From Candidatus Desulfofervidus auxilii (GTDB lineage Bacteria; Desulfobacterota; Desulfofervidia; Desulfofervidales; Desulfofervidaceae): 55,615 nt of DNA. The stretch covers positions 2,124,607-2,180,221 of the forward strand of contig NZ_CP013015.1 of assembly GCF_001577525.1 (NCBI RefSeq), given 5' to 3'. A program made the translations under genes and the position numbers. Shown here in pieces: positions 1 to 55,615 of the stretch (positions are counted from its first letter, which is position 1; each line of letters opens with the position of its first letter). The notes beneath the pieces are model-generated. The model did not search any database, was not told where the DNA came from, and saw only the letters and a program-made list of their open reading frames with translations.

Positions 1-638
1 CCAATCATCTTTATTTTAAGTAAAGCTCCCATAGTAAGTCTCTTATATCTCGAAAAATCAGGATACCTTACCAGAAGCCTCAACATCTTCTTGCTGTCTG
101 TATCACCAATCTCTAATATCTCAGGACATACTTCTAATAGCCTTTTTCGAAGCCTGTTTTGCAACCTTATCTTCTCATCTATCAGGGTTTGTTGATGCCG
201 AGACAGAATCTTTAACTTTTCATTGATTTTTGTTGCCTTCTCTACCGCAATGAATGCCTTTTCATTTTCAGCGTCTAAATAATCTCTTAATTTCAGCATT
301 TTTGCTAACATTTTTGCGTCCCTTTTATCGTTACGCCATTCTGCCCCAAATACATTCCGAAATTGTTTTAATTTTAAATTATCTACATTGTATAAGGTGA
401 ATCCGCTCTCTATAAGTATCCGATCAAATGGTGCTCCGTATCCATTCTTTCCTTCAATTGCAAATGATATTATCCCACCTTCTCTTTTCTCAATCTCTCT
501 AAATTCTCTAACTGCCTTATAAAATTCACTGAATTTGTGTGCTATCTTCTGGTCATACAAAATCTGTTCTTCATCATCCATGATAATTATGTGATGATTA
601 TCACTGCCAATATCGATTCCTCCAGATAACCTTTTCAC
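1..638 (-). CDS. IS110-family DEDD recombinase, 5' part (runs off window)
   Basis: This is the N-terminal ~212 residues of an IS110-type transposase. The gene starts with GTG at 638 behind a strong ribosome site (GGAGGGTGAG) and continues past the window edge. The RuvC-like DEDD half is visible: GGIDIGSDNHH carries the first Asp near residue 9, IEGKNGYG carries the Glu near 62, and NDKRDAKMLAKML carries the last Asp pair near 104-107. A charged helical linker follows. IS110 enzymes move their element by RNA-guided recombination using a bridge RNA from the element's non-coding end. A structured candidate lies just upstream at 665-825. The C-terminal Tnp_20/serine domain is not in view here. 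The N-terminal part is intact, so the copy may be active. Confidence 0.9.
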   Translation of the reverse strand, partial: MKRLSGGIDIGSDNHHIIIMDDEEQILYDQKIAHKFSEFYKAVREFREIEKREGGIISFAIEGKNGYGAPFDRILIESGFTLYNVDNLKLKQFRNVFGAEWRNDKRDAKMLAKMLKLRDYLDAENEKAFIAVEKATKINEKLKILSRHQQTLIDEKIRLQNRLRKRLLEVCPEILEIGDTDSKKMLRLLVRYPDFSRYKRLTMGALLKIKMI

Positions 639-664
639 GCCTCACCCTCCTTTATGTTTGATAT

Positions 665-825
665 TTTATGGCTCTGCCAATACCTTTATCCCGTCTATAA
701 TAGCCACTTAAAGGCACCTTTCCATTAGACAGGGTATTGGCAGGAGAACATCCGGCAATTCAAACCGAGTCACAATAATTCAACATTATTGACTGACCCC
801 GTTAGCCACAAATGTTCCCCTAGCC
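665..825 (-). ncRNA. Candidate IS110 bridge RNA (two-domain structured leader)
   Basis: The minus strand directly upstream of the IS110 recombinase GTG folds into two separate domains. The 5' domain is closed by GGGGAACAT (820-812) pairing with ATGTTCTCC (752-744), one G-U pair. It encloses a hairpin at 768-796 with arms AGTC..AATAAT / ATTATT..GACT. The 3' domain is closed by a perfect 10-bp stem TGCCAATACC / GGTATTGGCA (742-733 with 684-675). Nested inside are CTGTCTA/TAGACGG and a small AAAGG/CCTTT hairpin. Position, size and two-loop architecture match bridge RNAs of the IS110 group, where one loop binds target and the other donor DNA. The pairings are seen in the sequence; the role is inferred. 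Confidence 0.6.
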
Positions 826-1372
826 ATTTATCATTTATATCACATAAAGAAGGCTTCTTAATTTCATTCCCTATTTTTTACTCTCACTTTTAATTATAGA
901 ACCCAATTCCACTACAACTGCGAAAGGAGGGGGAAAATGACTTTGCAATTTGCACTTTGCAATCTTCATTTTGCAATTGCCGTAAGGCTATCTTGCCCTT
1001 CGGGAAATCGCCTTCGGCGACTTCGTGAATACAAGATGATGGACATTAGAAAAATACCAAATCTTAAAAATGACAAAGCTCAAATGTCAAATCAAGCCAT
1101 TTGGATTTTTTAGACCATATTTAAACGTCAGATTGTGTGATAAGTATTTTTAAAATTTTACCTTCCCACTATTGTTTACTAAGCCACTTTTTATCAGTAT
1201 TTTACTCTTTCTCCCACTTTTTGCGACCCTTAATTAGACTTTTTGACTTTTTACAGAGGCTAACGGTTAATTGAACGAAGCTGCTACGCATCTCCTATGG
1301 AGTTTCAATAAAGCAATTTTCTATCTTTTTACGATTATATAGGGTATAGATTTGGTTGTCCAGTACAAATAA
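826..1372. repeat. Gene-free stretch with word-like degenerate repeats
   Basis: I see no credible gene here. The part nearest 826-900 is probably the outer end of the IS110 element. From about 940 to 1130 the sequence is built from permuted short words (tttgcaa, gcaattt, aaatgtcaaat, aatcttaaaaatg). The same style appears at 32040-32560. The string CCAATTCCACTAC near 903 recurs, reverse-complemented, near 32147 beside the dispersed repeat. A short GC-rich stretch near 1000-1025 repeats TTCGG/CGAA words. Confidence 0.45.
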
Positions 1373-1716
1373 TTAACTGACCATGATGAAATAGAATTCC
1401 TGCCATGTTTCAGATACATCTCTATTAGTTACCTTAACAGTAATAACTCCTAGAAATTTGCGACATTTACTCAGCATGGCTTTGCGATTTCTATTACCCA
1501 AAAGACCATAATATCTGATTTTTACAAACCTATCAGGCAATACATGAAGCAAAAATCTGCGGATGAACTCAAAGGCATCAAGGGTCATTATTTTATTCCT
1601 GTTACCATCAGCATAATCTCTCCTAGAAAGGAAACTTTACCATCCTCTATCTTTAGGATACGGTGATTACCAATTGCAATCCTGTGGGTATATCTACCGA
1701 GATACTCAAGGACCAT
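1373..1716 (-). pseudogene. IS91-type transposase (Y2) C-terminal remnant, frameshifted
   Basis: The minus strand reads VLEYLGRYTHRIAIGNHRI and IEDGKVSF, then after a frameshift RDYADGNRNKIMTLDAF and EFIRRFLLHVLPDRFVKIRY, ending near 1373. This is the conserved tail of IS91-family rolling-circle transposases (Y2_Tnp domain), in the usual order. The two pieces are in different frames, with the break close to 1632. The catalytic tyrosines and the N-terminal zinc region are missing. It is joined on its upstream side to an integrase fragment, so most of the element has been deleted. It is clearly a relic and not expected to encode an active protein. Confidence 0.75.
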
Positions 1717-1896
1717 GCTTTTCTCTCCTTGATGAGATAAAATAGATACTCCTTAATCTCTCTCACCTAACTGCTCAGGCGATTTTTTAAAGTAAAGTGC
1801 AAAACTCCTTACCTGACCAAGGTAAATCTTTTGTGTCTTGGGGCTAAACCCTGTCAGTTCAAGGTCTGCCTTCATCTGTTCTCTCAACTTTCCCAT
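1717..1896 (-). pseudogene. IS91-associated tyrosine integrase, N-terminal remnant
   Basis: The ATG at 1896 follows a good ribosome site (AAAGGAGG). The reading frame MGKLREQMKADLELTGFSPK begins the SAM-like core-binding domain of the integrases that accompany IS91-type transposases. After GERD the frame stops at 1753. The continuation IKEYLFYLIKERKAW is readable in another frame and then runs directly into transposase sequence. A frameshift and a deletion of roughly the last three quarters of the integrase therefore fused the two genes of the element. The full-length recombinase at 3279-4325 carries a related core-binding domain. Confidence 0.7.
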
Positions 1897-2039
1897 CTCA
1901 GAACCTCCTTTTCTTTGAAATTGATTATTTACCGCCTTTATGTAAGCGGTATTATAAAAGGAGATTCTATTACGTGGGGGCTCATTTAGCAAAGCATGAT
2001 TAAAGGGGTTATTTTGTGATGTTATAGAAATATGAGGAT

Positions 2040-2227
2040 AGGCTTTTACTGAAAGGATTGAAAGAAGGTATCCACCGCGTAGCGGTTTAGTTCAACGTTC
2101 GTTTTGGGGATATGTGAAGTTTGCGGAGCGTAAGCGTAGCAAATTTGGGCGTAGCCGAAGGCGAAGCCACATATCCACCTGTTTCCGAGTGCAGTAGCAC
2201 CGAAGTGAGCGTAAGCGAAGCGGAGAG
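2040..2227. repeat. GC-rich imperfect-repeat and hairpin region
   Basis: There is no real gene here; open frames across it are compositional. The GC content is far above the surroundings. Related units recur (gcggagcgtaagcgtagc, gcgtagccgaaggcgaagcc, gtgagcgtaagcgaagcgg). An inverted repeat GGATATGTG / CACATATCC (about 2108-2176) would form a long stem-loop. It looks like the end of a mobile or cassette-like segment next to the 13-bp inverted repeat at 2228, but I cannot assign it to a known family. Confidence 0.4.
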
Positions 2228-2240
2228 TTGCGGGCGGCAC
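2228..2240. repeat. 13-bp inverted repeat, left copy
   Basis: The sequence TTGCGGGCGGCAC is the exact reverse complement of GTGCCGCCCGCAA at 3236-3248. The pair brackets the nuclease-like gene 2251-3204 with almost no extra sequence. This suggests a mobile unit of about 1.0 kb. No transposase is encoded between the repeats, so the unit would be non-autonomous or cassette-like. Confidence 0.6.
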
Positions 2241-2250
2241 TATTATTAAA

Positions 2251-3204
2251 TCACACAATCTCAACAATATCATCCCGATATTGATGCTTATTAAATTCAT
2301 TGAAGTTTTCAAAGAAATTCCTCCCATCTACAAACATATTATAAATTCTTTCCAATCCCCAAATCTCAGTCCAGTGTTTAATTTCTGTCTCGTAACGAAA
2401 GAGACTTTTTATCCTTTCTACGCTCTCAGAATTAGAAATAATTATACATTTCCTAGCTCCGAAACGTTTTGCAAAGATTAAACGATCTTTTGCCTCCGTA
2501 GGGTTCCCTCCAATTTGGACTTCTATTGCGATATGTATGGCATCGTTTAATAACCACGCTACATCTATATAATAAGGTGCATCAGGACGAACCCGATAAT
2601 TGCGTATTGATTTATATCCCATCCATTCTCCGATTTGTCGGACCATATCTACTATTTTGTCATGTAAAGTATTTCCTTGCACACCATCAAGATTCATTAT
2701 TTCATCTTCTATAGATATTGATACTGGGGTTTCTGAGACTGTTATTTTGTCTTTTCCAGCTTTATCTGGGATAGGCTCTTTTATACCTTCCACTAACAAC
2801 TCATATTTTTTAAGGTACTTTGATACATCTTCATTTGGTTTTCCAGTAACCGAAATTTCAAAAATATTCTCACGCTTGAAAATATGAAGCTTCCAATGAT
2901 TGTCTATGGCAGTACTTACATCTCTTAGTAGTTCTGATAAATATGAAGCAGGTATAGCTAAGACTTGGTCATCTGATCCACATATAAATAACACAAAAAA
3001 GCTCTCAGGTGAGTATTTCTTTAATTTTTCCTTTGGTAGACCAAACCAGTAATCTAATAAGTCACCACGTTTGTAAGGTTTTGAATATCTAAACATTACT
3101 ATTTTGCCGTTTTGTAATTTGTAAGAAGATCTGTCTAACCTTTTGCTATCAATACCAATCGCTCTTAATATTCTTTGGTATACGTCAGTATATCTTTCTT
3201 CCAT
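2251..3204 (-). CDS. Putative PD-(D/E)XK-fold nuclease-like protein
   Basis: This 317-residue protein starts at 3204 behind GAGGTGAAGAGGC. I do not recognise a named family. Near residues 213-240 the pattern YYIDVAWLLNDAIHIAIEVQ gives Asp, then a beta hairpin, then Glu-Val-Gln, followed by TEAKDRLIFAKRFGARKCI. This is the layout of a PD-(D/E)XK nuclease core with Gln in place of the usual Lys (as in CoiA-type nucleases), preceded by a helix (LHDKIVDMVRQIGEWMGY). The N-terminal ~130 residues (YWFGLPKEKL, SPESFFVLFICGSDD) resemble the recognition parts of some restriction enzymes. It has no partner methylase. The gene is bounded by 13-bp inverted repeats, which suggests horizontal transfer. Restriction or anti-phage activity is inference. 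Confidence 0.45.
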   Translation of the reverse strand: MEERYTDVYQRILRAIGIDSKRLDRSSYKLQNGKIVMFRYSKPYKRGDLLDYWFGLPKEKLKKYSPESFFVLFICGSDDQVLAIPASYLSELLRDVSTAIDNHWKLHIFKRENIFEISVTGKPNEDVSKYLKKYELLVEGIKEPIPDKAGKDKITVSETPVSISIEDEIMNLDGVQGNTLHDKIVDMVRQIGEWMGYKSIRNYRVRPDAPYYIDVAWLLNDAIHIAIEVQIGGNPTEAKDRLIFAKRFGARKCIIISNSESVERIKSLFRYETEIKHWTEIWGLERIYNMFVDGRNFFENFNEFNKHQYRDDIVEIV

Positions 3205-3235
3205 GCCTCTTCACCTCATGTTTTTCTTAAGTTTG

Positions 3236-3248
3236 TGCCGCCCGCAAT
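3236..3248. repeat. 13-bp inverted repeat, right copy
   Basis: GTGCCGCCCGCAA is the exact inverted partner of 2228-2240. It lies between the recombinase gene and the nuclease-like gene. The next bases, tggcgtataacttg, contain GTTATAC on the minus strand, the same core as one end of the clear attC site at 40832, so a cassette-type junction is possible. Confidence 0.6.
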
Positions 3249-3278
3249 GGCGTATAACTTGTTTATTTCTGAACTGGT

Positions 3279-4325
3279 TCAGATATACATCCAAATTGGA
3301 GGTATATGTGAACTAGTTCGTATATACCTCCCACTGCTTTTGTGACCCAGAATTTCCTGGATACATCGGAGATCGACTCCGCTTTCCAATAGATGCGTAG
3401 CAAAGCTGTGCCTCAAAGAGTGAACCGAGACCTCCTTTGTTATTCCTGCTTTCTTGCAGGCATTGGTAAAAATCTTCTGGACACTTCTAGAATGGAGGTG
3501 TTGATTTGACCTATTACCCGGAAATAACCACTTAGAGGAAGGTTCAAACTTTTTCCAATATTCTCTTAGGGTTTCCAGAGCAGCCTCAGAAACTAAGCTA
3601 TATCGGTCCTTTCTTCCTTTTGCTCCCTTTATGAAAACTAATCTCCTTTTACTGTCTATATCTTCAGGTCTAAGCTTTACTACCTCACTCACCCTTAGAC
3701 CTCCTGAATATATAAGCATCAAGATCGCTTTATGCTTGATATTGGAGAGGGCGGAAAGGATTTTAGGAACTTCTTCTTTATTCAGGATAATAGGCAGTTT
3801 TTTATCCTTCCGAGGCCTTTTCACCTCATAAATAAATTTCTTCTCAAGGACTGTCCCATAGTAGAACTTCAAGGCATTGATAGCTCCATTCAAGGTCGAG
3901 GTAGATACTCCCCTTTCTTCTGCTAGATGAAATAAATAATCCTTAATATCATCATTGGTGACCTGTTGAGGAGGCTTCTTTGATTTTTGCAAGAAATCCC
4001 GATTATAATGAATGTAGGCTTTTATCGTCTTGGGGCTGTATTTCCTGAAGGTGAACTCTCTCCTCAAGTCTTCAAAATTGATTTCTGTTTTCAGACTCTT
4101 TTTGGTAACTTGCAGGGTAGGATCAAGCTCGATTTTTTCGCCTTTAAAGATGGATAGAATTCTATCGATAACCCCATCTGAATATGGGAAACTCCAGTGT
4201 TTTTCTTTTGGATGCCATTTGTAACCCTGGATGGTCTTGACCTTTACCACACGAGTAGGATCATAGGCAAAGTCCACAATTATCCTGCCTGATGTGTCTC
4301 TGCTGATTTTTATTGACTGCTTCAT
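3279..4325 (-). CDS. XerC/D-like tyrosine recombinase with altered C-terminus
   Basis: This 348-residue protein begins with a ~80-residue beta-rich module (GYKWHPKEKHWSFP). A SAM-like core-binding domain (about 83-165) and the catalytic domain follow. Visible catalytic residues are Arg211 (SGGLRVSEV), a Lys in KGAKGRKDR (~236), His302 and Arg305 (HSLRHSFATHLL) and His328 (LGHKSS). The usual continuation KTTEIYTH, which holds the nucleophilic Tyr nine residues after that His, is absent. The frame instead reads into a 34-bp palindrome and stops. Y334 is poorly placed, so the enzyme may be inactive or have lost its last helix by insertion. It lacks the extra helix of integron integrases and is therefore not IntI. 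Confidence 0.8.
   Translation of the reverse strand: MKQSIKISRDTSGRIIVDFAYDPTRVVKVKTIQGYKWHPKEKHWSFPYSDGVIDRILSIFKGEKIELDPTLQVTKKSLKTEINFEDLRREFTFRKYSPKTIKAYIHYNRDFLQKSKKPPQQVTNDDIKDYLFHLAEERGVSTSTLNGAINALKFYYGTVLEKKFIYEVKRPRKDKKLPIILNKEEVPKILSALSNIKHKAILMLIYSGGLRVSEVVKLRPEDIDSKRRLVFIKGAKGRKDRYSLVSEAALETLREYWKKFEPSSKWLFPGNRSNQHLHSRSVQKIFTNACKKAGITKEVSVHSLRHSFATHLLESGVDLRCIQEILGHKSSGRYIRTSSHIPPIWMYI
3298..3331. repeat. 34-bp near-perfect palindrome at the recombinase 3' end
   Basis: The arms GGAGGTATAT and ATATACCTCC flank a centre containing the palindrome GAACTAGTTC. A second partial copy (GAACTGGTTC next to ATATAC) lies at 3271-3287. Paired inverted binding elements around a short centre are what a tyrosine recombinase crossover site looks like. 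It sits inside the 3' coding end of such a recombinase. An attachment site is inferred. Confidence 0.5.
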
Positions 4326-4398
4326 TATTTAAACAGTTATCATGCTCATTAAAATTTGTAAATAATTTTCTTTATCAGACCAATCGCGGATTTTGGGT

Positions 4399-6006
4399 TT
4401 ATTCCCTACACACCCCACACCAATTGCAGTTTCTCATAGGGCATGGAGGAGAAGGTTTGGCTTGTAATGCTTGTTTATATTCCATATAAAGGAACTCCTT
4501 ATCCAGACCATGAGAAATGATTTCCCAAGGTAAAACCTCTTTTTTTTCTCGTTGTCTAAGAACAAAAAAATCAGGATTTATAGGACTTGTTTTAAAAGCC
4601 TGTTGCCAACCTTTGTCAAGAGCCAGGAAAAGGATTTTTCCTACTCGTCTGTCTCCGCGACTTAGCAAGGCTTGAGTATAAGCCCATTTAGGGAGGTCAA
4701 AGGCAATAGTCACCCCTCTTTCTCTTTTAAAGGCTGATTTGAGCCAGCGGATTTTTTTCTTCAAGTTTTCTATGGTTTCCATAGGATGCCATTGGAAAGG
4801 GGTAAATGGCTTAGGCACAAAACTGGCTACACTCAAATGAATATGAGGACAGAAACGCCCTTTTTGGACATTAAGCATGTTTTTTTTTATTTTTTTTATG
4901 AGAATAACTATCTCTTCTAAATCTTCTTGAGTCTCGGTAGGAAGACCAATAATGAAATAAAGTTTTAAAGTCCTGAATCCAAATTGAGCAATTAAACTAG
5001 CCGTTTGAAGGATTTGCTGTTCATTAAGATTTTTATTAATCACCGTTCTTAATCTTTGTGAGCCTGTTTCAGGGGCAATAGTAATGGTCTTATGGTGACA
5101 CTGTTTCATAGCTTCCAGTAAATTAGAAGAGATTTTATCTGCCCGTAAAGAAGAAAGGAAAAAGGACCCACTTTGATTTAAAATGAATTTTATTAAAGGA
5201 AACAACTGAGGATAATCATTGACCGCTGCCCCAACAAGTCCAATTTTAGAGGTGAATTCCAGTTTTTGTTGAATTATTTGGCAAATTTCTTTTAAAGGAC
5301 GCATCCTGGGTGGGCGATAAACATAGCCAGCTCCGCAAAACCGACACCCATGGGGACAACCGCGTTCTATTTCTATTAAAAACATAGATGAAAATTCAGT
5401 ATCAGGAGTGAAAACTTGGGTATGGGCAGAAGAAAGACTTAAGTCCTGAACCTGCCTTTTTTTAATAGGAAAGGGAAGGTTCTTTTTGGGGATAAAACTT
5501 TTTATAGTGCCATCTTCATTATAAATAACCTGATAACCAGAAGGGACATAAATGCCTGCCACTTTTTGAGATAAGTGTTCCAAAAAGAACTCTTTTTTTT
5601 CTTCCCATAAGTAAAGATAGGCTTGGATAAATTCTTCTATAAAGGATTCTCCTTCACCAATTAAGAAAAAATCTATATAATCTGCTAAAGGTTCAGGGTT
5701 AAGCCAGGTAGCTATTCCCCCGGCTGCCACTAAAGGATGATTTTTCGAACGTTCTCTCTTAAAAAGTGGTATGTGAGCCAAGGAAAGGATTTTTAATACA
5801 TTTAGATAGTCATTTTCAAAAGAGATAGAAAAGGCTAATAAATCAAAATCCTTAAGTGGTCTTTGGGATTCATAGGAAACCAAAGGAGAGTTGTGTTTTT
5901 TAAGCAATGCTTGTTCTTCAAAGTCCGGTAAAAATGCCCGTTCACAAACCACTTCTGGAAAACGGTTTAAGATTCCATAAACCGATTGAAATCCCAGATT
6001 TGACAT
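4399..6006 (-). CDS. B12-binding-domain radical SAM protein
   Basis: This large radical SAM enzyme has a Cys-x3-Cys-x2-Cys cluster motif at residues 217-224 (ERGCPHGCRFCGAG). A B12-binding-like N-terminal domain (SYESQRPLKDFDLLAFSISF, GGIATWLNPEPLADYIDFF) precedes it, and a C-terminal Cys cluster (CPMRNCNWCGVC) suggests an extra metal site. The family is widespread in Desulfobacterota; its substrate is unknown. The first ATG is at 6006, but homologous sequence clearly continues upstream in frame (KDWGGKLKIALVYPNTYFIG) for 42 codons to about 6132. No ATG, GTG or TTG occurs there, although GAGGTGG sits just ahead of an ATA at 6132. Either a rare start is used or the N-terminus has decayed. Confidence 0.85.
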   Translation of the reverse strand: MSNLGFQSVYGILNRFPEVVCERAFLPDFEEQALLKKHNSPLVSYESQRPLKDFDLLAFSISFENDYLNVLKILSLAHIPLFKRERSKNHPLVAAGGIATWLNPEPLADYIDFFLIGEGESFIEEFIQAYLYLWEEKKEFFLEHLSQKVAGIYVPSGYQVIYNEDGTIKSFIPKKNLPFPIKKRQVQDLSLSSAHTQVFTPDTEFSSMFLIEIERGCPHGCRFCGAGYVYRPPRMRPLKEICQIIQQKLEFTSKIGLVGAAVNDYPQLFPLIKFILNQSGSFFLSSLRADKISSNLLEAMKQCHHKTITIAPETGSQRLRTVINKNLNEQQILQTASLIAQFGFRTLKLYFIIGLPTETQEDLEEIVILIKKIKKNMLNVQKGRFCPHIHLSVASFVPKPFTPFQWHPMETIENLKKKIRWLKSAFKRERGVTIAFDLPKWAYTQALLSRGDRRVGKILFLALDKGWQQAFKTSPINPDFFVLRQREKKEVLPWEIISHGLDKEFLYMEYKQALQAKPSPPCPMRNCNWCGVCRE

Positions 6007-6256
6007 GCCGATAAAATAAGTATTAGGGTAAACTAGAGCAATTTTGAGTTTTCCGCCCCAGTCTTTATATGAAGTGCCTTTTTCCCTAGCTAATCGGTCT
6101 TGGTAAAACTTCTTTAATGCATAAGAAACTATAGAACCACCTCACAATATTTCTATTTTTGGGGAATTATAGCAGATTCCGTGGTTATTATCTAGTTAAG
6201 GGATTGTTCAGTAGCGTCAATTGTTTTTAAGTAGGGAATAATGAGCTAAAAAGACT

Positions 6257-6706
6257 TTAAATAGATTCAGGCACACAAAGAACAGGGCAGGGAAGAAGCC
6301 TTATTACTTTTTCTGCTGTACTTCCAAAGAAAATACGTTCCAGGTCTTCCTGACCCATCCGACCATAGCCACCCATAACGATTAAATCTACCGCTAGTTC
6401 TTTAGCTTTTTTTGCAATTTCCTGAAAGGGAATTCCTTCACAGATAATGGATTTTATTTTCTTTCCTTTTGCATTTTGGGCTAAGAAGTGATTTAGCTCC
6501 TCCTCATGCTTTGCCCATATTTGTTTTTTTATCTCTTCATGAGAGGATGAAGAAATACGTAAAATACTGGCTATATGGCTTCTATTGATTACGTGAAGCA
6601 CAATTACTTCTGCCTTAAATTTTTCAGTTAAAAATAAAGCAAATTTTAAAGCACTTCCTGAACAACCAGAAAAATCTGTGGGAACCAGTATACTTTTGAT
6701 ATTCAT
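6257..6706 (-). CDS. UspA-family universal stress protein
   Basis: This 149-residue single-domain protein belongs to the universal stress protein family. It opens with IKSILVPTDFSGCSGSALKFA and ends with the nucleotide-binding signature GGYGRMGQEDLERIFFGSTA (G-x2-G-x9-G-S/T). That signature marks the ATP-binding subclass. It lies 10 bp downstream of frr at the end of the secA-frr gene series, so it is probably co-transcribed with translation genes. Usp proteins act in the cytoplasm in stress survival; the specific role here is unknown. Confidence 0.9.
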   Translation of the reverse strand: MNIKSILVPTDFSGCSGSALKFALFLTEKFKAEVIVLHVINRSHIASILRISSSSHEEIKKQIWAKHEEELNHFLAQNAKGKKIKSIICEGIPFQEIAKKAKELAVDLIVMGGYGRMGQEDLERIFFGSTAEKVIRLLPCPVLCVPESI

Positions 6707-6716
6707 AAGTCTTCCT

Positions 6717-7274
6717 CTAAAATTTCATAATTTCCTGTTCTTTCTTTCTTAAAATTTCATCCACTTTTTGGATAAATTGGTCTGTAATTTTTTGCACTTC
6801 TTCTTGCCCTCGGTGAAACTGGTCTTCACTAATCTCTTTATTTTTCTTCATTTTTTTCAATTTCTCATTAGCATCTCTGCGAATCTGTCTTATAGCCACC
6901 CTGGCCTCTTCTCCTATTTTATGGATCCTTTTCACCAGTTCCTTCCTTCGCTCTTCCGTTAAGGCAGGAATGGAAATACGAATTATTTTACCATCATTGG
7001 TAGGTGTTAATCCCAGGTCTGATTTGAGAATGGCCTTTTCTATATTCCCTAATACAGAAGGGTCCCAGGGTTGAATAGTAATAAGGCGGCTTTCTGGGAT
7101 AGAAATGGAGGCCAACTGGTTAAGGGGTGTGGATGTTCCATAGTAATCTATCATAATCTCTTCTACTAAGGAAGCAGATGCCCGTCCTGTGCGAATTTTC
7201 CCCAAATCATGCTCTAGAACTTGAATAGTTTTTTTCATTTTTGTTTTGGTATCTTTATAGATTTCCTCTAACAT
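6717..7274 (-). CDS. frr: Ribosome recycling factor
   Basis: This protein splits post-termination ribosomes together with EF-G. I take the ATG at 7274 (MLEEIYKDTKTKMKKTIQVL), preceded by AGGGAGAAAATC. That gives 185 residues, the normal length for RRF. A longer frame from 7319 would run into pyrH. Diagnostic segments are LGKIRTGRASASLVEEI near the start and VRQIRRDANEKLKKM-type helices (seen as AIRQIRRDANEKLKKMKKNK). The start is 11 bp after the pyrH stop, which supports the standard rpsB-tsf-pyrH-frr operon. Confidence 0.97.
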   Translation of the reverse strand: MLEEIYKDTKTKMKKTIQVLEHDLGKIRTGRASASLVEEIMIDYYGTSTPLNQLASISIPESRLITIQPWDPSVLGNIEKAILKSDLGLTPTNDGKIIRISIPALTEERRKELVKRIHKIGEEARVAIRQIRRDANEKLKKMKKNKEISEDQFHRGQEEVQKITDQFIQKVDEILRKKEQEIMKF

Positions 7275-7285
7275 GATTTTCTCCC

Positions 7286-7996
7286 TTAGGAAATCTTGGT
7301 CCCTACCGATTCTCCCCAAATTGCCTTTTTAATATTCCCAGGAGTTACCATATTAAACACTATAATGGGAATTTTATTATCCATACATAAAGAGACAGCA
7401 GCTGCATCCATTATTCTAAGCTGTTTTTGTAAAACTTCAATATAAGAAAGATGGTCATATTTTTTAGCGTCTTTATCTTGCAATGGGTCCTTTTCATATA
7501 CCCCATCTACTTTAGTTGCTTTAAGGATTACCTCTGCTTCAATCTCTGCCGCCCTTAGGGCTGAAGCCATATCTGTAGTGAAGTAAGGATTCCCTGTGCC
7601 GGCTGCAAATATGACTATCCGCCCTTTTTCTAAGTGTCTTATTGCCCTTCTTCGGATATAGGGTTCAGCAATAGCTATCATATTAATAGCAGACATTACT
7701 CTAACTTCTAATCCTTGATTTTCAAGAGCTACCTGTAAGGCTAAGGCATTTATTAAAGTAGCTAACATTCCCATATAATCACCTGTTGCTTGGTCTATAC
7801 CCAATTTCTTGGCTTCTCTTCCCCGAAAGATATTTCCACCACCAATTACGATAGCTATTTGAATTCCAGTCTTAGCCACCTTGGATATCTCTTGAGATAC
7901 TCTTTTTAAAACCTCAGCACTAATTCCAAAATCTTGATAGCCTAACAGGGCCTCACCACTTATTTTAAGCATCACTCTCTGATACTTGGGTTTCAT
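7286..7996 (-). CDS. pyrH: UMP kinase
   Basis: Bacterial UMP kinase phosphorylates UMP to UDP and is a hexameric amino-acid-kinase-fold enzyme. Conserved segments are [55 protein letters not shown] and [14 protein letters not shown] choose the ATG at 7996 ([11 protein letters not shown]), which matches family N-termini. It has GGGAG upstream inside the end of tsf, giving a 32-bp overlap. The overlap implies translational coupling within the ribosomal-protein operon. Confidence 0.97.
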
Positions 7997-8597
7997 CTGG
8001 TAATTTTTCTCCCAATTGAAAACGAACAAATCGTCTCACCACGATTTTTTCCCCGGTCTTAGCCACTAATTCATTGAGTAAATCCTTAATTTTTATGGAT
8101 GGGTCACGTATATAGGGCTGCTCTATTAAACAAGCTTCTTCAAAAAACTTCTGCAATTTGCCTTCTACAATTCTATCTATTATCTTTTCTGGTTTACCAG
8201 AGGCAATGGCCTGTTGATGGTAAATTTCTTTCTCTCTTTCGATTATTTTTGGAGATAATTCTTCCTTGTTTACTACCAAAGGGTTAGTAGCCGCAATTTG
8301 CATGGCAATTTCTTTCACAAAATTTTGAAATGCCTCTGTTCGGGCTACAAAATCAGTTTCACAATTTACTTCCACCAGCACCCCAATTTTGCCTCCAGCA
8401 TGAATATAGGCATGCACCAGACCTTCTTTGGCTGTCCGTCCTGCCCTTTTTTTAGCCTTGGCTAAGCCCTTTTTCCGTAATTCATCAATGGCCTTTTCTA
8501 AGTTTCCTTGTGCCTTTTCCAGGGCCTTCTTACAATCCATTATGCCCGCCCCGGTCCTTTCTCTTAGTTCTTTAATTTGAGCAGTAGTAATTGTCAT
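7965..8597 (-). CDS. tsf: Translation elongation factor Ts
   Basis: EF-Ts is the guanine nucleotide exchange factor for EF-Tu. The UBA-like N-terminus ([19 protein letters not shown]) and the core signature [16 protein letters not shown] are present. At 210 residues it is the short form, with one compact core domain in place of the two subdomains of E. coli EF-Ts. It lies 9 bp after rpsB, as is usual, and overlaps pyrH. Confidence 0.97.
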
Positions 8598-8606
8598 TAT
8601 ACTCTC

Positions 8607-9398
8607 CTATTCGATAGTAGGTTGTTCTTGAGAAGTTGAAATATCCCCAGATGCTGCAACTTCGGTTTCCATTTTTGTCTCTTCCATTTCTTGCATAGTG
8701 GCTATTTCCTTTTCATATTGGTCTTTGCCTTCAATACATGCATCGGCAATACGTTCTGTTAGCAAACGGATTGCCCGGATAGCATCGTCATTTCCAGGTA
8801 TAACATAATCTATTTCATCAGGGTCACAATTGGTATCTACAATAGCTACAATAGGAATATTCAACTTTCTGGCTTCATGGGTAGCAATTCTCTCTTTATT
8901 AGGGTCAACAATATAAACCACCCCGGGCAATTCTTCCATATCTTTTATACCACCAAGGTTTTTATTCATTTTTTCAATCTTGCGCTGAATTTGTAAGGCT
9001 TCTTTTTTGGTCAAATTTTGAATGGTTTCATCTTGAACCATAGTTTCTAAACTTTTTAATTTATCAATACTTTTTTTGATAGTTTGAAAATTAGTAAGAG
9101 TCCCACCTAACCATCTGTTAGTTACATAAAACATCCCACATCTTTTAGCTTCTTCTTCCACTACCTCTTTAGCTTGGCGTTTAGTACCTACAAACAATAC
9201 CTTTTTTCCCCGAGCTACCTGTTCTACCACAAAATCATAGGCAATTTTGAATAATTGGACCGTTTTTTGCAAATCAATTATATAGATTCCATTACGTGCC
9301 CCAAAAATATAAGGTTTCATTTTTGGATTCCAGCGTCTGGTTTGATGTCCAAAATGAACACCTGCTTCTAATAATTCCTTCATGGTCACATAAGCCAT
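8607..9398 (-). CDS. rpsB: 30S ribosomal protein S2
   Basis: The S2 signature [20 protein letters not shown] lies near the N-terminus, and [19 protein letters not shown] and [18 protein letters not shown] follow. The start at 9398 ([13 protein letters not shown]) has an excellent AAAGGAGGATTTT ribosome site; the ATG 18 bp upstream lacks this. About 40 residues at the C-terminus are acidic and low-complexity, as in many S2 proteins. It is separated from argJ by 68 bp, enough for a promoter. A weak TTGTCA-17-TATCTC pair is visible there. Confidence 0.97.
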
Positions 9399-9466
9399 AA
9401 AATCCTCCTTTTTCAAAGTAAATTATGCACAGAGAGATATCACATTACATAGAGTTTGACAAGTGA

Positions 9467-10648
9467 TTATGTCCTATATTGTGCATTAATTTTTATATAT
9501 TCTGGGGTAAGGTCACAAGTGTACCACATAACACTTTCTCCCCCTGAATTCAAGTTTATGGTAAGAAGCAGTTCTTTGTTCTTCAAATATTTTTTTACCT
9601 CTTTTTCCATCTTTTGGTTTTTTCCTAGTCCATTTTTTACCAAACAAATCTCACCGAAAAAAATGTCTATTTTTTCTGGTTTAATATTAATTCCACTCCG
9701 GCCAATGGCAGCCATAATCCTTCCCCAATTTGGGTCTCCACCATATAGAGCAGTTTTTACCAATAAAGAACCAGCAATAGTAGAGGCTACCTTTTCAGCA
9801 TCTTTCACGGATTTTGCCCCTACTACTTTGATAGAAATAAATTTAGATGCGCCTTCACCATCTTTCACGATCAGTTTTGCTAATTCTGTTGCTACCTCAA
9901 ATAAACATTCCTTAAAAATAGGATGGACTGAGTGTAAAACCGAATTTTGAGCATACCCATTAGCCAAAATTAAGGCAGTGTCATTAGTACTGGTATCCCC
10001 ATCTACTAAAATGCGATTGAAGGTTTGGGCAATAATTTTTTTGAATAAGGGTTGTAAAATAGCCGGAGAAATGGCCAAATCAGTGATAAAAAAAGCAAGC
10101 ATGGTGGCCATATTAGGCATGATCATGCCTGCTCCTTTAGCTATACCTAATAGAGAAAAAGGAACTCCATCTATTTCCCCTTTTTTATAAACCAATTTAG
10201 GAAAAGTATCTGTAGTCATAATGGCCTGGGCAGCTTCTTCCCAACCAGTAGTGTGCAAATCACTGATCAAGGTCTTAATTCCAGTCTTGATCTTTCCCAT
10301 AGGTAATGGTTGACCGATGACACCTGTAGAACACACTAACACCAGTTGTTCAGGAATTTCCAGCCCTTTTGCTAATAAATAAGCCATCTCTTGAGCGTCT
10401 TTCTCTCCTTGTCTTCCAGTGCAAGCGTTAGCATTCCCACTATTAATTAAAATGGCCTGGGCTACGCCTGACTTAACCCGATGTTTAGTCAATTTTACTG
10501 GAGCTGCTTGAATTTGATTTTGGGTAAAAACACCTGCTACTACTGCTGGTTTATCACTATAAATTACCGCCATATCCTTTCTATCAGGGACTTTGATACC
10601 TGCTGAAGTGGTATTTACCAAAAAACCAGGAACAGAAATATCAGGCAT
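9467..10648 (-). CDS. argJ: ArgJ, glutamate N-acetyltransferase / amino-acid acetyltransferase
   Basis: ArgJ transfers acetyl between acetylornithine and glutamate in arginine synthesis and cleaves itself at a conserved Thr. The cleavage motif [17 protein letters not shown] is present. [30 protein letters not shown] and the C-terminal ALYGGDP region are also intact. The open frame extends upstream over the end of secA, but family N-termini match [21 protein letters not shown] therefore start at 10648, with GGAAG five bases upstream. That gives an 8-bp overlap with secA and about 393 residues, normal for the family. Confidence 0.94.
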
Positions 10649-13166
10649 TTCTTCCACAACAATGTTTATATTTTTTCCCACTCCCACAAGGGCATGGTTC
10701 ATTCCGCCCGATCTTTTTCTTCTTACGTCTGATAGGCTGTCTTTTTGTTTCTCCTTCCCCATGACTTAGATGCATAGCTTCTGGTTCTTCAGGTCTTAAA
10801 GCAGCCAATTCCTCCTCGGTCTTAATTTCCACCCTAAATAGATTGGTTACAGTTGCTTCTTTAATCCGTTCAATTAGCTCACTAAACATCATGAACCCTT
10901 CTTTTTTATATTCCTGTAATGGGTTTCTTTGTCCATAACCCCTCAGACCAATTCCTTCTCTTAAATGGTCCATTGCTACTAAGTGGTCTCGCCACAGGGA
11001 ATCCACTACTTGTAATACAATATATCTTTCTAAAAAACGCATATTTTCTGGACCAAATGACTGTTCTTTTTGGGCATATACTTTTTGTAATGATTCTGTG
11101 ATAAATTTAATCAGCTTTTCCAGTGTAAGGGCATCTAATTCTAACTCATTCCAGTCTAATTTAGTGCGAAATACCTGTTCAATTTGTTTTTTTAGTCCTT
11201 CCAAATCCCAATCTTCAGGGTGGGTATCTTTAGAACAAAAGTTTGATACAAGGTTATTTACTGTATCTTCAATCATTCCTAAAATAGTTTCTCTTAAATT
11301 TCCCTCTATGGCCTCACGTCGCTGTTTATAGATGATTTTTCTTTGTTCATTGAAGACATCATCATATTCCAGCAATTGTTTTCTAATTTCAAAGTTTTGG
11401 GCCTCCACCTTTTGTTGAGCATTCTCAATGGCCTTAGAAACCCATTTGTGTTCAATAGGTTCTCCCTCTTTCATACCCAGTTTATTCATAAGTCCAGAAA
11501 GACGCTCTCCTCCAAAAAGGCGTAATAAGTCATCTTCTAAAGAAAGATAAAACCGCGAAGAACCAGGGTCTCCCTGTCTTCCACTCCTACCTCTTAACTG
11601 GTTGTCTATACGCCTACTTTCATGCCTTTCGGTGCCAATAATATGTAAACCACCTAGTTCTGCTACCCCTTCACCTAAGACAATGTCAGTGCCTCGTCCC
11701 GCCATATTGGTAGCAATGGTAACCTTTTGCTTCTCTCCTGCATAAGCTACGATTTCAGCCTCCTTAGCGTGGTGTTTGGCGTTAAGGACTGCATGGGGAA
11801 TTCCCTCTTTTTTAAGCATATGGCTTAAAAGCTCTGATTTTTCAATAGAAACCGTGCCTACCAGTACAGGTCTTCCTTGTTTATATAATTCCTTTATCTC
11901 TCTTACTACTGCTTTGAATTTTTCCCTCTCTGTGCGATAGATTACATCAGGATGGTCAACACGAATCATTTCTTTGTGAGTAGGAATTACTACTACATCC
12001 AGATTATAAATCTCCTTAAATTCTGTGGCTTCTGTTTCTGCTGTGCCGGTCATTCCTGCCAGCTTTTCATACATACGGAAATAATTCTGGAAGGTGATAG
12101 TTGCCAGGGTTTGGTATTCACTTTGAACTCTCACTCCTTCTTTAGCTTCTAGGGCTTGGTGTAATCCTTCACTATAACGACGTCCTGGCATCAGGCGACC
12201 GGTGAATTCATCTACAATAACCACCTTTCCATCTTTGACAATATAATCTCGGTCTTTTTTAAACAGGTAATGTGCCTTTAAACACTGATAAATTACATGC
12301 AAAACTTCAATATACCTGGGGTCATAAAGGTTGTCTATCCTTAATAGTTTTTCCATTTTGGCCACACCGGCTTCGGTTAGAGGCACTGCCCTTGATTTTT
12401 CGTCAATAGTAAAATCTATTTCCTTTTTTAAATGAGGAATAAGACGGTTAATTTGATAAAAAAGAGCAGTGCTTTGTTCAGCAGGACCAGAAATAATCAG
12501 TGGTGTTCGGGCCTCATCAATGAGAATGCTATCTACCTCATCTACAATGGCGTAATAATAATCTCGTTGAACAATATCCTCTAAGGAAAATTTCATATTA
12601 TCTCGTAAATAATCAAACCCAAATTCATTGTTGGTGCCATAAGTAATATCGGCTGCATAGGCCTTTTTTCTGGCCGGGTCATCCATTTCATGTAAGATCA
12701 CTCCTACTTCCAAGCCTAAAAACCGATAAATTCCACCCATCCACTCACTATCACGCTTAGCTAAATAATCATTTACCGTGACTATATGCACCCCCCGTCC
12801 TAATAAGGCATTTAAATAAGCAGGCATAGTGGCAGCCAGGGTTTTACCTTCACCAGTCTTCATTTCTGCAATCTTACCTTCATGTAAAACCAGTCCTCCA
12901 ATTACCTGGACATCGAATGGACGTTGTCCTAATACCCGTATGGCAGCTTCTCTAGCCACCGCAAAGGCCTCAGGCAATAAATCATCCAACTTGGCGCCAT
13001 TTGCAATCTGTTGCTTAAACTCGGCTGTTTTGGCACGCAGTTGGATATCACTTAACTTGGATACTCGGGGTTCTAGCTGGTTGATTCTATCTACGATTTC
13101 CCCCAGGTGATTTAGCTCTCGTTCATTTTTTGTGCCTACCAATTTTGTCAATATGCGAGCTAACAT
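10641..13166 (-). CDS. secA: Preprotein translocase ATPase SecA
   Basis: SecA is the motor that drives unfolded precursors through SecYEG. At 841 residues it is a normal length. Walker A ([11 protein letters not shown]), [16 protein letters not shown], the helicase motif [31 protein letters not shown] and [19 protein letters not shown] are all visible. The tail has the zinc-binding [13 protein letters not shown] that contacts SecB and lipids. It heads the minus-strand series secA-argJ-rpsB-tsf-pyrH-frr. Upstream is a ~290-bp stretch before the cassette-like block, probably holding its promoter. Confidence 0.98.
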
Positions 13167-13454
13167 CTATAAACCTCCTGTTTTTAAGAATAACTTAAAA
13201 GACGCCTTCTGGCAAGGTGAGGTAGAACCCAAAAAATCCACAGTCAAGGAATAGTCCAGCCCGGTGATACTCTAATAACCCGGAATTTTTCTTGATTTTT
13301 ATGGGTGATTATTATGTAATTATTTAGAGATAGATGGCTTCTAGATATGTGTTATATTTGGGAAGCCATTATGGTAGGACGGTTAGTCACCCAATGTTAA
13401 ACCTCACTCAGTAGCGACTTTCACCCAACAAGAAACGCTAAACTTTGTTTAGCA
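13167..13454. other. Gene-free stretch upstream of secA
   Basis: No gene is seen. The part nearest secA should contain its promoter, but I could not pick a convincing one. Near 13435-13451 is a perfect hairpin GCTAAAC-TTT-GTTTAGC. It resembles two attC core boxes placed back to back, as a recombination scar might be. Other core-like strings (GTTAGTC at 13384, CCCAAC near 13424) suggest further decayed cassette boundaries. Confidence 0.35.
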
Positions 13455-13546
13455 CACTAGCGATTGAACTAACCTGTAGGCATGGAGCGCCCCGCCAGAG
13501 GCGGACAGGCAGCAGTTTAGCAGTCAGGTGAAGCACTTTGTTAGCC
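13455..13546 (-). repeat. Probable attC-like cassette recombination site (degenerate distal half)
   Basis: Read on the minus strand, the site starts with GGCTAACAAAGTGCTTCACC. This parallels GGTTAACAAAAGGGTCCACC of the clear attC at 40832-40901. As in that site, the stop codon of the preceding gene (13541-13543) lies inside the core box. An apical hairpin CCGCC-AGA-GGCGG occurs in the middle. The far half (CAGGTTAGTTCAATCGC) pairs only partly. I therefore call it probable. Confidence 0.55.
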
Positions 13547-13909
13547 GTCAATATTCCATTTCCGATTACCAATAGTTACGAGAGGTATAAGACAAGGAAT
13601 TATCCAAAGCAAAGACATCCAAGTTAAGCCAACATTTTTCAGCTCATCATAGAGATATATAGCCAATGCAACAGAAATAAAAAATAATGAGTAAATTGGC
13701 AACATTAGCTTCCAATATTTTGTATTTGGGTGTTTCCAGGGAGCAAGCATAAAGATTAAACTGACCGCAAATATAAATAAAATTATTCCCATCATTCCAT
13801 TGCTAATTTTACCTTGAACTATCCAAACAGCAGATAGTAGAATTAACCAGATAAATCCTCCAAGCCATCCACCAATCCATCCAATTTTTTCACCTTTACG
13901 GTTCATCAC
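13541..13909 (-). CDS. Orphan small membrane protein (cassette gene)
   Basis: This 122-residue protein has four hydrophobic segments (about 13-31, 37-56, 66-86 and 94-113) with short loops, consistent with an inner-membrane protein. I do not recognise the family. Its ATG follows an attC-like boundary by about ten bases and its TAA overlaps the next attC-like core, the compact layout of an integron gene cassette. No catalytic or ligand-binding motif is visible. Confidence 0.6.
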   Translation of the reverse strand: MMNRKGEKIGWIGGWLGGFIWLILLSAVWIVQGKISNGMMGIILFIFAVSLIFMLAPWKHPNTKYWKLMLPIYSLFFISVALAIYLYDELKNVGLTWMSLLWIIPCLIPLVTIGNRKWNIDG

Positions 13910-13917
13910 ATTTCTTC

Positions 13918-13971
13918 GCCTAAAAAGCTGAGCTGGCAGTGAAGCGAGTCAGCACCAACATAGTGTTATGT
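13918..13971 (-). repeat. Possible attC-like site (weak)
   Basis: On the minus strand the site runs from ACATAAC, through a short imperfect stem (GCTGA / TCAGC), to TTTTAGGC. The stop codon of the preceding gene (13949-13951) falls inside it, as at the two better sites. The right-hand core has lost its GTT and internal pairing is poor, so this is a suggestion from position more than from sequence. Confidence 0.35.
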
Positions 13972-14789
13972 GAGACTTTTGTTTTAAATATTTTCTTAGA
14001 ATTGCATGACTTCCCTCTTCGGAATCAATCTGAACACACATTTTTTTACCCTGTGTCCAGTGAAAACATTGCAAACCCATAGGATTGTATGTTCCGTCTT
14101 CGTTCGCTGTTATTACTGCTTGACAGCCATGAAGGATGAGCCACTCAAGATCCTTGGTTCCCAATTGCCTGTATATAGTATATTCTACTGGATCATCCCA
14201 GTGCAAACGCCAATGGTACCCAGTGCCTTGGCCATAGTGGTACAACCCGCCAAGAAGACATGAGGTATACTTGTAATATAAGTAAATCACGGAACCAGGG
14301 TATATATTACCCATTGTGACACAAAGAGGGAATGTATAATAGCAGTATGGTGTCGTATGCCCCCATCCTTATCTTATCTAAGTAGCCACTATGATGTGTC
14401 CACGTCATGCCATCATAGGTATAATAGCCAAACATTTCATGGGGATGCGGTGGAACAATCATATTGTTGTGGCCATAGAAAAAACCAAATCAAATTCATC
14501 CCATCCTTTTAGATCATCACCAGGAATCGGAAGTACGGTTAGTATATTCACTTCTTCGTTTCGATATCTTCTCGATTCATCAGCGTCTGCATAAGGTGCA
14601 CCTGAACCGCTAGTCATAACTGGGATCCACATAGACACTGTATTTCCAAAAATCTTCATACCTACAAAGAGAGTACACCCCAAGTTCCCTCTCCTTACAG
14701 CCCGAAAGAGCAATTCCTATCAACCCTAGCAAAATCAGGAAGATACACTTTCGCGACCAACGTATAATTCTAAGATTACAAATATACAT
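13949..14789 (-). pseudogene. Frameshifted lipoprotein gene, possibly DUF6345-like
   Basis: An ATG at 14789 with AGGAGG upstream opens a lipoprotein signal (FLILLGLIGIALSGC). The frame then breaks. Reading on in other frames gives one continuous-looking protein: GMKIFGNTVSMWIPVMTSGS, then KGWDEFDLVF, then FYGHNNMIVPPHPHEMFGYY, then YHYGQGTGYHWRLHWDD and DLEWLILHGCQAV. At least three frameshifts are needed. One is explained by a T run at 14470-14475 that is one base short. The GWDEFDLVFFYGH and DLEWLILHGCQ motifs recall DUF6345 proteins. The gene lies in the cassette block and looks recently broken. Confidence 0.55.
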
Positions 14790-14917
14790 AATAATTCACC
14801 TCCTAGTGATAGATTCAACTTAGTTTGTTATCCACAATGACCAAGCTGAGTAGTACGATGTAAGGACGTCGGTGTGATTACTCTGCCTATGACTATTTCC
14901 TTTTGTCAAATATTCCA

Positions 14918-16567
14918 TTAATTCGCTTCTACGAATATTGGCTCTTCAGTTACCTTTAAAGTGCCAGAAGCAGAAATATATTCATTACCCTTACCATCAT
15001 ACACTCGGACTTGATCCGGGATTTGAGAAGAAAAGTCGATGACCTGCTCGCCTACCCAAGACCACAGCACGTATATTGGCGAAGCATTCTCTCTCGTAAA
15101 CCTGTAGCATGCTAAGGTATTCTCTAGATCAATAACTGTATCATATTCTGCTTCTCTCAGAAGGTTGGGCATGTCAGAATAGGTATAGGGATAGGGTTGT
15201 CCTTCTTCCCAACTAAATGAGCTTTCGTGGGGATGTTCTGTTTCCCATTGGTAAAACTCTTTGGCAATTTCTGTGGCTGTAGCGTATTCAGCAATTATCT
15301 CCCCAGTTGGTGTTGTCTTGCCTATAAAGTTCTCATCAAGCCACTCAAGCATTGTCTCGATGTCATCTCTGTTTGGGTTGTTATAACAGTCATGGGTGGC
15401 GATTCCAAAGACCCACACCTTGGTGGGAAGACCATTCCTCTGCCAGTGAAGCCATTCTATATATTCCATTAGGAAATTCTTCTGGTTAGTCCCCAGTGAT
15501 CTAGGTCCTGATGGTCCTGGGTTAGGTTCCAGTTGGGGATAGTGTGGAATTAAAATGTATTGGGTTTGTTTTAAGTCTTCCTTGAGAAATTTCCCTGTTT
15601 CAGCAGAGGGACGAAAAGGATTCCACGGATAGTGACCCAGGTTTTCCCAAGCCATTATCCCTGCTGGTTCTGTAAGCGCCGTCTGGATGGTAAATCCATA
15701 TTCCCTCATCATCTTGGCTAGAAGAGGCTGAGCGCACTGATAGGGGGCCACACCGTAGTTATTTTCTGTGCCGATGACGGAGTTGACAGCATTAACGTTA
15801 TCTTGCCAAATCCTTCTAACGAGGTCCTCCGAGGTGTCAGGAGACTCAAGAATCCAATCGTGTCGTCCCTCCCTCCAGAGGGGATGGATATGCGTCCCCC
15901 AGTTGAATCCAGCATCGAGATAAGATTGGACAAGCTCTTGATCACCAAAGTCTTCAACAAATTCCATAAATTCACCGTTGGAAGCAACTGTCAATTTAGC
16001 CCCGTGAGTCAAGGCTAGATCTCTCAACCAATACATCTCTTCCCGCCTGGCACCGTAATCGAATCCAAACTCAGGTAGAAAGGGTTCAACGTGGACGGCA
16101 AAGAGGACTTTGATTGGCCCCTGTGTTGTTTCTATATTAAACACAACCTCTTTATAATAAAGGCTATTCCAAGTAACATTCCCATCCATAACAGTATCAA
16201 CACCAAAGTAAATGGTATATGTGCCTGCTGGAAGTCCTGAAAGAGGAGTATTTAATACCTCATATGAATCTAAGTGAAAAAGTGGGCCCTGATACCCTGG
16301 TTTCCATTCGGTTGTCCATCCCTCAAAGGTAAAAAAGTAAAGACCAAATGGGGTTTCTGCTGCTAACCACCAATCAGCATTATCTGTTTGTTGATTATTA
16401 TCTAAGACTATAGTAATTGTTAAAGTGTCTGACTGATGCAGTGTAACTGGCTTATCTGAACCATTTATTTTAATGTCACAGATGGGATTTTGGGGAAAAG
16501 CAGTATTCCCCCACTCTAACAGCCCAAGGAATATGAGTGAGATTATAATACATCTATACCGTCTCAC
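14918..16567 (-). CDS. Secreted protein with polysaccharide-deacetylase-like domain
   Basis: I take the GTG at 16567 (VRRYRCIIISLIFLGLLEWG), which gives a clean signal peptide and follows TTAGGGGGAATAAA; a GTG 30 bp upstream is inside the attC. The protein is about 549 residues. An N-terminal beta-rich region (~25-150) carries an ADWWLAAETPFGLYFF stretch. A NodB/TIM-barrel-like domain follows, with VLFAVHVEPFLPEF, a GTHIHPLW motif (candidate metal-binding His-x-His) and later HYPQLEP and FGIATHDCY. The C-terminal ~90 residues are beta-rich. It probably acts on a polysaccharide outside the inner membrane; the substrate is unknown. It begins 9 bp after an attC-like site. Confidence 0.6.
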   Translation of the reverse strand: MRRYRCIIISLIFLGLLEWGNTAFPQNPICDIKINGSDKPVTLHQSDTLTITIVLDNNQQTDNADWWLAAETPFGLYFFTFEGWTTEWKPGYQGPLFHLDSYEVLNTPLSGLPAGTYTIYFGVDTVMDGNVTWNSLYYKEVVFNIETTQGPIKVLFAVHVEPFLPEFGFDYGARREEMYWLRDLALTHGAKLTVASNGEFMEFVEDFGDQELVQSYLDAGFNWGTHIHPLWREGRHDWILESPDTSEDLVRRIWQDNVNAVNSVIGTENNYGVAPYQCAQPLLAKMMREYGFTIQTALTEPAGIMAWENLGHYPWNPFRPSAETGKFLKEDLKQTQYILIPHYPQLEPNPGPSGPRSLGTNQKNFLMEYIEWLHWQRNGLPTKVWVFGIATHDCYNNPNRDDIETMLEWLDENFIGKTTPTGEIIAEYATATEIAKEFYQWETEHPHESSFSWEEGQPYPYTYSDMPNLLREAEYDTVIDLENTLACYRFTRENASPIYVLWSWVGEQVIDFSSQIPDQVRVYDGKGNEYISASGTLKVTEEPIFVEAN

Positions 16568-16575
16568 TTTATTCC

Positions 16576-16632
16576 CCCTAACGCCAAAATTCGGCACCGC
16601 TTTTAAGTATCCGCTGTAATGTTTTGTTAGAC
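16576..16632 (-). repeat. attC-like recombination site
   Basis: On the minus strand the site reads GTCTAAC (perfect RYYYAAC core), spacer AAAAC, arm ATTACAGCGG, apex, arm GCGGTGCCGAAT, spacer, GTTAGGG. The inner arms pair as ATT-A-C(A/G)GC with one unpaired A on one side. That is the extrahelical-base asymmetry that marks integron attC sites. The length of 57 bp is typical. It lies immediately upstream of the secreted-protein gene, so it would be the 3' end of the preceding cassette. Confidence 0.65.
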
Positions 16633-16808
16633 CTGCTTATCCTCTATTTATTATTTATAATAAATATAAATGAGTGAAGCTACTTTTGTCAAACAGAATT
16701 TTGGTACCTTGTACTTCAACCAATTCTGAGGATAACCATGTATGTTGAAAAATATGTCATAATTGGATTAGTCAACAGGTAAAGATTGTCCCTTTCCTTC
16801 TTCAAATG

Positions 16809-16970
16809 TCAAATGGGGATCCAGCCCTGCCTTTTCCCATTATAATAAACATCTTCAAGTTCCCATGAAGGAGATGGCATGTACCACAAACCATCATAAG
16901 GACATTTAGCAAATACTATTGAAGTGAAGCATATTGCCAATAATAATGCTACTGGTATTTTAACTTTCAT
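16809..16970 (-). CDS. Small secreted protein, 53 residues
   Basis: The ATG at 16970 has AAGGAGTG directly upstream and opens a good signal peptide (VKIPVALLLAICFTSIVFA). A mature part of about 32 residues follows, with one Cys and many aromatic residues (CPYDGLWYMPSPSWELEDVY). It stops at 16809. I do not know the family. It could be complete or truncated. It is the gene that precedes the attC-like site at 16576, so it is probably a cassette gene. Confidence 0.45.
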   Translation of the reverse strand: MKVKIPVALLLAICFTSIVFAKCPYDGLWYMPSPSWELEDVYYNGKRQGWIPI

Positions 16971-17229
16971 CACTCCTTTCTCTTGGTTTAATAATTTAAT
17001 GTAACTATAGTTAGCCTAAATTATTTTCCATCTTATTCTATCATACATTTCATTTTTTTACTGAAGTTCTTTTTGCCTGTCAAAAAAATTTTTAAATTGG
17101 ATATTTTCCCTTTTTCAATGCCAATAGGTTTTTTGGCCAGATGGTGAATAAGGTAACTTGCTATCTTGACAAGTGGTGCAGTATGTAGAATTTTCAATAA
17201 AAAATTCTTGATAGGAATAAAAAGACTAA

Positions 17230-17940
17230 ATGCTCAAAATTGGCTGTTGTGGTTTCCCGGTGGCCCAAGAAAGATATTTTAAACAATTCTCTACTATTGA
17301 AATTCAACAGAGTTTCTATCGCACCCTGGGGGTAAAACAGGTTGAAAATTGGCGTAAAAAGGCACCAATATATTTTGAGTTTGTGCTTAAGGCTCCTCAG
17401 TACATTACTCATTTTCCTAATAGTCCTACCTATCGGCGGGCAGACTTACCTCAAGAAAAGAGAAAATACTGTGGTGGTTTTAAATTAAATACTGTTATAG
17501 AACAGATAATGGAAACATTTTTTGATAGAGCTGCTATACTTAAGGCCAAAAAGTTTGTCTTTCAAACACCTGCTTCTTTTAAGCCTACTGCTGAAAACAT
17601 AAATGCAATGAAGTGCTTTTTTAGCTACTATAAGGATAAAGGCATCTTTATCTGGGAACCACGAGGAAAAGAATGGAAACCAGAAATCATTAAATCTATT
17701 TGCCAAAAATTAAACCTTGTCCACGCTGTTGACCCATTTTTATATGGTCCACCGGTTTGGGGAGATTTTATCTATTTTAGAATGCATGGTAATTTAAGGA
17801 ATTATAAATATTGTTATTCAGATGGAGAACTAAGGGAACTCTTAAACATAGCCGGCTCCTCTGGTTACATCATGTTCAACAATTCTGAGATGTATAAAAA
17901 CGCTTTAAGACTTAAAGAAATGTTAAAAGAATTGGAATAA
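17230..17940 (+). CDS. DUF72 family protein
   Basis: This 236-residue TIM-barrel-like protein belongs to the DUF72 (YecE-like) family. Signs are the N-terminal KIGCCGFPVAQERYFKQFST, IQQSFYRTLGVKQVENWRKK, YFEFVLKAPQYITH, and the late IYFRMHGNLRNYKY and YIMFNNSEMYKNA (family form: R.HG...Y ... FNN). The biochemical role of DUF72 is not established. It is the only plus-strand gene in this part and is convergent with the response regulator gene, ending 15 bp before its stop. Confidence 0.85.
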   Translation: MLKIGCCGFPVAQERYFKQFSTIEIQQSFYRTLGVKQVENWRKKAPIYFEFVLKAPQYITHFPNSPTYRRADLPQEKRKYCGGFKLNTVIEQIMETFFDRAAILKAKKFVFQTPASFKPTAENINAMKCFFSYYKDKGIFIWEPRGKEWKPEIIKSICQKLNLVHAVDPFLYGPPVWGDFIYFRMHGNLRNYKYCYSDGELRELLNIAGSSGYIMFNNSEMYKNALRLKEMLKELE

Positions 17941-17954
17941 CTCAGCCTTGAAAA

Positions 17955-19337
17955 TCAATCCGGGATTTTGTGGTTAATCTCAGCAAGTTTCAGTAAACGG
18001 TAAAAATACTGCCTTTTTATGCCACACCTTTGGGCAGCTTGTGAAACGTTACCGCCGGATTGAGCTAGGATATGATTTAGATATCTATGATAAAAATCCA
18101 GCAAAACTTGTTTTTTGGCTTTTTTAAATGGGAGGGATAAGATTTCATTAAAAGAAGGCTGAGACTTCAATGTAGCTAAAGGCTCAATATCTGTTAACTC
18201 TATGTATTCACCTTGGCAAAGAATCACAGCGCGTTCAATTATATTTTCTAACTCCCGAATATTGCCAGGCCAGTCCCTGGCAACTAAATTTTTCATAGCA
18301 GCCTTTGAAAATCCTCGAATGTGTTTGTTATTAAGCGTAGCATACTTTTCCAGAAAATGATGAGATAGAATGGGAATTACTTCCCTTCTTTCTCGTAAAG
18401 GAGGAAGATGGATGCGAATAACATTAAGTCGATAAAAAAGGTCTTCCCTGAATTTGCCTTGTTTAACTAATTCTTCCAGGTCTTTGTTACTAGCAGCTAT
18501 CACCCTGACATTTACCTTTTTTATCTTAGTGCTTCCTAATAGTCGAAACTCTCCTTCCTGTAAAAAACGGAGCAACTTTGTTTGGACAAGTTTACTTAAA
18601 TCACCTATTTCGTCAAGAAAAAGTGTCCCCTCGTTAGCTTCTTCTACTAGGCCCTTTTTATCCTGGATTGCTCCAGAAAAAGACCCCTTAACATGGCCAA
18701 ATAATTCACTTTCGATCAGTGTTTCAGGAACAGCACTACAGTTTATAGCCACAAAAAGACCTTTGCGTAGACTGTGTTTATGAATAGACCGCGCCACCAG
18801 CTCTTTACCTGTGCCTGTTTCTCCGGTAATGATCACAGGGGCCGTTGTTTTTGCTACTTGCAAAATATACCTATAAACAGATTGCATATAAGAACTTTTA
18901 CCGATAATAAAGTCAGCGTCTTTTTCTCGGTTTAACTCTGCCTTTAATATCTTGTTTTCTCTTTTTAATTTTTGAACTTCCATGGCCCGGTGGATGGTAA
19001 GCAGGAGTTGTTCTTGGCGAAAGGGTTTGGTAACAAAATCATAGGCCCCTATCTTCATAGCCTCCACCGCTGATTCAATTGTGCCATAGGCGGTTATAAT
19101 AATCACACCAATGTCAGGTTCAATAGCCTTGATTTGTTTTAAAAGTTCCATCCCATTTAAGCCAGGCATTCTCAGGTCAAGTAAGACTAAATCAAAATAT
19201 TCCTTTTTAATGAGCTTGACTACCTCTTCAGGATGGGATGTAGTTACAACATTATATTCTGTTTTTGTTTTGATAATCCTTTCTAAAAGCCTTAACATAT
19301 CTACTTCGTCATCTACAGCCAATATTTTACCTGGCAT
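17955..19337 (-). CDS. NtrC-family sigma-54-dependent response regulator
   Basis: The 460 residues comprise a receiver domain (1-120; acidic D9/D10, phospho-acceptor D54 in LLDLRMPGLNGMELL, Lys in FVTKPF), an AAA+ domain (about 140-370; ITGETGTGKELVARSI Walker A, ANEGTLFLDEIGDL Walker B) and a Fis-type HTH (GGNVSQAAQRCGIKRQYFYR). The sigma-54 contact loop, normally GAFTGA, is GSFSGA, an unusual variant with Ser in place of the key Thr. The gene overlaps the upstream kinase by 11 bp. Three sigma-54-type promoters at 23163-24899 are the likely targets. Confidence 0.95.
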   Translation of the reverse strand: MPGKILAVDDEVDMLRLLERIIKTKTEYNVVTTSHPEEVVKLIKKEYFDLVLLDLRMPGLNGMELLKQIKAIEPDIGVIIITAYGTIESAVEAMKIGAYDFVTKPFRQEQLLLTIHRAMEVQKLKRENKILKAELNREKDADFIIGKSSYMQSVYRYILQVAKTTAPVIITGETGTGKELVARSIHKHSLRKGLFVAINCSAVPETLIESELFGHVKGSFSGAIQDKKGLVEEANEGTLFLDEIGDLSKLVQTKLLRFLQEGEFRLLGSTKIKKVNVRVIAASNKDLEELVKQGKFREDLFYRLNVIRIHLPPLRERREVIPILSHHFLEKYATLNNKHIRGFSKAAMKNLVARDWPGNIRELENIIERAVILCQGEYIELTDIEPLATLKSQPSFNEILSLPFKKAKKQVLLDFYHRYLNHILAQSGGNVSQAAQRCGIKRQYFYRLLKLAEINHKIPD

Positions 19338-21366
19338 ATTGTCCTCCTATGGGTGGCAAGTCAATGATGAAGGTAGCCCCCTTGTTTTCTTCGCTTTCAC
19401 AGCGAATTCGCCCATTATGCTTACTGATAATACTATAGCTAATAGACAACCCCAAGCCAGTCCCTCTTCCTTCAGGCTTGGTAGTAAAAAAGGGGTCAAA
19501 AATCTTGCCTAAATCTTCTTCTTTAATGCCACAACCTGTATCCTGAAATAGAACTTCTATAGCTTGCTGTTCGTCCAATCGGGTGGTGATGGATAATTCC
19601 CCTCCATCTGGCATGGCATCCATAGCATTGATAATTAAGTTTAAAAATACCTGTTGGAGTTGTTTTTTATCTCCCTGGACTAGAGGTAGAGAAGAAGCAA
19701 ATTCTATTTTCATTTGGATATTATTTATTTCTAGTGTATGTCTGACAACATTAATAACTTCTTTAATTGCTTCGTTAATGTCTATTGCCTTACTTAAATC
19801 TTCAGTGGGACGAGCGAAATTAAGCAAATTTTGCACTATTGACTTGCAGTGTAAGGCATGTTTGAGGATCAATTTTATATCCTGATATGCCTGAGTTTCT
19901 CTCGGGGTATTTTCTAAAAGCAACTCGCCAAATCCAATAATGATGCCCAAGGGATTATTAATCTCATGAGCAACACCTGCTGCCAGTGTACCTAAAGAAG
20001 CCATTTTTTCAGCATTACTTAGTTGTTCTTGGACAAGCTTTTCTTTAGTAATATCACGGGCAATACAAAGGATCTCCTTTATCTCCTCCCCCAAATACAG
20101 AGGCATTAACTTTGTATTTAACCAATGCGGTTTACCATTTATTTTTACAATATGTTCTTTCACAATACTCTGTTTAGTAGTATAAAGCTGATTTAAACAA
20201 TCTATTATTGTATTTGGAGGCCATTGCATAATTACATTAAAAGGTTGACCATGAAGCAAGGCGGGCTTCTTTTTGAAAAATGAGGCAGTGGCTTGATTAA
20301 AAGAGATGATATTGCCAAACATATCCAAAGTCAAAATCAAATCATCGGCACTTTCTATTAAAAGCCGATATTTTTCCTCAGATTTCTTTAAGACTTCGGT
20401 CTTCCTCTCCACCTCTTGCCTCAAAGTCTCTCTAAACCCTCTTTCCAAGGAAAGGGCAAATATACCCAATCCGATAAGGGCAAGGATTAGACTGCCCTGG
20501 ATGAAAAATTGTTTTAAATAGAGATAATGAATAACTGCATTTACCTCTTTCTCTGGCACACATACTGCTACTGACCAGATGTGTGAGGTATAGGGAATGT
20601 GAATAGGTGTATAGGCTACAAATTTTTTGACATAACCTTTCACATCTCTGTGCCAGAGAGAAATATATTCTCCTATTCCCTCTTTGCCCTGTAACATTTC
20701 CTGGCGCTGGATTTTGTTTATCTTTTTAAAGTAAAAATCAGGGGCCTTTTCCTGCCTTACCTTAAAGGCATTTTGACCAATAAAGCTCTTGATAGGGTGA
20801 TAAATAAAATAGCCATTTTCATCTATGACCCAGGCATAGCCTGTTTTCCCTGAGCGGATTCTAGCCACATGTCTTTGCACTAATAGGTAAGGATCTATAA
20901 AAAGGACTATGATTTTTTTTCTCAATGGTTCAGAGATATAAACCCAAGACTTGGAGAGATGAACAGCAAGGTTGTTTGGGTCAAGGGGTGTTAATTTAGT
21001 AAGTGTGGGTTCACCTATTTTATAAATGACTTTTTTATCTTGATTTAAGACCAATAGACCCCTTGCACCAAGCCTGTGTGCCCGTTGGAAAATCATTTGC
21101 AGTAAATCAGGAGAAGGCTCTCTTTGCGAATATTTCAGGATAAGTAATTCTTCTATAAGGGCATTAAAACTATTTTCAATCTCTTGTGAAGCTTGGCGGG
21201 CAAGGATAAGCTGTTGATGGTTAAATTGTTGCGCTATAATTTCTTTCAAATCTTGGGCCGAATGGATGCCTAAATTAAGGGCACAAAGAAGTAAAATGAT
21301 AACGCCGCTTCCAACACCTAAAAGAAATTTGTGAGAAGAAATATCCCATTTGATATATTGTTTCAT
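19327..21366 (-). CDS. Membrane sensor histidine kinase (Cache-PAS-HisKA-HATPase)
   Basis: This 679-residue kinase has membrane segments at about 13-33 and 286-306 that bracket a ~250-residue periplasmic dCache-like sensor (GARGLLVLNQDKKVIYKIGE, GKTGYAWVIDENGYFIYHP). A PAS domain (~330-440), HisKA with His467 (LAAGVAHEINNPLG) and HATPase_c (NLIINAMDAMPDGG, FQDTGCGI, GRGTGLGLS) follow. Cache domains bind small molecules such as carboxylates or amino acids; the ligand here is unknown. It is paired with the overlapping NtrC-type regulator and lies next to the TauE operon, which suggests it senses a sulfur oxyanion, organosulfonate or related anion. Confidence 0.93.
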   Translation of the reverse strand: MKQYIKWDISSHKFLLGVGSGVIILLLCALNLGIHSAQDLKEIIAQQFNHQQLILARQASQEIENSFNALIEELLILKYSQREPSPDLLQMIFQRAHRLGARGLLVLNQDKKVIYKIGEPTLTKLTPLDPNNLAVHLSKSWVYISEPLRKKIIVLFIDPYLLVQRHVARIRSGKTGYAWVIDENGYFIYHPIKSFIGQNAFKVRQEKAPDFYFKKINKIQRQEMLQGKEGIGEYISLWHRDVKGYVKKFVAYTPIHIPYTSHIWSVAVCVPEKEVNAVIHYLYLKQFFIQGSLILALIGLGIFALSLERGFRETLRQEVERKTEVLKKSEEKYRLLIESADDLILTLDMFGNIISFNQATASFFKKKPALLHGQPFNVIMQWPPNTIIDCLNQLYTTKQSIVKEHIVKINGKPHWLNTKLMPLYLGEEIKEILCIARDITKEKLVQEQLSNAEKMASLGTLAAGVAHEINNPLGIIIGFGELLLENTPRETQAYQDIKLILKHALHCKSIVQNLLNFARPTEDLSKAIDINEAIKEVINVVRHTLEINNIQMKIEFASSLPLVQGDKKQLQQVFLNLIINAMDAMPDGGELSITTRLDEQQAIEVLFQDTGCGIKEEDLGKIFDPFFTTKPEGRGTGLGLSISYSIISKHNGRIRCESEENKGATFIIDLPPIGGQYAR

Positions 21367-21528
21367 AAATTGATACTAGCTAATTGAAGGGTCTAATTTG
21401 TAGTATTTAGACCTCCATGTCAAATTTATGGTATGCCAATCAACTAATCCTGTCAACAGGATGAGGGCTATTTGGGATAGAAAGGTAATTATCTTCTTTC
21501 ATTAAAAAAATTTTTTAATTTTCCTAGA

Positions 21529-21564
21529 CTATAAAACCCCGCAACTTGCTGCAGGGTTTTATAG
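21529..21564 (-). terminator. Hairpin terminator after the TauE operon
   Basis: An 11-bp perfect stem CTATAAAACCC / GGGTTTTATAG, extended by GCA/TGC, lies 21 bp beyond the stop of the 21585 gene. On the minus strand an A/T-rich run with Ts (near 21505-21520) follows. It separates the TauE operon from the histidine kinase gene. Confidence 0.7.
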
Positions 21565-21584
21565 GAAAATATTTTAAATGCTGC

Positions 21585-22031
21585 CTAATGATGTAAGGAA
21601 ATCACGCCTATTGCCGATAATGTTAATATTATTGCCATTATTAATATAAGAAATAAATAAAGGGTATACATCCTTCTTGCCTTTTCCTCAGCAGAAAAGA
21701 GCATACCTATAAATGCCCCCCACATTCCAACTACGGCTGCCAAGCAACATATCCCTACACCCAAAAGGGCAAACGCATCACTGAAAGATATCTTGTGGAG
21801 GTACCAGTGTCCATAAGTTATGGGGTGGCCTGTAGTAGCCTGCCAAATTTCCTCAGCAGTGTCTCCCTGCAAGAGGTGTGAAAGAAAGACTTGTGGGTCC
21901 ATAACATGAGGACCTCCTAGTAGATACCATATTGCACCTATAGTCCCAATTACCATTCCTATAATGGCAAACCAAAATGCAAATTCCCCATAAATAACAC
22001 CTGATATTGGTGGTTTAGGTCTTTGTTCCAT
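21585..22031 (-). CDS. Small membrane protein of the TauE operon
   Basis: This 148-residue protein has three likely membrane segments (about 14-36, 75-100 and 120-145) and an acidic loop (LSHLLQGDTAEEIWQATTGH). I do not recognise a named family. Its start is 11 bp downstream of the TauE stop, so the two are co-transcribed and probably function together in the membrane. An accessory role for the exporter is inferred from position alone. Confidence 0.75.
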   Translation of the reverse strand: MEQRPKPPISGVIYGEFAFWFAIIGMVIGTIGAIWYLLGGPHVMDPQVFLSHLLQGDTAEEIWQATTGHPITYGHWYLHKISFSDAFALLGVGICCLAAVVGMWGAFIGMLFSAEEKARRMYTLYLFLILIMAIILTLSAIGVISLHH

Positions 22032-22041
22032 TTTTATCCTC

Positions 22042-23043
22042 CTACATCCAATGTAACATTTTTGCTGCCTTCATTAACAATCTAATTCCTGCAAAAAACA
22101 TAATGACTATAATGAGCCATCGGACAAATCCTGCCTTGATTTTGAGCATAATTCTAGCCCCAATAAGTGTTCCTCCAATTAGACCAATCATACAGGGGAC
22201 GGCAAACAAGGCAAACATTCCCCCTCCAGCAATATATGGCCAAATAGCAGCGGTATCGCCTATACTAATTAATACCTTACTACATGTGGCGGCAACTTTT
22301 AATGGTGCAAGCATTACCAAATTAAACACAGGTACCATTGCCCAGCCTGCGCCTAGTCCAAACATCCCTGATATTAAACCTACACCACAGAAAAGAATAA
22401 TTCCTAGCCACGCCCTTGTGACCTTATAGTCAACTACCTTATTTAGTGAATCTTCCCAATAGCCCATATCCAAGGCCATCTTTTCAGTAAATCCATCAAC
22501 CTCCTTGACTTCTGGCCACTCTGCCCTTCCCCCGGCAAATACAAATAAGAGGCCGATGGCAATTACTATAATCCCCAGTGTGCCTCTAACTAGCGCCTCT
22601 CCAGTTACACCCATAGTTGCATGGATATACCCGGCTAGGAGTGCGCCAATAATGCAAAACACTCCATATGGCACTGCAGCCATAAATAGTATCCTGACAT
22701 TGGTAATACCCCTTTTTAAAAATGGCCGGGCTGCAACTAGGGCACCAGACATGGCCACAAATAGCCCTGTAGTCCGGATGATATAGGAGTCTATAGGAGT
22801 AAATCCCATCATAATGGGCGTAAATATAACACCCCCACCTACACCTGCTAACACTGCAAAGATACCCATGAGGGTGGTGACAACAAGTAGGATAATAAAA
22901 AATGTTAGTGGACTCATTCCCACTGTTTGTTCTGTTACTTGCGTTACCTGAGGACTGGTTTCAGCGGCATATAGGGTGGCTATACTCACTAGAAGGGCAA
23001 GTATCAAAAAACCTAGTTTTAAAATTCTTCTCTTTTTATCCAT
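22042..23043 (-). CDS. TauE/SafE family sulfite/anion exporter
   Basis: I choose the ATG at 23043 (MDKKRRILKLGFLILALLVS), behind AGGAGGAAATTTA. The resulting ~333 residues have a signal-like segment and about eight membrane spans. The two TauE half-repeats are visible: VLAGVGGGVIFTPIMMGFTP and GMFGLGAGWAMVPVFNLVML. The open frame continues upstream to 23187 with a Cys-rich stretch discussed separately. TauE/SafE proteins export sulfite, sulfoacetate or related anions. A sigma-54 promoter at 23163-23178 would give a ~110-nt leader. Confidence 0.88.
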   Translation of the reverse strand: MDKKRRILKLGFLILALLVSIATLYAAETSPQVTQVTEQTVGMSPLTFFIILLVVTTLMGIFAVLAGVGGGVIFTPIMMGFTPIDSYIIRTTGLFVAMSGALVAARPFLKRGITNVRILFMAAVPYGVFCIIGALLAGYIHATMGVTGEALVRGTLGIIVIAIGLLFVFAGGRAEWPEVKEVDGFTEKMALDMGYWEDSLNKVVDYKVTRAWLGIILFCGVGLISGMFGLGAGWAMVPVFNLVMLAPLKVAATCSKVLISIGDTAAIWPYIAGGGMFALFAVPCMIGLIGGTLIGARIMLKIKAGFVRWLIIVIMFFAGIRLLMKAAKMLHWM

Positions 23044-23162
23044 TAAATTTCCTCCTTCTTTTTTATTTATCCCCTCCGGGGTACCAATGTTCCTGGGCAG
23101 GGAACACTTTGGGTAACCCGGTGGGAAATTACACATCGTGCACTTCACCATGGTTTTATCTT

Positions 23163-23178
23163 GGCAAAACTCATGCCA
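23163..23178 (-). promoter_or_regulatory. Sigma-54 promoter of the TauE operon (partly palindromic)
   Basis: The minus strand reads TGGCATGAGTTTTGCC: -24 GG and -12 GC at the required 12-base spacing, matching TGGCAYG-N4-TTGC. Read on the plus strand the same bases give TGGCAAAACTCATGCC, which also keeps the GG/GC spacing with one mismatch. It could therefore serve the divergent gene at 23330. Confidence 0.8.
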
Positions 23179-23329
23179 AATAAACAATCAAGCTAACTCT
23201 GTAAAAATTGGGTAAAGCACAGGGGAAGTGTCATTTTTTAGGATACAATTTGTAAACTTTTTGTTGAGAGTTTTCTCATCAAGGAGAATCCTATTGACTA
23301 GTATTGATAAAAATTATAGGTTTTTGAAC

Positions 23330-24304
23330 ATGATAAAAAGAAACCTTTGGTGGGTTATATCTCTTTCAATATTATGGATATTTTCTTCAGGGATTGCCCT
23401 TTCTCAACCACCTGTGAAGTTGGCTATTTTGCCATTTAAAATCTATTCTTCTGAAGACCTTACCTATCTTCAGCAAGGGCTATGTGTAATGTTAAAAACT
23501 AGACTTTCTTGGGAGGGACATATTGAGATAGTGGATATAGATAAAAAGGCCTCAAAAGATATAAATAAACTAGCAAAGGAGTTCAATCTAGACTATGTTC
23601 TATCTGGCAGTCTAACCATGTTTGGGAACAGTGCCAGTATTGATCTCAAGCTTATTAATATAGAGCAAGAAAGGGTTACTCCCTTTTTTGCGGAATGTTC
23701 TAACCTAAATGAAGTAATCCCAAAAATAGGAAAACTGTCAACAGATATAATTGGGACTATAATCCCATCGCTAAAAAAGGAGGTAGCCAGGCCTTTACCA
23801 GTGGAAAGTTCTGAAAAAAGTGAAATAAGCCCACCTATTGTGCCAAAGATTGGAAAAACCCTATTTTATATAACTTTTATTACAAAACCAAATAGACCTC
23901 AAACATATCATCTATTTTTTTCTGATAAACCTCAAGTCAAGGGAGAGGACCCCATTGTTGATGAAGAAGATATAGAAGAGCCTAATTTTCCTGAATACAG
24001 ACGGGTAGGAGAGATGGAAAGACAAGGCCTAGATTTAGGTAAGGTCAGTGTTAAAGAGAAGACGAATTTTGTCTTTGATGTTACTGGTTTTATCAATGAC
24101 CATCCCTCAAAATGCTATTTTTTGGCAGTAAAAAGAGAGGGGGCTGATTATTTTGTGCCCATGGAGACTTGGTTTAACAGAGAGGGAAAGGCTTCAGGCA
24201 AGACTAAAATTGCCTTTCAAACAGGTATTTTGGGTAGCTTCTTGGATCAAAAATTCCGTATTAAAGAAGATACCTTAGAATTTAGCGTTAAGAGTCCTGA
24301 ATAG
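23330..24304 (+). CDS. Secreted/periplasmic protein with FlgO/TolB-N-like domain
   Basis: I take the ATG at 23330 because it opens a good signal peptide (WWVISLSILWIFSSGIALSQ); the open frame itself begins at 23228. Residues ~25-140 resemble the alpha/beta domain shared by TolB N-termini and FlgO (VKLAILPFKIYSSEDLTYLQ, DYVLSGSLTMFGNSASIDLK). A Pro/Ser linker and a C-terminal region of unknown fold follow. I do not know its function. It is divergent from the TauE operon, with the partly palindromic sigma-54 site between them, so shared regulation is plausible. Confidence 0.6.
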   Translation: MIKRNLWWVISLSILWIFSSGIALSQPPVKLAILPFKIYSSEDLTYLQQGLCVMLKTRLSWEGHIEIVDIDKKASKDINKLAKEFNLDYVLSGSLTMFGNSASIDLKLINIEQERVTPFFAECSNLNEVIPKIGKLSTDIIGTIIPSLKKEVARPLPVESSEKSEISPPIVPKIGKTLFYITFITKPNRPQTYHLFFSDKPQVKGEDPIVDEEDIEEPNFPEYRRVGEMERQGLDLGKVSVKEKTNFVFDVTGFINDHPSKCYFLAVKREGADYFVPMETWFNREGKASGKTKIAFQTGILGSFLDQKFRIKEDTLEFSVKSPE

Positions 24305-24357
24305 ATAAAACTCCGCACCACTCAATGCAATTTGGCTCGTTGGCAGTGCCTTGTGTC

Positions 24358-24765
24358 TCACACCCCTAAGGGTTTTAATCCCATACTTTCCTTTATAAAG
24401 GCAGTTATGATGTCAAATAAGGCTACAATACCAATTATCTTTCCTCCTTCACTTACAAAGACCCTTGCAATATTAAATTTAGCCATCAATTTTACAATAT
24501 GTTCTATGTCCATATCTTTCTCAATACAAACCACGGGCCTTGTTGTAATTTCTTCTACCTTTGTTTTACCCAAGTCTAGCCCTTTACCGATAGCCTTAAA
24601 GACTATGTCCCTTACCGTAACTATTCCATAAACATTCTTTTCATCCTTAGGCCTTACCACCAAAGACCTAATTCTTTTGTCAATAAGCTTTTCTAAGGCC
24701 TCATAAACAAAGGCGTCAGGTTCTATGTATTCTATTTTCTTAGTCATTATTTCTTCTGCTTTCAT
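24358..24765 (-). CDS. Tandem CBS-domain protein
   Basis: This 135-residue protein consists of two CBS motifs (AEEIMTKKIEYIEPDAFVYE ... GIVTVRDIVFKAI and EEITTRPVVCIEKDMDIEHI ... GKIIGIVALFDIITAF). CBS pairs bind adenine nucleotides and usually gate transporters or enzymes. The start at 24765 follows AAGGAGGGGAT. It has its own sigma-54-type promoter (24800-24815) and lies between two anion-transport units with the same promoter type, so it may be their regulator. That link is inferred. Confidence 0.88.
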   Translation of the reverse strand: MKAEEIMTKKIEYIEPDAFVYEALEKLIDKRIRSLVVRPKDEKNVYGIVTVRDIVFKAIGKGLDLGKTKVEEITTRPVVCIEKDMDIEHIVKLMAKFNIARVFVSEGGKIIGIVALFDIITAFIKESMGLKPLGV

Positions 24766-24799
24766 ATCCCCTCCTTAAGATTTTTACAATTTTCTAAAA

Positions 24800-24815
24800 T
24801 GCAATTATCATGCCT
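24800..24815 (-). promoter_or_regulatory. Sigma-54-type promoter of the CBS gene
   Basis: The minus strand reads AGGCATGATAATTGCA. All key bases of TGGCAYG-N4-TTGCW are present except the first T, and the GG/GC spacing is correct. The predicted transcription start is about 25 bp before the CBS ATG. Confidence 0.65.
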
Positions 24816-24883
24816 TAAATTGCCCTTGAATAAATTAGCCATTTTTAGATGTACCTTCCGAGCAGGCTTAAAACATTAATGTA

Positions 24884-24899
24884 TGGCATGATTTTTGCC
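24884..24899 (+). promoter_or_regulatory. Sigma-54 promoter of the porin gene
   Basis: The plus strand reads TGGCATGATTTTTGCC, a near-perfect -24/-12 element 42 bp before the porin ATG. It shares TGGCATGA with the TauE promoter. Confidence 0.8.
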
Positions 24900-24940
24900 T
24901 AGGCTAAAAAAGTCTACTTAAAAATTTCAGGAGGGAAAAA

Positions 24941-26161
24941 ATGAAGCGTTTTTTTAGTTTTTTGTTTATTATTACTTTTTTTGGGGTAAATTTGGCCTAT
25001 GGGTATCGGATCCAAGTTTCTAAAGATACTTGGGCTGATTTTGTTATAAGGGGGCAGTTGTTTTATTTCAATATGGATAAAAGAGGTGATGAGATAGATT
25101 ATCGTCAAAACTATTTTGAGATGACAGAGGCAGAGTTTTATGTTAAAGGTCAGATTAACAAATTAGTTCAATTCTTTACCCAATGGGAGAATTATTATAA
25201 ACCACATAAACTAAGTGGGGAAAAAAGAGAGGATAGCACTAAAGCTTTTATGAAAGAGACGGGTGTAAATCTTGTATTTCGTCCTGAGTTTAGGATGAGG
25301 TTTGGCAGGCAGCGTATACCTCTTAGCAGATATCACCAAAGGTCTGATTACAAAAAACTCATTCCTACTGACTATTTTTATAGATATGATATCCATAGCG
25401 TATTTAAAGGTAATGTCAATAAATATCTTAACACAAAAGAAACCTGTCTTCAAATTAGACATCCAGGCATTACGGCCTTTGGATACTTCTTTAATGGGAT
25501 GCTTGAATATCACCTAGGTTTATTTAATCAGCCCAATAACAAGCCTTTTGGCACAGATGAGGGTGGTTTTAAAGGTGTTAGACCCACAGTAAGGCTTGTC
25601 TTTACCCCTGTTTGGTTGGGATATAAACCCGAAAAGTCCATTAAAGGGACAAGGGGGGATTCTTACCTTGGGAAAAGAGATGTATTTAACATTGGTGTAG
25701 GATATTCTAGAGAAGAGATATGGGATGGTCTTGACAATGAGATGTTTGCTATTGATGGTTTTTGGGAAAAAAGATTTGGTAGGGAAAATAGATATATCCC
25801 TATGTTACAATGTGGATACATTTACTCAAAAAATACTCATAAAGTTGATGGTAAGTCAGAAGATAGTCAATTCTGGTGGGTTGCAGGGCAATTCCTTTAT
25901 AATAAGTTTATTGGTTATGGAAGGCCTGCTATTGCAGTGAGATTTGAGCAGATGAACGCAGATAATGCTTATAATAATAAAGATGTTACCTATAATCGTG
26001 CCTCAATTTTTCTTAATTACTTCATCAAAGGATACTCTGCCTGGTTAGCGGTTGGTGTTGATCAGGTATGGTACACTAATGGTGCAGAAGATTATCTTCT
26101 GACCAAGGGCAAACAACGCAATATGACTGACTTCAGCACTTACTTTCAATTTAGATTCTAA
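24941..26161 (+). CDS. Outer-membrane porin-like beta-barrel protein
   Basis: This 406-residue protein has a signal peptide (MKRFFSFLFIITFFGVNLAYG). The mature part alternates polar and hydrophobic residues and ends in the outer-membrane signature Phe (FSTYFQFRF), as expected for a 14-18-stranded barrel. Segments FRPEFRMRFGRQRIPLSRYH and LVQFFTQWENYYKP are typical of phosphate-selective (OprP-like) or similar anion porins. The sigma-54 promoter and the TauE-type gene downstream suggest it admits the anion handled by this regulon. The RBS AGGAGGG lies seven bases upstream. Confidence 0.75.
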   Translation: MKRFFSFLFIITFFGVNLAYGYRIQVSKDTWADFVIRGQLFYFNMDKRGDEIDYRQNYFEMTEAEFYVKGQINKLVQFFTQWENYYKPHKLSGEKREDSTKAFMKETGVNLVFRPEFRMRFGRQRIPLSRYHQRSDYKKLIPTDYFYRYDIHSVFKGNVNKYLNTKETCLQIRHPGITAFGYFFNGMLEYHLGLFNQPNNKPFGTDEGGFKGVRPTVRLVFTPVWLGYKPEKSIKGTRGDSYLGKRDVFNIGVGYSREEIWDGLDNEMFAIDGFWEKRFGRENRYIPMLQCGYIYSKNTHKVDGKSEDSQFWWVAGQFLYNKFIGYGRPAIAVRFEQMNADNAYNNKDVTYNRASIFLNYFIKGYSAWLAVGVDQVWYTNGAEDYLLTKGKQRNMTDFSTYFQFRF

Positions 26162-26172
26162 AGAATTTTTAA

Positions 26173-26189
26173 GCCGCCTTTTTGGCGGC
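26173..26189 (+). terminator. Intercistronic hairpin
   Basis: GCCGCC-TTTTT-GGCGGC lies 12 bp after the porin stop. No U-run follows, so it may be an RNA-stabilising or attenuating hairpin between the porin and the second TauE gene. Confidence 0.55.
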
Positions 26190-26204
26190 ATACAAAGGAG
26201 CGGA

Positions 26205-27026
26205 ATGGATTTTCGTCTTTTTATATTACCCTTGATAGCCTTTATCATTGCTAGTCTTACTTCACAGGCTGGAGTTTCAGGGGCATTTCTGCTTATGCCT
26301 GTTCAAATAAGTCTTTTGGGCATTACTTCTCCTATAGCAAGTGCTACCAATCTGGCTTATAATATAATCGCTATCCCCAGTGGCATTCAGAGATTTAGGA
26401 AAGAAAAGAGGTTTTTGGTTCCCTTGGCCCTTTCTATTATAGCAGGAAGTATTCCTGGAGCATTTATCGGGGCATTTATTAGAACCAATTTTCTGCTTAA
26501 TCCCAAACCCTTTAAATTATTTGTTGGCCTTGTCTTAATGTGCCTTGGCTTGAGATTAATATTGGTGAGAAAGAAGAAAATACAGGCGGTTACTGAAATT
26601 CAAATTAAACAGATATCCTTTAAAAAGGTCACATTTTCTTTTGCTCATGAAGATTTTTCTTTTTCACCTATTGTTATCTTTTTACTTGTTCTTTTCACTG
26701 GAACTATCTCTGGGGCTTATGGAATTGGGGGTGGGGCATTACTAGCCCCTATCTTGATTTCGGTATTTATGTTACCACCCCATGCTATCGCTAGTTCCAC
26801 CCTTACAGGCACATTTACTACTTCTATAATGGGCGTATGTTTTTACTACTTGTTAGGTTATCCACCTGATTGGGAAATTGCTATTTTGTTTGGTATAGGG
26901 GGTATGCTAGGTATGTATACTGGGGCAAGGATACAAAAATATATTCCTGAAAGGGTAATAAAAACCATCCTTGCCTTTCTCATTTTTATCCCCGCAGCAA
27001 AGTATATTTTAGGTTATTTCAGGTAG
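26205..27026 (+). CDS. TauE/SafE family exporter, second copy
   Basis: This 273-residue membrane protein has about eight spans. The two half-repeats are SLTSQAGVSGAFLLMPVQIS and GAYGIGGGALLAPILISVFM, and the conserved SSTLTGTFTTSIMG lies near the end. It is distinct from the copy at 22042 in length and sequence. The start at 26205 has AAAGGAGCGGA upstream. It is 43 bp after the porin, in the same direction, and is likely transcribed from the same sigma-54 promoter. It is convergent with coaE, overlapping it by 13 bp. Confidence 0.88.
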   Translation: MDFRLFILPLIAFIIASLTSQAGVSGAFLLMPVQISLLGITSPIASATNLAYNIIAIPSGIQRFRKEKRFLVPLALSIIAGSIPGAFIGAFIRTNFLLNPKPFKLFVGLVLMCLGLRLILVRKKKIQAVTEIQIKQISFKKVTFSFAHEDFSFSPIVIFLLVLFTGTISGAYGIGGGALLAPILISVFMLPPHAIASSTLTGTFTTSIMGVCFYYLLGYPPDWEIAILFGIGGMLGMYTGARIQKYIPERVIKTILAFLIFIPAAKYILGYFR

Positions 27027-27625
27027 AAAGCAACTTTAAAATAGTCAGTTATTAATTTCCTCCAGATTTCTTTTACCTGTTTTTCAGTAGTATTTAAATC
27101 ACCATTATTATCTATGACAAAATGCGCCTTATTTATTTTCTTTTCTATAGGCCATTGTAGGGCAAGAATTTTTTCTGCCTCTTGTAGGGAAAGCCCCTTT
27201 TTTTGCAAACGGCTGAGACATCTTTCTTTACTTGCATAAACCACAATCACTTTGTCAAAATCGCTTTCCCAACCTACCTCAAATAAAAGGGGAATTTCAA
27301 TTATAACCAATTTTTCTTTCAATTGATTCAGGATTTCCATAATTTTGGCATAAATCCTAGGGTGTAAAATGGTTTCTAAAATTTGTTTATCTTTTTTAGA
27401 AGAAATAAGTCTTTGGCGCAGGTAACTGGTGTTTAAAGTTTTATCCGGGTTGAGGCATTCTTTGCCAAAATAATTTACAATTTCATGATAACTTTTTTGG
27501 CAAGGGATAAAGAAGTTATGGCAGATTTTATCTGCATTTATAACCTCAGCTCCTAATGCTTTAAACATCTCTGATACAGTGGTCTTTCCACTACCTGGAC
27601 TACCAGTAAGAGCAATCTTAAGCAT
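27014..27625 (-). CDS. coaE: Dephospho-CoA kinase
   Basis: CoaE phosphorylates dephospho-CoA in the last step of CoA synthesis. The P-loop GSPGSGKT spans residues 8-15, and EVINADKICHNFF, LVIIEIPLLFEVGWESDFDK and the lid-region Arg (CLSRLQKKG) are present. The length of 203 residues is normal. The start overlaps the end of the pseudouridine synthase gene by 8 bp, so the two are coupled. Confidence 0.94.
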   Translation of the reverse strand: MLKIALTGSPGSGKTTVSEMFKALGAEVINADKICHNFFIPCQKSYHEIVNYFGKECLNPDKTLNTSYLRQRLISSKKDKQILETILHPRIYAKIMEILNQLKEKLVIIEIPLLFEVGWESDFDKVIVVYASKERCLSRLQKKGLSLQEAEKILALQWPIEKKINKAHFVIDNNGDLNTTEKQVKEIWRKLITDYFKVAFYLK

Positions 27626-28571
27626 CTGCCACTTGCTTTAAAGAGTTAATGACCTCTTTCATATCCGCTGGTAATGGTGCTTCAAATTTCATATCTTCTT
27701 TGGTAACAGGATGAATGAACTGTAACTGCCAAGAATGAAGCATAAGCCTGGGTATTTGTTGGAATATCTGTCTTACTTTCTTCAATGGAATCTGTTTGAT
27801 TTTGCTTTTACGGAAATAAATAGGGTCACCTAAAATGGGATGGCCAATAGAGCTAAGGTGAACTCGAATCTGATGAGTGCGGCCGGTTTGGGGTTCACAG
27901 AGTAAAAGAGCTGAATGAGGAAAGGTTTCTTTTCTTTGCCATGAAGTTAAGGCTGAGCGCGGATTTTTGGTTTTAATAGAAATCTTTTTTCGTTCCTTAG
28001 GATGACGTCCTAGAGAAAAATCTATCACTCCCGTTTTTCCCTTTGGGATTTCAAATACCAAGGCCAAGTATTGTTTTTTGATTATTCTTTCTTTAAATTG
28101 TTGGCTCAATTCTTGATGGGCAACATCATTTTTAGCCACCAGCATAAGGCCTGAGGTATCTTTGTCTAATCTATGAACAATACCTGGTCTTTTCACACCG
28201 CCAATTCCAGAAAGATGGTTACAGTGATAGAGAAGGGCATGCACCAATGTTCCCTTTAGATGACCTGGTGCAGGATGAACCACCAGACCAGGTGGCTTGT
28301 TAAGAACCACTAAATCTTCATCTTCATAAATAATATCTAAAGGAATAGGCTCAGGGGTAATATCTAATTCTACAGGAGGAAGAGGAGAAAAAACCACCCT
28401 TTCTTTTCCCTTTAATTTGTAGTTAGCTTTAGTAACAATTTTATCATTGACCTCTACTCGCCCTTGGTCAATAGCTTTTTTTATTTGAGAACGGGTAAGG
28501 CCGGTTAATTCTGTTAAAAAGATATCCAATCTTTTGCCCACATGGTTGGAGGAACAAAAGAAGCGCTTCAC
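27618..28571 (-). CDS. rluD: RluD-type 23S rRNA pseudouridine synthase
   Basis: The 317 residues contain an N-terminal S4 RNA-binding domain (RLDIFLTELTGLTRSQIKKA) and an RluA-type catalytic domain. The catalytic Asp136 lies in IVHRLDKDTSGLMLVAKND, and GRTHQIRVHLSSIGHPILGD is the conserved C-terminal motif. It probably modifies helix 69 of 23S rRNA. RluC/RluB-type alternatives cannot be fully excluded, but the S4 plus RluA layout and length fit RluD. It overlaps the CarD-like gene by 4 bp. Confidence 0.9.
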   Translation of the reverse strand: MKRFFCSSNHVGKRLDIFLTELTGLTRSQIKKAIDQGRVEVNDKIVTKANYKLKGKERVVFSPLPPVELDITPEPIPLDIIYEDEDLVVLNKPPGLVVHPAPGHLKGTLVHALLYHCNHLSGIGGVKRPGIVHRLDKDTSGLMLVAKNDVAHQELSQQFKERIIKKQYLALVFEIPKGKTGVIDFSLGRHPKERKKISIKTKNPRSALTSWQRKETFPHSALLLCEPQTGRTHQIRVHLSSIGHPILGDPIYFRKSKIKQIPLKKVRQIFQQIPRLMLHSWQLQFIHPVTKEDMKFEAPLPADMKEVINSLKQVADA

Positions 28572-29056
28572 AGATTTAAAATTTCTCTAATTTGTGTGTC
28601 TACTACTTCTTCAGGAGATTGATGGACAATGGAAATTTCCTGAACTAACAATTTTCGGGCGGTATTTAACAATTTTTTTTCGCTAAAGGAAAGTGTTTTT
28701 TCTTCTCTTAATAAAGCCAAATCTCTCAATACTTCAGCAGTATCATAAATACAGCCGGTCTTTAATTTGTCCATAAGCTCTTTATGTCTTTTATTATAGC
28801 TTCCGCCATTGAGAGATAATCTTTTACCTTCCTTTAAAACACAAAAGACTTTAGGAATTTCCTCTTTGGAGATAAGTGGCCTTAGTCCAACTGATTGGAC
28901 ATTATCTGTAGGTATCATAATAACCATATTATTTTCTAAAAGTTGCACAATATAAAAACTTCTTTTCTCTCCTTCTAAAAGATTTTTTGATTCAATAGAC
29001 TTTATAACTCCGATCCCATGAGTGGGATATACCACCAAATCACCTACTTTAAACAT
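28568..29056 (-). CDS. CarD-family RNA-polymerase-binding regulator
   Basis: This protein of about 162 residues carries the CarD/TRCF RNA-polymerase-interaction domain at its N-terminus (MFKVGDLVVYPTHGIGVIKS, YIVQLLENNMVIMIPTDNV). A helical C-terminal domain (LLREEKTLSFSEKKLLNTAR) contacts promoter DNA in the family. CarD proteins stabilise open complexes at many promoters. The first of two nearby ATGs (29065) lacks a clear RBS advantage, so I use MFKVGDL. It heads the minus-strand set carD-rluD-coaE. Confidence 0.93.
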   Translation of the reverse strand: MFKVGDLVVYPTHGIGVIKSIESKNLLEGEKRSFYIVQLLENNMVIMIPTDNVQSVGLRPLISKEEIPKVFCVLKEGKRLSLNGGSYNKRHKELMDKLKTGCIYDTAEVLRDLALLREEKTLSFSEKKLLNTARKLLVQEISIVHQSPEEVVDTQIREILNL

Positions 29057-29150
29057 GGCGACCATTATACCACATTTTTACAAAAATGCAAAATTATTGC
29101 AGTCATGGTAAAATTTCATTATTATAACACTAAAGACCTGGAGATATTAA

Positions 29151-30860
29151 ATGCACAACCAAGAAGTAGCCAGAGTTTTTTATGAAATTGCTAATTTATT
29201 AGAGATAAAAGGAGAAAATCCTTTCCGTATTAGAGCATATAGACGGGCAGCCCAAAATATAGAAAATCTAGCAGAAGATATAACTAAAGTAATCCAAACA
29301 AATAGGAAAATACCAGGAATTGGTCAAGATTTAATACAAAAAATTAAGGAGATTATCCATACAGGCACTTTGCAAATGTATGAAGAATTAAAAAAAGAAA
29401 TACCGCCAGGATTACTTGACTTAGTAGCTATTCCTGGTGTAGGTCCTCGGACTGCTAAAACAATTTATGAACATTATGGCATCACCAGTTTAGATGATTT
29501 AGAAAAATTGTGTTTAGAACACAAAATTCAAAAGTTACCTGGCTTTAAGGCCAAAACAGAAGAAAACATTTTAAAAGGCATCCAATTGGTAAAAAAGGGA
29601 AGAGAAAGAAGACCATTGGGTCTTATTTTACCTGTGTCTGAAGAAATCATCAGAACTTTGAAGAAAAAATGCCATTTAGAAAGAATTGATATAGCAGGTA
29701 GTGTCCGAAGAAGGCGGGAAACAGTAAAAGATATTGATATTTTAGTTTGCTCTTCTGCACCTCAAGAGGTAATGGAAGTATTTACCAAACTGCCTATAGT
29801 GAGCGATGTTATTGCCAAAGGCAAAACTAAATCCAGTATTCGGACCCAAGATGGCTTGCAGGTTGATTTGCGGGTAGTGGAAAAGAACTGTTATGGGGCG
29901 GCTCTTTGTTACTTCACAGGGTCAAAGGCACATAATATTCGTATTCGGGAGTTGGCTATCAAAAAGGGGCTAAAAATTAACGAATATGGAATTTTTGAAG
30001 GAGACAATTATATTGGCGGTAAAGAGGAAGAAGAGGTTTTTAAAGCAGTGGGGTTGCCTTATATTCCACCTGAATTAAGGGAAGACAGAGGAGAGATTGA
30101 GGCGGGTTTACAAAATAAATTGCCAAAATTATTAGAATTAAGAGAAATTAAAGGAGATTTACATGTGCACTCAAAATATAGTGATGGGGCTGCCACTTTG
30201 TCAGAAATTGCTGAGAAGGCCAGAGAAATGGGACTACAATGGGTAGCGGTATGTGACCATTCCCAGAGTTTAAAAGTGGCAGGTGGTGTTTCTGTTGAAG
30301 ATTTAAGAAGAAAAAGAAAAGAAATAGAGATTTTTAACCAGTCTAGCTCTGATATAAAATTATTGTGTGGGACAGAAGTAGATATCCTAAACGATGGTTC
30401 ATTAGATTACCCTGATGAAATATTGAAGGAATTGGATTTTGTAATAGCAGCAATTCATACTGGTTTCAAACAAGATGAGGCTACTTTAACTACAAGGATG
30501 GTAAGGGCTATGGAAAATCCTTATGTCCATAGTATTGCCCATCCCACTGGCCGTATTATTAATGAAAGAGAGGGATACTCACTCAACTTAGAACAGGTTT
30601 TTGCTAAGGCTGTCCAAACCAATACATGTTTGGAAATCAACGCCTATTTTAAAAGACTTGATTTAAATGATATCCTCTCAAAAACCGCCAGAGACAAAGG
30701 AATAAAATTGACCATAGGCACAGACGCCCACATCTTAGACCAAATGGAATACTTGCGCCTAGGTGTGTTTGTTGCCAGGAGGGGATGGTTAGAAAAAGGA
30801 GATGTTTTAAACACTATGAGCTATGACCAGCTTATACATTTTTTAAAAAGAAAAAAATGA
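29151..30860 (+). CDS. polX: Family X DNA polymerase with PHP exonuclease domain
   Basis: This 569-residue bacterial PolX starts with HhH motifs (NPFRIRAYRRAAQNIENLA, LVAIPGVGPRTAKTIYEHYG). The nucleotidyltransferase palm follows, with AGSVRRRRETVKDIDILVCS and a second Asp in LQVDLRVVE. From residue ~335 a PHP domain carries metal ligands (GDLHVHSKYSDG, AVCDHS, HTGF, AHPTGR, GTDAH). These enzymes fill short gaps and trim 3' ends in base-excision repair. It is followed with a 4-bp overlap by a DUF374 gene. Confidence 0.95.
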   Translation: MHNQEVARVFYEIANLLEIKGENPFRIRAYRRAAQNIENLAEDITKVIQTNRKIPGIGQDLIQKIKEIIHTGTLQMYEELKKEIPPGLLDLVAIPGVGPRTAKTIYEHYGITSLDDLEKLCLEHKIQKLPGFKAKTEENILKGIQLVKKGRERRPLGLILPVSEEIIRTLKKKCHLERIDIAGSVRRRRETVKDIDILVCSSAPQEVMEVFTKLPIVSDVIAKGKTKSSIRTQDGLQVDLRVVEKNCYGAALCYFTGSKAHNIRIRELAIKKGLKINEYGIFEGDNYIGGKEEEEVFKAVGLPYIPPELREDRGEIEAGLQNKLPKLLELREIKGDLHVHSKYSDGAATLSEIAEKAREMGLQWVAVCDHSQSLKVAGGVSVEDLRRKRKEIEIFNQSSSDIKLLCGTEVDILNDGSLDYPDEILKELDFVIAAIHTGFKQDEATLTTRMVRAMENPYVHSIAHPTGRIINEREGYSLNLEQVFAKAVQTNTCLEINAYFKRLDLNDILSKTARDKGIKLTIGTDAHILDQMEYLRLGVFVARRGWLEKGDVLNTMSYDQLIHFLKRKK

Positions 30861-31477
30861 TTAAGAAACTGGCTAGTTCCCTTGCGCCTTTGTTTATAGA
30901 TTTCTTGTATAAAACCTGCCGAATAAAGGAGAAATTTTTGTCTTCTTTGCCTTATTCTCCCGTTATTTATGCAGGTTGGCATGGAATTCTACCTGGTATT
31001 TTCCTTCTAGGCCGCAAGAGAAAAATTGCTACTATCGTGAGTAAAAGTGAAGATGGAGAGTTGATAGTTCCAGCATTTAAAAAGTTTGGATTCACTGTAT
31101 TTAGAGGTTCTAGTCATAGAGGGGGAATTCCAGCCTTAAAACAACTCGCAAATATCCTCAAACAAGGCTATGATGTAGGTTTAGCTGTAGATGGCTCTCA
31201 GGGACCATTACACAAGGTGCAAGGAGGGGTCTTATTTCTGGCCCGACATTCTGGATACCCTATTGTTCCTTTAAATGTAGTTTATAAATATAGTATAACA
31301 CTTCCCAGTTGGGATAAAATGGAGATACCCATTCCTTTTTCTTCTGGAGTAGTAGTTTATGGGAAACCACTTTATGTGTCTAAATCCGCTAATAAGGATG
31401 AAATTAATAAATTGGCCTTAGAATTAGAAAAATATCTTTTTTATTTAGGAACTTTAGGAAAGGAATGGCTAAGGTAA
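30857..31477 (+). CDS. DUF374 lysophospholipid/lipid-A acyltransferase-like protein
   Basis: This 206-residue protein contains the DUF374 signature: WHGILPGIFLL near the start, SKSEDGELIVPAFKKFGF, RGSSHRGGIPALKQL and LAVDGSQGPLHKVQGGVLFLA. The family is related to LpxL/LpxM-type acyltransferases and usually acts in lipid A or phospholipid modification at the inner membrane. It begins at the ATGA overlap with polX. Its 3' end overlaps the convergent lipoprotein gene by 37 bp. Confidence 0.87.
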   Translation: MIKKLASSLAPLFIDFLYKTCRIKEKFLSSLPYSPVIYAGWHGILPGIFLLGRKRKIATIVSKSEDGELIVPAFKKFGFTVFRGSSHRGGIPALKQLANILKQGYDVGLAVDGSQGPLHKVQGGVLFLARHSGYPIVPLNVVYKYSITLPSWDKMEIPIPFSSGVVVYGKPLYVSKSANKDEINKLALELEKYLFYLGTLGKEWLR

Positions 31478-31965
31478 TAATTTAATACCCTATCAAATAT
31501 CTCAGGTGTAGTTGAGATCCAAAATACTAACAAATTTTTTTGAAATACAGCATGTTTTTGCCCCATGCCTGAGAAGGTATATAATTCTGTTTCATTGGTA
31601 TTTTTAATCTTAAAATGATGAAATGGGGATTTGGGGTTTTGCATAATTTTTTCCATCATATTTTTTGTTTGAGATTCCGCTTCCTTTTGGGTATAAGCCT
31701 CTGAGACCCATATAGTAGCATCATGCCAATTGCCTTGAGAAAAGCTGCCTCTATAATGTGCTATCCAGGCATTTTTGAGGTGGATTTCAGTTCCATGTAA
31801 TTTATTTACCTCTTTTTTGGCCTGTTCACCTTTTATTATCTTCATTAGATGCAAATGAGGTAAAGTTTCTGGGAATAAAGAACCCATAGGTTTAGGCTTA
31901 CGTCCACAGCTCATAGAAACAATCAGGAAGATGATTAAAAATTTCAAAAAAGGCTTTTTGTCCAT
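31441..31965 (-). CDS. Putative lipoprotein of unknown function
   Basis: This 174-residue protein has a lipoprotein signal peptide (FLKFLIIFLIVSMSCGRKPK) with the lipid-anchored Cys near residue 20. The mature part has aromatic-rich beta segments (WIAHYRGSFSQGNWHDATIW) and no motif I can name. It may be anchored to either membrane. It is a single gene convergent with the DUF374 gene, with no operon partner. Confidence 0.7.
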   Translation of the reverse strand: MDKKPFLKFLIIFLIVSMSCGRKPKPMGSLFPETLPHLHLMKIIKGEQAKKEVNKLHGTEIHLKNAWIAHYRGSFSQGNWHDATIWVSEAYTQKEAESQTKNMMEKIMQNPKSPFHHFKIKNTNETELYTFSGMGQKHAVFQKNLLVFWISTTPEIFDRVLNYYLSHSFPKVPK

Positions 31966-32163
31966 ATTTTACATTATACTAAACAATATCTACATCTGCA
32001 AGGAAATAACACAGGGCCACGGCAAAGTCAGGCCATAAGTAATTTAATAAAAATAAAAAATCCAAATGCCAAATGAAATCCAAATGTCTAAATGCCAAAA
32101 CATTAAATCAGTGAGTAGTGAAATAGTGAGGGAACGAAATAGTCAAATGTAGTGGAATTGGGG
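31966..32163. other. Gene-free stretch with AAATCCAAATG-type words
   Basis: There is no gene. From 32040 to 32130 the sequence consists of permuted words such as aaatccaaatg, ccaaatg, tctaaatgcc and gtgaaatagtgaggg. The style matches 1060-1110. It leads directly into the longer repeat at 32164. Confidence 0.5.
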
Positions 32164-32490
32164 TCAAACCTACAAAATACAGTTAAGAAAATAGAAAACG
32201 GAAAACAGAAATTCCCAGTTCCCAATTCTAACATGTAAACGTGTCAATGTGTCAACGTGTTAACGTGCATAAAGAAGGAAAGGGAAACGGGAAACAGAAA
32301 ATAGAAATTCCCAATTCCCATTTCCAACGTGTTAACTTGCAACTTTTTAACTTGCCAACTTTCCAACTTGCAACTTTGTAATGCCTCAATCAAAAAGAAG
32401 ACTAGAATTGACTAGAGACTAAGGACTAGGGACTAAGGACTAAGCACGTCTCATCGTGTAACCGTGCTAACGTTCCAATTTGACAGAAGG
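32164..32490 (+). repeat. Dispersed word-like repeat, copy A
   Basis: Bases 32164-32320 match the reverse complement of 55091-55259 almost base for base; one 7-base word is dropped and a few changes occur. The last 22 bases (32469-32490, ending CCAATTTGAC) match the reverse complement of 55021-55042. Between these anchors copy A carries an expanded set of ~10-11-bp words (aacgtgttaacttgc, actaaggactaggg). No coding potential is seen. This is a dispersed intergenic repeat of a kind I cannot name. Confidence 0.8.
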
Positions 32491-32680
32491 CGATTTTGCA
32501 TTTTTCAATTTGCATTCTGTATTGAGCCATCCTGCCTGTCGGCAGACAGGTGCGCTTATCATTTGGATCTCCGTTAAAATTACTTTGACGAAGTCCTACC
32601 CTATAAAATACCCTGCTATGGACATATGGTAAATAAAGTGGTTTTAATATAAAAAAAATTGCTGTAAAAAAGGCAATAAA
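32491..32680 (+). other. Leader of the DASS transporter gene with a REP-like hairpin
   Basis: More words (gattttgcatttttcaatttgc) are followed by CCTGTC-GGCA-GACAGG near 32532-32547, a short perfect hairpin like bacterial REP elements. The AT-rich part nearest 32681 should contain the transporter promoter. I see no strong -35/-10 pair and only a weak ribosome site. Confidence 0.35.
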
Positions 32681-34123
32681 ATGGCCAAGTTCAGTTTAAT
32701 TATTGCCCCTATTTTAAGTATCATATTAGTCCTTTTTCTTAATCTAAAACCAGGCAACCCTCAAGTCACATATACAGCAGCAGTAGCTTTACTTATGGCC
32801 ATCTGGTGGGTTACAGAAGCCATTCCTTTAGCCGTAACAGCCTTATTACCAGCGGTTTTATTTCCAATTCTGGGCATTATGAATGGGAAAGCCGTTTCTG
32901 CCTTTTATTTTAATGATGTGATACTTTTATTCATTGGTGGATTTATCGTAGCCCTAGCTATGCAGAGATGGAATTTTCATAAAAGGATTGCCTTAAAAAT
33001 CATGTTATGGATGGGTATAAACCCCTGGCAGGTTGTCCTAGGATTTATGGGGGCTACAGCATTTCTATCTATGTGGATTTCAAATACCGCTGCTACCATG
33101 GTCATGGTGCCTATAGCCATGGCCATTATTGCTAAATTAGAAGAAAACATTGAAGGGAAAAAGGTTTCTCGATTTTCTAAAGGACTTTTACTAGGCATTG
33201 CCTATGCAGCCTCTATTGGGGGAATGGCCACTTTGATAGGAACCCCCCCTAATCTGGCCTTAGTAAAAATCTTTTCTATCTATTTCCCTCAAGCCCCAGA
33301 GATTTCCTTTGCCAGGTGGTTTGTGTTTGCCCTCCCTCTAGTAATAGTGTTTTTTCTATGTGCCTGGTTATTAATTTTCCTGTTATTTTGTAAAAATGTG
33401 AAGTTTCAGGTCAATTTAGACATGTTTTATAAGGAATACAAAAAACTGGGCCCTATGAAATTTGAAGAGTGGGTAGTAATGATTGACTTTATTCTTCTGG
33501 CCTTATTATGGTTTACCAGAAAGGATATTCCTATTGGGGGATTTAGGATACCTGGTTGGTCCTCTCTATTCCCTGTCCCTAAGTTTATAGACGACGGAAC
33601 AGTAGCCATAGCCATGACTCTCCCCCTATTTTTTATACCTGCTAGAGACCATCAAACTATTATGGATTGGGAAACCGCATCCCAACTGCCTTGGGGCATT
33701 GTTTTGCTCTTTGGAGGTGGATTTGCCCTGGCAGCAGGTTTTAAACAATCAGGGTTATCAGCATGGTTTGGGGAGCAACTCCAAGGTCTGTCTTTCTTGC
33801 ATCCTTTTTTGATTATGATAGCCATCTCTCTATTAATGATAATTTTAACTCAATTTACCTCAAATACTGCTAGTACTCAAATGATTTTGCCTATTGTAGC
33901 TTCTATGAGTATAAGTTTAAGGATAAATCCGCTGCCTTTAATGGTCCTAACCACTCTCTCTGCTTCTTGTGCATTTATGTTACCAGTATCCACTCCCCCT
34001 AATGCCATTATCTTTGGCACTAATGCTATTAAAGTATTTGATATGGCCAAAACAGGAACTATCTTAAATCTCTTAGGAGCTATGTTGATTATTGCTTATA
34101 TTACTATATTTGGAACATTTTAA
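32681..34123 (+). CDS. DASS/SLC13 family sodium:anion symporter
   Basis: This 480-residue transporter has about 11-12 membrane spans and the two family motifs SNTAATMVMVPIAMAI and SNTASTQMILPIVASM, whose Ser-Asn-Thr triplets bind substrate carboxylate/anion and Na+. GGMATLIGTPPNLALV is also typical. Members import dicarboxylates, citrate or sulfate with sodium; sequence alone does not tell which. It stands alone between a repeat region and the convergent amidase gene. Given the sulfur theme of the window, sulfate or a sulfonate is possible but unproven. Confidence 0.92.
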   Translation: MAKFSLIIAPILSIILVLFLNLKPGNPQVTYTAAVALLMAIWWVTEAIPLAVTALLPAVLFPILGIMNGKAVSAFYFNDVILLFIGGFIVALAMQRWNFHKRIALKIMLWMGINPWQVVLGFMGATAFLSMWISNTAATMVMVPIAMAIIAKLEENIEGKKVSRFSKGLLLGIAYAASIGGMATLIGTPPNLALVKIFSIYFPQAPEISFARWFVFALPLVIVFFLCAWLLIFLLFCKNVKFQVNLDMFYKEYKKLGPMKFEEWVVMIDFILLALLWFTRKDIPIGGFRIPGWSSLFPVPKFIDDGTVAIAMTLPLFFIPARDHQTIMDWETASQLPWGIVLLFGGGFALAAGFKQSGLSAWFGEQLQGLSFLHPFLIMIAISLLMIILTQFTSNTASTQMILPIVASMSISLRINPLPLMVLTTLSASCAFMLPVSTPPNAIIFGTNAIKVFDMAKTGTILNLLGAMLIIAYITIFGTF

Positions 34124-34157
34124 AAAATTGCCCTGAAGGTTGTGGCAAAGCAATTTT
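34124..34157 (+). terminator. Hairpin after the DASS gene
   Basis: AAAATTGC / GCAATTTT arms immediately follow the TAA, with an inner TTGCC/GGCAA pairing. This is a plausible terminator. A 36-codon open frame (34174-34284) behind it has a weak GGAG and a hydrophobic tail, but it overlaps the amidase gene and I do not call it. Confidence 0.45.
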
Positions 34158-34258
34158 AATGGAGATTCAAATAATGAATAAAGCACAAACCAACCATGGC
34201 TTTAAGTTTTTACCTGTTTCACTTTTGCACCTGAAACTTTGGATTTTCACACTCTCTC

Positions 34259-35770
34259 TTACCCTCCTATTCCTCTTTCCATAGTGGGAGAATATTTAAC
34301 CACTTTAATATAATTCTCAATCCCTCTTACAATCCCTTCTGCAAGGCGTTGAAGATATCTTTCACGGCAGAAGCGTCTGCCTTCTCTAAGGTGGTCAATA
34401 AAACCTGTTTCTATTAACACCGCAGGCATATCTGTGCCAATAAGGACATAGAAAGGTGCTTGCTTTACACCCAAATCTCTCACGGGGTTATATCTTTTAC
34501 CCCTTAAGTATTGGATTAAACTTTTCTGAATTTCTGCTGCCAAATAAGCAGATTCCTTTATCTTGGCCTTGGCTAATAAATCAAGCAAGACATCGTTTAG
34601 CTCTCCTCTACCTTTGTTAAGAGAGGCATTTTCACGCGCTGCTACCGCCAAAGCATATTGGTCATCTGTCAACCCTACAAAATAAGTTTCTATTCCATGT
34701 AAGCGATGACTGGGGCAGGCATTACAATGCAGAGAAATAAACAAATCTGCCTTGTGTCTATTGGCTATGGCTGCCCTTCTCTCTAAAGAAACAAATTTGT
34801 CTCTATAACGGGTAAGAATTACTTTACATCCCAAATCAGTTTCTAACCTCTTTTTTAACAAATAGGCCAGTTTTAGAGTGATATCCTTCTCCTTTAAGCC
34901 TTTATATCCAATAGCACCTGGGTCTCGTCCTCCATGACCAGGGTCAATAACTACTTTTTTAATCTTTAACCCTAAAATAGAAGGCAAGATGGCTGAAGAA
35001 CCTTCAGAAGCAGTAGCAGAAAAAGCGTTCAAAATAAGCCTATTTCCCTGAAAATTAATTTTGTAAGGTATTCTAGAAATTTTAAGTGATAAAACTATCC
35101 TTACGGTTTGTTTATTAAACTGAGCTACCCGCAATTGAGACACAAAAGGGTGTTTGATGTTTGCTTTTTTCATAAACCCTTTAGGCAAATAAGCCGGCCA
35201 CAAATCTATAACCAATCTAGGACTTAATTTTTTAAAACCAGGTAATATAAAGTCCTTAAAATGTGGCTTACCTTGGGTGTTAATGATAATTTTTAATCCT
35301 TGCGGGGGTGGATAACTTACTTTTACTCCTAAAATGCAAGTCTTTTTTTTTCTTTTCAAGGGTTTAGGAGAATGAATAAACAAAGTTAAATTGTTTTTCC
35401 ATTTTTTAGTGTTATAAGCTAATTTCTTGGTAAGCTGAATCGCCACCCGCACTGTTTTTCTATTAAATTGAGAGATTTTTATTTTTTTAACCTGAGGATG
35501 TCTCACAGAAATGGTCTTTCTCACTTGTGGTAAATAAGCAGGCCAGATATCAACTACTATGTATTTCTCTGATTTTCTGGAAGAAAGAATAAAAGATTTA
35601 TAGAAAAATTTTCCCGTAGTATTTAATTTTATCTTTATCCCTGTGGGTAAAGAATAAACCCTTATTTTTTTAATGGCAACCTTGGGTAAAGTTCGGGAAT
35701 AGACATTAGGAATGCATATCCCATAGAAAAAGAAGAAAAACAAACTAACAGTGCCTAGAAACCGCTGCAT
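34259..35770 (-). CDS. AMIN-domain N-acetylmuramoyl-L-alanine amidase
   Basis: This 503-residue periplasmic enzyme has a signal peptide and two AMIN domains (about 35-130 and 145-245; each has VDIWPAYLP or IDLWPAYLP, then HP.V..++.AQFN). The Amidase_3 catalytic domain runs from ~272. Zinc ligands are visible in VIDPGHGGRDPGA (His), LKEKDITLKLA (Glu) and FISLHCNA (His), and the catalytic Glu in LIETGFIDH. It cleaves peptide stems from glycan strands at cell division. The AMIN domains target it to the septum. It lies 5 bp after mutS. Confidence 0.93.
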   Translation of the reverse strand: MQRFLGTVSLFFFFFYGICIPNVYSRTLPKVAIKKIRVYSLPTGIKIKLNTTGKFFYKSFILSSRKSEKYIVVDIWPAYLPQVRKTISVRHPQVKKIKISQFNRKTVRVAIQLTKKLAYNTKKWKNNLTLFIHSPKPLKRKKKTCILGVKVSYPPPQGLKIIINTQGKPHFKDFILPGFKKLSPRLVIDLWPAYLPKGFMKKANIKHPFVSQLRVAQFNKQTVRIVLSLKISRIPYKINFQGNRLILNAFSATASEGSSAILPSILGLKIKKVVIDPGHGGRDPGAIGYKGLKEKDITLKLAYLLKKRLETDLGCKVILTRYRDKFVSLERRAAIANRHKADLFISLHCNACPSHRLHGIETYFVGLTDDQYALAVAARENASLNKGRGELNDVLLDLLAKAKIKESAYLAAEIQKSLIQYLRGKRYNPVRDLGVKQAPFYVLIGTDMPAVLIETGFIDHLREGRRFCRERYLQRLAEGIVRGIENYIKVVKYSPTMERGIGG

Positions 35771-35775
35771 GTCAA

Positions 35776-38343
35776 CTAATTTATCATATTTTTAAATTTA
35801 TGTAAAATCGTTAAGGCCTGTAAAGGGGTAATCCGGTTAGGGTCTAATTTCCTTAACCGATCCACAATTTTTTGATGTCCTGGGGTAAACAAAAAAGGTT
35901 GGAGGTATTTTTGGGCCCGTTCTTCATCCACTCGTTCCTGTTCTTTATTTTCTAACATATGAAGGATTTTAAATGCCCTCTCAATTACCTTAGGGGGTAA
36001 TCCGGCCAATCTAGCTACTTCAATGCCATAACTCCTACTACTTCCCCCAGGAAGGAGTTTGTATAAGAAAATAATCTTTCCTTCCCATTCTCTGACTACC
36101 ACATTATAATTGCGTATCTTTGGCTTTATTTGAGCAAGTTCAGTCAATTCATGATAATGGGTGGCAAATAGGCTCTTAACCCCCTTTCCTCCCAAATCAT
36201 GGAGGTACTCTACTACCGCCCAAGCAATACTCATGCCATCAAAGGTGCTGGTTCCACGGCCTATTTCATCTAAAATCACCAGACTTTTAGGGGTTGCCTG
36301 ATGTAAAATGCGGGCGGTTTCTTCCATCTCTATCATAAAGGTGCTCCTTCCTTCAGGAAGGGCATCAGAGGCTCCAACCCTGGTAAAAAGCTTATCTACA
36401 ATACCAATTCTTGCTTCTTTGGCTGGCACAAAGCTCCCTATCTGGGCCATAAGCACTATAATAGCTATCTGTCTAATAAGAGTAGATTTTCCTGCCATAT
36501 TAGGACCAGTGATAATCAAAATACGTTCTTTTTCGTTTAAACAAATATCATTAGGCACAAATGGGGTATCCTTTATTTGCTCTACAACAGGATGGCGACC
36601 TTCTTTAATAAAAATCTCATCTTTTTCCTCTATCTTAGGACACACATAATTATTTTGCACTGCTACCTCGGCTAAAGCAGACATCACATCTATCTCTGCT
36701 AATTGAGCTGCTACTTTTAATAGCCTATTACTGGCCTTAGCCACCCTTTCTCTTATTTCTATAAATAATTGGTATTCTAAGGCATTTCTTTTCTCCTCTG
36801 CCCCTAAAAGAAAGTTTTCATACTCTTTTAAAGCAGGGGTAACAAACCGCTCTGCATTCACCAAAGTTTGTTTCCGAATATAATCTTCAGGCACCTGTTT
36901 TAACTGGGACTTAGTTATTTCTATATAATAGCCAAATATCTTATTATACCCTACTTTAAGGTTAGAAATCCCTGTGCGTTCCCTTTCTTTTTTCTCTAGG
37001 TTGGCAATCCAGGACTTGGCCTCTTTAGTCTGTTTGCTCAAGTTATCTAAACCCTCATGATACCCCGTCTTAATCAACCCTCCTTCTTTTAAAGAAAGAG
37101 GGGGTTCATCTACAATCCCCTCACTGATTAACTGGGTAATATCCTCCAAACTGTCTAATTGCTCTCCTTTTTGCTGATGAAGCATGGAAGGGCTAGAAAG
37201 TAATAACTGTTTTACTTCTGGCAACATTTGTAAAGAATTTTTTAAGGCCACTAAATCACGGGCATGTGCCCTGCCTAAAACAATGCGGCTATTAATTCTT
37301 TCTAAGTCTCCTATTTTATCCAATTTTTCCCTTATAGCCTTACGTAATAGACCAGTTTGCACAAAGGCATCTACCTGAGTTAAACGGTTTTTAATAGCCT
37401 TTACATCTTTCAGGGGGCGTAGAAGCATGTTTCTCAATAAGCGTCCACCCATAGGAGTAAGGGTTTTATTGAGGATATTAAAAAGTGTCCATTGTTTATC
37501 TCCCTGCCAACGTCTAAAGACCTCCAGATGGGTAAAAGTCACACTGTCTAACACCATAAACTCATCTAAAGTATAAGTTTGCAAGCGGGTAATATGGGGT
37601 AAAATAGTCTTTTGCCCTTGTTCTGCATAATGAAGAATCCAGGCAGCAGATATAGCAGCTGCAGGCCAATCCTTTAAACCCAACACACCTAAAGAAGGAA
37701 TATCAAAATGGGACTTCAGTATCTCTTGGGCCTGCTCTAAATCTAAGATAGCTTCATCAGGTTGAGAGGCTAAAACAATGTGTTTGGGATTAAAATGTAA
37801 AGAAAGGCTTTTTGGTGCCAGTAGTTCACTGGGTTCTAATCGATTTAACTCTTCTTTTAACATATCTAAACTGCTAAATTGTGTAGCCTTAAAATCACCA
37901 GTAGAGATATCCAGATAGGCCAAGCCATAACCCCCACCCCAGGAGCATATAGCAGCTAAGTAGTTATTTTTGCTGGTTTCTAGATATTCTGGTTCCAAAA
38001 TCATACCAGGGGTAATCACCTGAACTACCTCTCGTCGCACAATCCCTCTTGCTTGCTTAGGGTCTTCTACCTGCTCACAGATAGCTACCTTATAACCTTG
38101 CTTAATCAGTTTAGGCAGGTAAGAAGAAAGGGCATGATAGGGGATGCCACACATAGGAACAGGTTCTGGCACATCTTTTTGTCTGGAAGTTAAAGCAATT
38201 TCTAATATCTTGGAACCAATCTCTGCATCCTCAAAAAACATCTCATAAAAATCACCCATGCGAAAAAACAAAATAGCATCAGGATACTGCTGCTTGATTT
38301 CTAGATATTGACGCATAGCCGGTGTTAGGGTTTTATTTTTCAT
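35776..38343 (-). CDS. mutS: DNA mismatch repair protein MutS
   Basis: This MutS of about 855 residues has the mismatch-binding Phe-x-Glu in FFRMGDFYEMFFEDA. The connector, lever and clamp domains follow, and then the ATPase with Walker A GPNMAGKSTLIRQ, Walker B LVILDEIGRGTSTFDG and the ATHYHEL signature. I take the ATG at 38343 (MKNKTLTPAMRQYLEIKQQY), three codons inside the open frame. The start overlaps the end of the AMMECR1 gene. No mutL is in view. Confidence 0.97.
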   Translation of the reverse strand: MKNKTLTPAMRQYLEIKQQYPDAILFFRMGDFYEMFFEDAEIGSKILEIALTSRQKDVPEPVPMCGIPYHALSSYLPKLIKQGYKVAICEQVEDPKQARGIVRREVVQVITPGMILEPEYLETSKNNYLAAICSWGGGYGLAYLDISTGDFKATQFSSLDMLKEELNRLEPSELLAPKSLSLHFNPKHIVLASQPDEAILDLEQAQEILKSHFDIPSLGVLGLKDWPAAAISAAWILHYAEQGQKTILPHITRLQTYTLDEFMVLDSVTFTHLEVFRRWQGDKQWTLFNILNKTLTPMGGRLLRNMLLRPLKDVKAIKNRLTQVDAFVQTGLLRKAIREKLDKIGDLERINSRIVLGRAHARDLVALKNSLQMLPEVKQLLLSSPSMLHQQKGEQLDSLEDITQLISEGIVDEPPLSLKEGGLIKTGYHEGLDNLSKQTKEAKSWIANLEKKERERTGISNLKVGYNKIFGYYIEITKSQLKQVPEDYIRKQTLVNAERFVTPALKEYENFLLGAEEKRNALEYQLFIEIRERVAKASNRLLKVAAQLAEIDVMSALAEVAVQNNYVCPKIEEKDEIFIKEGRHPVVEQIKDTPFVPNDICLNEKERILIITGPNMAGKSTLIRQIAIIVLMAQIGSFVPAKEARIGIVDKLFTRVGASDALPEGRSTFMIEMEETARILHQATPKSLVILDEIGRGTSTFDGMSIAWAVVEYLHDLGGKGVKSLFATHYHELTELAQIKPKIRNYNVVVREWEGKIIFLYKLLPGGSSRSYGIEVARLAGLPPKVIERAFKILHMLENKEQERVDEERAQKYLQPFLFTPGHQKIVDRLRKLDPNRITPLQALTILHKFKNMIN

Positions 38344-38884
38344 TTCCCTCACTAAATACTTCCGCGGAAAAAATATAAATCTCTGCCCCTGAACGCCAAC
38401 ACCCTGGAGGGAGACCTGCCTTAAGACAAGTATTATCTAAAAATTTATATCTATCCCAACCATATTCAGTAGCTACTTGAGGCAAAAGCACACCTCTATG
38501 AAATCCCTTTATAAGATAAATACCATGTTTCCCTACCTCTATTTGCTCTACATTAGTAATACGTTCTAAAGGGGATAACACCGATATTTCAATTTCAATT
38601 TGGGGTAATTCTTCTGCACTTAGGGGAGGGAATCTGGGGTCTCTAAAGGCAGCTTCTATAGCCATTTCTTGAATGGTAATATAAAGAGGCCTCTCTCCAA
38701 TCAGAGAGCCAATACATCCCCGCAATTGTCCTCCTTTATGTAAGGTAACAAAGGCACCACAAGGACGAGATAAAACAGGGTCATCTACTGTATTTTGAGG
38801 TAAAGGACGGTGGTCTAAGGCTGCCTTAATAGTATCTCTGGCTAATTTTAATAAAAAACGCCTTTGTTCATCACTAAGCTTCAT
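38333..38884 (-). CDS. AMMECR1-domain protein
   Basis: This 183-residue protein consists of an AMMECR1 domain. The family signature LRGCIGSL appears in HKGGQLRGCIGSLIGERPLY, and PCGAFVTLH, FRDPRFPPLSAEELPQIEIEI and a late CLKAGLPPGCW follow. In bacteria it often travels with a MEMO-like protein and a radical SAM enzyme (AmmeMemoRadiSam system); neither partner is adjacent here. The molecular function is not established. It sits between pncB (2 bp) and mutS (overlap) in one transcription unit. Confidence 0.9.
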   Translation of the reverse strand: MKLSDEQRRFLLKLARDTIKAALDHRPLPQNTVDDPVLSRPCGAFVTLHKGGQLRGCIGSLIGERPLYITIQEMAIEAAFRDPRFPPLSAEELPQIEIEISVLSPLERITNVEQIEVGKHGIYLIKGFHRGVLLPQVATEYGWDRYKFLDNTCLKAGLPPGCWRSGAEIYIFSAEVFSEGNEK

Positions 38885-38885
38885 T

Positions 38886-40256
38886 TTAACTCTCTCCTAA
38901 TTCTTTTTCTCTTACCTTAAAAACCACTTGTTTTTGGAGTTTTTGTAACGCAGGACCTAACTCTACCAAATATATTGCAGGGTTTTCTAATCTTTTATAA
39001 CTCTCATCCAAGGCAGCAAATTCTGTTTGGAATCTATCTCTGATCTTTGTTAATGGTTCGCTGTGGAACAATCGTTTTCCTTCTTTCATCACTGGTGTAA
39101 GAAGAGGTTCGCCATCAAGCTTTTCTGTGCGAAGGGCAATTATGTCCTTTTGTAAATTATTTTTCTCTTTTAATCTAAATACCTGTTTTTGCCCTACCAG
39201 TGTTTTTTTCCCCATGCTCAATTTTAACACTGGCCTCCCATCATACTCAACCAATTTATAAGCAATGTCTGTATAAGGAGCATCTGCAGAAACACCCATT
39301 TTGGTTCCCACTCCAAAGGCATCTATTTCTGCGCCTTGTTCCAGAACTTTAGCTATCTTATATTCATCAAATCCGCCACTGGCAAAAATCATAACATTAT
39401 TAAGACCTGCTTCTTTAAAGACCTGTCTTACTTCTTTACTTAAAGGAGCCATATCTCCACTGTCTAATCTTACCCCTTTTAATTTTTTGCCTTGATAAAG
39501 AAGCTCCTTTCCTATAATGGCTGCCTTATGGGCACCAATAATGGTATCATAAGTGTCTATCAATAGCACTGTATTTTGGGGAAATATTTTGCTAAACGCC
39601 CTAAAGGCATCTATCTCCTTTTTAAAACTGGTAATAAAAGAATGAGCCATGGTGCCAAAAACAGGAATATTATACAATTTTCCTGCCAATACATTACTAG
39701 TCCCACCAAACCCCACAATATAACTTGCTCTAGCCACCTTTAATCCTGCATCCACTCCTTGGGTGCGCCTTAGAGAAAAGTCTACCAATTTTCTCCCTCT
39801 AGCAGCATATACACATCTACTGGCCTTGGTGGCAATGGTTGTCTGAAAGTTAATGACATTTATCACAAAAGGTTCCACCAATTGAGCCTCAATAATGGGA
39901 GCAGTGATTTCTAAAATAGGCTCATCTTTAAAAAATATCCTTCCTTCTGGAATGGCAAAGACATCTCCTGTAAACCTCAAAGTGCTTAAATAATGCAAAA
40001 AATCTTTAGGAAAAATGCCTAAGTTGTCCAGATAATCCAGGTCTTTCTGATTAAAATGAAAAGATTCTAAAAAACACAATACATCTTCTAAACCAGCACT
40101 GACAAAATAACCCCGATGCGGAGGATATTCCCGAATAAATAAACTAAAAGTAGCCGGGGCAAACATCTGATATTTATAGTAACAAGTGGCCATAGTAAGC
40201 TCATAAAGGTCAGTTAATAGAGCTTTATTATTGATTTCCCTGTCCATTGTTTTCAT
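38886..40256 (-). CDS. pncB: Nicotinate phosphoribosyltransferase
   Basis: This enzyme makes nicotinate mononucleotide from nicotinate and PRPP (Preiss-Handler pathway). The 456 residues include LLTDLYELTMATCYYKYQMF, the catalytic-loop segment DFSLRRTQGVDAGLKVARAS, GTMAHSFITSF, LIDTYDTIIGAHKA and KGVRLDSGDMAPLSKEVR. The variant matches the longer NAPRTase class. ATGs at 40256 and 40247 are both possible starts. It appears to begin the pncB-AMMECR1-mutS-amidase series. Confidence 0.95.
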   Translation of the reverse strand: MKTMDREINNKALLTDLYELTMATCYYKYQMFAPATFSLFIREYPPHRGYFVSAGLEDVLCFLESFHFNQKDLDYLDNLGIFPKDFLHYLSTLRFTGDVFAIPEGRIFFKDEPILEITAPIIEAQLVEPFVINVINFQTTIATKASRCVYAARGRKLVDFSLRRTQGVDAGLKVARASYIVGFGGTSNVLAGKLYNIPVFGTMAHSFITSFKKEIDAFRAFSKIFPQNTVLLIDTYDTIIGAHKAAIIGKELLYQGKKLKGVRLDSGDMAPLSKEVRQVFKEAGLNNVMIFASGGFDEYKIAKVLEQGAEIDAFGVGTKMGVSADAPYTDIAYKLVEYDGRPVLKLSMGKKTLVGQKQVFRLKEKNNLQKDIIALRTEKLDGEPLLTPVMKEGKRLFHSEPLTKIRDRFQTEFAALDESYKRLENPAIYLVELGPALQKLQKQVVFKVREKELGES

Positions 40257-40417
40257 TTAATTTTTAAAATACCTAATATCCGCTCCTCTTTCAAGGGACT
40301 TAGAACCCCCAAATCCGTAATAACTGTTCGGCAGACAGATTAGGGAAAACTTCGCTCACCTGCCATTATGCCACTTTTGTCAAATGTGGAGACCAAACCC
40401 TGATTTTTTGTATACAA

Positions 40418-40816
40418 TCATCGATTTAAAGTTGATCTGAAATATGGATTCAAATCAATCGATTTGCCTCCTCTTGCATATTGCACATAATTTTCATCTG
40501 TATTGATAGAAACTACCTTTATTCCTTCGTGATGATAATCCTGATATGTATCGGGGTCTCTATATATTTCTTTAATAATTTCGATTGGAATAAGAAAATA
40601 TGTTTCTTCATCACCGCAAATCCACAATTCAAAATCTGCTGTTAGCGTGTTGGGATTAATATTGAATTTGTATTTTGAAGGCGAACGTCGGTTAGTGGAG
40701 CAAAAGCGAACGTGGACAATATCTTGTCCCACTCTTATTTTCGCTCTGCCTGAAGGATACCAAGTCTGCGATCCAGCTATCCTCTTATAAACTGCCTTTT
40801 TTATATCTTCTTTCAT
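40418..40816 (-). CDS. Orphan cassette protein of unknown function
   Basis: This 132-residue soluble protein begins about 15 bp after the outer core of a clear attC site (40832-40901). That is the standard position for the first gene of an integron cassette. I recognise no domain. Visible features are RAKIRVGQDIVHVRFC, a beta-rich centre (DFELWICGDEETYFLIPIEI) and a C-terminal acidic/aromatic region. The FLIPIEIIKEI segment recalls small restriction-fold proteins, but this is not enough to assign one. Confidence 0.6.
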   Translation of the reverse strand: MKEDIKKAVYKRIAGSQTWYPSGRAKIRVGQDIVHVRFCSTNRRSPSKYKFNINPNTLTADFELWICGDEETYFLIPIEIIKEIYRDPDTYQDYHHEGIKVVSINTDENYVQYARGGKSIDLNPYFRSTLNR

Positions 40817-40831
40817 TTCATTAATCCTTTT

Positions 40832-40901
40832 GTATAACGACCAGGCTCACCTGCCGCTATGGGCCAGCGGAATGGCGGTCAGGTGGACCCTTTTGTTAAC
40901 C
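40832..40901 (-). repeat. attC recombination site (clear)
   Basis: On the minus strand the elements run in order: GGTTAAC core, AAAAG spacer, arm GGTCCACCTGACCGC, a ~15-base apex, arm GCGGCAGGTGAGCC, TGGTC spacer, core GTTATAC. The arms pair as TCCACCTG-A-CCGC against GCGG-CAGGTGAGC. One A is left unpaired on the first arm, the asymmetry that directs strand choice in integron attC sites. The mazF stop codon lies inside the first core. The length of 70 bp is typical. Confidence 0.8.
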
Positions 40902-41234
40902 TCTAATTATTTCATTTAATCCCTCTATAATTAACTCAAGTCCCTCAGGAGAAATACTTGCAATTTTTCCCCTAATCCTTTTGATAGATAATGTTCGAAT
41001 TTGACTTATTTTGACCCACGATTTTTTAGGGAGTTTTGTCTCTGAAAGTTCAAAGGTTAAAGGAAATCCTGCTCTTTGAGGTTGATTTGTAATTGCCATA
41101 GCTATCACGGTACCGGATCTTTCATTAAAAATATCATGACTCAAAATAAGAACAGGGCGAAAACCGCCCTGTTCACTCCCTATTACAGGATTTAAATCAG
41201 CCCAGCAAATGTCTCCCCTTAATATCTTGGCCAT
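40896..41234 (-). CDS. MazF/PemK-type toxin
   Basis: This 112-residue mRNA-interferase toxin has the family pattern ILRGDICWADLNPVIGSEQG, then RPVLILSHDIFNERSGTVIA, MAITNQP, and SWVKISQIRTLSIKRIRGKI. These are the substrate-binding Arg and Ser/Thr positions of MazF. It cleaves RNA at short motifs when freed from its antitoxin. It overlaps the antitoxin gene by 16 bp. The pair is the payload of an attC-bounded cassette, a common cassette cargo that stabilises the array. Confidence 0.92.
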   Translation of the reverse strand: MAKILRGDICWADLNPVIGSEQGGFRPVLILSHDIFNERSGTVIAMAITNQPQRAGFPLTFELSETKLPKKSWVKISQIRTLSIKRIRGKIASISPEGLELIIEGLNEIIRG

Positions 41235-41461
41235 TCTTCTATCTCCAGTGAAAATCCCTCTTCTGCCATATTTTCCTCAAATTCAGGGTCAAGTTTAGCA
41301 CACTCCTTAGCTAATCGAGTCCTTTTTAACCGCTCTAATTTTTCCTTAACAGCTTCTTGAATAGCTTTACTTCTATTTGGAAATAAATTTGATTTTACCA
41401 ATAAATCAATTTCCTTAACCAGCTCATTATCAATTGTAATTGCAATTTTTGAAACTGGCAT
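41219..41461 (-). CDS. Ribbon-helix-helix antitoxin of the MazF toxin
   Basis: This protein of about 80 residues begins with a CopG/MetJ-type ribbon-helix-helix (MPVSKIAITIDNELVKEIDL, FPNRSKAIQEAVKEKLERL). Its acidic C-terminal tail (FEENMAEEGFSLEIEEW) wraps the toxin in this class. I choose the ATG at 41461, with GGGAGG nine bases upstream; another ATG lies 6 bp earlier. A 10-bp-arm palindrome over its promoter (41475-41497) is the likely autoregulatory operator. Confidence 0.88.
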   Translation of the reverse strand: MPVSKIAITIDNELVKEIDLLVKSNLFPNRSKAIQEAVKEKLERLKRTRLAKECAKLDPEFEENMAEEGFSLEIEEWPRY

Positions 41462-41474
41462 TTTCATCACCTCC

Positions 41475-41510
41475 CAGTATGATAATATATCATACTGTAT
41501 TTTATTTCAA
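41475..41510 (-). promoter_or_regulatory. Toxin-antitoxin promoter and operator
   Basis: The minus strand has -35 TTGAAA (41510-41505), a 17-bp spacer and -10 TATTAT (41487-41482). The palindrome CAGTATGATA-ATA-TATCATACTG (41475-41497) covers the -10 box, so binding of the RHH antitoxin would block transcription. Confidence 0.75.
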
Positions 41511-41529
41511 GAATTATTTTGTTTTTTGT

Positions 41530-41560
41530 GGCTAACGACCAGGGTCACTTGCCGTCGTGG
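41530..41560 (-). repeat. Half attC-like site
   Basis: The plus-strand string GGCTAACGACCAGGGTCACT parallels GTATAACGACCAGGCTCACC of the clear attC (40832), so this is the same arm and core. The partner arm and core are missing. It would be the 5' boundary of the mazF cassette, with the other half deleted. Confidence 0.6.
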
Positions 41561-41630
41561 ATTTTAGAAATCCTTGTGGTTCTTATAGCAATCTTTTATA
41601 GAAAAAATATTATCTATAAAAATTTTCAAT

Positions 41631-41659
41631 TTGACATATTATTTTTTCTTATTTATATT
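41631..41659 (+). promoter_or_regulatory. Sigma-70 promoter of the porin-tRNA-Se/S operon
   Basis: TTGACA at 41631-41636, a 17-bp spacer and TATATT at 41654-41659 form a near-consensus promoter, 30 bp before the porin ATG. No promoter of similar quality is seen before the tRNA or the downstream genes. Confidence 0.75.
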
Positions 41660-41689
41660 TAGCCAACAATTTTCATAAAGGAGGAAAAA

Positions 41690-43021
41690 ATGAGGGAAGC
41701 ATTTAAAAAGTGGACACTGTTTTGGATAGTAATGGTGTGCGTGCTTTTTGGGAAAGTAGATTATTTAGAGGCAAATTTTACCAAATACAAAAATGGAACC
41801 AGTGTTTGGGATGGGAAAATTAAGTTTGGAGGAAGGATTAGATTTAGACAGGAGATAAAAGACGGCTATTATATTCCCAATGGACAAAAGAAGGTGCATG
41901 ATGACCTCTCCCTCTTACAAACCAGAATTTATGTGGAATTTATGCCCACAGAAGAAATAGGATTTCATCTAATGTTTGAAGATGCACGGGATTTTACAGA
42001 ACCTCACCCTTACAAACCACTTGTTCCTTACGCCTATGACACTGCCTTTGATGTGCAACAGGCGTATGTCTTTTATCAGCCTAAAAATAGCTCATTTTCT
42101 TTCTGGGCAGGAAGAAGAGAAGTATTCTATTTAAAACACAGACTCATTGGGACTACCATTGGCTGGGGAAATAAAGTCATTACGTATGACGGAGCCATGG
42201 TAACCTTTGAGGATAAAAAATTTAAGTTGGACCTTGCCTATTTAAACTGGGTAAGACCTCAGCACACAGGCAGGTTATTTGAGCATACCTGGTTTGGTGA
42301 ACCTGCCAACACCCTTGTAGGCTGGCTTACTTTAAAAGATTTATTTTCAGGAGCTAGTCTTGATATATACACCATTTATGACGACCGCAGAAATGGAGAA
42401 GATATTTACACCATAGGCCTTAGAGCCTATGGAAAGATAGGAAGTTCTATTGGTTATGATATAAATGGCAGCCTTCAGCTGGGAGATGCATTGGTAGGGA
42501 GTGAATTCCAAGACAGAATAGCAGGGGCCTTTTATTTAGACACATGGTATGCCTTTGATATGCCATGGAAACCCACTATAGGTCTGGAATACTTTATGGC
42601 CACTGGGGATAGCCATCCGGGTAATGGAGACTATCATACCTTTGACCAGCTCTATGCTACTCCTCATTATTCATACGGATATATGGATTTGATGGGTTGG
42701 CAGAATATGCATGACCTTAATCTTAAGACCTGGATAAAACCGGTTAAGGGTTTAAAATGTGGGGCTGCATTTCATACCTTTTGGTTATTTGCCAATGAGG
42801 ACAACTGGTATAATGCCTATAAAAAAGTTCAGAGGTTTGGCCAAGAGGATGCAAGTCACTATATAGGAAACGAGCTTGATTTTATCTTCTTTTATGACTT
42901 TGCAAAATATTTTACTTTAGTAGGTACATATTCGCATTTCTTTGCCGGAAAATTTGTAGCCCAAACAGGCCAGAGTAGTGATGCTGACTTTTTCTCCATG
43001 GAAATACGCTTTGAATTTTAA
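41690..43021 (+). CDS. Outer-membrane beta-barrel porin (alginate-export-like)
   Basis: This 443-residue protein has a signal peptide (FWIVMVCVLFGKVDYLEA). The barrel is rich in aromatic residues and ends with Phe (FFSMEIRFEF). Segments FGGRIRFRQEIKDGYYIP and FDVQQAYVFYQPKNSSFSFW with AGRREVFYLKHRLIGTTIGW resemble the alginate-export family of large porins common in Desulfobacterota. The RBS AAAGGAGG lies nine bases upstream. Its stop codon is 3 bp before the tRNA at 43025, so the barrel gene and the tRNA share a transcript. The substrate is unknown; a selenium or sulfur oxyanion is a guess from the downstream genes. Confidence 0.75.
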   Translation: MREAFKKWTLFWIVMVCVLFGKVDYLEANFTKYKNGTSVWDGKIKFGGRIRFRQEIKDGYYIPNGQKKVHDDLSLLQTRIYVEFMPTEEIGFHLMFEDARDFTEPHPYKPLVPYAYDTAFDVQQAYVFYQPKNSSFSFWAGRREVFYLKHRLIGTTIGWGNKVITYDGAMVTFEDKKFKLDLAYLNWVRPQHTGRLFEHTWFGEPANTLVGWLTLKDLFSGASLDIYTIYDDRRNGEDIYTIGLRAYGKIGSSIGYDINGSLQLGDALVGSEFQDRIAGAFYLDTWYAFDMPWKPTIGLEYFMATGDSHPGNGDYHTFDQLYATPHYSYGYMDLMGWQNMHDLNLKTWIKPVKGLKCGAAFHTFWLFANEDNWYNAYKKVQRFGQEDASHYIGNELDFIFFYDFAKYFTLVGTYSHFFAGKFVAQTGQSSDADFFSMEIRFEF

Positions 43022-43024
43022 AAT

Positions 43025-43121
43025 GGCCGGATCAGGGAGCCGGTGCTTCCCACGGGCTGCAAACCCGTTGAGGATGCCTAAAAAGCATCCTGTTCGGTTC
43101 AACTCCGAAATCCGGCCTCCA
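43025..43121 (+). tRNA. tRNA-Sec-shaped tRNA with GCA (Cys) anticodon
   Basis: The fold is fully readable. The acceptor GGCCGGAT / ATCCGGCC is 8 perfect pairs (43025-43032, 43110-43117). The D stem is six pairs with one bulged T and loop CGGT (43035-43051). The anticodon stem ACGGG / CCCGT has loop CTGCAAA, giving anticodon GCA (43059-43061). The variable arm AGGATGC / GCATCCT is 7 bp (43071-43091). The T stem TTCGG / CCGAA has loop TTCAACT. The discriminator is T and CCA is encoded. The 8+5 acceptor/T pairs, long D stem and long variable arm are those of bacterial tRNA-Sec. The anticodon and U73 are cysteine identity elements. Standard finders may miss it or call it Sec. Confidence 0.92.
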
Positions 43122-43122
43122 A

Positions 43123-43671
43123 ATGACAATGTTTAAACAGATTAAACAGAAACTATTGAAAAAAAGGGCTTCTCCTCAAACAAAGGGGTTAATTTTAGTG
43201 GAAGATGTGGCTACGGCTATGGCCATAGAGAAACTTTTGCAAGGGCATGGTTTTAGTGTTAAAGGAGTTGCTCCGCCGCCCCATTTGCGTAAGGGGTGTG
43301 ATTTGGCAGTAGAGTTTGATTTAGTAGAACAAATGGCCATTGAGAGGATTTTAAATAAAACTAATGTTTCCTATGAAATTTCTCCTTTAAACACTAATGA
43401 ACCCCCTTTAGAAATTACCAAAATAAAAGAAATAAATGGCTATATTTTAGTGCGAGCTGCAAATATGAAAGTTACTTTTGATAAAAACACAGCTATGATT
43501 GTCAATGTTTCAGGGGGTGGGTGCCCTGATGTCCCATTTTTGGCCCAAAATCTTATGGGTAAACGGTTAGAAGAGGCAATGGTGGTTATGGAAAAAGGCC
43601 ATTCCCTCTGTGCCTATATGTTAAAGAGGGCAATTGAAAAAGGCCTTGAGTTATTAAATGAAAATCACTAA
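43123..43671 (+). CDS. DUF3343-like protein with C-terminal Cys-containing domain
   Basis: The 182 residues start 1 nt after the tRNA CCA end; a second ATG is at 43129. No Shine-Dalgarno is possible because the upstream bases are the tRNA. Residues ~20-88 look like DUF3343 (ILVEDVATAMAIEKLLQGHG, PPPHLRKGCDLAVEF), a small domain often found beside YedE/YedF-type selenium genes. The second half (~100-178) has FDKNTAMIVNVSGGGCPDVP and GHSLCAYMLKRAIEKGLELL, with two Cys that could carry sulfur or selenium. It probably passes or senses persulfide/selenide; this is inference. Confidence 0.65.
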   Translation: MTMFKQIKQKLLKKRASPQTKGLILVEDVATAMAIEKLLQGHGFSVKGVAPPPHLRKGCDLAVEFDLVEQMAIERILNKTNVSYEISPLNTNEPPLEITKIKEINGYILVRAANMKVTFDKNTAMIVNVSGGGCPDVPFLAQNLMGKRLEEAMVVMEKGHSLCAYMLKRAIEKGLELLNENH

Positions 43672-43676
43672 GAGTT

Positions 43677-44522
43677 ATGCTGGTCATTGGCACTATTCCC
43701 ATTGAACTAAAAGAAGTTGTTACTGGGTCAGTAATTTTTAAAGAGGGAAAGCTGTGTGCTGGCCCGGTTTCTCTAGAACCAAACCTGGGCACCTCTGCCC
43801 TTCTGGCTGCTTCTTATATGACCCTTTCTGCCTTAAAACAGGCCCCACCCCAGGCCATTCTTATTGGTGATAAGGGTGAAGGTAAGGGCACAAAGAAGCT
43901 CTTTGCCTGGTTAAAGAAAAACGATTTAAACAAACAAACCGTTATTTGCGGTCATTACATGATGCCTTATGTGGAGGAATTTAAACAGATATTTCCCAAA
44001 CTTTCCCAGGCTGCTCAATATATAGTAGCTGATGCAGGCATGATGTATCTAGCCAAGGGTTCCGGTTTGGCAAGGAAAGTGGATGTATTTACACCAGATG
44101 CAGGAGAGTTGGCCTTTTTGGCAGATAAAAATGCCACTCATCCTGCCTATGTCAAACGGATTTTGTTTGAGATGGATACAGATAATATGGAAGACTTAAT
44201 AAAAGAAGCCTATGTTGCAAAAAATCTTCCTGAATTTGCACTTGTGAAGGGAAGAGAAGATTTGATTGTCAAAAATGGAAAAATTATTACTTCTGTCTCT
44301 TCACCCATGGTTGAGGCTATGGAGGCTATTGGTGGTACAGGTGATGCCTTGGTAGGAATCCTATCCGCTCTTATTACAGCAGGCTTTTCTCTGGATAAAG
44401 CGTCTATTTTGGCAGCCAAGATTAACCGCATCGCTGGAAATTTAGCTCAACCTACACCAGCAACAACTATTTCAGAAATTATAAAATTTATTCCAAAGGC
44501 CATAAAGGAGGTGATAAAATGA
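43677..44522 (+). CDS. Ribokinase-like / NAD(P)HX-dehydratase-like protein
   Basis: This 281-residue protein resembles the ribokinase-like fold of the C-terminal domain of NAD(P)H-hydrate dehydratase. It has AQYIVADAGMMYLA and VDVFTPDAGELAFL, and the nucleotide/anion-hole signature AIGGTGDALVGILSALITAG. The usual N-terminal epimerase domain is absent. It begins 5 bp after the DUF3343 gene and overlaps the first YedE half by 4 bp (ATGA), so it is an integral part of the operon. What it phosphorylates or dehydrates is unknown; it could make a phosphate donor or repair a cofactor. Confidence 0.65.
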   Translation: MLVIGTIPIELKEVVTGSVIFKEGKLCAGPVSLEPNLGTSALLAASYMTLSALKQAPPQAILIGDKGEGKGTKKLFAWLKKNDLNKQTVICGHYMMPYVEEFKQIFPKLSQAAQYIVADAGMMYLAKGSGLARKVDVFTPDAGELAFLADKNATHPAYVKRILFEMDTDNMEDLIKEAYVAKNLPEFALVKGREDLIVKNGKIITSVSSPMVEAMEAIGGTGDALVGILSALITAGFSLDKASILAAKINRIAGNLAQPTPATTISEIIKFIPKAIKEVIK

Positions 44523-45010
44523 GATGGACAGCGGCAAAAGTAGGATTTCTTGTTGGTCTTGGGGCAGCTATAGGACAGGCATTTTTTAAAATCATTCCTC
44601 CTCCAGCCTATGGAGTTTGTATTGCCTGTCATGTGCGAGATTTGGACAATTGGATTATTTTAAAAATTTATCCTAGTTTTTATAGTGGTAAATTCATTGG
44701 TGGGCCTGTTTCTGCCCATTTCCCACTGTTGACTATTGTGGGTGTGGTTATTGGTGCCTTCTTGGCAGCAAAAGTCAACAAAGAATTTCAGTGGAGGACT
44801 ATGCGGGTGTGGTGGCAAAGGCCTCATGTAGAATTTGTCTGGGGTATGTTAGTTTGTATAGGTGCGTTAATGATGGGAGGATGTCCAATTCGCACTACTT
44901 TAAAAGCTGCCTATTTAGACCTTACCGCCATGTCTGGATTGTTTTCTATCTTTTTAGGCGTCTTTTTAGGCTGTAAGGTAATCAAACACTTGGTAAAACT
45001 TGGAGGGTAA
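44519..45010 (+). CDS. YedE/YeeE-type sulfur/selenium transporter, first half
   Basis: This 163-residue membrane protein corresponds to the N-terminal half of YeeE/YedE transporters. It has an initial membrane segment, a YGVCIACHVRDLDNW motif, and MMGGCPIRTTLKAAYLDL with the pore-lining Cys. Family members carry thiosulfate or selenium species across the inner membrane through Cys relays. CIACH looks like a haem-c motif but is a conserved family segment here, and the protein lacks an export signal. It overlaps the second half by 11 bp. Together the two would make one full transporter. Confidence 0.8.
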   Translation: MRWTAAKVGFLVGLGAAIGQAFFKIIPPPAYGVCIACHVRDLDNWIILKIYPSFYSGKFIGGPVSAHFPLLTIVGVVIGAFLAAKVNKEFQWRTMRVWWQRPHVEFVWGMLVCIGALMMGGCPIRTTLKAAYLDLTAMSGLFSIFLGVFLGCKVIKHLVKLGG

Positions 45011-45539
45011 AATGCCTGTAATTTATAGTTTATTTCTGGGCTTTCTATTGGGTTATTTAGGTCAACGCGCACGGCTTTGTTTTATTGGGGGAATGCGGGA
45101 TTATGTGCTGGTCAAAGATACCTATTTAATTAAAGGCCTGTTTGGCTTTTTTATAGGGGCATTTTTAGGCTTTATTCTATTCCATTATATCATTCCTTGT
45201 GCCACTTTAAAGACCTTTCCTTGGTTTATAAATGGTGCTGGGGTATTTTTGAAAAAATGGAAGACTATGGGCATTCAGGCTACACCTAATCCTGCCTTAC
45301 CGGTGCCAGGAGATCCCATTACTTGGTCGCCTATAGTGATTTACCACTTATTCCTGGCTCTTGTTGGAGGTGCAATGGTGGGATTTTTTTCAGTGTTAGC
45401 AGGAGGTTGTCCTTTCAGACAGCATGTTATGGCCGCTGAAGGTAGCCGCAGTGCCTTAAGTTATATTGTAGGTTTTGCTATAGGTGCCGTTATTTTTCAC
45501 AAACTGTTAGTGCCCATAATCAAGGTGCTGCTTAAATAG
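45000..45539 (+). CDS. YedE/YeeE-type sulfur/selenium transporter, second half
   Basis: This 179-residue membrane protein corresponds to the C-terminal half of YedE. It begins FLLGYLGQRARLCFIGGMRD, where the Cys-containing repeat resembles the first half, and has VLAGGCPFRQHVMAAEGSRS near the end. Spans are near 3-20, 45-65, 115-140 and 150-172. The split from the first half is clean, with an overlap and both frames intact. It is therefore a two-subunit transporter and not a frameshift. The TusA/YedF-like gene starts 9 bp downstream. Confidence 0.8.
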   Translation: MEGKMPVIYSLFLGFLLGYLGQRARLCFIGGMRDYVLVKDTYLIKGLFGFFIGAFLGFILFHYIIPCATLKTFPWFINGAGVFLKKWKTMGIQATPNPALPVPGDPITWSPIVIYHLFLALVGGAMVGFFSVLAGGCPFRQHVMAAEGSRSALSYIVGFAIGAVIFHKLLVPIIKVLLK

Positions 45540-45548
45540 GGGGTTAAG

Positions 45549-45767
45549 ATGGGGAAAAGATATACACTTGATGTTTGTGGAGAAGTGTGTCCCATGCCAG
45601 TGATCAAAACCAAGGCCATGTTGGATAAAATGGGACCAGGTGAGGTATTAGAGGTAATTGTTGATTATGCTCCTTCTAAAGAAAATGTTAAGCGCTTGGC
45701 CCAATCACAGGGGTGCAAAGTGAAAATAGAAGAAGGAGAAAAAATAAAGATTATTATTGAGAAATAA
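45549..45767 (+). CDS. yedF: TusA/YedF-family sulfur (or selenium) carrier
   Basis: This 72-residue SirA/TusA-fold protein has the catalytic motif Cys-Pro-x-Pro at residues 14-17 (CGEVCPMPVIKTKAMLDKMG), and VDYAPSKENVKRLAQSQGCK follows. The Cys carries a persulfide (or possibly perselenide). Partnership with YedE in one operon is the typical yedEF arrangement tied to selenium metabolism or thiosulfate uptake. A TusA role in tRNA thiolation is the alternative. No long YedF C-terminal domain is present. It is the last gene of the operon. Confidence 0.85.
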   Translation: MGKRYTLDVCGEVCPMPVIKTKAMLDKMGPGEVLEVIVDYAPSKENVKRLAQSQGCKVKIEEGEKIKIIIEK

Positions 45768-45772
45768 TTCCC

Positions 45773-46309
45773 TTAATAACGCTCTCCCTTAAGTTTTTTA
45801 AGTATCTGTTCTGCAAATTCCCATGCTTCTTGCTTATTCATCATAGTTCTGTAAGGGGGTGTGGAATAATTCCTATGAAGTATTTGGTTATAAAAGTGCA
45901 TAAGCTTCTCAGTATCCTCAGGAGTGAGCTTAGATGGATTGATTTCCCCATGCATAATGCCAGCATGGATAGGTGGAGTTTTAAATCTATTTATAATAGG
46001 CAAAATATAATTCCATCCTCCATGAACCCGGCCTTTTACGAAAACCCCTTTGGTATCCAAACATACTACAAAGATAGCTGTTTTTCTCTGTTCCAGGATT
46101 TGGAAATAGGTATCTATGTATTTATCAAATTGGGGCAAAGTCTTTCCCTCATAGATAGCTGAACCCAAAATTACCAGCTCAAAATCATCTGGAGATGGAG
46201 CATATTTTATATCACATACTTGACTACCAAATGGAAGCCTTTCTGCTATCCACTGACCAATGGTCATGGTAGAACCATATTTTGTTCCGCAAGCAATTAG
46301 TGTCTTCAT
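45773..46309 (-). CDS. Flavodoxin-domain protein (HemG-like)
   Basis: This 178-residue flavodoxin-fold protein has FMN phosphate-loop sequence TKYGSTMTIGQWIAERL after a beta strand, and then DFELVILGSAIYEGKT. This resembles HemG-type protoporphyrinogen oxidases and the flavodoxins that reduce radical SAM enzymes. It overlaps the HutW-like gene by 4 bp. Given that coupling, its most likely job is electron delivery in an anaerobic haem-handling step. Convergent with yedF. Confidence 0.85.
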   Translation of the reverse strand: MKTLIACGTKYGSTMTIGQWIAERLPFGSQVCDIKYAPSPDDFELVILGSAIYEGKTLPQFDKYIDTYFQILEQRKTAIFVVCLDTKGVFVKGRVHGGWNYILPIINRFKTPPIHAGIMHGEINPSKLTPEDTEKLMHFYNQILHRNYSTPPYRTMMNKQEAWEFAEQILKKLKGERY

Positions 46310-47670
46310 GCCCTTTCTCCTGGTTTAATTCCTTTCTCTTTGACTACTAAGGCAAAATAATCAATCAGTGCCTGACAAATATTTACTTGCCAGAATTCAC
46401 CTGCCAGGGTGAGTTCCATCCAGCCACTGTCCATTTTGATCAGACCAACCCTTTCCCACTGTTGAAGCAATGGGGAAAATATATCCTCTAAGTCAAAACC
46501 ATACAATTTCCCAATACCTCTTAGGTTACAACTACGTAAGGATTCCATATCTCCTACAATATCTCTGAAAAGATTACTATAATCAGACCATTTCATGCCC
46601 ATAGAAATAGGTTTTTCTCCTCTTTCCACTCTTTGATAATAACTTCTCAATTTGTTATCTTGATAGAAAAAATACCCCTTAAGCCAACCGCCAGCTCCAG
46701 CACCAAATGGTATACACACCCTGCCCTTTCTAGCCAATATATTATAGATATTTCTTTCTCTGGTAGTCTTTCCCCAGTGGCAAATAGAAAGTCTGTTATA
46801 CCTAGCTTGATTCAATAACTCCACCCCTCTGGCAAACATATCTGCCTGTTTATGGACATCTGCTGGTGGTGGGATAATGCCTTGCTTTGCCGCCTGCTCT
46901 AATCTTCCTCCAGGATATATGTTGAGCTGATATAAATCTACCCCATCCAGTCCTAATTTTATGTATTGTGTTACATCCTGTTCCCATATTTCCATAGTTT
47001 GATAAGGAAGACCGTAAATCAAATCTATAACTATTACGGCTTGATCCAAACTATGAAGATAATTAAGCCTTTCTATCAGCCTTTCCTTTGGGTCTATACG
47101 CCCCATCTTTTTTCGAACAAGGGTATCAAAGCTCTGAATGCCTATAGAAAAGCGGTTAACACCATTTTCTAAACAGGCAATAACCTTTTCATCTGAAAAA
47201 TGGTATAATCTTCCTTCAACAGTAATCTCACAATCATTGGCCAGTGGTAGAGTGTTATAAATGGCCTTTAAGACCCTTGAGAGACTTTTGGCACTGAGGG
47301 CAGTAGGAGTGCCTCCCCCGAGGTAAATAGCATGGAAAGGGTGGTATTTGATAAATGGGGCATGAGCTACCATCTCCAATTCTTTTATGATACAGTCTAT
47401 ATAATACTTTTCTTCCTCAATTCTATAAGGATACTGATAAAAACCACAGAAAAGACAATGGGTTTCACAAAATGGGATATGAAAATAAGCTATTCTTTTT
47501 TGTTTCTTTCCCTTTCTAGCTAAAGAGTCATTCCATACTCTTTGAATCATTTGGGAATCAATAGGTTCTCCCTTAACACCCGGATGCACTCTTACCTTCT
47601 TATCAAAGGCAGCATGTAAAGGGTCATTATTTTCATTAGCCAAGAATCTCTGTAATTCCTTTGTTGTCAT
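46306..47670 (-). CDS. HutW/ChuW-like radical SAM enzyme (HemN superfamily)
   Basis: I start at ATG 47670 (MTTKELQRFLANENNDPLHA); the open frame begins 57 bp earlier without supporting features. The radical SAM motif FHIPFCETHCLFCGF has Cys-x3-Cys-x2-Cys, and AIYLGGGTPTALS and GVNRFSIGIQSFD are HemN-superfamily segments. The N-terminal DPLHAAFDKKVRVHPG and the C-terminal region fit the HutW/ChuW type, which opens haem anaerobically with SAM, better than coproporphyrinogen dehydrogenase HemN. The overlapping flavodoxin supports this. No haem-uptake genes are nearby, so HemW/HemN-like roles remain possible. Confidence 0.75.
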   Translation of the reverse strand: MTTKELQRFLANENNDPLHAAFDKKVRVHPGVKGEPIDSQMIQRVWNDSLARKGKKQKRIAYFHIPFCETHCLFCGFYQYPYRIEEEKYYIDCIIKELEMVAHAPFIKYHPFHAIYLGGGTPTALSAKSLSRVLKAIYNTLPLANDCEITVEGRLYHFSDEKVIACLENGVNRFSIGIQSFDTLVRKKMGRIDPKERLIERLNYLHSLDQAVIVIDLIYGLPYQTMEIWEQDVTQYIKLGLDGVDLYQLNIYPGGRLEQAAKQGIIPPPADVHKQADMFARGVELLNQARYNRLSICHWGKTTRERNIYNILARKGRVCIPFGAGAGGWLKGYFFYQDNKLRSYYQRVERGEKPISMGMKWSDYSNLFRDIVGDMESLRSCNLRGIGKLYGFDLEDIFSPLLQQWERVGLIKMDSGWMELTLAGEFWQVNICQALIDYFALVVKEKGIKPGERA

Positions 47671-47848
47671 TTCACTTATTATACCAAAACAAGGGCTTAA
47701 GGCAAAAAATAGAACATTTGAAACCAATTTTGTCCTTCTGTTAAGGACAAAATTAAACCATCCTACTTTCTTTTGCCTTATTTTCAGTTTTTTAATGGCA
47801 TAGGAAGCTATGTAAAAATTGAATTTTTTAACAGCTTGGGAAAATTTG

Positions 47849-47877
47849 TTGACATATAGGGTAGATTTTGATATGAA
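47849..47877 (+). promoter_or_regulatory. Sigma-70-type promoter
   Basis: TTGACA at 47849-47854, a 17-bp spacer and TATGAA at 47872-47877. It points into a ~330-bp stretch before the hydrolase gene at 48208. Confidence 0.55.
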
Positions 47878-47909
47878 GAGAACATGTACGGTTAAAGGTC
47901 AGGGTAAAT

Positions 47910-48125
47910 ATGAATCAAAAGTGTTATACATATCAAAATACCAAGGTTTCTAATATGAAAATATCTTATTCTTACTCACCTGAGATTTATGTTTTTAAGG
48001 ATAAAATCAAACTCATCACTATTAGTCCTTTGCAATCAGTGGATGTATACCCAGGAACAATTACAGAAGGTTTCTCACTATTTTCTAAAAAGTTAAAAAT
48101 GAATGCCCTAAAAACTGTTTTCTAA
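47910..48125 (+). CDS. Doubtful 71-residue open frame
   Basis: This open frame sits 33 bp downstream of a good promoter-like pair and has an AGGGTAA-like ribosome site. The product (ending KMNALKTVF) has no recognisable domain, signal or composition that supports it. It may be a short leader or a decayed gene. I list it because the promoter points at it. Confidence 0.25.
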   Translation: MNQKCYTYQNTKVSNMKISYSYSPEIYVFKDKIKLITISPLQSVDVYPGTITEGFSLFSKKLKMNALKTVF

Positions 48126-48207
48126 GAATATCGAAAAATATGTTGCGGTAGATGTGGTTCTTGATAAATTGGAAAAGATAATAGGCGTTCACCTAAAGGG
48201 AAATGGA

Positions 48208-49086
48208 ATGAATAGAATTGCGATCTTAATTGTTTCACAAATGCTCACCTTATTGTTTTTTTCAATTTCTCAACCTATTTATGCAGCGGAACTATACGAA
48301 TCTGATAAGGATCTTGCAGGAATTGCGGAGATTAATCCTACTATTTATCAGCAAATGATTGATGCTGGGGCGAAAACGCTAATTGTGAGAGGACATAAAC
48401 CTTTCATTGTATATTGGCTTCCTGATGGGTTTGACGAACTTCCAAACCGCCGAATTCTTGTTATTATGCATGGAACAAACGGTAATGCTTATCGGCATAT
48501 GTCGAATTTCCTGAATACTGCAAGGAAGTATCGCTTCGGGATTCTCTCGGTCCAATGGGGGTGGCCAACTGGAAAACAGACTCTGAAACGCAAAATCAAA
48601 TACAAATACATTAGGAATGCTAGGGATACCTATCGCTTAATTTCAGAGGGACTTTCCTATATTGATGGAATACATAGGATTTCACCCGGTGAATGTGCTT
48701 GGCTGGGGTTCAGTCGCTCAAGCACTCAGTGCGCTGTTTTTGCACATTTGGACAAAAACGAAGGGAATAAATATTTTGCCCTTTTCATAGCTACATCAGG
48801 AGGCATTGGAAAAAACCTACCCATTATGCGTGAATTGCTTTCCGGAAAGCATGGTGACAAACCTCTTGCAGGCCTGCACTTTTATCTGTGGGGAGGTAAG
48901 CGAGACCGCAGACATGGTGAAAATGAAATGCGCCAATCGCAAACCATTATCGAACAACTTGGAGGCATTGTTGATATCCTGCGAATAGGAAAAGAAGGAC
49001 ATGGCGGCTTCAATCACAATCTCCAATATCAAGAGGAGGCGTGGGCCCTATGGAATTCTCTTTGTTACGGAAAAAATGAGAAATGA
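48208..49086 (+). CDS. Secreted alpha/beta-hydrolase-fold protein
   Basis: I take the ATG at 48208 (MNRIAILIVSQMLTLLFFSI), which opens a clear signal peptide ending near IYA-AE and follows AAGGGAAATGG. The mature ~270 residues have an alpha/beta-hydrolase layout. An oxyanion-type turn lies in RRILVIMHGTNGNAYRHMSN, the nucleophile Ser in AWLGFSRSST (G-x-S), and a late His in GKEGHGGFNH. It could be a periplasmic esterase or depolymerase-like enzyme (feruloyl/PHB type). The substrate is unknown. Codon style is less AT-rich than its neighbours, which may point to transfer. Confidence 0.65.
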   Translation: MNRIAILIVSQMLTLLFFSISQPIYAAELYESDKDLAGIAEINPTIYQQMIDAGAKTLIVRGHKPFIVYWLPDGFDELPNRRILVIMHGTNGNAYRHMSNFLNTARKYRFGILSVQWGWPTGKQTLKRKIKYKYIRNARDTYRLISEGLSYIDGIHRISPGECAWLGFSRSSTQCAVFAHLDKNEGNKYFALFIATSGGIGKNLPIMRELLSGKHGDKPLAGLHFYLWGGKRDRRHGENEMRQSQTIIEQLGGIVDILRIGKEGHGGFNHNLQYQEEAWALWNSLCYGKNEK

Positions 49087-49173
49087 AGGCGAATAGTCTA
49101 TGATGATTCTCTTTTCGGAATTTACTTCTTTCCTGCTTGAAATGGTGTTTTAGAAAGAGTAAGCTCAAAATCT

Positions 49174-50325
49174 ATGTTTAAAATACTTCCCTTCATTATT
49201 GCTAGGGGTCTTTTTGCCTTCCTCTACTGGATGATATTTGCCTATTTACCTATTTTTTTAAAATCCTATGGGATTAAAGACGCCCAAATTGGCTTAATTA
49301 TTGGCTCTTACTCCTTTGCTGCTCTATCACTAATGATTCCCATAGGACTATTTTCTGACCGTCTGTCTTCTAAAAAATTACTTTTATTTTGCTCTTCTCT
49401 TTTCACTTTCCACTTTTTGTCATTGACTATAGCCAAAACATTTCTTCCTATTTTAATAACCGTTATCTTAGGTGGATTTGGAGCAGGAGGATTAATTATT
49501 ATCCTTCCTACGCTATTTTTAAAGTATGTAGGCAGTAAAGGAAAGGAAATTGCCTATTTTCAAGCGTCAGCTTGTTTGGGATATGCGCTAGGACCTCTTT
49601 GCGGTGGAATTTTGTTAGAATATTTCCCCATAAACTCCTTATTTTATCTGGCAATATTAGTAGGAATTATTTTTATAATGGATATAACGCTTTTGCCAGA
49701 CATGCCCCCTACTGTTTTTTTATTCAAAGATTACTATCAAGACCTAAAAAATCCCTTTATTTGGGTATTAATGGTCACTGTTTTAATCATGGGTCTGCAT
49801 TTTGGCATAGAGAGAGTCAATCTTTCTCTTTATATGAAGATGAAATTGCAGGTAGAATCATTTTATATAGGTTTCTTTTTCACAATCATTGGCATTTGGA
49901 TGGCTATCATCTCACCTCCCCTGGGGTATTTAAAGGGGATTAAAAATAAAGCCTTTTCTTGGCTAGGCATCTCTTTACTTCTTTCTGGATTGTTTCAGGG
50001 TATAACCGGATTGACTGCCACATTTAAATCTTTTGTTTTGGTTCGTTTAATACACACCACCGGAGACAGTTTAATGCTTTTAGAAGTAAGTCTTCTTACT
50101 ACCTTACTTTTTCCCTCCCAGCGTCTTGGAGGACATTCGGGACTTCTTTTCACTATCCGGGCAGGAGCAACTTTTTTGGGTGCTACTATTGCTGGGATTA
50201 TTAACCAGAATTTTGGATATGCCTTACCATTTATTATAAGTGGTTGTTTATCTATCTTATGGGCGTTTTTCTTAATACTTAAAATGGGCCGCAAAGAAAG
50301 TTATAATAGTAGAAGTCAATATTAA
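49174..50325 (+). CDS. MFS transporter
   Basis: This 383-residue membrane protein has about 12 spans and typical MFS loops: the motif-A-like GLFSDRLSSKKLLLF between spans 2 and 3, and ACLGYALGPLCGGILLEYFP. The second half repeats the pattern around GYLKGIKNKAFSWLG. It belongs to the MFS_1-type facilitators; the substrate cannot be read from the sequence. The gene starts 87 bp after the hydrolase and has no strong ribosome site (AGAGTAAGC). It may be part of the same transcript. Confidence 0.88.
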   Translation: MFKILPFIIARGLFAFLYWMIFAYLPIFLKSYGIKDAQIGLIIGSYSFAALSLMIPIGLFSDRLSSKKLLLFCSSLFTFHFLSLTIAKTFLPILITVILGGFGAGGLIIILPTLFLKYVGSKGKEIAYFQASACLGYALGPLCGGILLEYFPINSLFYLAILVGIIFIMDITLLPDMPPTVFLFKDYYQDLKNPFIWVLMVTVLIMGLHFGIERVNLSLYMKMKLQVESFYIGFFFTIIGIWMAIISPPLGYLKGIKNKAFSWLGISLLLSGLFQGITGLTATFKSFVLVRLIHTTGDSLMLLEVSLLTTLLFPSQRLGGHSGLLFTIRAGATFLGATIAGIINQNFGYALPFIISGCLSILWAFFLILKMGRKESYNSRSQY

Positions 50326-50352
50326 TATTTTTTCAAAATAAAATTTTTCTTA

Positions 50353-50381
50353 TTGACAAATCATTTCAAAAAGGCAATATT
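50353..50381 (+). promoter_or_regulatory. Sigma-70-type promoter of the small lipoprotein
   Basis: TTGACA at 50353-50358, a 17-bp spacer and AATATT at 50376-50381, 40 bp before the lipoprotein ATG, which has AAAGGAGG. Confidence 0.6.
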
Positions 50382-50420
50382 AACTTGTTAAAAAATTATT
50401 AAAAAAGGAGGTAAAAGGGA

Positions 50421-50672
50421 ATGAAAAAGTTTTTGATTTGTTTAATGGTAGGGTTATTTTTAGTAACTTCGGTAGGAATAGGATGCAAAAAGAAAGAGGA
50501 AGCAAAAGCACCTGAAACGAAAGTGACTGAAGAGGCTCCGGCACCAGCAGAACACAAGGCTCCGGCAGAAACCAAGGCAGAAGAAGAAACTAAACAGGCT
50601 GAAGAATCACAAGAGCAAAAGACTCCAACAGAACATCCTCAAGAATCAGAGACACAACCAGCACATCATTAA
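50421..50672 (+). CDS. Small low-complexity lipoprotein
   Basis: This 83-residue protein has a lipoprotein signal (LICLMVGLFLVTSVGIGCKK; lipidated Cys near residue 22). The mature part consists almost entirely of Glu, Lys, Ala, Pro, Thr and Gln (EEAPAPAEHKAPAETKAEEE) and is probably disordered. Such proteins may act as membrane-anchored spacers or stress proteins; no function can be assigned. It is monocistronic, with its own promoter and a strong downstream hairpin. Confidence 0.75.
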   Translation: MKKFLICLMVGLFLVTSVGIGCKKKEEAKAPETKVTEEAPAPAEHKAPAETKAEEETKQAEESQEQKTPTEHPQESETQPAHH

Positions 50673-50678
50673 ATGTCT

Positions 50679-50710
50679 ACCTTAAGGGACTTACCTGAGT
50701 CCCTTAAGGT
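50679..50710 (+). terminator. Strong terminator-like hairpin
   Basis: A 13-bp perfect stem ACCTTAAGGGACT / AGTCCCTTAAGGT with a 6-nt loop lies 6 bp after the lipoprotein stop. Only a weak T-rich tail follows. Confidence 0.7.
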
Positions 50711-50814
50711 ACAGGACTTTCTTCCAATAGTCATCCTCAAAAATCCATCGCGGATCTTGGGTAGATAGGCTCATTTGCCTATTTTGTGATACTGATATAA
50801 AATGCTGTTTCTAA

Positions 50815-51549
50815 ATGTGGAAAGGAAAGTTATATTTTAAAAAAATAAGAGATATTTTTTTCCCTCTTGTTTGTGCTGGCTGTGGTAAACAAATAAATAC
50901 AAATTCCCTCTTTTGTGTAGAATGTCAGGAATCTATCCAAGTTATCACCTTACCTTTCTGTCAAATCTGTGGCCGCCCTTTTCCCCTCAAATATACCTCT
51001 ACCCATGTCTGTGGTGGATGTCTTAAAAACCCACCATTTTTTAAAGCTGCCCGTTCAGTTTTTATTTATACTGAACCCATAAAGAGAAGCATTATCCAAT
51101 TTAAATTTAAAGGTAATACCGCTTTGGCCAATGATTTAGCTAAAATGCTCCTTTTTCATTTACAGGATTTCTTAGGACAAATTAAACCAGAAACAGTAAT
51201 TCCAGTCCCCTTGCATCTTAAACGACTAAGGGAAAGAGGGTATAATCAATGTGTGCTTTTGGCCCAAATAATTGCTAAATATCTAAAAATTCCTTGTGAA
51301 AAAATGGTGTTAAAAAAGGTAAAACCTACCCTTCCCCAAGTGGGACTTTCGCAGGCACAAAGGCATAAAAATGTAAAAGGGAGCTTTGCTGTCATTCATC
51401 CCCAATTGGTAAAGGGAAAGAGGATTCTTTTAATAGATGATGTCTTTACTACAGGCAGTACGGTTAATGAATGTGCAAAAGTCTTACATAAAGCAGGGGC
51501 CAGTGGGGTTTGGGTAGCTACTTTGTCCAGGACAACCGATGTTAGTTAA
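50815..51549 (+). CDS. comF: ComF-family phosphoribosyltransferase-like protein
   Basis: This 244-residue ComF/GntX-type protein has an N-terminal zinc-binding region with paired Cys motifs (CAGCGKQ, CVEC, CQICGRPF, CGGCLKNP). The phosphoribosyltransferase domain carries the PRPP loop RILLIDDVFTTGSTVNECAK. In competent bacteria ComF takes part in DNA uptake; in others it is of unclear use. It overlaps the nitrilase-like gene by 11 bp, so the two are translationally linked. Confidence 0.9.
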   Translation: MWKGKLYFKKIRDIFFPLVCAGCGKQINTNSLFCVECQESIQVITLPFCQICGRPFPLKYTSTHVCGGCLKNPPFFKAARSVFIYTEPIKRSIIQFKFKGNTALANDLAKMLLFHLQDFLGQIKPETVIPVPLHLKRLRERGYNQCVLLAQIIAKYLKIPCEKMVLKKVKPTLPQVGLSQAQRHKNVKGSFAVIHPQLVKGKRILLIDDVFTTGSTVNECAKVLHKAGASGVWVATLSRTTDVS

Positions 51550-52315
51550 GATAGGAATTATTCAATTGGATATTCATTTAGGAGAGATAAATAGAAATGT
51601 AAATTATGCCCTTTCTAATATCCAAAATATGGTGGAAAAAGGGGTGAGGCTAATTGTGTTGCCTGAATTATGGACGAGCGGTTTTGATTATAAACACTTA
51701 GAGAAAATAGCGGAAACTACACCTAAAATCTTACAGGAAGTTCAACAAATAATAACTGCTAATACCTTAGTAATAGGAACATTGCCGGAAATTAAAAAAG
51801 GGAAACTTTATAATACAGCTTTTTTGATAGATAAAACTGGATTATTAGATTTTTATCAAAAATCCCATTTATTCACTCCTAGCGGTGAAGATAAACATTT
51901 TACTCCTGGTAAGAAGGCAGTAGTTGTCACCACCCACTTGAGCAAAATTGGAGTGCTTATTTGTTATGATTTGCGTTTTCCTGAAATAGCTCGCTGTTTA
52001 ACATTAAAAGGTGCGGAAATATTGGCCATAAGTGCAGCCTGGCCTTTAGAAAGGATAGAGCATTGGCGGATTTTATTGCGGGCTAGGGCTATAGAAAATC
52101 AGCTATTTGTTATTGCTGCCAATGCTTCAGGGACTCAGAATAAAATAAAAATGGGAGGACACTCAGCGGTGATATCTCCAGATGGCACCTGTTTAATAGA
52201 GGCAGATGATTCTGAAACCATCTTAATTACAGAAATAGATTTAAAAAGAGTTTATACCTTCAGAGAGGAAATTCCCTGTTTAAAATCCAGAAGACCTGAG
52301 ATTTATAATGTATAG
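51539..52315 (+). CDS. Nitrilase-superfamily amidase (omega-amidase-like)
   Basis: This 258-residue carbon-nitrogen hydrolase has the full catalytic triad: Glu43 (LPELWTSGFD), Lys108 (YQKSHLF) and Cys142 (VLICYDLRFPE). The length and the YDLRFPEIAR context fit the omega-amidase / NIT2-like branch, which removes amide from alpha-ketoglutaramate or repairs deaminated glutathione. It sits between comF and rfaE2 with overlaps on both sides, an arrangement that does not reveal the substrate. Confidence 0.9.
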   Translation: MLVKIGIIQLDIHLGEINRNVNYALSNIQNMVEKGVRLIVLPELWTSGFDYKHLEKIAETTPKILQEVQQIITANTLVIGTLPEIKKGKLYNTAFLIDKTGLLDFYQKSHLFTPSGEDKHFTPGKKAVVVTTHLSKIGVLICYDLRFPEIARCLTLKGAEILAISAAWPLERIEHWRILLRARAIENQLFVIAANASGTQNKIKMGGHSAVISPDGTCLIEADDSETILITEIDLKRVYTFREEIPCLKSRRPEIYNV

Positions 52316-52808
52316 AGAAAAAATTGTTTCTTGGAAGGCACTGAAAAAAGAATTAAAAAACTGGCAAAAACAAGGGCTAAAAATAGTATTCACTAATGGA
52401 TGCTTTGATATTCTACACATTGGCCATGTCCGTTATTTAGAGGCAGCCAAAAAGTGCGGAGATAAACTGATTGTAGCCATTAATAGTGATTATTCTGTCA
52501 GAAAAATTAAAGGTAATCAGCGGCCAATAATGTCAGAAAAAGAGAGGACTGAAATAATAGCATCCTTAGAATCTGTAGATAGGGTAGTGATTTTTAATGA
52601 CCCTACCCCTTTGGCCTTGATTAAATTCTTAACACCAGATGTGTTAGTAAAAGGAGCAGATTGGCCTGAAGAAAAGATTGTAGGGAGGGAATACATACTT
52701 CAAAAGGGAGGAGAGGTGAAAACAATTCCACTTATAGAAGGGGTCTCAACTAGTAACATTATAGAGAGAATTTTAAAGAAGTTTAATAAAAACAAAAAAA
52801 TTCAATAA
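52308..52808 (+). CDS. rfaE2: D-glycero-beta-D-manno-heptose 1-phosphate adenylyltransferase
   Basis: This 166-residue single-domain nucleotidyltransferase corresponds to the C-terminal half of HldE. It has the cytidylyltransferase-fold motif FTNGCFDILHIGHVRYLEAA and ends with the ISSSxxR-type site EGVSTSNIIERILKKF. It makes ADP-heptose for LPS inner core, which implies a Gram-negative envelope. A separate kinase (HldA/RfaE1) is expected elsewhere. It overlaps the nitrilase gene by 8 bp. Confidence 0.93.
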   Translation: MYREKIVSWKALKKELKNWQKQGLKIVFTNGCFDILHIGHVRYLEAAKKCGDKLIVAINSDYSVRKIKGNQRPIMSEKERTEIIASLESVDRVVIFNDPTPLALIKFLTPDVLVKGADWPEEKIVGREYILQKGGEVKTIPLIEGVSTSNIIERILKKFNKNKKIQ

Positions 52809-52885
52809 CCAAAACAGACAAAAGATATTAATTATAAAAATGGATTTTGGGATTTAGCGTTTAGGATTCAGATATATTTCATTTT

Positions 52886-53551
52886 TTACCTAGCAATCAT
52901 TACCCGTATAATATCGGCTGCATTTTCAGCGTGGTCAGCAATATTACCAATATATTTGGTGGTCTCTAAAAGGTGGTGAAGGGTGAGACAATCCACTTTC
53001 TCTAAATTGAAGATGGTTTTTACAATACACTGGGCGATTTGGTCAGATTCATATTCCATCAGCCTGACTTCTCTAATCTTTTCTTTCACCAATTCTCGAT
53101 CTCTTTTGATAAACCCTACTGCGCGAGGTGTAATGTGAACAACTTCAGCCAAAATATCTACTGTTTGGATAGAAATGTTTAAAAGGGCTATAAACTCCTT
53201 TTTAATGGGTTGTAACACCACACCTTTTTTAAAAGAAAGCCAGACTACTATATCCTCGGCCCTATCTAGAATCTGGTCAAGCTCTCTAACTAAAGTAAAA
53301 AACTGGAATTTATCTACAGGCATAAAAACCCCTTTGGGCAGGCTATTTCTAATCTCTCTTTTCATATGGTCTGCTTCCTGTTCAATCTTACATACCTGTT
53401 CAGAAAATGTTTCAAAATCGGTATAGTTATTCTCTACATAGCTATGAACAGCCTTTTTAAGTATCTCTAGTCCTTCCTTTATTTTATCCACAAAAGGCGC
53501 TAGACTTTTAAATGGACAACTGACAAAACTATAAAAAAGAGGAACTCGCAT
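52886..53551 (-). CDS. DUF47/PhoU-like phosphate-transport accessory protein
   Basis: This helical protein of about 221 residues belongs to the DUF47 family (PhoU-like; TIGR00153 type). I start at 53551 (MRVPLFYSFVSCPFKSLAPF), behind AGGAGAGACTAT. Acidic/His metal-binding helices are visible (CKIEQEADHMKREI, LDRAEDIVVWLSF, TKYIGNIADHAENAADIIRV). DUF47 proteins sit next to PiT transporters and control them. Here the gene follows the PiT gene by 10 bp, which supports that pairing. Confidence 0.92.
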   Translation of the reverse strand: MRVPLFYSFVSCPFKSLAPFVDKIKEGLEILKKAVHSYVENNYTDFETFSEQVCKIEQEADHMKREIRNSLPKGVFMPVDKFQFFTLVRELDQILDRAEDIVVWLSFKKGVVLQPIKKEFIALLNISIQTVDILAEVVHITPRAVGFIKRDRELVKEKIREVRLMEYESDQIAQCIVKTIFNLEKVDCLTLHHLLETTKYIGNIADHAENAADIIRVMIAR

Positions 53552-53561
53552 ATAGTCTCTC

Positions 53562-54794
53562 CTATACAAAAATGGCTGTTAAAATTTTAAATATTAACAT
53601 ACTGGTTAATGCTACCATAGGTAAGGTAATAAGCCAATAGAGAATTATTTTAAAAATAATTTTTATATCCACTGCTTCAAAACCTTTAGCCAGTCCAATA
53701 CCAATTACCGCCCCTACTGCAGCATGAGTGGTAGAAACAGGCAACCCCAATTTTGAGGCTATAAGAATAGTAGCCGCTGCACTGAGGTCTATGGAAAAGC
53801 CCCTGGTATTTGTAAGATGGGTAATCTTAAATCCTACTGTTTTAATTACCTTATGTCCAAAAGTAATAATACCTAAAGCTATACCCAATCCTCCAAATGC
53901 TAATAACATAGGAGACACAGGCACCTTTTCTCCTACCCCTCCTGTCTTTATCACAAAATAGATTACCGCTACTGGTCCCACAGCATTGGCCACATCATTG
54001 GCCCCTTGACTTAAAGCCACACAACAAGAAGTAAAAACTTGAAGTTTCCTAAAAACCATCTCCACAATGTCATTCTTTATCATTCCTATCCATCTAGAAA
54101 TTAACATTTTTCCTAAAATACCTGATAACACACAAATTGTGGTAGCCACACCAAAACAACCCCATGTGCCCAAGGCAAGTTTTTTACCTAAAGGGGTCTT
54201 TAATAAAAAAGACATAGCAATTATAAACACCGCAAAAGCAACCAAAAAAGGACCAACCTTTTTGGTCATACCCACATAATCTTCTTTTTCTAGAATTGTT
54301 TTTCTAATAATTATAAAAAAAATAAAACCCAAAATCCCACTAAAAAAAGGAGATATTATCCAACTAGATACTATCTGGCCTACCTTTGCCCAGTGGACTG
54401 TTCCAAAACCACCAGCTATAATCCCTACCCCCATAAGGGCACCTACAATAGAATGGGTACTAGACACTGGCATCTCTGCCCATGTGGCTACAAAAACCCA
54501 GACACTGGCAGCAAAAAGAGCAGAAAACGAGCCAATTACGATAAATTCAGGGTGAGCAGAAAATGCATCAAAGGAGATAATGCCCTTTCTGACTGTTTCA
54601 GTCACATGTCCACCGATAAAAACTGCACCTACAAAGGTGAGAATGCCAGCAATAAACATGGCCTGTTTGATAGTGATGGCTCTGGCACCAACGGCTGAGG
54701 CCATAGAATTGGCTACGTCATTAGCTCCCAAGTTCCAGGCCATCGCAAAGCCTAGAACAAAACCACCTATAAGAAAGAACAAAGAATATTCCAT
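53562..54794 (-). CDS. pit: PiT-family inorganic phosphate transporter
   Basis: This 410-residue membrane protein has about ten or more spans. The two inverted PiT repeats carry the signatures NLGANDVANSMASAVGARA and SQGANDVANAVGPVAVI, and SSTHSIVG and STTHAAVGAVIG follow in each half. It moves metal-phosphate with H+ or Na+ into the cytoplasm with low affinity. It is transcribed with the DUF47 gene. Sulfate-transporting relatives (CysP-type) exist, but the DUF47 partner argues for phosphate. Confidence 0.93.
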   Translation of the reverse strand: MEYSLFFLIGGFVLGFAMAWNLGANDVANSMASAVGARAITIKQAMFIAGILTFVGAVFIGGHVTETVRKGIISFDAFSAHPEFIVIGSFSALFAASVWVFVATWAEMPVSSTHSIVGALMGVGIIAGGFGTVHWAKVGQIVSSWIISPFFSGILGFIFFIIIRKTILEKEDYVGMTKKVGPFLVAFAVFIIAMSFLLKTPLGKKLALGTWGCFGVATTICVLSGILGKMLISRWIGMIKNDIVEMVFRKLQVFTSCCVALSQGANDVANAVGPVAVIYFVIKTGGVGEKVPVSPMLLAFGGLGIALGIITFGHKVIKTVGFKITHLTNTRGFSIDLSAAATILIASKLGLPVSTTHAAVGAVIGIGLAKGFEAVDIKIIFKIILYWLITLPMVALTSMLIFKILTAIFV

Positions 54795-55020
54795 TGGAAA
54801 AAACCAATGTTAATTAGCACTTACCCTAGAGAAAGTCAACTAATATTTCTTCAGGACTTTCCCAGAATTTTCAGAAGCTTTCTAAAAAGAAAGGTAAGCT
54901 CCTCAAATCCGTAATAACTTTAAAAAACCTACAAATGGAATAACTGACCTTACGCATAGGTATGAAAAATCATTTTTTAAGGGTTGGAACCATACAAATA
55001 TTTTATTTAAGACCGTACCT
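54795..55020. other. Gene-free stretch upstream of the PiT gene
   Basis: This should hold the PiT promoter. I see no strong -35/-10 pair. The 15-base string aaatccgtaataact (near 54904) also occurs near 40311 upstream of pncB, pointing to a second small dispersed repeat. Confidence 0.35.
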
Positions 55021-55259
55021 GTCAAATTGGAACGTTAGCACGTTTACACGTTTGCACGTTAGAACGTTGGCACGTTAGAATTAGGAATTAGGAACTGGGA
55101 ATTGGGAATTTCTATTTTCTATTTTCTGTTTCCCGTTTCCCTTTCCTTCTTTATGCACGTTAACACGTTTACACATTGACACGTTTACATGTTAGAATTG
55201 GGAACTGGGAATTTCTGTTTTCCGTTTTCTATTTTCTTAACTGTATTTTGTAGGTTTGA
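55021..55259 (-). repeat. Dispersed word-like repeat, copy B (inverted relative to copy A)
   Basis: Its reverse complement begins tcaaacctacaaaatacag, matching copy A at 32164 nearly base for base for about 155 bp, and ends cgtgctaacgttccaatttg, matching 32469-32490. The first 60 bases on the plus strand are an ~11-bp degenerate tandem array (acgttagcacgtttacacg). It ends about 40 bp before the 3' end of the IS110 gene. Confidence 0.8.
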
Positions 55260-55300
55260 ACTTTCCATTTAAAAAGTCAAGTAAAAAATGGAAATATTTT

Positions 55301-55615
55301 TTAAGCAGCCTTCTCCATTTCCTCCTTTAAGATATAGTCTCGGTCTTCTTTTAACATCTTAAAAATAACTTTTATCAATTGTCTAGCAAGGCAGCGCAAG
55401 GCATGGTTATGCTCTTTCCCTTCAGTCCGTTTTTTAGCATAGTAAGTAGCGGATTCTGAAACATACCGAATTGTGCAGCCCGCAATTTCAATCATAGTTG
55501 CTTTACATATCTTATTAGCCTTATATACAACTCTTGTCCTTTTGTGTTTACCAGACTCATCATCTATACAGGCTACACCACAATAGATCGCAAGTTGCCT
55601 CTCGTTTTTAAATCT
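55301..55615 (-). CDS. IS110-family recombinase, 3' part (runs off window)
   Basis: This is the last 104 residues of an IS110-type enzyme entering from beyond the window. The C-terminal Tnp_20-type domain is visible: RFKNERQLAIYCGVACIDDE, SGKHKRTRVV, YKANK, and the terminal helix HNHALRCLARQLIKVIFKML. The conserved Ser of the second active site lies in the DDESG segment. It is a separate copy from that at 1-638. The two do not abut, because about 80 family residues would be missing if the window were circular. Both copies point the same way. Confidence 0.85.
   Translation of the reverse strand, partial: RFKNERQLAIYCGVACIDDESGKHKRTRVVYKANKICKATMIEIAGCTIRYVSESATYYAKKRTEGKEHNHALRCLARQLIKVIFKMLKEDRDYILKEEMEKAA

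Follow-up and report, generated by a model that had tools for sequence, protein, structure and literature searches.

The tRNA gene described here most likely encodes a real, intact and working member of the known tRNASec-like tRNACys class, a judgement drawn from its sequence and those of its relatives. It lies in a window of 55,615 nucleotides, the whole stretch of DNA that was analysed (positions 2124607-2180221 of the one-contig, 2.54-Mb assembly of Candidatus Desulfofervidus auxilii). The tRNA body measures 94 nt (43025-43118) and is followed by an encoded CCA. Its minimum-energy fold has an 8-bp acceptor stem, a 6-bp D stem, a 5-bp anticodon stem, a 7-bp variable arm and a 5-bp T stem (Table 1), at -45 kcal/mol (z = -4.45); none of 200 shuffled sequences was equally stable. 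ARAGORN called the gene tRNA-Cys(gca). The tRNA-Sec model of Rfam (RF01852) matched it with 66.1 bits (E 2.6e-11), and this was the sole tRNA-Sec match, and the only Rfam match above threshold, across the window. Fold, ARAGORN and Rfam thus confirm the position, 8/5 fold, arms, anticodon, discriminator base and CCA given by an earlier, sequence-only reading. The fold is Sec-like, as in the general tRNASec-like tRNACys class, and the CysRS identity elements U73 and GCA are both present in place of the UCA anticodon and G73 of tRNA-Sec. The 4-bp T stem with bulged A51a of the 8/4 subtype is absent; since the fold gives five base pairs and no bulge, the earlier assignment to 8/5, and not to the described 8/4 form, holds.

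Table 1. Features of the tRNA and of its neighbouring genes (positions in the window)
Feature	Positions	Strand	Basis
Alginate_exp-type porin-like gene, ends 3 nt before tRNA	41690..43021	+	PF13372
tRNASec-like tRNA-Cys(GCA), U73 at 43118, CCA 43119-43121	43025..43121	+	fold, ARAGORN, Rfam, covariation
Acceptor 5' strand, 8 bp, partner 43110-43117	43025..43032	+	fold
Sec-like D arm, 6-bp stem, 4-nt loop CGGU	43035..43050	+	fold; relatives' D stem 100% paired
Anticodon GCA	43059..43061	+	sequence, ARAGORN, fold
Variable arm, 7 bp	43071..43091	+	fold
T stem, 5 bp, and loop	43093..43109	+	fold
DUF3343 / putative Se/S carrier protein, 182 aa, ATG 1 nt after CCA	43123..43671	+	PF11823
Carbohydrate-kinase-like, YjeF C-domain-like	43677..44522	+	PF01256
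YedE-like putative Se/S transporter, half 1	44519..45010	+	PF04143; TIGR04112 below cut-off
YedE-like putative Se/S transporter, half 2	45000..45539	+	PF04143; TIGR04112 below cut-off
TusA / YedF N-domain protein, 72 aa	45549..45767	+	PF01206; TIGR03527 below cut-off

The host genome also contains a separate tRNA-Sec with a UCA anticodon and a normal tRNA-Cys (765968-766039), and the window tRNA is therefore a second, Sec-shaped cysteine tRNA, as had been proposed. A single SelB scored above the family cut-off, and its gene is located away from the window tRNA; canonical tRNA-Sec and SelB, which accompany tRNACys of this class, are thus both encoded in the same genome. No match to SelA (TIGR00474) was found in the assembly, an absence that is not firm because the assembly holds masked N stretches, one of at least 1069 bases. 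A relative from the same family has SelA beside selB.

Extended upstream, the reading frame of the host's SelD runs through a UGA codon in its catalytic motif (ASG-U-AAKLSP), and a hairpin lies 3' of this UGA. SelD adjoins a second CysRS, which is fused behind a cysteine-synthase domain; the genome also encodes one stand-alone CysRS of 486 aa. The fusion (L198:1441-3762, about 301940-304261 of the genome, minus strand, with the PALP domain in front) is a candidate charging enzyme for the window tRNA. Such cysteine synthase-CysRS fusions were present in 12 of the 14 other genomes checked (G001, G003, G034, G062, G092, G122, G182, G187, G247, G268, G308 and G382); G001 has the fusion, yet a GCA Sec-like tRNA was not found there. 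One ORF of the window that reads through a TGA inside it (13541-14368, minus strand) had no family match and probably arose by chance.

Approximately two dozen relatives were gathered from the Desulfobacterota, Planctomycetota and Acidobacteriota, a wider range than the deltaproteobacteria in which the family had earlier been placed. When 395 genomes of the host phylum were searched with a pattern consisting of the GCA anticodon loop, a long gap and the T loop, 31 had matches, the majority of which were genuine on inspection. The relatives fall into two types. Type A, which includes the window tRNA, has a GGCCGG-like acceptor; a type-A pattern scan of named genomes returned 20 stretches, and carriers include Planctomycetota, Blastocatellia, Chloracidobacterium, Desulfopila, Desulfarculus, Desulfarculaceae and one member of the Syntrophaceae. 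In type B the acceptor is GGGGGC-like and the 4-bp T stem carries a bulged A; tRNA genes of this type fit the 8/4 selC* as PMC7609411 describes it and frequently adjoin a second selB. The 8/4 bulged form is also found in two genomes of the host's own family (G003 and G004). One planctomycete (G419; L175/L184) has a Sec-like GCA tRNA with a GGGCGGA-like acceptor, apparently without U73. The Syntrophaceae contig MNZP01000175 carries two type-A tRNAs (L126 and L127), each just 5' of an acetyl-CoA synthase beta-like gene.

Because the search patterns fixed the anticodon and the T loop, conservation of these two elements carries no evidential weight; U73, the acceptor, the D arm and pairing were left unconstrained. 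U73 was kept among the type-A relatives, with ends located by a script that gave a small bonus for T at this position. Covariation was assessed in 22 type-A sequences whose 3' branch measures 12 nt. Thirteen pairs had changed in both partners, compared with 5.7 in shuffles, and each of the four helices (acceptor, D, anticodon and T) showed compensatory changes. In the same alignment 93.9% of cells were paired, as opposed to 33-57% when the alignment was slid. The D stem was 100% paired across relatives, and pair 49:65 occurred as U-A, C-G and G-C. A lack of covariation, which the sequence-only reading had offered as a way of overturning its claim, is not what these sequences display.

The geometry of the branch proved to be less uniform. 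Neither 8/5 nor 8/4 suits the whole of type A, since 12 of the 22 sequences lack pair 7:66 and 11 lack pair 8:65, and one universal structure of either kind was rejected; drawn as 8/4, the branch fitted these sequences slightly more poorly than in the alternative drawing. Most of type A has a 12-nt 3' branch. The full 13-nt branch (8/5) was seen only in the window tRNA and in the Desulfarculus relative, which share one extra base on the 3' strand. The earlier description of 8/5 as the true Sec geometry is therefore right for the window tRNA, but it is atypical of the nearest relatives. A short tree placed types A and B in one group (0.95) that leaves out tRNA-Sec, tRNA-Ser and tRNA-Cys; this tree is only indicative because it rests on about 95 sites. 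The GGCCGG-acceptor subgroup, which includes the window tRNA, differs from the 8/4 bulged type of the published description.

All 27 type-A genomes tested had at least one of SelB, SelA and tRNA-Sec. This association with the selenocysteine machinery is supportive though weak, because selB is present in 157 of 246 Planctomycetota genomes (64%). Strict dependence on SelB was rejected as a diagnostic feature, since five carriers have no SelB match: three of 17 carrier genomes and, in addition, the Planctomycetota carriers G542 and G557. SelA is present in four of them and tRNA-Sec in the remaining one (G410). SelD contained a UGA in all five SelD genes met (the host's own and those at L116, L125, L132 and L096), a count taken over loci fetched around these tRNAs, without a control sample. 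At the latter four loci, no more than about 6 kb separates the tRNA from the UGA-containing SelD.

Taken together, we think it reasonably probable that the window tRNA carries cysteine, is delivered by SelB to UGA and replaces selenocysteine when Sec-tRNA is scarce, with SelD as a likely target. The steps inferred for the window tRNA, from charging through binding to SelB and decoding of UGA to a role at SelD, are as follows. CysRS, recognizing U73 and GCA, would charge the tRNA with cysteine. SelB would then bring the Cys-tRNA to SECIS-marked UGA codons; it is preferred over EF-Tu because of the Sec-like D arm, the long variable arm and the 13-bp acceptor/T branch. Cysteine would stand in for selenocysteine at these codons whenever Sec-tRNA ran short. 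The UGA-containing SelD would be a likely important target: its UGA occupies the catalytic position, and a cysteine version would therefore be expected to restart selenophosphate synthesis, and with it the selenium pathway, without any selenocysteine. The idea of SelD as the natural first target may already stand in the primary papers (Mukai 2017, Vargas-Rodriguez 2018).

This prediction has published parallels. According to PMC11415595, a Sec-like GCA tRNACys of Desulfotomaculum nigrificans is charged by CysRS and delivered by SelB, not EF-Tu, so that UGA is read as cysteine, and PMC9437257 relays a proposal in which selC* and CysRS* serve selenoprotein synthesis under scarce selenium. The sequence-only reading had mentioned cysteine insertion via SelB as one option, beside SepCysS-like charging and a selenium/sulfur relay; by analogy, the published CysRS/SelB/UGA mechanism is a better lead than the latter two, and SelB was rightly named as an option. 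Two observations argue against a role for SelB. Unlike the 8/4 type, the window tRNA is not adjoined by a second, dedicated SelB, and in most close relatives the branch is 12 nt long and often mismatched at 7:66, as opposed to the 13 bp typical of SelB substrates.

The shorter branch of the relatives also permits a 7/5 drawing, which is of ordinary length, and would then suit, together with the GCA anticodon and U73, an extra cysteine elongator of odd shape that CysRS charges and EF-Tu carries to UGC and UGU codons. We consider such an elongator unlikely. The genome already has a normal tRNA-Cys, the conserved Sec-like D arm (which covaries) and long variable arm are needless for EF-Tu, and PMC11415595 reports a structurally similar tRNA that does not use EF-Tu.

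The genes around the tRNA raise another possibility. No selB* was found 3' of the tRNA in the window, where the neighbours are the DUF3343, kinase, YedE-half and TusA genes. The YedE-like transporter is split here (44519-45539) into two overlapping half-genes instead of forming one gene. In G182 and at L127, YedE, DUF3343 and kinase genes immediately precede the tRNA. At L125 the tRNA is flanked by YedF, SelD, YedE and cysteine desulfurase genes; L116 and L132 have YedF and SelD near the tRNA, and in G062 and G308 its flanking genes encode a double-cubane reductase and an activase. Such neighbours are mostly missing around the planctomycete and acidobacterial members, and the linkage is a descriptive listing of loci, without a null expectation. 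PMC5322559 names YedE, YedF, DUF3343, Sec lyase, SelD, a 2-hydroxyglutaryl-CoA dehydratase subunit and its activase as selenium-cluster partners. A porin matching ExtI, the porin of a selenite/tellurite reduction operon, is encoded near the G182 type-A tRNA (L087:10194-11528). The tight packing with the DUF3343, kinase, YedE and TusA/YedF genes, and the similar genes beside the tRNA in several relatives, would fit a Cys-tRNA with a role other than in translation, donating cysteine or sulfur for the clustered Se/S carrier and transport genes. This is improbable in our view: many relatives are without these neighbours, and conservation of the whole cloverleaf suggests ribosomal use.

Two further proposals turn on SelA. 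The lineage may have lost SelA while keeping SelB, tRNA-Sec and UGA-containing genes, in which case the tRNA would be the main decoder of SECIS-marked UGA and would insert cysteine permanently; we give this little credence. SelA could instead convert the Cys-tRNA to Sec-tRNA(GCA), for insertion of selenocysteine at selected cysteine codons. The D arm resembles that of the host's own tRNA-Sec (6-bp stem, 4-nt loop), and PMC11415595 mentions a GCA tRNASec of Aeromonas salmonicida that inserts selenocysteine at UGC; nevertheless, U73 suits CysRS and SelA was not found in the host's partly masked assembly, and we regard this conversion as very improbable. A decayed selC copy, which the sequence-only reading had allowed for and to which the position near tRNA-Sec in the short tree might point, is ruled out practically beyond doubt by the full pairing, the encoded CCA, the retention of U73, covariation over distant phyla and the independent, intact selC in the genome.

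With this tRNA, the small set of known tRNAs through which a single codon can acquire two meanings gains a distinct subgroup that occurs in at least three phyla. The neighbouring genes and the UGA-containing SelD suggest what it may be for: a selenoprotein needed for selenocysteine synthesis could be made without selenocysteine. Further, the 12-nt and 13-nt branches within one subgroup offer natural variants for probing what SelB needs of its tRNA.

Compared with tRNA-Sec (RF01852), the window tRNA has the same 8/5 branch, 6-bp D stem with 4-nt loop and long variable arm; tRNA-Sec has UCA and G73, whereas the window tRNA has GCA and U73. The selC* tRNACys (Mukai et al. 2017), described in PMC7609411 from anaerobes including Proteobacteria and Thermodesulfobacteria, shares with it the Sec-like fold, long variable arm, U73, GCA anticodon and a true selC alongside. 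In that description, however, selC* is 8/4 with an unpaired A51a bulge, while the window tRNA is 8/5, bulge-free and has a GGCCGG acceptor; likewise, selC* is followed by selB* in two deltaproteobacterial groups (Syntrophobacterales/Desulfobacterales) and the window tRNA by Se/S genes. Allo-tRNAs (Mukai et al. 2017), as presented in PMC7609411, resemble it in their long variable arm and unusual acceptor/T branch, but their identity elements are those for serine and their branches are 8/4 or 9/3. The tRNACys of D. nigrificans (Vargas-Rodriguez et al. 2018, as cited in PMC11415595) is like the window tRNA in its GCA anticodon, Sec-like shape and proposed use of SelB. This likeness is one of published description. 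The UGA-recoding tRNACys of D. nigrificans is called tRNA-ReC.
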